IMG/VR virus record: IMGVR_UViG_3300045135_001374 | Location: 1 to 33,193 of that record | Direction: 5' to 3' (one strand) | Length of the DNA stretch: 33,193 nucleotides | DNA from: a virus | In this document: piece after piece, positions 1-33,193 of the stretch | Position numbering within the stretch: the first letter of the stretch is position 1 | Layout of the letters: each line of letters starts with the position of its first letter | Program-made: the position numbers and the translations under genes | The notes under the pieces: model-generated | What the model saw: only the letters and a program-made list of their open reading frames with translations | Databases searched by the model: none | Told to the model about the DNA's origin: nothing

Positions 1-127
1 AAGTCTTAACCTTATTATCACCTTCCAACATTTCCGTGATTAAATCTTGGTCTCCCTTTAGTCTTTGCATATCTGTAGGCTTAAATCGCGTATAGATCCT
101 ATTATAGTCTCCAATCTTCCAAATCAT
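1..127. repeat. Direct terminal repeat, left copy (127 bp)
   Basis: These 127 bases are identical to 33067-33193. Joining the copies gives a 33,066-bp circle and restores one open frame across the join. The exact length, with no decay, looks like the end overlap of a circular de Bruijn assembly rather than a biological long terminal repeat. Confidence 0.97.
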
Positions 128-562
128 CATTGATGAGTTAAAAGTAGGTCTCCACCAATCCTTAATAATTGTAAAACTACTTTTCTCTTTATTCTTACCT
201 ACTAAGTCTAGATTAAAAACCTCCTCTTTAGGCTTATCACCCTCAATAGCATCAGTAACTATCTTATCTATGTTATCTACTATCACTACATCTAAATCCA
301 GATATAAAGCATAACCTTGATAGACACTCTCCAATTGAGGAACAAACAAACTTAACTTACACCAACTATCTGCAATACCTATATATGCTTGCAAGAACTC
401 TATACCATCCTCATCTCTGTGAAGATTAGGTTTATCTGTTAAACAAACAAAACGATAAGGAACCGTAAGATGCTCCTGTAACATATTTCTTAACTTCTTT
501 ACGTAGTCAAATGAGTACTTGTGACCTACCCATAGACAAAAGACATTCAATTTTTCACTCAT
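1..562 (-). CDS. Glycosyltransferase (GT-A fold, DxD), 5' part; continues at 33066
   Basis: The ATG at 562 opens a frame that runs off position 1 and continues at 33066 down to 32930, giving 232 aa. Residues 86-95 read ALYLDLDVVI, with D89 and D91 forming the DxD motif that binds metal and nucleotide-sugar in GT-A transferases. The start MSEKLNVFCLWVG and the HLTVPYRFVCLTD strand resemble the GT8-like family common in phages. The C-terminus (VVFHGKPKPHE, in the other piece) fits the same fold. It lies in the late operon, 12 bp after the preceding small gene. The acceptor is unknown; virion proteins or host surface glycans are possible. Confidence 0.85.
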   Translation of the reverse strand, partial: MSEKLNVFCLWVGHKYSFDYVKKLRNMLQEHLTVPYRFVCLTDKPNLHRDEDGIEFLQAYIGIADSWCKLSLFVPQLESVYQGYALYLDLDVVIVDNIDKIVTDAIEGDKPKEEVFNLDLVGKNKEKSSFTIIKDWWRPTFNSSMMIWKIGDYNRIYTRFKPTDMQRLKGDQDLITEMLEGDNKVKT

Positions 563-574
563 GTACACCTATTA

Positions 575-853
575 TTAACCTAATGTTGATTGTGTCCCCA
601 ATTCTCCACCAAATAGCAAACTTCTTCTTCCAGCTTGTCTTGCTCTACGAGATCTGAATATATCTTGTTGTTTCTCTGTTTGCTCTGCTATCTCTGCTTC
701 TTGTCTCTTCTTTACTTCCGCTTGTCTAGCTCCTTCTACTGCCGCTATACTTTTAGCTCTAGTTTCAGCTCTTCTTGCTGTTACATGTTGTTTTTGCGCC
801 GCCCCCGCAGTTAATGCTGACGCTACTACTACTGCTGCTGTTGCTACTCCCAT
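575..853 (-). CDS. Small Ala/Arg-rich presumed virion protein (92 aa)
   Basis: The N-terminus is hydrophobic and alanine-rich (residues 1-19), which could be a membrane segment. A charged helical stretch rich in Arg, Glu, Lys and Gln follows (about 24-75), then a conserved-looking tail, RRSLLFGGELGTQSTLG. Short proteins of this build lie among structural genes in many podoviruses and are thought to be minor virion or ejection proteins. That role is inferred from build and place only. Its ATG overlaps the stop of the acetyltransferase by one base (TAATG), so translation is probably coupled. Confidence 0.7.
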   Translation of the reverse strand: MGVATAAVVVASALTAGAAQKQHVTARRAETRAKSIAAVEGARQAEVKKRQEAEIAEQTEKQQDIFRSRRARQAGRRSLLFGGELGTQSTLG

Positions 854-1233
854 TATATTCTCTTAATATAGTTAAAACATTGACTTCCCTGGATAAAACC
901 TAGTTTAGCGAATTCTTTCTCTAGAATCAAGTTATTATCAAAGATAGACATAGCATATTTATATCCAAATCTATGAACTTCTTCACACACATATTTCAAT
1001 AACTTAGACAGTAACTCCCTATCCTTTACTTTAGGATTACTTACTACCCAATCTATAACAGCTATATTACTATTAGATAAGTATAACCACATCGCATAAT
1101 AACCAACCCCTTCTTTTTCTACTATATAACCCGTCTCAGGAAATATATCATTAGGTGGCACCTGCCAATTTCTTCTTGCTTTATACCATGAGTTAATAGT
1201 TTCTAAATCCTTTTCCTCTATTCTCCTAATCAT
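853..1233 (-). CDS. GNAT-like N-acetyltransferase (126 aa)
   Basis: The start at 1233 (MIRRIEEKDLETI) is chosen over an upstream ATG at 1278 because GGAG lies five bases before it. The first strand and helix (IRRIEEKDLETINSWYKAR), the central IAVIDWVVSNPKVKDRELLSKLL and the C-terminal EFAKLGFIQGSQCFNYIKR follow the GNAT order: beta1-alpha1, the acetyl-CoA strand and helix, then a 'kLGF' strand. The pyrophosphate loop is not canonical (PKVKDREL), so catalytic competence is unproven. The gene overlaps the terminase stop by eight bases. Such genes often sit beside terminases in environmental podoviruses; the substrate is unknown. Confidence 0.75.
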   Translation of the reverse strand: MIRRIEEKDLETINSWYKARRNWQVPPNDIFPETGYIVEKEGVGYYAMWLYLSNSNIAVIDWVVSNPKVKDRELLSKLLKYVCEEVHRFGYKYAMSIFDNNLILEKEFAKLGFIQGSQCFNYIKRI

Positions 1234-3823
1234 AAACACTCCAACTTGAATTAGCTTGATAAGTTCTACCCACACCATACTTTTCCTTTAACGCTTTGTT
1301 AGGTAAATTAAAAGCAAAAGTTAATGCTAGTGCATCACCTAAGTCTGGAGATTTACCATATCTCTCTTTTATCTTCTCCTTAGGTTCTATCTTTAACTTA
1401 CCTGCAGAATCAAATGTGTAATGTGGTGCTTGTAAGTCTGCATGTAATTCATCATTATCTTCTATCTTAACTGGACCATTGTTTAACCAATCTTTTATTC
1501 TATCCCACATCTCCGCTCTCTTGTTAAGATATCTCTCTGCATCATCAGCTTTCTGACCAAAATTAACTGGCACTACCACATTAGTATATCCTAACTCTTT
1601 ACATCTATCATATATCCCAGCACCTATACCACCAACATCCACAAATATCTTCTCTGGTTTATAGTGATTAATCATTTGCACTAATCTACCTACTACCTCC
1701 ATAGTATCTAATCCTTGAAAGATCTCATGTCTATGCTGTACTCTACCAGATCTAAATACTATAGCAGTCCTATCCTTTCCCTTCCAAGCAGGATCTACAC
1801 CTATAACTAATTGATTATCCGCATGAACATTCTCACACTTCCTAGCAGACATAATAGTTTTTGGTTGTATTAAACTATCTTCACTAGATGATTGGAATGC
1901 TTCTAATGCTGTTGCTGGGTACTCTTGCTTAAATTGCCACTCACCACCTACAAAATTGGATATTTTATTACGTCTCCACACTATCTGACTATCATCCAAC
2001 TGATATAAATTCTTATATTTATACTCCTCATCAGTTAACTTGAAATCATCAGGAACACCTAATCTGTATTCATCTTGCCAAAACCATGGAACAAATATTA
2101 GTTGGTATTCACTATTCCCATGCATAGCAGCCATAGACATCTTATGAAACATATTACCTATTCCATTAGCGGTAGATTCTAATATAACCTCCGTCCCTTT
2201 CATATCTGGAATAGTTTGCATTATACCTGTACTAATCTCATTAGCATTACTCCAGAAAGCACACTCTGAATTTGATACCACACAGGCTGTAGTTTGATAG
2301 TTATGATCTTTGTGATCTACTTCTATGTCCCATACCTTTTCGATTTTCCTTGGCTCTATGGATTTAACTTTACAGAATATTTGACCATTCTTTACCATTA
2401 TCTTTTCTACTCTCCTTACCTCCATTTGATTAGATGAGACTCCATCTCTATACCTCCTTAAGGTATTACCAAACATCTTTACATTATAAATATCTTTAGT
2501 TCGCTCCCCATACCTATATCTTTCAGATTTTCTGATGTTAGCAGATCCCAATTCTAAAGCTAAAATTATACGCTGGATTTGTCTTGATATCTTCTCATGT
2601 ATAGAGGGTGCTGTTATTCTATCATGTTGAGTCTTACTCCCATCACCATCTAAATATCCTCTCAACACTCCCCATAAGAATTCTTTATTTGTACGAAAGA
2701 ACCACTCTGGTATCCGTTTATCACCTACCCTTCCACAAATATCATTAATAGCGGTACTAAGAAACTTACCGTAAATCTTAGTTCTTCCCCTATTAGTCCC
2801 CTCATCTTTATAGTGCTTTACCGAAGTAGGTAAACCCTTAACCCCTTCTAAAGCCTTGTAGATAAATGTCTCATCTTTATGATAAGCTAATTCCATATAA
2901 CCTAATCCTGATTTTATATGACCTTCCGCTAGATAATATCCTATGAAATAACCAAACTCTTTATTAAGGTCAAAATCATAACCCTCTATGTGCTTAGACC
3001 CCCCTCCCTGTGGTCTCTCTTTATTCTTTAAAGACCAATGGTAAGATTTAATAGAGTTATCTAGCTCTATCTTCGGTAAAGCCACATAGTCGTTTCTAGT
3101 TAAATCTTTTAATTCTTTATACCCATCAATAGTTAAAACTTTATGATCTGCTGTCAAATATATTGCCTCACCACTAACCCATACATCTAATTTATATGTC
3201 TGCTTCTCTCCTGTATATATCTTATTAGATACGGGTGCTATTTTACCACTGGAAGTCATCACCTCATCCCCAATCACTATATCTCCCATAGACTTACTAG
3301 ATCCATCAGCTAGAACTATAAGACTATCTTCACTTAAACATCCATGTAATAGCTGTATAGTATCAGATCTACCTATATTACCACTACCTGCAGTACCAAC
3401 CGCATAACCAGAATCTAATTCATCAAAATACAATTCCTTAGCATTTGATACTCCAGTACTAGGTCTAAATAAATCTGGAACATTATCATGATATCGTTGC
3501 ACCAATCTATATAAATTATCAGTAGCATCTTTTAAATGAGTTACTATAAAACACTTAGTACCTAAGCTATGGGTAACCTGATGATAGAATCTAGCTGCTA
3601 CATATGTAGAACATCCTTGTTGTCTTCCTTTAAGAATTAAAGCTCTTACCTTACCAGTAGCTTTTCTTTGTTGTTCTAACTTTTCGTGAATATATAACTG
3701 AGCTTTATTAAGTAAGAATGGCTTTACATCACCATCCTTTGTTCTGATCTTCAAGCATTTTTCAGCATATAAAGGGAAGTTTCTTTTAAGCTCTAAATAT
3801 AAATCCCTATGCTCTTGCTTCAT
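1226..3823 (-). CDS. terL: Terminase large subunit with in-frame intein (865-aa precursor)
   Basis: ATP-driven DNA packaging motor and headful nuclease. The ATPase half has a Walker A-like KGRQQGCST (residues 65-73) and a Walker B region TIQLLHG...SECAFW that is split by the intein. The nuclease half has VIGVDPAW (D677), IFVDVGG (D729) and SPDLGDALAL (D827, D830), the expected RNase H-like acidic residues. Removing intein residues 162-518 leaves 508 aa, a normal TerL length. The ATG overlaps the upstream stop as ATGA. The small subunit lies 1.5 kb upstream rather than adjacent, separated by small membrane proteins and a non-coding block. Confidence 0.96.
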   Translation of the reverse strand: MKQEHRDLYLELKRNFPLYAEKCLKIRTKDGDVKPFLLNKAQLYIHEKLEQQRKATGKVRALILKGRQQGCSTYVAARFYHQVTHSLGTKCFIVTHLKDATDNLYRLVQRYHDNVPDLFRPSTGVSNAKELYFDELDSGYAVGTAGSGNIGRSDTIQLLHGCLSEDSLIVLADGSSKSMGDIVIGDEVMTSSGKIAPVSNKIYTGEKQTYKLDVWVSGEAIYLTADHKVLTIDGYKELKDLTRNDYVALPKIELDNSIKSYHWSLKNKERPQGGGSKHIEGYDFDLNKEFGYFIGYYLAEGHIKSGLGYMELAYHKDETFIYKALEGVKGLPTSVKHYKDEGTNRGRTKIYGKFLSTAINDICGRVGDKRIPEWFFRTNKEFLWGVLRGYLDGDGSKTQHDRITAPSIHEKISRQIQRIILALELGSANIRKSERYRYGERTKDIYNVKMFGNTLRRYRDGVSSNQMEVRRVEKIMVKNGQIFCKVKSIEPRKIEKVWDIEVDHKDHNYQTTACVVSNSECAFWSNANEISTGIMQTIPDMKGTEVILESTANGIGNMFHKMSMAAMHGNSEYQLIFVPWFWQDEYRLGVPDDFKLTDEEYKYKNLYQLDDSQIVWRRNKISNFVGGEWQFKQEYPATALEAFQSSSEDSLIQPKTIMSARKCENVHADNQLVIGVDPAWKGKDRTAIVFRSGRVQHRHEIFQGLDTMEVVGRLVQMINHYKPEKIFVDVGGIGAGIYDRCKELGYTNVVVPVNFGQKADDAERYLNKRAEMWDRIKDWLNNGPVKIEDNDELHADLQAPHYTFDSAGKLKIEPKEKIKERYGKSPDLGDALALTFAFNLPNKALKEKYGVGRTYQANSSWSVYD
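2270..3340 (-). mobile_element. Intein with LAGLIDADG homing endonuclease inside terL
   Basis: This segment encodes residues 162-518 of the TerL precursor (357 aa). It starts at Cys162 (CLSEDSLIVLADG, block A) and has block B TADHKVL (T224, H227). Two LAGLIDADG motifs follow, FGYFIGYYLAEG (290-301) and LWGVLRGYLDGDG (383-395), then block F VWDIEVDHKDHNYQ (498-510). It ends VVSN518 before Ser519, the +1 nucleophile. It splits the conserved HG/SE motif at Walker B, so unspliced protein should be inactive. The penultimate residue is Ser517, where most inteins have His. The endonuclease motifs are intact, so it may still be a mobile element. Confidence 0.95.
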
Positions 3824-4065
3824 AGTCTTACAAATTCTTTGTCTTTTTTATCTCTAATAGCACGTATTACTTTGTAATAAACAACATTTCTCAGCCTTTC
3901 ATTACCATTAAACTTCCACCAAGTAGTGTGATCTGATCCATACTCTATATTAGAATGACTAAAGTATATATTATACGAATCAGTAGCTTTATCAAAATGT
4001 TTTTTAATAACGATTGTTCTTTCCAAATTAATCAAAGGATGATCCCTGAATTTAAGCCATTTCAT
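3820..4065 (-). CDS. Small hypothetical protein upstream of terL (81 aa)
   Basis: Not recognised. It is a basic, aromatic-rich protein (MKWLKFRDHPLINLERTIVIKKHF... TTWWKFNGNERLRNVVYYKVI) with alternating strand-like segments. The start at 4065 is preferred over one at 4077 because AGG lies six bases before it, while the upstream ATG has no ribosome site. Its stop overlaps the terL start as ATGA, so the two are probably translated together, and a link with packaging is possible. A TTGACA promoter lies directly upstream. Confidence 0.65.
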   Translation of the reverse strand: MKWLKFRDHPLINLERTIVIKKHFDKATDSYNIYFSHSNIEYGSDHTTWWKFNGNERLRNVVYYKVIRAIRDKKDKEFVRL

Positions 4066-4086
4066 ATTAAACCTCATGTATAGAGT

Positions 4087-4116
4087 TATATATATAAAAG
4101 ACGATATTTATGTCAA
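4087..4116 (-). promoter_or_regulatory. Sigma70-type promoter candidate for the terL operon
   Basis: On the minus strand TTGACA (4116-4111) is followed at 16-18 bases by an alternating TATATA run (4094-4087). The downstream ATGs are at 4077 and 4065, leaving a very short leader. The repetitive AT run makes the exact -10 uncertain. Confidence 0.55.
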
Positions 4117-4129
4117 GTATAAATATATT

Positions 4130-4260
4130 GATAATTAGGTCGTATCACACTACTCTCCAAACGGAGCGGTGACTCTAGCTTAACTAAGTCCTATTGGATG
4201 CGAAAGTCGGCTTCAAGCCGTGCGGGATTTCCCCCTAGCACCAAAGGGCTTATTTTTTGT
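4130..4260 (+). ncRNA. GC-rich presumptive structured RNA ending in a terminator
   Basis: About 115 bases of clearly higher GC than the surroundings, in a stretch without a convincing gene. Read on the plus strand, helices are possible at CTCC/GGAG (4156-4167), GACT-n-CTAG against CTAAGTC, CGGC/GCCG (4207-4219) and GGG/CCC (4224-4233). A long-range GGTG-ACT-CTAG/CTAGCACC pairing could close them. The end is CCCT...AGGG, then CTTATTTTTT, which looks like an intrinsic terminator. GATAAT at 4130 could be a -10. The late genes cross on the other strand, so this would be antisense; structure in the minus-strand transcript is the alternative. No known RNA family was recognised. Confidence 0.4.
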
Positions 4261-4312
4261 GCAACAGCTATCCTTTTATTTTTAGAAGAAAATTTATTCA
4301 TTATATTATTAA

Positions 4313-4378
4313 TTAGATAAAATATTTAAAGGAAGCATCCAGAAGAATTGGTATAAACAACCACACTATCACCTCCAT
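4313..4378 (-). CDS. Possible 21-aa hydrophobic peptide
   Basis: ATG at 4378 opens MEVIVWLFIPILLDASFKYFI, mostly one hydrophobic segment. GGGGTGAT lies a few bases upstream. It starts four bases after the stop of another tiny hydrophobic frame. Too short to judge by coding statistics; it could be chance in AT-rich DNA. Confidence 0.25.
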   Translation of the reverse strand: MEVIVWLFIPILLDASFKYFI

Positions 4379-4382
4379 AATA

Positions 4383-4445
4383 TCACCCCGTTACATTAGC
4401 TAATATTACTGCTATGATTGCTATTGTTATTGCTGTTGTGATCAT
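4383..4445 (-). CDS. Possible 20-aa hydrophobic peptide
   Basis: ATG at 4445 opens MITTAITIAIIAVILANVTG, a single membrane-like segment. It follows the 84-aa membrane protein by one base, with AGGT just before the start. Its place in a row of membrane proteins is suggestive, but its length gives no statistical support. Confidence 0.3.
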   Translation of the reverse strand: MITTAITIAIIAVILANVTG

Positions 4446-4446
4446 A

Positions 4447-4701
4447 CTACCTACTAACATCATATATATATTCACACTTTAAGTATCTGCTATACTCCTC
4501 ATGAGTAATAGTATTAGTACAGTCTACAGTATCTTCCCACGTTAGTCCACTATCTTCATGATTATATGTTCTACCCATCATAAAGAAGAATGTTACATAT
4601 ACTATAAATAACCCAATCCAGAACCATTTAGGTGGTGAATGGAGTATTATCCAAATTATTCTTGATAGTGTTATCAGTAGATACTTAAGTATATTAGTCA
4701 T
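4447..4701 (-). CDS. Small membrane protein, two predicted TM segments (84 aa)
   Basis: Two hydrophobic stretches (about residues 5-20, YLLITLSRIIWIILHS, and 25-42, WFWIGLFIVYVTFFFMM) are followed by an acidic tail with two cysteines (DTVDCTNTITHEEYSRYLKCEYIY). AAGG lies six bases before the ATG. No family is recognised. Two TM segments and a position near the terminase genes would fit a holin, but nothing in the sequence proves this, and the Cys-containing tail is not typical of one. Confidence 0.65.
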   Translation of the reverse strand: MTNILKYLLITLSRIIWIILHSPPKWFWIGLFIVYVTFFFMMGRTYNHEDSGLTWEDTVDCTNTITHEEYSRYLKCEYIYDVSR

Positions 4702-4711
4702 CTTTAACCTT

Positions 4712-4882
4712 CTAATAATTCTTAACCATACAAAAAGAAATAATAGCTATAATGAGAATAAACTTTAGCCACAAAGGAGACATAATTATTCCATAGATAA
4801 TCATCGATATCAAGGATACCATCCCAACAATTACCGCACACACCAAAACCGCTACTATAGATGCACTCAATATTCTACTCAT
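4712..4882 (-). CDS. Small membrane protein, two predicted TM segments (56 aa)
   Basis: ATG at 4882 opens a 56-aa frame that is nearly all hydrophobic: residues about 4-31 (ILSASIVAVLVCAVIVGMVS and onward) and 36-52 (PLWLKFILIIAIISFCM). AGGGAG lies just before the start, which overlaps the end of the upstream coiled-coil gene by eight bases. Together with the next gene it forms a pair of two-TM proteins between the terminase subunits. A holin or antiholin role is possible but only inferred. Confidence 0.55.
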   Translation of the reverse strand: MSRILSASIVAVLVCAVIVGMVSLISMIIYGIIMSPLWLKFILIIAIISFCMVKNY

Positions 4883-5147
4883 CTCTCCCTAACTCTTCCT
4901 TCAACACCTTAATCTCTTCTCTTTTAAGTTTATTCAACCTCTTGTACTTGGCTAGGCTTTTTTCTAGCTTATTTGCTCTAATTCTTTCTTTGAGGAACAT
5001 GGCTTTCAATCTGTCGCATTTGTTCATGAGATCGTCATGATTTAGAGCCCTAACAAAAGAGGTTGTATTATCCAATTTCTGCTGCATGAAATTCTTCTCG
5101 AATTGTTCTCGTGCTTCTTTTCTCTCCTTCTTAAACCAACTAAACAT
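4875..5147 (-). CDS. Charged coiled-coil protein (90 aa)
   Basis: Highly charged and helical throughout (MFSWFKKERKEAREQFEKNF... LKAMFLKERIRANKLEKSLA), with heptad-like Leu spacing over residues 40-85. A strong GGAAGG lies before the ATG, and a good promoter (TTGTAA-N16-TATAAT) lies 30-60 bases upstream. No family is recognised. The location between terS and the membrane proteins suggests late expression. Confidence 0.65.
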   Translation of the reverse strand: MFSWFKKERKEAREQFEKNFMQQKLDNTTSFVRALNHDDLMNKCDRLKAMFLKERIRANKLEKSLAKYKRLNKLKREEIKVLKEELGRDE

Positions 5148-5179
5148 TTTTACCTTCCATATATATTAATATATGTGAC

Positions 5180-5207
5180 ATTATACATACTTATATATAT
5201 ATTACAA
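5180..5207 (-). promoter_or_regulatory. Sigma70-type promoter
   Basis: On the minus strand TTGTAA (5207-5202), a 16-base spacer, then a perfect TATAAT (5185-5180). The start codon of the coiled-coil gene lies 33 bases downstream, behind GGAAGG. Confidence 0.65.
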
Positions 5208-5259
5208 GTAGTATATACTGCAAAATTCTTTTAGTTCTTGACTCATTAGAATAAATAAA

Positions 5260-5345
5260 GTACTTGACAAAGGGAGCTCTTTTTGGAGAGATCTCGAGAG
5301 AGGTTACGCCAACACAGTGTTAACGTAAAATTGGTGGGCGTCTTT
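5260..5345. other. Intergenic inverted-repeat cluster downstream of terS
   Basis: The gap between terS and the coiled-coil gene holds nested inverted repeats. ACGCC (5306-5310) can pair with GGCGT (5337-5341), with AACA/TGTT inside. CTCTCGAGAG-type palindromes and GAGCTC follow. There is no U-run after either hairpin, so a classical terminator is not supported. An RNA-processing or packaging-site role is possible, since pac sites often lie near terS; this is a guess. Confidence 0.3.
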
Positions 5346-5355
5346 ATTTACTACC

Positions 5356-5820
5356 TCACGATTCACTATAATTATCTTCATTAAGAGTAATAGTATTTGC
5401 TCTAGCTTCTTTGAGAGTTTCTTTAACCCATTCATCATGTGTTGATTTAACAGTAACATCTACTGTCTTGGCATCACCGTATACTTTAGGTTTTAACTTA
5501 GAAGCAACCCATTTCATAGTATCTATTTTTAATCTAGCTCTTTGAACATCGGATTCTGTATCAGATATGACTAACATTTCTTCTATAAAAGCGTCTGCTT
5601 GTTGACTTTTTGCTTGCGCGTATAATTCGGAAAACTCTTTATTATTATTTAACCACTCGAATAATGTACTCACTGCTGGTGTATCATCGGTAGCACATAT
5701 AGTTTTGAGTGACTTTCCTTCTGCTATTTGTTGACATATGTTTCTAGCTAGTTCTGAGCTATAGACGGTTGGTCTTCCTGTTCTATTTACTTTGGTAGCA
5801 GGTAATTTACTTTTTGCCAT
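5356..5820 (-). CDS. terS: Terminase small subunit (Sf6 gp1-like), 154 aa
   Basis: DNA-recognition subunit of the packaging motor. Residues 15-60 (GRPTVYSSELARNICQQIAE, then TICATDDTPAVSTLFEWLNNN) form the helix-turn-helix typical of the Sf6/P22-type small terminase. RLKIDTMKWVASKLKPKVYG (96-115) is the family's most recognisable motif. The length is normal. The start overlaps the previous gene by 14 bases and has no strong ribosome site, so it is probably coupled. Members act with headful terminases. Confidence 0.92.
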   Translation of the reverse strand: MAKSKLPATKVNRTGRPTVYSSELARNICQQIAEGKSLKTICATDDTPAVSTLFEWLNNNKEFSELYAQAKSQQADAFIEEMLVISDTESDVQRARLKIDTMKWVASKLKPKVYGDAKTVDVTVKSTHDEWVKETLKEARANTITLNEDNYSES

Positions 5821-6076
5821 TTTCGTTATCTAGTATTTTTTCTATTTTTTCTAACAAGTTTTTATATTCTACCATCATTAGAGAATAGTTGAATAAATCT
5901 TTTACCTTATCACTTTTAATAAAGGCTCTGATATTTGATAGCTCCTGCCTTATTTCTTTTGGTTTAAAGTTTTCTTTGAGTAGTGTTATCCTAGAGTCTA
6001 TAGTTTTACGTAGGGAAAGCTCTAGTTTAGTTGTTTCTAGAGCTAGTTTCTCCAGATCTTTTGTTATATCTATCAT
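5807..6076 (-). CDS. Helical coiled-coil hypothetical protein (89 aa)
   Basis: All-helical, charged sequence (DLEKLALETTKLELSLRKTI... LLEKIEKILDNENGKK) with heptad-like Leu/Ile spacing, consistent with a coiled coil. The only plausible start gives a 50-base out-of-frame overlap with the preceding 70-aa gene, and its ribosome site is weak. No family is recognised. A possible terminase accessory, by position only. Confidence 0.55.
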   Translation of the reverse strand: MIDITKDLEKLALETTKLELSLRKTIDSRITLLKENFKPKEIRQELSNIRAFIKSDKVKDLFNYSLMMVEYKNLLEKIEKILDNENGKK

Positions 6077-6239
6077 TCTTTTTACTCATTATGTATTCTT
6101 TTGGTAATCTTCTGCCATGATTGATAAAGTGTATTATTTGTTCATCTAATATTTCTTCATAATCATCATATAAAACATCATCATTACCAGTAATATCTGG
6201 TTGGAATATTGCCTTATATATATCTCTATATGCTATCAT
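6027..6239 (-). CDS. Small acidic hypothetical protein, first gene of the late block (70 aa)
   Basis: A very strong AAGGAGGA lies six bases before the ATG at 6239, and that supports the gene despite its short length. The sequence (MIAYRDIYKAIFQPDITGND, DDYEEILDEQIIHFINHGRR) is acidic in the middle and basic at the end. No family is recognised. It is the first gene leftward from the control region, opposite the XRE regulator. Confidence 0.65.
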   Translation of the reverse strand: MIAYRDIYKAIFQPDITGNDDVLYDDYEEILDEQIIHFINHGRRLPKEYIMSKKNDRYNKRSGETSSRNN

Positions 6240-6276
6240 GCGTTATCCTCCTTCTTGTAATGGAGGGAACAAGCAT
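6226..6276 (-). CDS. Possible 16-aa leader peptide before the first late gene
   Basis: ATG at 6276 opens MLVPSITRRRITHDSI, which ends beyond the start of the 70-aa gene. AGGT and a run of seven G lie before the ATG. Its three consecutive Arg codons (AGA AGG AGG) are also the ribosome site of the downstream gene, so a ribosome stalled there would cover that site. Speculative. Confidence 0.2.
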   Translation of the reverse strand: MLVPSITRRRITHDSI

Positions 6277-6290
6277 CCCCCCCACCTGGA

Positions 6291-6328
6291 AAGTAACTTT
6301 ATATTACTTAATTTACATATAATATCAA
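6291..6328 (-). promoter_or_regulatory. Candidate leftward promoter with inverted repeat over the -10
   Basis: On the minus strand TTGATA (6328-6323), 16 bases, TAATAT (6306-6301). The -10 lies inside an inverted repeat, AAGTAA-CTTTATA-TTACTT (6291-6309), which could be an operator. The first late gene starts 62 bases downstream. Confidence 0.4.
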
Positions 6329-6368
6329 CATATTTTAGTTATAATGTAATTTATATATAAATATATAG

Positions 6369-6398
6369 TTGACAATATTTATATAAGTGATTACACTT
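6369..6398 (+). promoter_or_regulatory. Promoter and palindromic operator of the XRE regulator
   Basis: TTGACA (6369-6374), 17 bases, then TACACT (6392-6397). The -10 is inside a palindrome, TAAGTG-ATTA-CACTTA (6384-6399), as expected for an autoregulated repressor. The regulator's ATG lies 36 bases downstream. Binding by this regulator is inferred from position. Confidence 0.55.
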
Positions 6399-6434
6399 AA
6401 GTATATGATTTATTAACTATTATGAGTTTATATT

Positions 6435-6800
6435 ATGCGTGAAAGACACCCTTTGGATATATATATAGGGCAAAGGATTAGGTTTAAGAGACGGATGTTT
6501 GGTTATACCCAGAGCGAATTGGGTGATAAACTTGGTGTTTGTTTCCAACAAATCCAAAAATATGAGAATGGACTTAACAAAGTTAGTGCTCATAATTTAT
6601 ATGGCTTATCTATGATCCTTAGAACTACTGTTGGGTATTTCTTTGAAGGGTATAATAAGGCTGATAAGAGTGCTAAAATCAATACCAGTTACGAAAGTAT
6701 AGAGTTACTTAAGAAGTTTGAACAGATTAACAACCCTCTACTCAAGAAACAGGTAAAAGCTTTTATTAATCAAATTGCAAAGGTAGAAGAAAATGGATGA
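6435..6800 (+). CDS. XRE-family helix-turn-helix regulator (121 aa)
   Basis: The HTH_3 domain covers about residues 9-66 (IGQRIRFKRRMFGYTQSELG, with the recognition helix FQQIQKYENGLNKVSAHNLY). The FQQ-QKYE-G-N-VSA pattern followed by a YFFEG end is characteristic of alphaproteobacterial XRE regulators and is the best host clue in the window. The C-terminus is a short helical segment, probably for dimerisation; there is no peptidase domain. A palindrome overlaps its own -10. With no integrase present, it may control replication or early/late timing rather than classical lysogeny. Confidence 0.9.
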   Translation: MRERHPLDIYIGQRIRFKRRMFGYTQSELGDKLGVCFQQIQKYENGLNKVSAHNLYGLSMILRTTVGYFFEGYNKADKSAKINTSYESIELLKKFEQINNPLLKKQVKAFINQIAKVEENG

Positions 6801-6918
6801 TTTAAAAAACGTAGAAAGAATATTAGAGGATATTAAATTAACCTTAACCAATATCGAATGGTACATGAAAATAAATAGTACTGTCGAAGAAGAAAACCTT
6901 AATGAAAAAGATGAATAA
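6793..6918 (+). CDS. Small acidic helical protein, overlapping the XRE gene (41 aa)
   Basis: ATG at 6793 overlaps the end of the regulator gene by eight bases in another frame. The product MDDLKNVERILEDIKLTLTN... (41 aa) is acidic and amphipathic, ending EEENLNEKDE. AGGT lies about eight bases before the start. The tight overlap suggests co-translation with the regulator, and a partner role is possible. No family is recognised. Confidence 0.5.
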   Translation: MDDLKNVERILEDIKLTLTNIEWYMKINSTVEEENLNEKDE

Positions 6919-6923
6919 GAATT

Positions 6924-6994
6924 AGAGGTTGTTTTAGATACCTGTTTTTATATTTATAGCTCATTATATATAAAAATAAATCTTGACAACCTCT
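6924..6994. repeat. 9-bp inverted repeat between convergent genes
   Basis: AGAGGTTGT (6924-6932) and ACAACCTCT (6986-6994) are exact inverted copies with 53 bases between. The right arm overlaps TTGACA (plus) and TTGTCA (minus); on the minus strand a TATAAT follows the latter at 15 bases, which could give an antisense transcript into the regulator. There is no U-run for a terminator. Confidence 0.4.
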
Positions 6995-7029
6995 TACTCA
7001 TCTCTGTTTGAATAAACGCTATTTCAGTT

Positions 7030-7824
7030 TCAGTTTAAACCCTCGATTTTCTTATAAACCTCTTCGGTGTTATCTGATCCATCAAGCGGGAAATAAGAAT
7101 TTTCAAAGTCATTTAAAGCCTGTAATCTGCTGTAGGATATACTATCAGAGCCATTCAACCTTCTCTCAAATGCTATCGGTACCACTCTATTGACCAGGGT
7201 TCTAACCTCGCTGTATTCCTCCTGTGGATCTTGTATGCTGATAGAATTTTTATACTCGTCCTCCCAACATCCTTGATTCAACCAAGTGGTAGGGTGCTTC
7301 CAGTAAGAGCAGTCTACCCCTCTAGCCTCCTTGTACTTCCTCACACCTTCGATAATGTTAGCATGATCTGTTTTCTTCAAAGCAGATTCATAAGCCTTCA
7401 AAGCTTTTGGTTTTGATTTCTTGTAATCATACAACTCCCAAAACTCTTCAAACAATTTTTTTGTTTTAGTTTTTTTTATATCATTATCATTATCATTTTC
7501 ATTATCATTAGGGGTTAGCTTGGGGTTAGCTTGGGGTTTTTTAGGGGTTTCTTTGGGGTTTTTTTCCTTTCTTGGTCTACCTCCTAATTTCCCGTATTCC
7601 TTACCTTTACAACCATTTTCATACTTCTTATGATTAGCCTCTAGTTGTGGTCGTATTAATGCGAAAATTGACCGTGAAATAGGTGATAGTTCTTGTAGGT
7701 TTTTTTCATAGTTTTCTTCAAACGAAAACCCCAAAATAACCCCTAAAATTTCCAACTTATTTTCGTCAGGTAGTTCCTTAATTGCTTCGTAAAAACTTTT
7801 GTAGAATATAAAACTTTGCTTCAT
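7030..7824 (-). CDS. Replication initiator/replisome organiser, lambda-O-like architecture (264 aa)
   Basis: The start at 7824 is chosen over 7893 because GAGG lies five bases before it. The N-terminal domain (1-80; FYKSFYEAIKELPDENKLEI... SPISRSIFALIRPQLEANHK, then EYGKLGGRPRK) matches the DUF6291-type domain of phage replication proteins. A low-complexity linker (about 84-123, with repeated Asn-Asp) follows. The C-terminal domain (FEEFWELYDYKKSKPKALKA... YWKHPTTWLNQGCWEDEY) is a common ending of phage replisome organisers. The linker DNA carries five iterons and an AT-rich tract, as lambda O does. It presumably melts the origin and recruits the host helicase, since no helicase or loader is encoded here. 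Confidence 0.8.
   Translation of the reverse strand: MKQSFIFYKSFYEAIKELPDENKLEILGVILGFSFEENYEKNLQELSPISRSIFALIRPQLEANHKKYENGCKGKEYGKLGGRPRKEKNPKETPKKPQANPKLTPNDNENDNDNDIKKTKTKKLFEEFWELYDYKKSKPKALKAYESALKKTDHANIIEGVRKYKEARGVDCSYWKHPTTWLNQGCWEDEYKNSISIQDPQEEYSEVRTLVNRVVPIAFERRLNGSDSISYSRLQALNDFENSYFPLDGSDNTEEVYKKIEGLN
7455..7565. other. Predicted replication origin: five 11-bp iterons plus AT-rich tract
   Basis: Five consecutive 11-bp units run from 7511 to 7565: GGGGTTAGCTT twice, then GGGGTTTTTTA, GGGGTTTCTTT and GGGGTTTTTTT. The 11-bp period is not a multiple of three, so it cannot come from a protein repeat, and it matches one helical turn. Next to it (7455-7510) is an AT tract with several ATCATT units, fitting an unwinding element. 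Both lie in the initiator's linker. Confidence 0.75.
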
Positions 7825-7843
7825 TTGATCCTCTTTAAATGGA

Positions 7844-7910
7844 GGGGAGTGGTGCAACGGATTAAAGACCACAACCCCATAATAATATCTCATATAAGCA
7901 ATTCCGTTGC
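7844..7910 (-). promoter_or_regulatory. Possible pseudoknotted 5' leader of the replication initiator
   Basis: In the minus-strand transcript, GGGG-UU-GUGGU (7878-7868) pairs with ACCAC-U-CCCC (7853-7844), leaving a 14-base loop. That loop holds UCCGUUGC (7861-7854), the exact complement of upstream GCAACGGA (7910-7903). The structure ends about ten bases before the GAGG ribosome site. Confidence 0.5.
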
Positions 7911-7917
7911 TTTATAA

Positions 7918-7947
7918 ACAGATATACTTGTAGGTAATATCTGTCAA
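7918..7947 (-). promoter_or_regulatory. Candidate initiator promoter with 8-bp operator-like inverted repeat
   Basis: ACAGATAT (7918-7925) and ATATCTGT (7937-7944) are exact inverted copies separated by 11 bases. On the minus strand TTGACA (7947-7942) overlaps one arm, and a weak -10 (TATCTG, 7924-7919) lies in the other. A dimer bound there would block the promoter. CTTGTA-GTA-TAT-like words recur at 7928 and 7955. Confidence 0.5.
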
Positions 7948-7973
7948 TTAATTCGCTTGTAAGTAGTATTTGG

Positions 7974-8020
7974 TGGGGTCAGCAGGTAGGAGAATGGTAA
8001 TTAAGCTATAACTGACCCCA
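7974..8020. repeat. 9-bp inverted repeat downstream of the RHH gene
   Basis: TGGGGTCAG (7974-7982) and CTGACCCCA (8012-8020) pair exactly around a 29-base loop. It starts ten bases after the stop of the RHH gene on that gene's transcript, so it may protect a 3' end or terminate weakly. There is no U-run on either strand. Confidence 0.4.
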
Positions 8021-8029
8021 TAGTAAATA

Positions 8030-8212
8030 TTATTTCTCAGGCTTCTCCTGAAAAGATTGCATAAAGAATTTAGCTAAAGCAGTCTTAACAATCCAGCTAA
8101 AACTAGTGCCATACTTGGTCTTGTAATCATTTAACATCTGCTTCTCTTCAGGTGTTATTTGAACTATTAGTTTAGGAGATTGCTCTTTCATAGACGTTGA
8201 CGATGCTTTCAT
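8030..8212 (-). CDS. Ribbon-helix-helix DNA-binding protein (60 aa)
   Basis: Residues 14-51 (KLIVQITPEEKQMLNDYKTK, then YGTSFSWIVKTALAKFF) have the strand-helix-helix pattern of Arc/MetJ/CopG-type regulators: a short beta strand that enters the major groove and two helices for dimerisation. The length is typical. AAAGGT lies before the ATG at 8212. It is transcribed away from the early genes across a shared promoter region, so it is a likely regulator of early transcription. The operator is not identified. Confidence 0.75.
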   Translation of the reverse strand: MKASSTSMKEQSPKLIVQITPEEKQMLNDYKTKYGTSFSWIVKTALAKFFMQSFQEKPEK

Positions 8213-8325
8213 TTTATTACCTTTATTATGTTTTATAACTATTTATAAATAACTATAATTATTTATTGACAATACACTTTATAGTAGTATGTATATAATA
8301 AGTCAATATATTTATATAAATTAAT
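8213..8325. promoter_or_regulatory. Divergent promoter region between the RHH gene and the early genes
   Basis: TTGACA at 8266-8271 (plus) overlaps TTGTCA on the minus strand (8272-8267). Rightward -10 candidates (TATATA at 8292, TATAAT at 8294) sit 20-22 bases away, longer than usual, so activation by a bound protein is possible. The palindrome TATTTATAAATA lies at 8238-8249. Confidence 0.4.
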
Positions 8326-8502
8326 ATGTTACAAACAATAGCAGTATATAAAGAACAATACAAGAAAAGAAAGATCGATCTTAATAATTTTTATCGTAAT
8401 ATAAACTTATTGGGGAATATAATAACTCCGAAGATGGATACACATATAAAGAGTTATATAAATAATGTTAATAATCTAAATAGAGGTAAAGATGTTAAAT
8501 AA
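8326..8502 (+). CDS. Small basic hypothetical protein, first early gene (58 aa)
   Basis: Frame from ATG 8326: MLQTIAVYKEQYKKRKIDLN, then NFYRNINLLGNI, ending NNLNRGKDVK. Basic and helical. No ribosome site is visible, so translation may be leaderless or the frame may be spurious. Its end overlaps the next start by 11 bases, and that start's GAGG lies within it, as in the tight gene packing elsewhere. Confidence 0.4.
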   Translation: MLQTIAVYKEQYKKRKIDLNNFYRNINLLGNIITPKMDTHIKSYINNVNNLNRGKDVK

Positions 8503-8665
8503 AGTATCATTAATGATTGTAGCTATTTTAATATTAACTGCATGTATCAAACACGCAGGAGGGGAATCATTCGATGTAATAACTAGATCTAACGAGATTC
8601 ACGAAGAGTGGTTAGCTCTAGAAGAGTGTTGGGAGAGATATGAAGCTAAATGTGATATTAATTAA
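8492..8665 (+). CDS. Small lipoprotein (57 aa)
   Basis: ATG at 8492, with GAGG six bases upstream. The signal peptide MLNKVSLMIVAILILTAC has a lipobox (LTAC, Cys18), so the mature product would be a 40-aa lipid-anchored peptide with two further Cys (EECWERYEAKCDIN). Early phage lipoproteins of this size often act in superinfection exclusion. Here that is inferred; an o-spanin is less likely because the gene is far from the lysis cassette. Confidence 0.6.
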   Translation: MLNKVSLMIVAILILTACIKHAGGESFDVITRSNEIHEEWLALEECWERYEAKCDIN

Positions 8666-8686
8666 TAATTTTAAAAGGGAAGTACT

Positions 8687-8923
8687 ATGAAAAATAAATT
8701 ATCGCTTTCAGAAATGATAGACAGAGCTATAAGATTAGAACCAGATCATGATCAAGGTATAATGCAACTAGCTGATATTCTAATGCCAACCATTGGTCAT
8801 AATGAGAGAAGAGAGATATACAGACAAAAGTTAGATAGTAATTTCTGTGATCCTATAGATGATGTCTATAAAGATGATTATGAAGATGAATATTTAACTA
8901 GGGATGAGGTGTGTGATGTGTAA
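8687..8923 (+). CDS. Acidic early hypothetical protein (78 aa)
   Basis: AAAGGGAAG lies before the ATG. The N-terminal half is helical (KLSLSEMIDRAIRLEPDHDQ, GIMQLADILMPTIGHNERRE); the C-terminal third is strikingly acidic (DPIDDVYKDDYEDEYLTRDE). No family is recognised. Small acidic early proteins sometimes mimic DNA or block host enzymes, but nothing specific supports that here. It overlaps the next gene by eight bases. Confidence 0.6.
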   Translation: MKNKLSLSEMIDRAIRLEPDHDQGIMQLADILMPTIGHNERREIYRQKLDSNFCDPIDDVYKDDYEDEYLTRDEVCDV

Positions 8924-9134
8924 AGTAGTAGTAAGTGATCTATATATTAAGAATATAAATATCAGTTCAGAAGACGGAGTTCTTAAAGGATCAGCTCAAG
9001 CATATACTGGTAATAAGAAAGTGCCTGAAGCTATGATTAACCTTACTCAAAAGGAAATTGATGATATATGTAATATTGTATATAAATTTGTAGATGAGAA
9101 GAATGATAATAAAGAATATCAACCCCCATTCTAA
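8916..9134 (+). CDS. Early hypothetical protein (72 aa)
   Basis: The start at 8916 (MCKVVVSDLYIKNINISSED) is preferred over 8904 because AGGTG lies six bases before it. Strand-rich N-terminus, then GSAQAYTGNKKVPEAMINLT and a helical end (EIDDICNIVYKFVDEKNDNK). No family is recognised. Co-transcribed with the recombination genes and ten bases before the next start. Confidence 0.6.
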   Translation: MCKVVVSDLYIKNINISSEDGVLKGSAQAYTGNKKVPEAMINLTQKEIDDICNIVYKFVDEKNDNKEYQPPF

Positions 9135-9143
9135 GGAGAAACA

Positions 9144-9638
9144 ATGTCTTTATACGAAAGAGAAATCTATAAAATAGATGAAGAATTAAGGAATTTTGAG
9201 GAATCTAATCCCGATATAGAATTAACACCAGAAATAGTAAAATCTATTCTAGATGGAATTTCTATTGACTTTAATACAAAAGTAATAAATATATGTAAAT
9301 ATATAAAAACCCTGGAAGGTAATATTATGTCTTATAAAACTGAGTTGACTAGAATCCGCTCTAACAAAGAGAAGGATGAGGTCAAGATTAAAAATCTAAA
9401 ACAATATGTAGTACCATATATTGAGCAAAAAGGTAAAAGTCAATACGGTACATTCAAAGTAGGTTTGCGTAAATCAGAAAGTGTATTTATCGAAGATATA
9501 AAGTCTATTGATGATGCTTATAAACATTATGAGCAAATAATCTCTATTAATAAGATGAAGGTTAAAGAAGCTATTAAAGCTGGTGAAGAAGTGCAGGGCG
9601 CTTCTCTGATTTCCAATAACAACTTACAGATAAAATAA
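9144..9638 (+). CDS. Siphovirus Gp157-like protein (164 aa)
   Basis: Matches the Gp157 pattern: an N-terminal helical region (YEREIYKIDEELRNFEESNP), a long coiled coil (about 45-100), then YGTFKVGLRKSESVFIED and the diagnostic end KVKEAIKAGEEVQGASLISN...LQIK. The family is common next to ERF or RecT genes and has been linked to phage resistance; the biochemical role is unclear. Strong AAGGAG before the ATG. Its stop overlaps the ERF start by one base. Confidence 0.88.
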   Translation: MSLYEREIYKIDEELRNFEESNPDIELTPEIVKSILDGISIDFNTKVINICKYIKTLEGNIMSYKTELTRIRSNKEKDEVKIKNLKQYVVPYIEQKGKSQYGTFKVGLRKSESVFIEDIKSIDDAYKHYEQIISINKMKVKEAIKAGEEVQGASLISNNNLQIK

Positions 9639-10246
9639 TGACCAAAGATTTACAGAAGAAATTGGCTGATATCCAGACAAAGATATCAGTTCCTAAGAAG
9701 CATAAGAATAGTTTTGGTGGTTACATGTTCCGTAAGGCTGAAGATATATTAGAGGCTGTTAAAGGCCCTTTATGTGAAGCGGGCTTGTTAATGACTATAT
9801 CAGATGATATATTATATATAGGTGATAGATATTATGTTAAATCAACTGTTACTATTACTGATGGTAAAGAGGCAACTATTACAACTAGCGCTTTAGCTAG
9901 GGAAGTGTTAGATAAGAAGGGTATGGATAGCTCGCAAATAACAGGTGGTGCTTCTTCATATGCGAGAAAATATGCATTAGGTGGAATGTTTGCTATTGAT
10001 GATAGTACAGATCCTGATGTAACTAACGATAATAAAAAAGAGGTAGATGATTCGTATAATTATTTAAAAGAAAGTTTGGAGATTTGTTCTAACGGTAATG
10101 AGTTAAATGCATTTAAAGTAAATCAAAAAACCACAAATTCCCTATCTATCTTGAAAAGGAATGATACCAAGCGTTATAATGAAATAGTATCACTTGGTAA
10201 TGAAATAACAGCTAAATTTAATCATGAGGTAAAAAATGAAAGCTAA
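9638..10246 (+). CDS. erf: ERF-family single-strand annealing recombinase (202 aa)
   Basis: Anneals complementary single strands in phage recombination and genome circularisation. Residues 1-125 are the ERF core: LADIQTKISVPKKHKNSFGG, YMFRKAEDILEAVKGPL and the family signature GGASSYARKYALGGMFAIDD (103-122). The C-terminal 80 residues are a variable helical region. It starts on the TAATG of the Gp157-like gene and has no ribosome site of its own, so it is translationally coupled. With SSB and the RuvC-like nuclease it forms a recombination set. Confidence 0.93.
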   Translation: MTKDLQKKLADIQTKISVPKKHKNSFGGYMFRKAEDILEAVKGPLCEAGLLMTISDDILYIGDRYYVKSTVTITDGKEATITTSALAREVLDKKGMDSSQITGGASSYARKYALGGMFAIDDSTDPDVTNDNKKEVDDSYNYLKESLEICSNGNELNAFKVNQKTTNSLSILKRNDTKRYNEIVSLGNEITAKFNHEVKNES

Positions 10247-10475
10247 ATTAGACAACAACACTCTAAAACAACAAGAAATGTTAATAGAGTTAAATAATAC
10301 AATTAGTAGAATCCGTTCATTAATGTATCACACAGATGTAGATAGTAGATATCTTAATATAAAGTTATCTCATCAAGCAACAGATTTAATTGCAGAATTA
10401 GGTCGTGAGATGGTTACTAATCCTGTAGAAGTAGAATCTTACAAGGACAATGTATTATCAATTAACTTTAATTAA
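10236..10475 (+). CDS. Small helical hypothetical protein (79 aa)
   Basis: GAGG lies six bases before the ATG, which overlaps the ERF gene by 11 bases. Helical sequence (NNTLKQQEMLIELNNTISRI, then LNIKLSHQATDLIAELGREM). No family is recognised. Its place inside the recombination set is the only functional hint. Confidence 0.6.
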   Translation: MKAKLDNNTLKQQEMLIELNNTISRIRSLMYHTDVDSRYLNIKLSHQATDLIAELGREMVTNPVEVESYKDNVLSINFN

Positions 10476-10484
10476 GAGGTGAAG

Positions 10485-11300
10485 ATGTTTAAATGGAAAA
10501 AAAATAAGGGCAACTGGAACTCAGGCGACTGGAACTCAGGCGACTGGAACCCAGGCGACTGGAACTCAGGCGACAGTAACTCAGGCGACTGGAACTCAGG
10601 CGACTGGAACCCAGGCGACTGGAACTCAGGCAACAGTAACTCAGGCGACAGTAACTCAGGCAACTGGAACTCAGGCAACAGTAACTCAGGCAACAGTAAC
10701 TCAGGCGACTGGAACTCAGGCAACAGGAACTCAGGCGACAGGAACTCAGGCAACAGGAACTCAGGCTACGGTAACTCAGGCTACGGTAACTCAGGCGACT
10801 TTAACTCAGGCAACAGGAACTCAGGCAACAGGAACTCAGGCAACAGGAACTCAGGCAACAGGAACTCAGGCTACGGTAACTCAGGCGACTTTAACTCAGG
10901 CTACTGTAACTCAGGCTACGGTAACTCAGGTATATTTAACAGTAACCAGCCTACGTTAAGGCTTTTTAATAAAGACTCTAATTTGAATTATAATGATAAG
11001 ATAATACAACAAGCTCTCGACATAATATCTAATGTTAAACCTATCTTAACTTGGGTAGATTCAGATAGTATGACTACACAAGAGAAAGAAGAACATCCAG
11101 AACATAAAACCACAGGTGGATTTCTTAGATCAAGAGATATGGAGTATTGTTGGAAAAAATCTTGGGAGAAGATGTCTGATGAAGATAAAGAGACTATAAC
11201 CTCTTTACCAAATTTTAACGCTAAGATATTTAAAGAAATTACAGGAGTAGATGTTACTAATAATCTTGATCCTGAGGATGAAATAGAAGTAGAAAGATGA
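10485..11300 (+). CDS. XNXGX pentapeptide-repeat protein with conserved C-terminal domain (271 aa)
   Basis: The start at 10485 is chosen because GAGG lies five bases before it; a GTG at 10479 is in the same frame. After a basic start (MFKWKKNKG), residues 10-149 are 28 tandem pentapeptides of the form [D/N/Y]-x-N-S-G, matching the XNXGX class (Pentapeptide_2) rather than the A(D/N)LXX class. Residues about 155-271 form a separate domain with TWVDSDSMTTQEKEEHPEHK, TTGGFLRS and LPNFNAKIFKEITGVDV. I recognise this as a recurring C-terminal module on phage repeat proteins, of unknown function. It lies between ERF and SSB, so a DNA-related role is possible. Confidence 0.85.
   Translation: MFKWKKNKGNWNSGDWNSGDWNPGDWNSGDSNSGDWNSGDWNPGDWNSGNSNSGDSNSGNWNSGNSNSGNSNSGDWNSGNRNSGDRNSGNRNSGYGNSGYGNSGDFNSGNRNSGNRNSGNRNSGNRNSGYGNSGDFNSGYCNSGYGNSGIFNSNQPTLRLFNKDSNLNYNDKIIQQALDIISNVKPILTWVDSDSMTTQEKEEHPEHKTTGGFLRSRDMEYCWKKSWEKMSDEDKETITSLPNFNAKIFKEITGVDVTNNLDPEDEIEVER
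10512..10931 (+). repeat. 28 tandem 15-bp units (pentapeptide array)
   Basis: Each unit is [GAT]AC-NNN-AAC-TCA-GGC. The last three codons are invariant except for two CCA and one final GGT. Codon 1 is only GAC, AAC or TAC; codon 2 is only TGG, AGT, AGG, GGT, TTT or TGT. Trp and Ser units dominate the first half; Arg, Gly and Phe units dominate the second. GC content is well above the rest of the genome. Confidence 0.97.
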
Positions 11301-11344
11301 TGATATAATAGAACTTAATGGAATCAAATATAAAAAGGTAAACA

Positions 11345-11740
11345 ATGACTAAATTTATAAACAGAACAACCATATATGGAATAGTAGATAACAAGCCTGA
11401 GATAAGACAAACTCAAGCTGGTAAAGAGTTAGCTAATTTTACTGTATATACAGCTGATATATATAAGGATCAGGAGTATAAAGATTGGCATAAAATAGTA
11501 TGTTACTCTGCACACCTAATAGAAGAGATTAAGTTTCTACAGAAGGGTGATGAGGTGTATCTAGAAGGAGCTATAAAGACTAGAAAATATACAGATAAAA
11601 CTAACACTGATAGATACATCACAGAGATTGTCCTAAAAGGAATTGAGGGGAAAATAATTATCCCTACATCTAAATCCAATGCAGTAGAATCTACAAAGGA
11701 GATTGAGCAGGATACTTTTAACGATAGTATACCTTTTTAA
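11345..11740 (+). CDS. ssb: Single-stranded DNA-binding protein (131 aa)
   Basis: OB fold over residues 1-108: RTTIYGIVDNKPEIRQTQAG, LANFTVYTADIYK, KDWHKIVCYSAHLIEEIKFL, KGDEVYLEGAIKTRKYTDKT. The acidic tail ends DSIPF, a variant of the DDDIPF tip by which bacterial SSB recruits repair proteins. AAGG lies before the ATG. It protects ssDNA for the annealase and for origin-dependent replication. Confidence 0.95.
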   Translation: MTKFINRTTIYGIVDNKPEIRQTQAGKELANFTVYTADIYKDQEYKDWHKIVCYSAHLIEEIKFLQKGDEVYLEGAIKTRKYTDKTNTDRYITEIVLKGIEGKIIIPTSKSNAVESTKEIEQDTFNDSIPF

Positions 11741-11762
11741 TAATTATTACATGAGTGGTGAA

Positions 11763-12257
11763 ATGAATATATTAACACTTGATTTAGGCACTAAAACTGG
11801 TTGGGCTTATCATAATCCGACCAGGTCCGCTAGAATAGTGAGTGGAGTTACTAATTTTAAATCTACTAGATTTGAAGATATTAATAGAAGGTTCGTACGT
11901 TTCCGTAAATGGTTAGATACAATTCTATATGAGCAACAAGAAGAAATAGATATTATATATTTCGAGGAAGTGAGAAGACATCTAGGTGTAGATGCAGCAC
12001 ACGCATATGGAGGTTTCTTAAGTATGTTAACTACATTCTGTATAGAGAGAGAAATACCTTATCAAGGAGTGCCTGTAGGTAGTATTAAGAAAAGCATAAC
12101 TGGGAAAGGAAATGCTAATAAAGAAGCTGTTATTAAGGCTATTAAAGAGTTAGGTCATCTACCTGCTGATGATAATGAAGCAGACGCTTTAGCTGTGTTA
12201 TATTATGCTTTGAATGAAGAATTGAAGGAAGACAAAAATGTTAAAAACAATAATTGA
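11763..12257 (+). CDS. RuvC-like Holliday junction resolvase (164 aa)
   Basis: The start at 11763 (MNILTLDLGTKTGWAY) begins directly on the first RNase H-fold strand; upstream in-frame ATGs lack ribosome sites. Acidic residues are as expected: D7 in the first strand, E68/E69 in IIYFEEVRRH, and D137/D141 in ADDNEADALAVL. The family (phage/poxvirus RuvC-like) cuts junctions so that branched DNA can be packaged. It completes the ERF-SSB-resolvase set. Confidence 0.88.
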   Translation: MNILTLDLGTKTGWAYHNPTRSARIVSGVTNFKSTRFEDINRRFVRFRKWLDTILYEQQEEIDIIYFEEVRRHLGVDAAHAYGGFLSMLTTFCIEREIPYQGVPVGSIKKSITGKGNANKEAVIKAIKELGHLPADDNEADALAVLYYALNEELKEDKNVKNNN

Positions 12258-12342
12258 TATATATTTATCAATAATAGCGTTACAGTTCATCTGGTTAGCT
12301 CTGATTTATATAAAAGTAACATACTTTGATAACGAGAGATAA
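12238..12342 (+). CDS. Single-TM small protein (34 aa)
   Basis: ATG at 12238, with AAGGA eight bases upstream, opens MLKTIIDIYLSIIALQFIWL, then ALIYIKVTYFDNER. One membrane segment covers about residues 5-26. It overlaps the resolvase gene by 20 bases in another frame. The ribosome site and frame fit a real small membrane protein, but its length limits certainty. Confidence 0.45.
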   Translation: MLKTIIDIYLSIIALQFIWLALIYIKVTYFDNER

Positions 12343-12370
12343 TTGACAATTATATATATTTATATATAAT
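12343..12370 (+). promoter_or_regulatory. Perfect-consensus sigma70 promoter before the lipoprotein gene
   Basis: TTGACA (12343-12348), a 16-base spacer, then TATAAT (12365-12370). Both hexamers are perfect. It would give the downstream lipoprotein its own strong transcription, independent of the early operon. Confidence 0.75.
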
Positions 12371-12399
12371 TATATATATAACTTTTAAATGGAAAGAAA

Positions 12400-12885
12400 A
12401 TGAAAAAGATATTATTAATAACATTACTTCTAAGTTCATGTGGAACTATAATGAAAGGAACTAAATCTTCTTTCACTTTAGATACCTTTCCAGCGGGGGC
12501 AAGAGTAAGTATTAATGAAGAGTACTACAATAAAACTCCCATAGTAAAAGAATTTAAAACTAATCAAGATTTAGTTGGTAGAGTATCTAAGAAAGGGTAT
12601 CATCAAGAATCTTTTAGAATACAAAGAACTATATCTAAGAAAGCTCTTTTAGGTGATTTAATATTCGGAGGAATTGTTTTATCTCCAATATTAATTGGTA
12701 TAGACTCAGCTACAGGTGGGCTATATAACTTTGAGAAAAAGAGTACATTTATAGAGTTAGAGAAAAAGGAAGATGATATTCAGCAAGTGCACATACCACC
12801 TTTTAAAAGTAGGTTACCTAAGTATAAATTAACAGGTGATCCATTAGACTCTCCCTTATGGAGAAATGGTGTTGTAAGGAATTAA
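12400..12885 (+). CDS. PEGA-like lipoprotein (161 aa)
   Basis: The signal peptide MKKILLITLLLSSC carries a lipobox with Cys14. A PEGA-type segment follows (about 25-72: FTLDTFPAGARVSINEEYYN, KTPIVKEF, VGRVSKKGYHQESFRI). Next is a hydrophobic stretch ending DSATGGLYNF, seen in many proteobacterial outer-membrane lipoproteins. The private perfect promoter suggests a moron, possibly for superinfection exclusion or envelope change; this is inference. Its stop overlaps the stop of the opposing lysis gene within TTAA. Confidence 0.75.
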   Translation: MKKILLITLLLSSCGTIMKGTKSSFTLDTFPAGARVSINEEYYNKTPIVKEFKTNQDLVGRVSKKGYHQESFRIQRTISKKALLGDLIFGGIVLSPILIGIDSATGGLYNFEKKSTFIELEKKEDDIQQVHIPPFKSRLPKYKLTGDPLDSPLWRNGVVRN

Positions 12886-13202
12886 CAACCAAGTCTAGAT
12901 CTTTCAGACTTTATTTCTTCAATCTCATTAACTAGTGATTGGGTTTCCTTCAATACTCTAAAATGATAATCCATTGCATCATCAGCGTATTTAGAGGCTC
13001 TATCACTAGATTTCTTATAAGATAAATCAACTTGTTTGGAAGAGAGAGTTTCTAATAATATGTCACATCTATTCTGATTCATAGTCTTACTCATCTCTTC
13101 TATCTTTTTAGTATAATTCCATAGAAATCCAGATAGTGTTACAAGACCACTCATAATAAAAGGAAGTATAATTGGAAGGTACTTATCTGTGAATTTACGC
13201 AC
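12882..13202 (-). CDS. Membrane-anchored coiled-coil lysis protein (i-spanin- or holin-like), 106 aa
   Basis: A GTG start at 13202 follows the stop of the DUF5675 gene directly (TAAGTG), so translation is coupled. One TM segment (about 9-28, LPIILPFIMSGLVTLSGFLW) is followed by a long charged helix (KKIEEMSKTMNQ... VLKETQSLVNEIEEIKSERS) and a terminal Cys. This N-terminal-anchor plus periplasmic coiled-coil build fits an i-spanin. No o-spanin with a lipobox is adjacent. A pinholin or other holin is the alternative. Confidence 0.6.
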   Translation of the reverse strand: MRKFTDKYLPIILPFIMSGLVTLSGFLWNYTKKIEEMSKTMNQNRCDILLETLSSKQVDLSYKKSSDRASKYADDAMDYHFRVLKETQSLVNEIEEIKSERSRLGC

Positions 13203-13607
13203 TTAATAATCAGCTCTAATAATATTCAATTTAAACTCGTCGGGTAATACTTGTCTCAATGTATCTAAAGTTGTCCGTGAAGAAAGAACAGCTGGCTCAT
13301 CTTTTAAGAATCCCCATTTCTTTCCCACTAATATACATCCTTTAGTATGCTCTTCTACGTTACCATTATGGATAAGTATGGCAGATCTCTCTACAACATT
13401 ATTAACCTCCCACACATTCTTATACTTATTACCATTGAACTTAGTACATACGTAAGGACCTTCTGGAATAGAAGATATAGTTGGTAGATTATTTCTCCAA
13501 GGATTCTCCAATGTTCTACAAATCTCAGCATTATACGAGTTGTATAATACACCAAGTATACAGCTCGTACTATATATCTTACGCTCTAGTGTGTAAATTT
13601 TTAGCAT
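13203..13607 (-). CDS. DUF5675-like protein, probable lysis enzyme (134 aa)
   Basis: The fold pattern of DUF5675 is visible: LKIYTLERKIYSTSCILGVL, a conserved CRTLENPWRNN, the strand IPEGPYVCTKFNG and the motif AILIHNGNVEEHTKGCILVG, with His and Cys placed as in L,D-transpeptidase-like active sites. Phage members are commonly found in lysis cassettes. The His-Cys motif and the neighbours suggest a peptidoglycan-active enzyme; this is inference. AGGA lies just before the ATG. It overlaps the upstream 70-aa gene by 29 bases. Confidence 0.7.
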   Translation of the reverse strand: MLKIYTLERKIYSTSCILGVLYNSYNAEICRTLENPWRNNLPTISSIPEGPYVCTKFNGNKYKNVWEVNNVVERSAILIHNGNVEEHTKGCILVGKKWGFLKDEPAVLSSRTTLDTLRQVLPDEFKLNIIRADY

Positions 13608-13791
13608 CAGTCCTAAGTGTTCTTTCTAGTTTACTTGCTATCTTATCATCTAATGTATTTCTAGTGCTCTTTGAGAGAGCTTTAGAACCATAGATTACAA
13701 ATTCTTTAATTAGATGATATGCAACCGTTCTCACGGGATCTAATTTAAGTACAGATACAACTCCTAGACCAGCTTTTTTTATAAGTTTCAT
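13579..13791 (-). CDS. Small basic hypothetical protein, first gene of the lysis cassette (70 aa)
   Basis: Sequence MKLIKKAGLGVVSVLKLDPV, then YHLIKEFVIYGSKALSKSTR and a basic end. The N-terminal amphipathic/hydrophobic stretch is too short for a clear TM segment. No family is recognised. A strong promoter lies 57 bases upstream. By position it could be a holin accessory or virion-associated. Confidence 0.55.
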   Translation of the reverse strand: MKLIKKAGLGVVSVLKLDPVRTVAYHLIKEFVIYGSKALSKSTRNTLDDKIASKLERTLRTDAKNLHTRA

Positions 13792-13847
13792 TGCCTAACT
13801 CTTGACAAAATTAATATATTTATCCTCCTTTTAAAAAGATAATGATG

Positions 13848-13875
13848 ATTATATATCATTATGTATTATAATCAA
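13848..13875 (-). promoter_or_regulatory. Sigma70-type promoter of the lysis cassette
   Basis: On the minus strand TTGATT (13875-13870), 16 bases, then a perfect TATAAT (13853-13848). A strong AAGGAGG (about 13826-13832 on the transcript strand) lies downstream, but too far from the ATG at 13791 to serve it. Two imperfect palindromes, AATGAT/ATCATT and GTATT/AATAC, overlap the promoter. Confidence 0.65.
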
Positions 13876-13907
13876 TACAGGAACATACAGTAAAATCAAT
13901 TAGTTAG

Positions 13908-14087
13908 ATGTTGTACGGAGTCATAACAATTCACCAAGAAATTAGTAATATTAATAATATAACCTCAAATCACTATCGTAAGTTGTATAGAAGGATGGTA
14001 ATATCCGAGGTAATTCATAAAGAAAAACGTAAGCTAGAAATACTTAAAAAAGAATTAAAGAGAATAGAAAAGTTATCTAGTTTTTAA
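13908..14087 (+). CDS. Possible plus-strand ORF inside the late block (59 aa)
   Basis: ATG at 13908 opens MLYGVITIHQEISNINNITS, then HYRKLYRRMVISEVIHKEKR and KLEILKKELKRIEKL. It is helical with a basic coiled-coil-like end, the only rightward frame of note in the late block. Its 3' end overlaps the opposing gene by 15 bases. No ribosome site is clear. It fills an otherwise empty 280-base gap, so it is either a moron-like gene or chance. Confidence 0.4.
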   Translation: MLYGVITIHQEISNINNITSNHYRKLYRRMVISEVIHKEKRKLEILKKELKRIEKLSSF

Positions 14088-14372
14088 CAAAGTATTAGTT
14101 AAATCCATTCTTTCTATTAAGCTATTTTCTAACCTGGCTGTAGTGTCTTTAAGATTATTCTCCACCTTCTCTATAGTCTCTTTTAAATGATCCTCCGTCT
14201 TCTTAAGATCTTCTTTAAAGACTTCCCTAGAAATATACTTCTCCTTTACCTTATCTATCTCCTTTTTAGATTCATCAACATCTTTCTTTAGCTCTGTGTA
14301 ACTATTCTTAAGTAGTCCACATGATACAGAAACCAAGGCTAATAATATCCATTCAAATATTTGTATTTCCAT
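14073..14372 (-). CDS. TM plus coiled-coil protein, holin-like (99 aa)
   Basis: One N-terminal TM segment (about 5-21, IFEWILLALVSVSCGLL) is followed by an uninterrupted charged coiled coil with YISREVFKEDLKKTEDHLKE. Short phage proteins with this build (TM, then 'Y-x-R-x-x-F' and a coiled coil) lie between tail fibre and lysin genes in many podoviruses and are often listed as holins; proof is lacking. It starts two bases after the stop of the 52-aa gene. Confidence 0.6.
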   Translation of the reverse strand: MEIQIFEWILLALVSVSCGLLKNSYTELKKDVDESKKEIDKVKEKYISREVFKEDLKKTEDHLKETIEKVENNLKDTTARLENSLIERMDLTNTLLKTR

Positions 14373-14374
14373 CT

Positions 14375-14533
14375 CTATTCGCTATCAGCATCTTCTATTT
14401 CTATACCTTGTTTTTGGATTTCAGAATAATCCGCATTCTTTCCATCTACTGGGATAGAGGTGAGAATACCATCTAATTTAGCTGTTACACAAGTATGTTC
14501 TATGTCTGTATATTTAACATCTGTAATTTCCAT
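14375..14533 (-). CDS. Small protein after the tail fibre (52 aa)
   Basis: ATG at 14533 with GAGG five bases upstream. MEITDVKYTDIEHTCVTAKL, then DGILTSIPVDGKNADYSEIQ, ending in an acidic tail. The 'DG-x-x-x-x-IPVD-x-x-N-x-DY-x-x-I' pattern recurs in short proteins just after phage tail-fibre genes. A fibre-assembly or fibre-tip role is suggested by place only. Confidence 0.6.
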   Translation of the reverse strand: MEITDVKYTDIEHTCVTAKLDGILTSIPVDGKNADYSEIQKQGIEIEDADSE

Positions 14534-14540
14534 TATAACC

Positions 14541-16202
14541 TCATAATTCAGATTTAAATTCTATTGATGTGCTAGTTCCACCAGCAATATCATATATATC
14601 ACCAGAAGTTAATGAACTACTAGTAAATCTTAATGCTATTTTTGATAAATCAGTAGAGCCACTAATACTAGGAGAACCAGATAAAACATTAGATCCAGGT
14701 CTCGTCGTGAAATTACCAATATTGGTAACAACTATAGATGGTGCCGATCTCATTGCTACATCTAAAGATATAGTATATGCTATTGTCGTAGAATTAACAG
14801 CATATCCCGCACCTCCTAACGAGTAATTAGATGGCAAACTTATCTTTCGATAATATCTTTTACATAAGTCTAGTTGTGTCTGAATATTGATAGCCTCATA
14901 TTTAGTTCCAACAGTACCCTCTTCAACCTGGACCTTGGAAATATCAAAGGTGAACGTAGTAGAGCTAGGAAATCTAAGCTGAATTGCTAAGTAGTCGTTA
15001 TCATTGGTACCCAATGTTTTCCCAGAAATACTAGGAAGAGTAACAGTTGTAGTGAACTTTTGCCAAGATGTGGTAATAGTTAAGCCGCTACCATCAGTAT
15101 CTACACTACTACTTGGAGAGCCACCGCTACCAAAATATTGCGTTACTCTAGGTGTAACAGATAATGTTCCACTGCCTACCTTTGCATAAAATGACCAAGT
15201 AATCGTTTTACCCGCAAGAGATCTTACACTCTCTACTCTCTGAGTCAAAGCAGATACACTACTTGTACCTGTGGTCTGATCAAACCTGTAATAATAAGCT
15301 GGTTCATCTGGCACATCTGTTTGACCAAGGGTGTGGGTTTGGCGACTTGCTGTAACTGCTCCACCTGTTCCAGATGCCGCAATCCATCTATCGCTTGTAT
15401 AATCAGAACTACCAGCAGAAACACTAAAACTAACACCTCTTTGCCAAATATCAAAATCACCATTAATTATCTTATTTTTAAAAGATGATTCAATACCATC
15501 CTTAATCTCATTCCGAAAATCTGATATAATAATTTTCTTTGAATTATCACTATCACTATTGTCTGCAACACTTAATTGATCCGCATCTTGTAGAGTAGTA
15601 ATAGCTGTTTGTGAATTAATAATTTGCTCAGCGTCTAATGTGGTACGTGCAGCGGCAGCCGTCTCGTCATCTAATACAGTGGCCATGAATGTTGAAGTAG
15701 GAACACCTGATTGTGCAGCAGAAGCTATAGCGTCACCATTAGCATCGAATGCTAAATATTTACTTTTTCTATCATCTGTAATAGGAATCTCTACAGACGA
15801 AGCTGTATCTTCATCTTTTAATAATACCGCTCTACTAGTAGTAGTGTTATTTTCCTGTATAATAAAAAGTTGTCTATCTAATTGATCATTTAATTCACTA
15901 GCTAGAAAGTCACCAGCTTGATTAAAATCAGTGCTTCTAGTTAATGCAGTATTACCAGTTATGGTAATAATATCACCAGTTGCAGCACCTGTTACTAGAG
16001 TAATATTACCACCACCAGCATCATCAACCCCTGATACTGTATATTCAGTAGTTAATGTTAATGTAGATGTGGAGCCATCAGAAGCTAACGTTTGTTTAAC
16101 CTCTATCTCTGTTTGATCTGTAATTTTAAAATCATAAGCAAATACAGTTTGACCTGATGTTGCTGTATATTGTATTCTTCTGTCATTAGCTGGAACTGTC
16201 AT
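14541..16202 (-). CDS. Tail fibre with T7-like N-terminus and carbohydrate-binding-like domain (553 aa)
   Basis: Receptor-binding fibre. Residues 1-160 resemble the T7 gp17 virion-attachment domain (RRIQYTATSGQTVFAYDFKI, YTVSGVDDAGGGNITLVTGA, NELDRQ-like SELNDQLDRQLFIIQE). A repetitive linker follows (VLDDETAAAARTTLDAEQII). Residues about 243-437 form a jelly-roll-like domain starting NKIINGDFDIWQRG and ending FDISKVQVEEGTVGTKYE, a frequent carbohydrate-binding ending of phage fibres. The last 110 residues (RYYRKISLPSNYS onward) are probably the receptor-contact tip. The ATG overlaps the preceding stop by one base. Confidence 0.9.
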   Translation of the reverse strand: MTVPANDRRIQYTATSGQTVFAYDFKITDQTEIEVKQTLASDGSTSTLTLTTEYTVSGVDDAGGGNITLVTGAATGDIITITGNTALTRSTDFNQAGDFLASELNDQLDRQLFIIQENNTTTSRAVLLKDEDTASSVEIPITDDRKSKYLAFDANGDAIASAAQSGVPTSTFMATVLDDETAAAARTTLDAEQIINSQTAITTLQDADQLSVADNSDSDNSKKIIISDFRNEIKDGIESSFKNKIINGDFDIWQRGVSFSVSAGSSDYTSDRWIAASGTGGAVTASRQTHTLGQTDVPDEPAYYYRFDQTTGTSSVSALTQRVESVRSLAGKTITWSFYAKVGSGTLSVTPRVTQYFGSGGSPSSSVDTDGSGLTITTSWQKFTTTVTLPSISGKTLGTNDNDYLAIQLRFPSSTTFTFDISKVQVEEGTVGTKYEAINIQTQLDLCKRYYRKISLPSNYSLGGAGYAVNSTTIAYTISLDVAMRSAPSIVVTNIGNFTTRPGSNVLSGSPSISGSTDLSKIALRFTSSSLTSGDIYDIAGGTSTSIEFKSEL

Positions 16203-19200
16203 TAAAAACCTCTTTCACTTTCTTGTTGTAGTTTACCTTCTAGAACTAATTGGTCAATAACAGGAAACTCTTCTCGGATAACTTTTTTCGCTTCCTGCTG
16301 GTAATCCCTCACTATTGATCTAATCATCTCTTGTTTCTCATCTCTATCTTTAAATTCACTTAAGAATATTATAGATTGTGGAATATCTCCTTTCACTAAA
16401 TCAGTAAGAGCATCCTTCATATTACTCCCACCATATTGTATTAACTCAACTTCCTGACCTCTTAACTCAATCAACCTAGAATATATCTCTGGATAATCAC
16501 TAAGATTAACTCTTATATTGTCGAAAGTAAGAGTCTTAGTAGGCATATTTACAGAATAACCATTCTCCAATAAATAATTATCTAGTGGATCATCTTTCTT
16601 TGTACTAACATAAAAAGGATTAAATAAAGAAACTATAGCAGAAGTTGTAGTATCAACACCTACTTCATCTGGATATCTATATTGAACTATTTCTCCATAT
16701 ACATTCCTCTTCTTAGGAACATCCTTACTAAAACCAGGTATCCTTGCTTTATAAGCATCCATAAGATTAGTAACATATTCTCTTTGTGGATTAACAGCTC
16801 TCTCAACAGCTGCAACACCAGAAGGAACAAATGAACTTAGAGTCCTTTGTATATATGATGAACCAAATCTATCTGGATCAGATAATGCTTCCATGATATT
16901 AGATATACCCTGTAAGAAAGTCTTATTAACTGTTGCATCACTTATTGCAAGAACTGTAGCAGTACTTATTCTATCCAATTCATTTTGTGCTTCTATATCA
17001 TAAGATTCATAATTACTCATTATCTCAGCCATATTAGAAGCAAAACTAAATAAAGTAGATACAGGTTCTAATCCTTGATAACTATAATATTTATCACCTA
17101 CTTTAATTGAATTAGGTTGCCATCCTGTTCTACGTAATGCTGCACTAGTTCTTCTATCAGATGGACCAGCACCAGTTACATTTCCATTTATTGCCATATC
17201 AACCGCTAAGGTCATCACACTAGATCCTATACCTATCTTAGCTAATGCAGCAGCCTTTCTTGTTCCACCAGCAGCTATCTCTTTTTTAACCTCTCCATGT
17301 AACATGGATACAGGTGTTCTCTCATAAGTAAATTTAAATATATTCACAGGAGTTTTGTAAAACGGAATTACAAACTTCAATGTAGGATTCTGTGATAATA
17401 TTCTTTGAAAGTTCTTACCACTTCTACCTAGTTCCTTTGTAAAGGTTCCATAATCTGCAAAGTCTCTAGCTTCCTGTGCTAACTTCTTGTTAGGAGCTGC
17501 TGACATGTTAGCAACGTAATCTATTAAATCATCACCTTTAAGTCCTTGAGATAAACCTTCTCTTGTAGCTAAAGCTTTTAGTTGCGCATTATATAAAACT
17601 GTTTTAGAATATTCATCCCCCGCAGCCAATGCTTTAAACGAAGTGTTAACAACTCTACCATAATAATCCATACCATAAGCAAAAGGAGTTGCTCCTCCTT
17701 GTAGATCGAGTATATCTCTAGATGTTGCTCTTACTCTGGGTAATTCTACTTTACTTTGTCCAAACCCTACCTGACCAGTTCTAAAAGCCCTACCTGCATT
17801 AGACATAGCTTCTTTCTGAGATTGTAATATACCCATAACAAAAGCATTAGCTTCTGCCACAGTTACTTCACTATCTGGAAATAAAGCCTGAGCATATCTC
17901 TCTGTAGCAGACATTAAAGTCACTAAAGTATTAGAAGATAAATTCTTTACATGAGTTACAGGATTTGTAAGTAATCCAGCAGTCCATGCCTCTATTATAG
18001 CATCTTTAGTTCTTGCAGATGCAGATCTCTCTGTAACAGTCTGTAATTGTTGGAGTGTTAATTGACCATCACCAAACTCAGATAATCTTCTAGCTAGATC
18101 TTTACTAGTATCAGCTCCACCAAAGCTATCTAATATAGCCTCCATTCCTTTTAACTTCTCATTAGGTGTAGCAGTAGATGGTATAGACCATGCTTGTAAT
18201 GCACGCCCTGCCTCAGCTCTAGCGCCAAGCACTTCTTTCTGTACAGCATGATGAGTAGCAACCATCTTCCTAAATGCATATTGATCTACATCACTAGCAT
18301 CAGGACTTGCAGCTTTTTTAGCTAACTCCATCAATTTTTCTGTAGTCTTGTAATAGAAATTACGAGAAGCTGTTATTTGCTCTGCATTTAATGCTTCCCC
18401 ATCTCTTCTATTCAATAGGGTTTCAAAAGCATCTATATCCTCTGCTGCACTTAAGGTTGCTTCATTACTTCTAACCCCTCTTCTAGCATCTTTAACAGAT
18501 GGGAATAATTTACTCTCATTAGCCAAAGCTTGCATAGCTTGCTTTAAATCCTCTGGACCATCAATCCTTGCAAAATTAATTTCTAATTCATCTACATTAG
18601 AAGGTTTCTTCTTCTCAAGTTTAGCCACTTCTTCAGGTGTTAAATCAGCTACTTCTTCAGCTGATCTCTTAACCTTCTGTATAATAAAACTATTATCCTC
18701 AATATCACCTAATGGTGAAAAAGCCTCTTTCCCTAAACCAGGTTCTTCAACAACTTCTTTTTTCGCAGGTTTTTCTAAAGAAGATTCAACACTACTTCTA
18801 GCATTCTTAGCTTTCTTGATAACTCCAACTGTTCTTACCAATCCTTCACCTACTATACCAAGACCAGCACCTTCTGCGAATTGTCTTAGTTTAGCTTGAG
18901 CTGTAGTATCATCTTCTTTTGTTTCCAAGAACTCTGTTACTGGATTACGTAAAGCAGGAACAGATTGGATTAAATTAGATAACCTTTCTTCTTGTTCATC
19001 AAATGCAGCAATATCCCCTAAGCCAGCTTGGATAGTAGCCTGAGTTAACTTCCTAGCTTTACCAGCTTTAGGTAACAATTTCGCACCTTTCATTGCTTTA
19101 CCAGCAACACCAAAACCAGTAATGAACTGGGCTATATCCTCCACCATATTACCAGTGATAGATTTAGGACTCTCTGCTCCATCCACACCAAAAGTGGGTT

Positions 19201-19561
19201 GTGGAACTTTAAACTTCTTTTCTGTTTGGAATTTAGATAGGTCCGCAACATTCTCATTAAGCCATTGAGCAGCATCATCTACAGATTCCAACATCTCATT
19301 AATACCTTTAGTAACACCAGAGACAATAGCTCTACCACCTTCTCCTATTGTGGCTCTAGCTACATCCTTGGCAAATCTTTTAAAAGAACCTCCTTCTGGC
19401 TCTTCTTCTATAGGTTCTTCTTCTGCCTCTACTTCCGCTGTCGGTTGAGTAGGCTTCTGAAACTCAGACATAAATTCTCTAACAAGAGCTTCATCATCAT
19501 TCTTACTCCTGTAATCAATATAATCATTAATTGGTTCTATATTGTTATCTATCTCTCGCAT
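16202..19561 (-). CDS. Large internal virion/ejection protein, gp16-like (1119 aa)
   Basis: The size, the last place of three internal proteins and the content fit the large ejectosome protein that lines the DNA channel. An acidic N-terminus (PTQPTAEVEAEEEPIEEEPE) is followed by long helical regions and Ala/Gly-rich membrane-like stretches. The segment FVIPFYKTPVNIFKFTYERTPVS recurs in podovirus internal proteins. No lytic transglycosylase motif was seen at the N-terminus, unlike T7 gp16. The ATG overlaps the upstream stop by one base. Confidence 0.8.
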   Translation of the reverse strand: MREIDNNIEPINDYIDYRSKNDDEALVREFMSEFQKPTQPTAEVEAEEEPIEEEPEGGSFKRFAKDVARATIGEGGRAIVSGVTKGINEMLESVDDAAQWLNENVADLSKFQTEKKFKVPQPTFGVDGAESPKSITGNMVEDIAQFITGFGVAGKAMKGAKLLPKAGKARKLTQATIQAGLGDIAAFDEQEERLSNLIQSVPALRNPVTEFLETKEDDTTAQAKLRQFAEGAGLGIVGEGLVRTVGVIKKAKNARSSVESSLEKPAKKEVVEEPGLGKEAFSPLGDIEDNSFIIQKVKRSAEEVADLTPEEVAKLEKKKPSNVDELEINFARIDGPEDLKQAMQALANESKLFPSVKDARRGVRSNEATLSAAEDIDAFETLLNRRDGEALNAEQITASRNFYYKTTEKLMELAKKAASPDASDVDQYAFRKMVATHHAVQKEVLGARAEAGRALQAWSIPSTATPNEKLKGMEAILDSFGGADTSKDLARRLSEFGDGQLTLQQLQTVTERSASARTKDAIIEAWTAGLLTNPVTHVKNLSSNTLVTLMSATERYAQALFPDSEVTVAEANAFVMGILQSQKEAMSNAGRAFRTGQVGFGQSKVELPRVRATSRDILDLQGGATPFAYGMDYYGRVVNTSFKALAAGDEYSKTVLYNAQLKALATREGLSQGLKGDDLIDYVANMSAAPNKKLAQEARDFADYGTFTKELGRSGKNFQRILSQNPTLKFVIPFYKTPVNIFKFTYERTPVSMLHGEVKKEIAAGGTRKAAALAKIGIGSSVMTLAVDMAINGNVTGAGPSDRRTSAALRRTGWQPNSIKVGDKYYSYQGLEPVSTLFSFASNMAEIMSNYESYDIEAQNELDRISTATVLAISDATVNKTFLQGISNIMEALSDPDRFGSSYIQRTLSSFVPSGVAAVERAVNPQREYVTNLMDAYKARIPGFSKDVPKKRNVYGEIVQYRYPDEVGVDTTTSAIVSLFNPFYVSTKKDDPLDNYLLENGYSVNMPTKTLTFDNIRVNLSDYPEIYSRLIELRGQEVELIQYGGSNMKDALTDLVKGDIPQSIIFLSEFKDRDEKQEMIRSIVRDYQQEAKKVIREEFPVIDQLVLEGKLQQESERGF

Positions 19562-21171
19562 TATTTCTGGACCTTATTATTAATAATTGCTTCATATCTT
19601 TGTAATAATTTTATTTCCTCTGCAAACTCTGGATCTAATACTGCAGCATTTTCATCACCTTTATGTTTTTCAACAAATAAATTAAATGTATCTTGTTTAA
19701 TTTGCTGTAATGTTTCGTGTGTTAAACCACTTTGTTTTACCTTTACAGAAATAGGCATAGCCTTTGGTTTAGGTAATGTAGCAGCAAAGTTATTCATCTC
19801 TATAAGATTATATCTATTAGCTACATCATCAGCTATCTGCATAGCATCATCTCTACCAGGTTGAACCTGATTACGTTCAACAAAATCATTTATCCTAGCA
19901 TCATAATCTCTTTCCGCTTTTGCCATAACAGCAGATTGGGTTATACTAAGAGCTTCTGAGCTGGCACCTAAAAATCCTAACAAGAAATCTCTACCTGCAT
20001 CTACAGGTTCAGGAACTAATGCCTTTTGGATATTTCTATTAGATAACTTTTCATAATCTTCATTACTCAATGATTTATCTGCAAATCTTGCCTTGGTTAA
20101 ATCAGAAGATATATCCATACCCTTATCTAATTTATTTATTAACTGACCATAAGTCACACCGTTAGTAATAGGATTAGCTTCTCTAGCCATAACACTAAAG
20201 TCTTGGAAATCTTCAAAATCTAATATAGACCTAGATGCCTCAACTTCAGCCGGGGTTAATGTACCAGTAATTGATTTTTCAAATAATATTTTCTTTGTTT
20301 CATCTTGAAATACAGCTTGTTCTTTTTCCACCACTTCTTCTGCTTTCTTAGCCATATACATATCATTCTTAATCGAAGCTATTAACGCAGCATCAGTTTT
20401 TTTTCTAACTTCTGGAGTCATAGAATCACGTACATTAATACTACCTTCTGGTAGATCTACAGTCACTTTATTATCTAACCATTCAGCATACGCTTCTAAT
20501 TTGTTAGGTTTTGAATCAATATAAGAATTGGCAGCTTCAGCAAATAGAAACTCTCTCGCTTTAAGAACAGAACTAGCTATTTGATCAGGAGTTCTTAACA
20601 ACTTACCATCAGCTCCTATCTTACTTAAATTCTGTTCTAGTGCAGCAAAATCAACACTTAGTCTATCAATAGCTGTAAGGTGTCTAGCCTTTATTTCATC
20701 TTCTGTTAAATCAGGATCATCTGTAAATAGATCACGAGCAGCAAATACCATGTCATTCATGATCTCATTAGATTCTGCATCTTGTGCTATTCTTTGCTGA
20801 GCAGTTAATTGTTTATTCCTTATTTCTGTAGCTTTACCAATATACTTATCAGTTAAACTACTATAATCATTTTCTAATCTAGCTCTTAATCTAGAAGGGG
20901 TATTCTTAATAAGACCCTTTTTATATTCAAATAATTCTTTTTGTAATTGCTCAGGATTACCTATATTTCTTTGATATATACCTCTAGCATTCTGTCTAGT
21001 ACTAGTTAAAAATTCACTAACATAAATAGCATCTGCTTTAGACTGCATATCCTCTGCTATGTTTTGAGTAGCAATAGCTAATTCTCTACCAAAAGCACTA
21101 GATGCACCTGAAGGTTGAAACTGTGGTGATTCACCTATTAAATTAAATTGTCTTTGTGGAACTCTAGTCAT
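19561..21171 (-). CDS. Internal virion protein, gp15-like (536 aa)
   Basis: All-helical protein with a short Pro/Gln/Phe-rich start (RVPQRQFNLIGESPQFQPSG) and long charged helices (DMQSKADAIYVSEFLTSTRQ; RARLENDYSSLTDKYIGKAT). That is the build of podovirus internal core proteins ejected with the DNA. It is the middle of three consecutive internal protein genes. Sequence similarity to T7 gp15 itself is not evident by eye; assignment rests on build, size and order. Starts on ATGA overlapping the previous stop. Confidence 0.75.
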   Translation of the reverse strand: MTRVPQRQFNLIGESPQFQPSGASSAFGRELAIATQNIAEDMQSKADAIYVSEFLTSTRQNARGIYQRNIGNPEQLQKELFEYKKGLIKNTPSRLRARLENDYSSLTDKYIGKATEIRNKQLTAQQRIAQDAESNEIMNDMVFAARDLFTDDPDLTEDEIKARHLTAIDRLSVDFAALEQNLSKIGADGKLLRTPDQIASSVLKAREFLFAEAANSYIDSKPNKLEAYAEWLDNKVTVDLPEGSINVRDSMTPEVRKKTDAALIASIKNDMYMAKKAEEVVEKEQAVFQDETKKILFEKSITGTLTPAEVEASRSILDFEDFQDFSVMAREANPITNGVTYGQLINKLDKGMDISSDLTKARFADKSLSNEDYEKLSNRNIQKALVPEPVDAGRDFLLGFLGASSEALSITQSAVMAKAERDYDARINDFVERNQVQPGRDDAMQIADDVANRYNLIEMNNFAATLPKPKAMPISVKVKQSGLTHETLQQIKQDTFNLFVEKHKGDENAAVLDPEFAEEIKLLQRYEAIINNKVQK

Positions 21172-21677
21172 CTTATAGTTTGAAATCCTGTTAATAAACT
21201 ACCTGCACCTTTTGCAAGTGGAGCTGCGGCTCTTAATAAACCTAAATTCTTAGCAGACTCTTGAGCAAATTTTTGTTGTGATTTATTTACAGCTATTTGA
21301 TTCTGTATAGATCTACTATTTAATTCATTAGCAGCAAGATCTTCATTAAGAATCCTTAAGCTTTCAACAGTAAATTTCCTACCTATACCACTGGCTCTAG
21401 ATACTCCTCTAGCAGCAAAGCTAGCATTAGCAGAACTAATATTTTTAAAGAATTGCTTCCTAAGCATTATTGCATTTTCCTGAGCTTTTAACTTCTCATT
21501 AGAAGCCCTAAGATCTTCAAATATAGATTGTATTTTGAATTGTCTGGCTTCAGCCCTACTCACAGCTAAACTGGCAAAACCAGAAGCTAAAAAACCTAAT
21601 CCTGAACCAATATCTAATGCACCAGCCTTAGCAGTTTGTGGTTGTGTTTGACCTGCTGTTGTTAACTCTCTACTCAT
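21168..21677 (-). CDS. Internal virion protein, gp14-like (169 aa)
   Basis: Matches the pattern of the smallest ejection protein: a Gly/Ala-rich hydrophobic start (ALDIGSGLGFLASGFASLAV), then the helix EARQFKIQSIFEDLRASNEK, the Ala-rich SSANASFAARGVSRASGIG and another Ala/Gly-rich hydrophobic end (RAAAPLAKGAGSLLTGF). This protein forms the outer-membrane pore segment in T7-like ejection. It follows the nozzle gene with TAATG coupling, as in many podoviruses. Confidence 0.8.
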   Translation of the reverse strand: MSRELTTAGQTQPQTAKAGALDIGSGLGFLASGFASLAVSRAEARQFKIQSIFEDLRASNEKLKAQENAIMLRKQFFKNISSANASFAARGVSRASGIGRKFTVESLRILNEDLAANELNSRSIQNQIAVNKSQQKFAQESAKNLGLLRAAAPLAKGAGSLLTGFQTIR

Positions 21678-24055
21678 TATATATTCACACTTAATGTTAC
21701 ACTCAATACCTGTAGGTCTGCAGGCTCTGATTGGGAAATAGTTATCTGCTGTCTTTCAGACCATCCCATCAAACCTTTAACCTTCTTATCTCCTGTAAAA
21801 GTAGGAGGTGCTGCATCTAAAGGACTACCATCACCAGACTCACCAAAAGATCTAAATGAAACAGGTTCACCGTTAATAGTAAAATCTCCAGTGTCTTTTA
21901 CTCTCAATACAACCTCAGATATTCTTTTTCTTAATCCTATTCTACTACCTAGATCCGCAACTTCAATAGGTAATGTCGTTATTGTTGGAGACATATCTAG
22001 CCCGATCTCTACAGATGTTTCAGCATCCCGATCTATTGTTACTGATCCACTAGATACTATCTCATCTCCTAATACGCTGCCATCAGCAATTATTTTAACT
22101 GTTTCGCCTTCTAGGTGATCTAATCCTGTAAAAGTACTTGTAGGTAAACCAGAGGTTACTATTGTGCTACTATCCAATAAAGCGCTATCATTCATCTTTT
22201 CAAAGTATCTATTTGTAACACCGTTCACAGTTCTTTCCACCATCAAATAAATAGTCGATATATCTACACCTACATTCTTAATTAATCCGCTAGCACCTGT
22301 GCTTTGTCTCTTAGTGAAACCTATGACATTCTGTTCAAATAATATAGTTCCCTCAATTAGTTCACCAGAACCATTAACAAATAATATTAAGTTACTTTCC
22401 TCTGTTGAGGTACTTTTCCTTACAACAAAATCAGCAGGACTATCTATTAGATGTGATGCCAATAACGATACATTTTCACTACTTGAAACCTGCTGTAATG
22501 TATCATAAGTATATCTAATAAGACTCCTACCTCCCCTCTGGATAAAAACATTATTCCCACTAATAACACCAACATTAAAACCAGATTCACTACCATATTG
22601 TGATACAGGTACTAAAGAAAAGTTAGAAGGAGTTATATTAGTATCTGCAGTTTGAGGTATTGAAAACTCAGCACCACTAGTGAAAACTAATAAATTACCG
22701 TTAGTAGATTTAAGATTTATGATTTCATTAATTTGATCAGTATCTAACGTAGCATCAATACCATCACTATCATCTAAAGATCCTAGATCAAAATCAAAGA
22801 ACAAATCTATCTTACTACCCCAGATAGTTTGTGGTCTCTCTTTACTACCTCCAAAATACAACCTCCCTCTATGAAAAGTAACAGTTTTAGGATAACCTCT
22901 ACTAGAACTCCATACATCTTCAAAACCAGTTACATAATCCCAATCACCATTTGCTATAGCGTTAGTAGTATAAAAAGGTATCTCTGTTACGGCTGTAACC
23001 TCAGTACCAGAAACATATTCTATAATTCTAGCGCTACCACCTCCACCTTGTACATATTGATTTACACTAGCTGAACTAAATGGGGTACCAGTACTAGCAG
23101 TGAGCGTAACAACACCACTTGTAGCAGATGGAGTTAATGTCCCAGATGGAGTACTACTAGCAGGATCAAAGTCGTATAAAGGGATCTTATCAAAGGTAAT
23201 ATCACTAATTAACCACTTATCATCAGCACCTTGTCTAACCATCTTAAAAGGTGTTGTATCCTCCTGTACAAATATCATGGTATCTGCAGACTGAGTATAT
23301 TTTATTTCTGATATAATTGATTCTGTTATTTGTGTAGCCCTAACATCAATCTGAAGAACACCATCTCTATAAATAGATAGATTCCTATCACTTACCAAAA
23401 GCATATAGCTTTGAGTAACATTAAATTCAAAAGGTATCAATCTAGATGTAGATACACTTGAACCTTCAACCCATACATGAAATTCATCTAATGTTACTTT
23501 ATCTGTACCTAAATCAGTAGAACCAATACGAGCAAATCTCACATATCTATAAGTTCCTCTCACCCTACGCCTTCTAGTAACATCACTAGTAGACATATCT
23601 ATAGCATCACCTAAACTAGTCCATGAAGAATCATCTGTACTTACTTGTATAAAGAACTCTGTACTATTTGTTGCACTAGTTAACTTAGCACCAACGACAT
23701 CAATAAAAGCTAAATCTTTCTGACTCCCTAAATCATAGTGCACAACAACATATGGATCTGTAGTACTAATATTAGTAGTAGTTACTAACTCTGTACTAGT
23801 ACTATCATCATTCGCATTAGCTCCAGTCCCTCCATTAGGGGTAGTTATAGTAGGGCTACTCTCTCTAGTTACCTGTCTATGAGCTCTATCAACATACTCC
23901 AAACCATCATCTCTTTTAAATCCTCCCTGAGGTAACAACCTAACATTGGTCATTGTTTCAGCAGCACCATAATACCTATCAATATCAGTTCTCCCTAATA
24001 ACAAAGGATCCAATTCTCCAGAAGTAAATTTGTGTTGTGTGGATCTTATAGGCAT
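21677..24055 (-). CDS. Tail nozzle protein (gp12/TTPB-like) with discoidin-like insert (792 aa)
   Basis: The start IRSTQHKFTSGELDPLLLGR, TDIDRYYGAAETMTNVRLLP, QGGFKRDDGLEYV is a clear signature of podovirus nozzle proteins. About residues 61-200 interrupt this with a galactose-binding-like (F5/8C, discoidin) fold: VVVHYDLGSQKDLAFIDVVG, STEFFIQVSTDDSSWTSLGD, YRYVRFARIG. The nozzle core resumes with SRLIPFEFNVTQSYMLLVSD. The C-terminal half contains repeated beta-propeller-like strands (SSRGYPKTVTFHRGRLYFGG). The insert may add adsorption contacts. Confidence 0.88.
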   Translation of the reverse strand: MPIRSTQHKFTSGELDPLLLGRTDIDRYYGAAETMTNVRLLPQGGFKRDDGLEYVDRAHRQVTRESSPTITTPNGGTGANANDDSTSTELVTTTNISTTDPYVVVHYDLGSQKDLAFIDVVGAKLTSATNSTEFFIQVSTDDSSWTSLGDAIDMSTSDVTRRRRVRGTYRYVRFARIGSTDLGTDKVTLDEFHVWVEGSSVSTSRLIPFEFNVTQSYMLLVSDRNLSIYRDGVLQIDVRATQITESIISEIKYTQSADTMIFVQEDTTPFKMVRQGADDKWLISDITFDKIPLYDFDPASSTPSGTLTPSATSGVVTLTASTGTPFSSASVNQYVQGGGGSARIIEYVSGTEVTAVTEIPFYTTNAIANGDWDYVTGFEDVWSSSRGYPKTVTFHRGRLYFGGSKERPQTIWGSKIDLFFDFDLGSLDDSDGIDATLDTDQINEIINLKSTNGNLLVFTSGAEFSIPQTADTNITPSNFSLVPVSQYGSESGFNVGVISGNNVFIQRGGRSLIRYTYDTLQQVSSSENVSLLASHLIDSPADFVVRKSTSTEESNLILFVNGSGELIEGTILFEQNVIGFTKRQSTGASGLIKNVGVDISTIYLMVERTVNGVTNRYFEKMNDSALLDSSTIVTSGLPTSTFTGLDHLEGETVKIIADGSVLGDEIVSSGSVTIDRDAETSVEIGLDMSPTITTLPIEVADLGSRIGLRKRISEVVLRVKDTGDFTINGEPVSFRSFGESGDGSPLDAAPPTFTGDKKVKGLMGWSERQQITISQSEPADLQVLSVTLSVNI

Positions 24056-24057
24056 AT

Positions 24058-24663
24058 TTAACTCAATCTAGCTGCTAATAAATCATCTGCTGGTATCTGT
24101 TGACTAGGGTTCTCAGTAGAATCTAACTTCTTAGCCTTACCAAAAGAACCACCATTCATATTATCAGAAGGTAATCCCCAGGCTTCTCTTTTCTTTTCTT
24201 CAGATATATTAGCATCATCTGTTATAGATCTAGCTATCTTAGCAGCTATCGCATCAACAACAAATTCCTCAAAGAATATAGGGAAATTCTCTGCAGCTAC
24301 TTCAAATTGATAATCAATATATATCTTATCATGATCAGTAAATAATTGATCTTCAAATATTTCATAATTAGTCGTAGGTGTAACTCCTACAGCACTACTA
24401 TCATATACAGCTTTAAGCTTTAGATTATCTGATGGAAGTTGATAAGCATACGTCCATTCATTTAATGGAGTGGTAACTAATTGACCTAACTGTACTTTCT
24501 TTAAATTAAAGTTCCAAGGATGGATGGATTGTAAGTACCTTATATATTGGGGGTATACCAAACCACAAGTTTTAGATCTACTGGTATTCTCAGTAAAACT
24601 ATTAATAGTATCTTCTCCTAAAGAATTTAACGCTCTAGAACATATATCAAATTTACTCGCCAT
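24058..24663 (-). CDS. Tail adaptor protein (gp11/TTPA-like), 201 aa
   Basis: The N-terminus KFDICSRALNSLGEDTINSF, then TCGLVYPQYIRYLQSIHPWN (cf. 'll..hpW.Fa.k...L'), the strand YAYQLPSDNLKLKAVYD and IYIDYQFEV... FFEEFVVDAIAAKIARSITD follow the adaptor family that connects portal and nozzle. Length is typical. It sits directly before the nozzle gene (two-base gap) and overlaps the upstream gene by 11 bases. Confidence 0.88.
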   Translation of the reverse strand: MASKFDICSRALNSLGEDTINSFTENTSRSKTCGLVYPQYIRYLQSIHPWNFNLKKVQLGQLVTTPLNEWTYAYQLPSDNLKLKAVYDSSAVGVTPTTNYEIFEDQLFTDHDKIYIDYQFEVAAENFPIFFEEFVVDAIAAKIARSITDDANISEEKKREAWGLPSDNMNGGSFGKAKKLDSTENPSQQIPADDLLAARLS

Positions 24664-25258
24664 CTTTTACCTTAAAATTAGGTTTTCCAAACACTTCAGC
24701 AGTAAAGCCACTCATACTATATACATTACTGAAATCTACCGTTTTTGCAATATCCTTTAATCTATTTTGATGTCTATTTACTAAATGATAATTACCCTCA
24801 TTTCCAAACCTGGGACAACAATCCGAATTAATTCTACCCTTCTTAGAATGAAAGTATCCATCTCCCCCAATCATAGGGGCTCCAGCTAAAATAATATCTT
24901 TAAATCCCATTCCTTGACATATCTGTACAGCATCTATTGAACTAGTTGCTCCTCTTTCTATATCAGGCCAGAAATAATCAGCTTCATAGTGCCAATCTGG
25001 ATAATAAGGTTTTGATGTATGTGTTTCTATAATCGGATTCATAGATCTTATTTTAAACATTTTTATTTGCTCTAAATGTGCAGTAATTAACTTATCACAA
25101 TATAAAGCCCATACAGCTTCGTTTACTCCTATGACTAAGAAATCATCTATATGTTTTTTAATCTCTTCATAGTCTTCAAGCAAACAAGGAGCAGAACCGC
25201 ATATTACTGCGGTCTGCCCCTTATAATCACCTGTGAATATTTTATTCTCAGGTATCAT
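24653..25258 (-). CDS. Rossmann-like protein (DUF115/MAF- or sialyltransferase-like), 201 aa
   Basis: Starts with a nucleotide-binding-like strand and loop, GQTAVICGSAPCLLEDYEEI, close to the 'GaGPSL' loop of MAF/DUF115 and GT29-type sugar enzymes. The second strand is FLVIGVNEAVWAL. A later FKDIILAGAPMIGGDGYFHS completes the pattern. Phages carry such proteins among structural genes; the role is unknown, perhaps glycan modification of the virion. It lies between decoration and adaptor genes, an odd place for an enzyme. The family assignment is tentative. Confidence 0.6.
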   Translation of the reverse strand: MIPENKIFTGDYKGQTAVICGSAPCLLEDYEEIKKHIDDFLVIGVNEAVWALYCDKLITAHLEQIKMFKIRSMNPIIETHTSKPYYPDWHYEADYFWPDIERGATSSIDAVQICQGMGFKDIILAGAPMIGGDGYFHSKKGRINSDCCPRFGNEGNYHLVNRHQNRLKDIAKTVDFSNVYSMSGFTAEVFGKPNFKVKDGE

Positions 25259-25261
25259 CGA

Positions 25262-25891
25262 TTAGTCACTATCACCGATAGCAGTTAATTCTACAGTAAA
25301 TGTAGCTATAACTGTATTAGTTGAAGCACCATCTGTGATAATCTCTAAAGCTTGTCCAGCCGTTAGAGTATTAGCAGCGGTTGGAGTTCCACTATCAACA
25401 TCACCAGCAGCAGAACCTGAGTTAGCGATTGTTATAGTACCACCAGTTACCGCCGTACCACCGATCTCAGTAGTAATAGCAGCATCAGCAGTTGCAATAG
25501 CGCCATTAATAACTGAATAAAGTTTAGTGAATTTACATGCAACAGGTGCAGTTACCCACACTGAAGATGCTGTCGATACGTCTGCCATAGTAACAGTAAG
25601 ATAAATCTTACCACCACTTGATATAGCATCGTAAGTATCAACTACACCGCCTGTATTACTTACAACAACCAAACGGCCGATTTCAGTAACTGCAGTCGGA
25701 GTAGCAACGCTATCTACGACAGTAATATGTATAGTATCACCAACCTCTAACATGGTTGTGATATCGTTAAAATAACCACTAGTATCACAAGTAGCTAGAG
25801 TATCAGCAGTTCTGTAAGTGAAGTGCTGTGGAGCAACTCCACGTCTAGCATTAGATCCAAGTGGTGAAAAGTTAGCTTTAGCGAATGCCAT
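25262..25891 (-). CDS. Capsid decoration/head protein (209 aa)
   Basis: The N-terminal module (1-55: MAFAKANFSPLGSNARRGVA, PQHFTYRTADTLATCDTSGY, FNDITTMLEVGDTIHI) recurs in the 487-aa fibre and is probably a capsid-binding domain. The C-terminal half is all-beta and Thr/Ala-rich (SVINGAIATADAAITTEIGG, GGTITIANSGSAAGDVDS), similar to head decoration proteins. It directly follows the major capsid gene, 25 bases downstream, the usual place for decoration genes. Confidence 0.75.
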   Translation of the reverse strand: MAFAKANFSPLGSNARRGVAPQHFTYRTADTLATCDTSGYFNDITTMLEVGDTIHITVVDSVATPTAVTEIGRLVVVSNTGGVVDTYDAISSGGKIYLTVTMADVSTASSVWVTAPVACKFTKLYSVINGAIATADAAITTEIGGTAVTGGTITIANSGSAAGDVDSGTPTAANTLTAGQALEIITDGASTNTVIATFTVELTAIGDSD

Positions 25892-25916
25892 TTTAAACCT
25901 CTTATATTATTAATTA

Positions 25917-26756
25917 TTAAGCTTCGTAAGTAAGAACTTCGTAAATACCATTGTCATCAATTCCTACTGCACCAGCAGAAAAGATACCATTGATTAACCA
26001 AGAAGTTTTCTCAGGTACGTAGTTGATCTCAGTTTTCATATTGATACCAACAGCAAGACCCATAGCAGCTTTATGGAAAGCAAAGTTCTTTCTGATATTA
26101 GAAGTAAGATCAAGTCCACCTTCATCACGATCTTCAATCATTACGAATGTAAATCCTAGGAAAGTGTTAACTTCACCACTTACTAATGCTTTTACTGAAT
26201 TGTAATCACTAGATGTAGCTTCAGTCTCTCCTAATAATTGTTCAAGACCTACTGCACTATGAACTAAGTATCTATCTTCAGCAGGTACACCCTGTGCGTC
26301 TAGAAGTCTTTTAGCTCTTCTTAATTTAGTAACATTAAGACCAGAATCTGTACCACCTAAGTTGTCAGAAATCTGTGTAGAATTAGCCCCTGCATCAGCA
26401 GCGTCTATAACCAATTGATCCATTCTACGACCCATTGCTTTAGCAATAGCGTCTTTTAATTCAGTTCTTTCATCAAAATTGATCTTTTGTAGATCGTAAA
26501 CATCAGAATATTCTGGTGCCTGCCAATCTTCAAGAGTCGCAGTTGCATTAGTGTGCTGTACATTCATTGGTACAACGTCAGTTTGAGAAATTTTTGGTTG
26601 TGCTAAACCTTTTCCGAATTTAGGAAATCTATGAGTAGAACCAACCACTCCTTCTCTTGTTCTTACCGCAGACATTAACTTAGAAGCGCCTTGGTAAGCT
26701 TGCTTTACTTCCGCATCAAATTGCGCAATAAAAGCAGTAGATATACTAGTAGCCAT
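25917..26756 (-). CDS. Major capsid protein (279 aa)
   Basis: The start at 26756 (MATSISTAFIAQFDAEVKQA) is chosen over one at 26792 because AGG lies seven bases before it. The sequence matches a podovirus major capsid family: YQGASKLMSAVRTREGVVGS, THRFPKFGKG, KGRRMDQ-like AKAMGRRMDQLVIDAADAGA, LRRAKRLLDAQGVPAEDRYL, then a beta-rich C-terminus. It follows the scaffold gene but is separated from it by a hairpin, a separate promoter and a 180-base leader, which should allow much higher expression. Confidence 0.92.
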   Translation of the reverse strand: MATSISTAFIAQFDAEVKQAYQGASKLMSAVRTREGVVGSTHRFPKFGKGLAQPKISQTDVVPMNVQHTNATATLEDWQAPEYSDVYDLQKINFDERTELKDAIAKAMGRRMDQLVIDAADAGANSTQISDNLGGTDSGLNVTKLRRAKRLLDAQGVPAEDRYLVHSAVGLEQLLGETEATSSDYNSVKALVSGEVNTFLGFTFVMIEDRDEGGLDLTSNIRKNFAFHKAAMGLAVGINMKTEINYVPEKTSWLINGIFSAGAVGIDDNGIYEVLTYEA

Positions 26757-26763
26757 ATTATAA

Positions 26764-26886
26764 CCTGTATATGAGTTAATAAACAAAATCAATCTTCGAC
26801 CAATTATGCCTCTAGCTCATACAGGCCCTTAAAGGGTAAGCTGTATGTTTAGGGGGATTGCATCTTCATGGTTACCTACCATGCAA
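26764..26886 (-). promoter_or_regulatory. Structured capsid leader, possible ribosome-site switch
   Basis: In the transcript, hairpin 1 pairs TTGCA...TGG with CCA-TGCAA (26858-26886). Hairpin 2 pairs CATACAG (26847-26841) with CTGTATG (26824-26818) around CCC/GGG. The hairpin 2 right arm, CCUGUAUGAG (26825-26816), can instead pair with CUCAU-AU-ACAGG (26775-26764), which contains the AGG ribosome site. The two pairings exclude each other. Confidence 0.5.
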
Positions 26887-26941
26887 AGGATATTTAAACT
26901 ATTAGGTGTAATTAGTAAGCTAACGTCTAAATATATATATT

Positions 26942-26970
26942 TATATATATCATTCACACCAATGTGTCAA
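26942..26970 (-). promoter_or_regulatory. Sigma70-type promoter of the major capsid gene
   Basis: On the minus strand TTGACA (26970-26965), exactly 17 bases, TATATA (26947-26942). The -35 lies in one arm of the upstream hairpin. Transcription should start near 26935, giving a leader of about 180 bases. Confidence 0.7.
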
Positions 26971-27004
26971 GCAAGGACAGTAAAACCGTCCCTGCCCGAC
27001 ACAT
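26962..27004 (-). terminator. Strong hairpin between scaffold and capsid genes
   Basis: ATGTGTC (26962-26968) pairs with GACACAT (26998-27004); inside, GCAAGGAC pairs with GTCCCTGC with one mismatch, around a nine-base loop. It lies 29 bases after the scaffold stop. There is no U-run, so it may be a weak terminator, an RNA-processing site or 3' protection. Confidence 0.5.
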
Positions 27005-27032
27005 GAGTTTATGAATGCTCTTACACAGTATA

Positions 27033-27917
27033 CTATGAATTCATAGCTTCAAAGTGTTTTTTTACTTTCATATGAGTTTCTACATCACCTTTCTTATATG
27101 CTTCAGATCTAATCAGCTCATCTACCTCTTTCCTAGACAAAACACCATCTGGTATTGCTGTTTGAACTGGTATCTCTGGTTCACCCGAAAGCGAAGCTAA
27201 CTTATTTAATACTAATAAAGAGTTAGCATCATTAGCGAATGATTGGAATACAGGTAATTCATCTTTACTTAAAATACCTTTATTAAGTAAACCATCTCCC
27301 CAATTAACAACTCTTTGAAGAATCTTTTTAGAATCACTACCTAACTTTTCTAATTCTTGATCTCTATACTTATTAAACTCTTCTTCTTTCTCTTCATCTG
27401 ATAGTTCAGGTTCATTTTCTACTAATAAACCCTGCTCTTTCATTGCAGGAAGAAGCCCTTCCATAAAAGTAGCAAATTGCTCTTTAGGTAATCCAGCTTC
27501 TAAAGCTTGCTCCCTAAGCAATGTCATAGCCTCTGAATCTTCTGGTAACAACTCAGCCAGATCTTCAGACACTGTATATTCACCAGCTTCTTTTGGAGGT
27601 TTAACACTTCCTTTTTGTGATATGATTTTCCTTAAGTCTAAAGCTTTTTTCTTTTCAGTTTCTAAATCCTTAACTAAATTATCTAATTTAATCTCTCCTT
27701 TCTCCTCATCCCAATAATTATCAGATAATACTTCAGGCTTAGTAGCTGGTTCTTTAACTTCTTTTAATTCTTCAGAGTCATTCGGCGAATCCTTCTCTTC
27801 CTCTGGTTGCTGATCCTGCTTTAAAGCTTCCTCTTGCTCTTTCTCGTATTCAAGCTTTTGAATAGTTTCAGGTTCTTTCTCAGCCTCAACATTACTCATT
27901 AAACTCATTTCTGTCAT
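27033..27917 (-). CDS. Scaffolding protein (294 aa)
   Basis: Internal assembly chaperone for the capsid. Extremely acidic and Glu/Lys-rich at the N-terminus (EAEKEPETIQKLEYEKEQEE), with a central DLAELLPEDSEAMTLLREQA, LEAGLPKEQFATFMEGLLPA as in podovirus scaffolds, and a basic helical C-terminus (YKKGDVETHMKVKKHFEAMN), the usual coat-binding part. GAGG lies before the ATG. Directly upstream of the major capsid gene, as expected. Confidence 0.88.
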   Translation of the reverse strand: MTEMSLMSNVEAEKEPETIQKLEYEKEQEEALKQDQQPEEEKDSPNDSEELKEVKEPATKPEVLSDNYWDEEKGEIKLDNLVKDLETEKKKALDLRKIISQKGSVKPPKEAGEYTVSEDLAELLPEDSEAMTLLREQALEAGLPKEQFATFMEGLLPAMKEQGLLVENEPELSDEEKEEEFNKYRDQELEKLGSDSKKILQRVVNWGDGLLNKGILSKDELPVFQSFANDANSLLVLNKLASLSGEPEIPVQTAIPDGVLSRKEVDELIRSEAYKKGDVETHMKVKKHFEAMNS

Positions 27918-27921
27918 GTTA

Positions 27922-28245
27922 TTACCTCTTCTTAGTGTTAGTTACAGAATGTATACGATCCATAATAGAACGAACAATTGAATTCTGCCCTTCTCTTATA
28001 AATCCATGATGTACACCAGTCATGCCATCACTTGGAACCCAAGCCGCTTGATCAATAGTACATTTCTTTAAATGCTCTAGAACCTTCTTACCACTAGGTG
28101 TGGTGAAAATTGCAGAGTATTGTTTATTTAATTCATCATTTTGTTTTTTGAACTGCTCCACCTGTTCCTTATCAGCGAGCTCTATATCATCTAATCCCCA
28201 CGGATTATTTAATCTTTCATATCTAATATCATCCACTTTACTCAT
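27922..28245 (-). CDS. Bbp19-like small phage protein (107 aa)
   Basis: The C-terminal half follows the Bbp19-type pattern: YSAIFTTPSGKKVLEHLKKC, then an aromatic/Asp stretch (AAWVPSDGMTGVHHGFIREG) and a last helix (QNSIVRSIMDRIHSV). The N-terminus is a charged helix. The family lies next to portal genes in podoviruses and its function is unknown. The gap to the scaffold start is four bases. Confidence 0.75.
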   Translation of the reverse strand: MSKVDDIRYERLNNPWGLDDIELADKEQVEQFKKQNDELNKQYSAIFTTPSGKKVLEHLKKCTIDQAAWVPSDGMTGVHHGFIREGQNSIVRSIMDRIHSVTNTKKR

Positions 28246-28269
28246 GTGTACCTCAATAAATTAATTAGT

Positions 28270-29802
28270 CTATTGCACCGCTCCAGCTTCTTGTTGCGCT
28301 GCAACAACTTGTGCTGCTTGCTGTTTGATATTTTCTCTTTCTTCCTCTGTTCTAATTAAAGAAGGAGATACACCCAACTTATCAGCAACCCATGCACCCA
28401 GATTATCAATATTAAAAGTAAGCTGACTTAACTGTCCAGTAGGGTCAATTCCTTTCAATATCTGATCTGAATTAACTACAGAATTTACATCCTCTATTCC
28501 CTGCGTCTTAGCTAATGGAGAAAGTATTTGTGTAGTTACATTTATATTATCAATCTTAATGCCTCCACCAAAAGTAATAATATCCTTGTTTTCTAATATA
28601 TGTATCACTCTTTGCAACAACTTTTGTACAAATTCAAAGATTAATCTACCAAAAGCTGCACCAGTATCTACCTGTAGTTGTTTCATCCTTTCAACTATTT
28701 CAGTAGCACTCCTCACAGGACCAGCATCTGGTGGCAATCTATCATTTAATAATAAAGTATTAATTTGCTGTCTTAACTCCTCAAACATAAAGTTCTGAGC
28801 ATTTAAATCACCAGTTCTAGGTAGAGGCGCAATAGATGGACCATTAGGACCTGCATTCCTAGAAACAGGAATCATTGCATTCGGCGCTATCTTAATAGTA
28901 TCAGGATTTGTAACACCATCGTCAGCTACAGTGTAGACGCCAAAGATATTAAGTTGTGCAGACCTAATAGCTAACTCTCTAGCCTTATTAAGCATTTTTA
29001 AGTCAGGTAAAGCTTGTAATAGTGGGCCTCTACCATAAACTTCACCTGCTACCTTAGACCATCTCACAATAACCCAAGGATTTACTTCAAAGGTTCTTTC
29101 AACAATTCTATCTGTTTTATTAAATAAAATCTCGTACCTCCATATTTTCTCTTCATCATCATAATAAGTAACTTCTTTAAACTCTATTTCCTTATCAGGA
29201 CAATCTTGTACCATTTTAGCTAATTCAGGAGTTAACTTAGCATCTCTCCAAGTTTGTAATACACCTCTACCAGCTACTTTGTGATTTCTGAAGATACCAG
29301 CTATAAACCCATTCTCTCCTTCATCTAATGCTATTTCACTAGTAGGAACAGATATAAACTTTATTGGTTGTTCATCATCACCTTCTAATATTAACATAGC
29401 ACCAGTACCAACTGCTAGATCATAATACATCTCACCAGCAGCTATAGAGAAGTTAGAGCTATTGATAGTAGAAAATACTATATCAGTTATTACTTCTAGT
29501 ATTTTATTTACTTCCTCTCTACTTCCTTGAGGAATCGCAGGACCCGCTTTCAATTCCGCCCATTTTACGAAAGGAGGAGTTAGAGCGGTCATGATTCTAT
29601 TAACGAATCCATTGATCCCAGCAATACCCGTAGAATCAAATACTTTATCCATCTTCGAGGATCCTTGGGATCTGGTAGAATATAGGTTTCTTTGTGGTAA
29701 TGCTAACTCGTAAGCACCCTCAAATAAAGATCGATATTCCATCTTTACTCCTTCAGCTGCTTGTATTCTTTTTGTTAGTTTTTGTATATTAAGTTTTGCC
29801 AT
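28270..29802 (-). CDS. Portal (head-tail connector) protein, T7 gp8-like (510 aa)
   Basis: Dodecameric DNA gate at one capsid vertex. Recognisable segments: MEYRSLFEGAYELALPQRNL, IAGINGFVNRIMTALTPPFV, KWAELKAG, YYDLAVGTGAMLILEGDD, NPWVIVRWSKVAGEVYGRGP, ALPDLKMLNKARELAIRSAQ and RLPPDAGPVRSATEIVERMK, all typical of the T7-type connector family. Length is normal. The last residues are Ala/Gln-rich (QQAAQVVAAQQEAGAVQ). Confidence 0.94.
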   Translation of the reverse strand: MAKLNIQKLTKRIQAAEGVKMEYRSLFEGAYELALPQRNLYSTRSQGSSKMDKVFDSTGIAGINGFVNRIMTALTPPFVKWAELKAGPAIPQGSREEVNKILEVITDIVFSTINSSNFSIAAGEMYYDLAVGTGAMLILEGDDEQPIKFISVPTSEIALDEGENGFIAGIFRNHKVAGRGVLQTWRDAKLTPELAKMVQDCPDKEIEFKEVTYYDDEEKIWRYEILFNKTDRIVERTFEVNPWVIVRWSKVAGEVYGRGPLLQALPDLKMLNKARELAIRSAQLNIFGVYTVADDGVTNPDTIKIAPNAMIPVSRNAGPNGPSIAPLPRTGDLNAQNFMFEELRQQINTLLLNDRLPPDAGPVRSATEIVERMKQLQVDTGAAFGRLIFEFVQKLLQRVIHILENKDIITFGGGIKIDNINVTTQILSPLAKTQGIEDVNSVVNSDQILKGIDPTGQLSQLTFNIDNLGAWVADKLGVSPSLIRTEEERENIKQQAAQVVAAQQEAGAVQ

Positions 29803-29820
29803 AATCTTTTAAAGTTAAAT

Positions 29821-30156
29821 TTATTTATCATCTTCTAGATCTAGACCTAATTCATCCAGCCGATTTAGATAAAGATCTTCGTCTATAAAAATCTCTATTC
29901 CTTCTGTATCGAGACTAGTGTCTTCTGTTACAAGGCCATAACTATATACATCATCTACCTGTGCAATAAAATACTTCTCAATAAGACCTAACTCATAAAG
30001 GCGATCTAAATAAATAGTTTCATCAGTAAAAGTCTCTATATTAGGTAATCCTGAGTCCATATACATATTAGGCTCCACTACTCCATAAGAATAGACTGAG
30101 TCATCAGTTGCAATGAAGTATTTTTTGCATTCTGGATTATGAATTGATTGATTCAT
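29821..30156 (-). CDS. Acidic protein of two tandem 45-residue repeats (111 aa)
   Basis: Residues 12-58 and 61-105 are copies of one unit: KYFIATDDSVYSYGVV...ETFTDETIYLDRLYELGL and KYFIAQVDDVYSYGLV...EIFIDEDLYLNRLDELGL. The copies have diverged at the DNA level, so the duplication is not recent. Each unit is acidic with a strand-strand-helix feel. No family is recognised. The start overlaps the DUF285 gene stop by one base, so the two are coupled; a chaperone or accessory of that protein is one guess. Confidence 0.65.
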   Translation of the reverse strand: MNQSIHNPECKKYFIATDDSVYSYGVVEPNMYMDSGLPNIETFTDETIYLDRLYELGLIEKYFIAQVDDVYSYGLVTEDTSLDTEGIEIFIDEDLYLNRLDELGLDLEDDK

Positions 30157-31463
30157 TACGCTTGCCCTCCATCGGTTATTGTCCAGTTATTAGGTGATCC
30201 TGTTAAGATACCTCTTCCAGTAGTCGGATCTCCAGCACCATATTGAGCAGATCCAAAGTGAGCAGTAACTCCAGATTGTATTGTGGCCTGTGACGGCCAA
30301 CCTGTAGTCGTATTTAAAAGCTTGTCATAATTTGTTTGGCTAAAACCTGAACTGATGGCCATATTAGAAGCCGATGTTAAGTTGCTAATATCAAAATGAG
30401 ATATGTCTTGATCAAATACTGTTGCACCTTGTATAAAATTTGTAAGGTTTGTCATACTTGATGTAGTCCAGCTAGATAGGGATTGATTAAATGATGACGC
30501 CCCCCAAAATACACCGTTAAATAAAGTTGCATTTGAAACATCCCACGAGCTAACATCTTGGTTAAAACTGGTAGCCCCATCAAAAATACGTTTAATTGTA
30601 GTAGCGTTACTTGTTACTAGATTTGTTACAGGCTGGTTAAATTCTGTGACATTCTCAAACATAAACTCAAAATTAGTTCCTGCGCTTGTGTCTAAATTAG
30701 CAAGAGATTGGTTAAATGCTGAATTTCTAAACATTTTAGAAAAGTTCGTACATGAACTTAGATTTAGATCAATAGCGGAGTCAAAAATTGAACACCCATG
30801 AAACATTTCATTAGCTGCCGTTGCTAACGGCGCGTTTATTGTAACAGAGCTATTAAACACAGTATTGTCTTTAAAGAATCCGTATAGTGACACATTCAGA
30901 GGCATATCAAAGTCAATCTCTTGATTTATAGCTGTGTTTAAAAACATTGAAAATGCACTTGTTATATGACTAAAATCCCAATCATTTAATCTATTTATGC
31001 TCGTCAAACTTGAACACTCAACAAATAATCCATAAATATGATTTGTTTTACTCATATTTAAAACATCTAGGCAAGAGATCGTGGTTAAGTTATCACAACC
31101 TCTAAATTGTCTCCATGTATTACCTGTTCTTCCACCTAAGTTAAAATCTGATCCCCATTGACTAATTGTAATAAGCTTTGAACAATCTCCACCATTATCA
31201 AATTTCCACCCTTCAAATTTACCGTGAATCTCAATAGTGTAGGTCCCTGCACCCCCTGAAAAAGTTGTTGTTATGTCTGCATCGTCATAGGCTGTAATTA
31301 ATGAAGACACACCGTCTGTTGTTTTAGTGTAATATTCATACGCCCCGTTAGATATCGAGGGTAATGTAAACTGATCATTATTCGATGTCCCAGAGTTATC
31401 AGTCTTTACGCTAATAATCATAGGATTTCTGTTTTTGTTAAATGATGGAGCACAAGTAAACAT
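30156..31463 (-). CDS. DUF285/BspA-like repeat protein, presumed virion surface protein (435 aa)
   Basis: Residues about 125-375 contain roughly nine DUF285-type repeats (e.g. MFENVTEFNQPVTNLVTSNA, IFDGATSFNQDVSSWDVSNA, VFWGASSFNQSLSSWTTSSM). The N-terminal part (FTLPSISNGAYEYYTKTTDG, GAGTYTIEIHGKFEGWKFDN, LITISQWGS) is the strand-rich domain usually found before them. Related LRR-like repeats mediate adhesion in bacterial surface proteins. In a late operon beside a fibre gene it is probably exposed on the virion; this is inference. The start overlaps the fibre stop (TAATG). Confidence 0.8.
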   Translation of the reverse strand: MFTCAPSFNKNRNPMIISVKTDNSGTSNNDQFTLPSISNGAYEYYTKTTDGVSSLITAYDDADITTTFSGGAGTYTIEIHGKFEGWKFDNGGDCSKLITISQWGSDFNLGGRTGNTWRQFRGCDNLTTISCLDVLNMSKTNHIYGLFVECSSLTSINRLNDWDFSHITSAFSMFLNTAINQEIDFDMPLNVSLYGFFKDNTVFNSSVTINAPLATAANEMFHGCSIFDSAIDLNLSSCTNFSKMFRNSAFNQSLANLDTSAGTNFEFMFENVTEFNQPVTNLVTSNATTIKRIFDGATSFNQDVSSWDVSNATLFNGVFWGASSFNQSLSSWTTSSMTNLTNFIQGATVFDQDISHFDISNLTSASNMAISSGFSQTNYDKLLNTTTGWPSQATIQSGVTAHFGSAQYGAGDPTTGRGILTGSPNNWTITDGGQA

Positions 31464-32926
31464 TAGCTAAAATCCTTTGAGCTTACACAACAAAGCCCAC
31501 CTACGGTAGTGTAAATGCAGCTAATCATCATTACCCCAGATGCTGTTGTTGGCATTACTGGAGCTATCCCATCGGGAAATTTGAAAGTTGAATTATATGC
31601 TACTGTATATGAAGATGAAGCATGTTGTTTAATAATAAAATTATACGTGGTTCCATCTACTAAGTTTGATGGAGACGCTAGAGTTGTATTCTCTGTTAAA
31701 TCATGAACGAAAATATTGCTTAATGAAGCATCTATAGCAACACTGTTTGCCGAGCTAGTTAAAGTGGCAGGGGTTACTGTTTGAGCTTTAGTGAATGTAT
31801 TAACGGTGGCCAGAGCTGACTTAGCATCTAATTGCGTCTGAATTGCACTAGTTACTCCCTTAACATAAGCAATCTCAGTTTTTGATGGATAAGTTGACAC
31901 AGGCAGAGAGACTATCTTCTTACTACTATCAGCAGCTATCAATTCGTCAGCGGTTAGATTGCTGTTGATAGTACTCGCAAAAGTAACATTACTTGTTGTT
32001 GTTAAACCCTCTGGTTGGTCAACAGCAGCTAAAGCATTCCAATGGTCATCGTCAATTTCGATATTATTCATATAAGTTGAGCCAAGGCCATTAGCAGATA
32101 AGTATAAATCAGCATTTGTTTGAGTGGAGCTTATTGTCTGACCATCAATACTAACACCCGAGAATGTAGCCTTCTGACTTGAATCAATAGTTAAAGCATC
32201 CACAGGAACATTAGAACCATCAGGAGTAGTCATTAATCTAATACGACCTGGAGAACTAGTACTTGAGATAGTACCACTAGTATCCATACTAAAATCAATC
32301 TGACCCGTTAAATCATAATGAGATCCTGTCCATCCTGCACCATATATTGCGAGGGTAGATTGTCCAGATGTCAAAGTGGTATGACTATCAGTATTGTTAT
32401 TTGTTCTTGCACCAATAAGAGCTGGAGGTAAGGTTGTTGAATGTTTATGTATTATAGCTTGAGCAGGAGCTGTTCCCCCTATATCATTAATTCTAAGTGC
32501 AGAATCATAAGTTGTACCATTAATATTAATACCAGACTCTTCTGTAGAAGGTGGTGAATATATATCTAAATGACCAGTACCATTAGGAACTAAAGTTAAA
32601 TTACCATCAGTATTAGTAATACTTATTGTATTCCCGTCCAATGATATATTATCTATGACAGCACTTGCAAACTCACCAGTGGTAACAGTAGTAGCTATAT
32701 CTCCATTCAATGGAACCGCCGTAATCCTAACCTGAGTAAAACCATCTGATCCTATAGTGATGATAATATCATTCAATTCTAGCATAGTGCGAGCTTCATT
32801 GAAGTACCCGTCTGCTTGCATAGTAGCTTTTGTGTCTGTACTAGATAGATACGAAAAGATTTGAGGCGCAACTCCTCTTGCTCCTTGTCCTCCTACAGGT
32901 GAGAATTTATTTATATTAAAAGCCAT
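31463..32926 (-). CDS. Head or side fibre protein (487 aa)
   Basis: Residues 1-55 (MAFNINKFSPVGGQGARGVA, PQIFSYLSSTDTKATMQADG, YFNEARTMLELNDIIITIG) are homologous to the N-terminus of the decoration protein at 25262-25891, so the anchor is probably the capsid. The middle holds beta-rich repeats of the 'ISLDGNTISITNTDGNLTL' type typical of phage fibres. The C-terminus is a beta-domain (YNFIIKQHASSSYTVAYNST, FKFPDGIAPVMPTTASGVMM). GGAAA lies before the ATG. Confidence 0.78.
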   Translation of the reverse strand: MAFNINKFSPVGGQGARGVAPQIFSYLSSTDTKATMQADGYFNEARTMLELNDIIITIGSDGFTQVRITAVPLNGDIATTVTTGEFASAVIDNISLDGNTISITNTDGNLTLVPNGTGHLDIYSPPSTEESGININGTTYDSALRINDIGGTAPAQAIIHKHSTTLPPALIGARTNNNTDSHTTLTSGQSTLAIYGAGWTGSHYDLTGQIDFSMDTSGTISSTSSPGRIRLMTTPDGSNVPVDALTIDSSQKATFSGVSIDGQTISSTQTNADLYLSANGLGSTYMNNIEIDDDHWNALAAVDQPEGLTTTSNVTFASTINSNLTADELIAADSSKKIVSLPVSTYPSKTEIAYVKGVTSAIQTQLDAKSALATVNTFTKAQTVTPATLTSSANSVAIDASLSNIFVHDLTENTTLASPSNLVDGTTYNFIIKQHASSSYTVAYNSTFKFPDGIAPVMPTTASGVMMISCIYTTVGGLCCVSSKDFS

Positions 32927-32929
32927 ATA

Positions 32930-33193
32930 TTATTTCCAATATTGTTCAACCCATCCATTACACTCATGCGGCTTAGGTTTCCCATGAAATACTACTATCT
33001 TTGTAAACTTTTTAAATTCTTTTTGCAAGTGATTAGCCTTATAGCTCTGTATCTCCCTAGGATCAAAAGTCTTAACCTTATTATCACCTTCCAACATTTC
33101 CGTGATTAAATCTTGGTCTCCCTTTAGTCTTTGCATATCTGTAGGCTTAAATCGCGTATAGATCCTATTATAGTCTCCAATCTTCCAAATCAT
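32930..33193 (-). CDS. Glycosyltransferase, 3' part (residues 146-232 of 232)
   Basis: This is the C-terminal part of the gene that starts at 562. An internal ATG at 33193 looks like a start only because the contig is cut here; the circular frame begins 145 codons upstream. The segment carries GDQDLITEML and the terminal VVFHGKPKPHE, a His-Gly-Lys-Pro arrangement typical near the end of GT8-like enzymes. The stop lies just before the ATG of the fibre gene at 32926, and the fibre's GGAAA ribosome site lies inside this gene's last codons. Confidence 0.85.
   Translation of the reverse strand: MIWKIGDYNRIYTRFKPTDMQRLKGDQDLITEMLEGDNKVKTFDPREIQSYKANHLQKEFKKFTKIVVFHGKPKPHECNGWVEQYWK
33067..33193. 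repeat. Direct terminal repeat, right copy (127 bp)
   Basis: Exact copy of positions 1-127. It lies inside the glycosyltransferase reading frame, so it is coding sequence counted twice and not a separate terminal element. Confidence 0.97.

Follow-up and report, generated by a model that had tools for sequence, protein, structure and literature searches.

A candidate replication origin within the linker-coding part of a DUF6291 phage gene

Described initiators and the DUF6291 locus

In phage lambda, the iterons and the AT-rich tract of the origin occupy the centre of the initiator gene, with the O protein binding the iterons and unwinding taking place on the AT-rich side (PMC7466680). The Rep protein of pSK41, which belongs to the RepA_N group, is composed of an N-terminal DNA-binding domain, a linker encoded by the ori boxes and a variable C-terminal domain that contacts the primosome (PMC5703833). 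In the PLE replicons of Vibrio satellites, the DNA-binding domain co-varies with the origin while the C-terminal domain is kept, and modules are exchanged (PMC8263062).

The window, i.e. the whole stretch of DNA that was analysed, is a virus record of 33,193 bases with a 127-bp terminal repeat, yielding a circle of 33,066 bp. The neighbourhood of the locus consists of genes of a short-tailed phage, encoding an Sf6-type small terminase, a large terminase, Gp157, Erf, SSB and RuvC, together with podovirus-type tail and head-tail proteins. The large terminase gene (1226-3823, minus strand) is split by an intein with a LAGLIDADG endonuclease, and a 15-bp repeat of 27.7 copies at 10516-10930 (plus strand) encodes pentapeptide repeats. 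The putative initiator gene is located at 7030-7824 on the minus strand and encodes 264 amino acids; its open reading frame opens at 7893, and the ATG at 7824, homologous to the start in relatives, is the probable start codon.

In the encoded protein, a low-complexity linker joins the DUF6291 domain to a C-terminal region. DUF6291 (PF19808; 7570-7815, minus strand), the proposed iteron-binding domain, scores 68.9 bits against a cut-off of 27.2 (E-value 4e-19) and is the sole Pfam match of the whole protein, with no lambda O or RepA_N domain detected. It is predicted to be all-helical, and its AlphaFold model is confident, with a pLDDT of about 95 in the body. Searches of the PDB with DUF6291, by profile and by fold, returned nothing above noise, and a literature search found no paper naming the domain. 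The C-terminal region (7030-7476, minus strand) matches phrog_270, phrog_9327 and phrog_9474 and resembles the C-terminal parts of phage replication initiation and primosomal proteins; relatives with the same C-terminal part exist, and the region is proposed to recruit a helicase or the primosome. These matches bear out the first-pass annotation, which had described a DUF6291-type initiator with two domains.

The window phage shares with ori-lambda the arrangement of iterons and an AT-rich tract inside the initiator gene. However, the DUF6291 N-terminal domain has no lambda O match in Pfam, the sites are 11-bp direct repeats with a core of 4-6 bp, the window phage encodes no recognised helicase loader, and DUF6291 loci fall into several core classes tied to a short protein arm. 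The origin-inside-initiator layout, the AT-rich tract and the two domains of the earlier description are confirmed, but the term lambda-like holds for the layout only, given the lack of an O-type match and the kind of repeat. With pSK41 Rep, the locus has in common the order of N-terminal domain, ori-encoded linker and variable C-terminal domain, whereas the RepA_N domain is undetected by sequence and the DUF6291 model lacks a solved structural match. The co-variation of binding domain and origin and the module swapping reported for PLE are also common to DUF6291 loci, but PLE uses a RepA_N domain, iterons of about 30 bp and an intergenic origin, and the accessible part of the source does not describe an arm-core code (PMC8263062). 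The DUF6291 protein would thus work in the manner of lambda O or a RepA_N initiator, yet neither its sequence nor its predicted fold places it in one of these groups.

The features of an iteron-type replicon, i.e. directly repeated sites, regular helical spacing and an adjoining AT-rich element, are all found here. The block at 7479-7560 is very likely a replication origin, with the DUF6291 gene product as its initiator. This would give a probable function to DUF6291, a domain found in phages and prophages of Bacteroidota, Clostridia, Proteobacteria, spirochaetes and others, and, if the reading is true, the origins of metagenomic phages could be located from sequence alone.

The iteron array and the AT-rich tract in the window

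Five GGGGTT cores, reading AACCCC on the coding strand, form an array at 7511-7560 (plus strand) and start at 7511, 7522, 7533, 7544 and 7555, with a period of exactly 11 bp. On the coding (minus) strand they translate as N-P, T-P, K-P, N-P and T-P, using all three frames. An AT-rich ATCATT tract (TATCATTATCATTATCATTTTCATTATCATTA; 7479-7510, plus strand; TRF period 6), proposed to be the unwinding element, directly adjoins the last iteron; it reads AATGAT on the coding strand and encodes NDNENDNDND. The positions agree with the five GGGGTT-led units of exact 11-bp period beside ATCATT repeats that had been noted before, and so does the placement of the block in the linker between the two domains, which is the origin-inside-initiator layout.

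The periodicity could merely reflect a repetitive, low-complexity linker (NP/TP/KP and N-D repeats) together with codon bias and slippage of repeats, as the tract is in frame with its 6-bp unit, the amino acids of the linker are themselves repetitive, and recoded linkers also favour lags of 11 and 22 to some degree. However, a period of 11 bp shifts the reading frame from one unit to the next, and the core letters are kept exactly in all three frames. GGGGTT never occurred twice in a row at this spacing in 60 random 33-kb sequences matched for dinucleotides (longest run 1, compared to the 5 observed). When the linker was recoded synonymously 200,000 times according to the codon usage of the phage, runs reached at most 3 cores (six times) and never 5. 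The array is given neither by random sequence nor by synonymous recoding, in agreement with the earlier argument that selection on the protein is insufficient to account for a period out of step with the codons. Furthermore, the cores use the rare proline codon CCC, which codes for 13 of the 286 prolines elsewhere in the phage; among relatives, AAT and GAT dominate solely in the tract in GC-rich genomes, and a single spacing is found across three core classes. An origin of the array as a by-product is already largely refuted and scarcely credible. The only other constant-spacing hexamer array of at least four copies in the window is the in-frame 15-bp protein repeat at 10.5-10.9 kb.

Additional cores are found outside the array. 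Two cores 11 bp apart at 7727-7743 (minus strand), in the opposite orientation and inside the part coding for DUF6291, are possible extra binding sites, and among relatives of the AACCCC class such cores are more common in the DUF6291-coding zone than far from the gene. A single core at 7873-7878 (minus strand), upstream of the probable start codon, is a possible autoregulatory site. The presence of these cores, and the frequent autoregulation of iteron initiators, would fit a different reading, in which the cores are operators bound by the DUF6291 protein as a regulator, or by another phage protein, that represses or times the gene, and not an origin. However, upstream cores are present in 3 of 36 AACCCC-class loci, and autoregulation through them was rejected because they are not conserved. 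The array moreover adjoins an AT-selected tract within the coding region, where an origin is more to be expected than an operator, the gene often precedes that of a replicative helicase, and the C-terminal parts are replication-initiator-like. Operators in place of an origin are distinctly improbable.

The first-pass annotation had expected the cumulative GC skew to turn near 7500. The minimum of the detrended skew lies near 5.2 kb, and the skew tracks gene orientation; a replication arm signal is also absent from the third-position skew of the window phage. GC skew was rejected as origin evidence, as it follows gene orientation and carries no arm signal.

Conservation among relatives and the proposed mechanism

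Alignments of the N-terminal domain retrieved about 400 loci from viral contigs and bacterial genomes, which were grouped into 184 clusters at 85% DNA identity; a search with one N-domain sequence retrieved no relatives from viral contigs. In 146 clusters, the linker is followed by an alternating asparagine tract, with the array adjoining an (AATGWW)n tract. In the 60 bp before the tract, the best DNA period is 11 in 68/146 and 22 in 33/146 of these clusters (101/146 for either), while the remaining 45 have another best period, some with inverted core pairs and a 24-bp period. Self-similarity at lag 11 exceeds that of synonymous recodings with a mean z of 2.45, and 105 of the 146 clusters exceed 2; this null is conservative, since the amino acid sequence is itself shaped by the DNA repeat. 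The 11-bp period is a family trait and not a peculiarity of the window phage.

Three core classes occur among the relatives, i.e. AACCCC, AACC and AAGC. A spacing of 11 bp is the most common in each of them (90, 168 and 136 cases, respectively), and the cores occupy all three reading frames in every class (73/81/75 for AAGC). The last core is usually 5 or 7 bp from the tract, and the junction CTAATG recurs together with the (AATGWW)n tract. Spacing and junction are maintained while the unit sequence changes, which is what had been proposed as a check of the origin interpretation and which lends it support. In loci with a GC content of 45% or more, the asparagine codons of the tract are AAT over AAC by 126 to 10, compared to 146 to 130 elsewhere in the genes (p 1e-17), as determined with an anchor that carries no bias towards AAT. 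The AT-rich DNA itself is therefore selected.

Deviating arrangements were also observed. Inverted core pairs such as AACCCCnnnGGGGTT are found in 26 of the 146 clusters (L019, L046, L068, L069, L184, L354, L357 and others), several with a 24-bp period, and represent a second geometry of the same sites that is unexplained by a simple row on one DNA face. Three loci from gammaproteobacterial phages (L405, L406, L407) have a (GATAGT)n-like tract in place of (AATGAT)n; they carry AACCC cores as well as an inverted pair. Still other cores occur in a small number of members (L100, L109, L122). DUF6291 proteins without array or tract (L036, L042, L353, L366, L380, L384, L388, L391, L392) are mostly from Bacteroidota genome contigs and share a different, EQEVEQMRNDEKW-like C-terminus; as some of these chromosomal proteins have neither element, DUF6291 does not in every case go together with an origin inside the gene that encodes it.

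A replicative or primase helicase follows the DUF6291 gene in five of eight annotated records. It is directly downstream in Vibrio phage 1.240.O, Shewanella phage ZP9, phage PJN03 and a Bacteroides finegoldii plasmid, and one small gene away from the initiator in Aeromonas phage 4_L372X; in Riemerella phage GRNRAP2, the next gene is a weaker primase/helicase match. In all eight records, the DUF6291 gene is labelled as hypothetical or by its DUF name alone. The C-terminal parts match known initiators and DnaD-like helicase loaders. In the window phage, searches for a DnaB helicase, a DnaC-type loader and a family A polymerase found none, in line with the earlier statement that this phage seems to encode neither polymerase nor helicase. 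For the helicase or loader gene expected beside a lambda O-type initiator, the window phage gave no DnaB or DnaC match, and a helicase adjoins in several relatives. Among 49 larger virus records, some of them possibly incomplete, a DnaB-type protein exceeded the cut-off in 12 and a DnaC-type protein in 2, and many members may, like the window phage, rely on the host helicase.

In the preferred reading, 7479-7560 is a theta-type origin that lies inside the gene for its initiator, in the part coding for the linker, and the linker protein would be mainly a tether shaped by the DNA code. As 11 bp is about one helical turn of DNA, the DUF6291 domain and its arm would bind the iterons head-to-tail, with one protomer per turn on one DNA face. 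Binding would strain and open the adjoining AATGAT tract, and the variable C-terminal domain would bring in the replicative helicase, supplied by the host in the window phage and often as a phage-encoded DnaB in relatives.

Association of arm and core, and exchange of modules

The arm is a short segment between the DUF6291 body and the linker and is of three kinds: long (GxxxxGxxGGRP), short (KGGRP or KGGA) and without GG. The window protein has a long arm (GCKGKEYGKLGGRPRK; 7567-7614, minus strand), the type that accompanies AACCCC iterons. Counted by cluster, a long arm occurs with CCCC in 36 of 38, a short arm with CC in 61 of 63 and the absence of GG with GC in 36 of 41, i.e. 133 of 142 in total, a link that the first-pass annotation had missed. 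All 32 CCCC arrays retrieved by a search with the DNA pattern alone, which ignores the protein, lie in DUF6291 genes and accompany a long arm. Of the 118 CC arrays, 75 are in DUF6291 genes, and the arm is short in 74 of these. In total, 106 of these 107 arrays agree with the arm; some of the loci belong to phages that also contributed to the cluster counts. AACC pattern matches outside DUF6291 genes are mostly one recurring, antisense-looking stretch of another gene (LLKTSTETEPKDNLMVLSV...) and were set aside as coincidence. The pairing suggests a readable protein-to-DNA code, in which the arm would pick the core that is read (CCCC by the long arm, CC by KGGRP and GC without GG). It makes the iteron choice of an initiator directly testable through an exchange of about 15 residues.

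That the arm causes iteron specificity is fairly likely. The association might instead reflect hitch-hiking, which is compatible with an origin: the arm directly adjoins the array, cassettes do move as a block, and arm and core could recombine as neighbours with the arm not reading the core. The tree of the 66-residue body gives little support for many independent events: for the CCCC class, its well-supported branches hold four independent core changes, three accompanied by the arm, none against and one neutral, too few for an independent-pairs test of the link to be decisive. However, the association spans many phyla with nine exceptions in 142, and in relatives the arm is conserved at the protein level while its synonymous codons are free. 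In addition, one lineage (L018, L021, L028, L035, L039, L045, L050, L063, L098-L100) has a nearly constant body combined with four types of arm and cores, which change in concert. A further point against hitch-hiking is a single case (L493, a 198-aa ORF) of a DUF1376-like N-terminal domain, below the Pfam cut-off, which combines a GGRP arm with AACC cores and hints that arm plus cores are portable between initiator types. Hitch-hiking is rather unlikely on balance. A DUF1376 search of the genomes holding DUF6291 loci gave no matches, and neither did its control, and among about 25 Lin1244_N genes of Bacteroides relatives that were compared, lag 11 was best in one and no GGRP/AACC arrays were seen.

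If the arm decides the core, N-terminal domain, arm and iterons would therefore move between phages as one specificity cassette. Between the Riemerella phages GRNRAP2 and CRP19, a stretch of 350 bp is replaced (L404:3972-4321 vs L409:2936-3288), whereas the flanks are nearly the same, with an identity of 99.4% in the 2.9 kb upstream and of 98.4% in the 3 kb downstream. This stretch begins shortly ahead of the start codon and ends at the first base of the AATG tract, and the clean replacement exchanges the DUF6291 domain for another, 39% identical one and the repeats for other repeats. The C-terminal regions of relatives form ten or more groups without detectable mutual similarity, and most of the larger groups occur with several core classes. 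From the swap and these mixed groups it follows that the N-terminal domain and the iterons form one cassette and the C-terminal part another. Whether DUF6291 is a new initiator fold in which an exchangeable glycine-rich arm sets a discrete iteron code under diversifying selection, possibly driven by rivals that use origin-directed DUF6291-T5orf172 nucleases, is evenly balanced in our judgement.

Nuclease domains were observed at several loci. In one (L125:1477-2307), the initiator carries an inserted HNH endonuclease domain that separates the KGGRP arm from the iterons. In two others (L041:2430-3071 and L066:315-902), the gene directly upstream of the initiator encodes a fusion of a diverged DUF6291 and a T5orf172 (GIY-YIG-like) nuclease; the layout of these fusions resembles that of Odn, the origin-directed nuclease of phage ICP1, with a different DNA-binding domain (PMC8263062).
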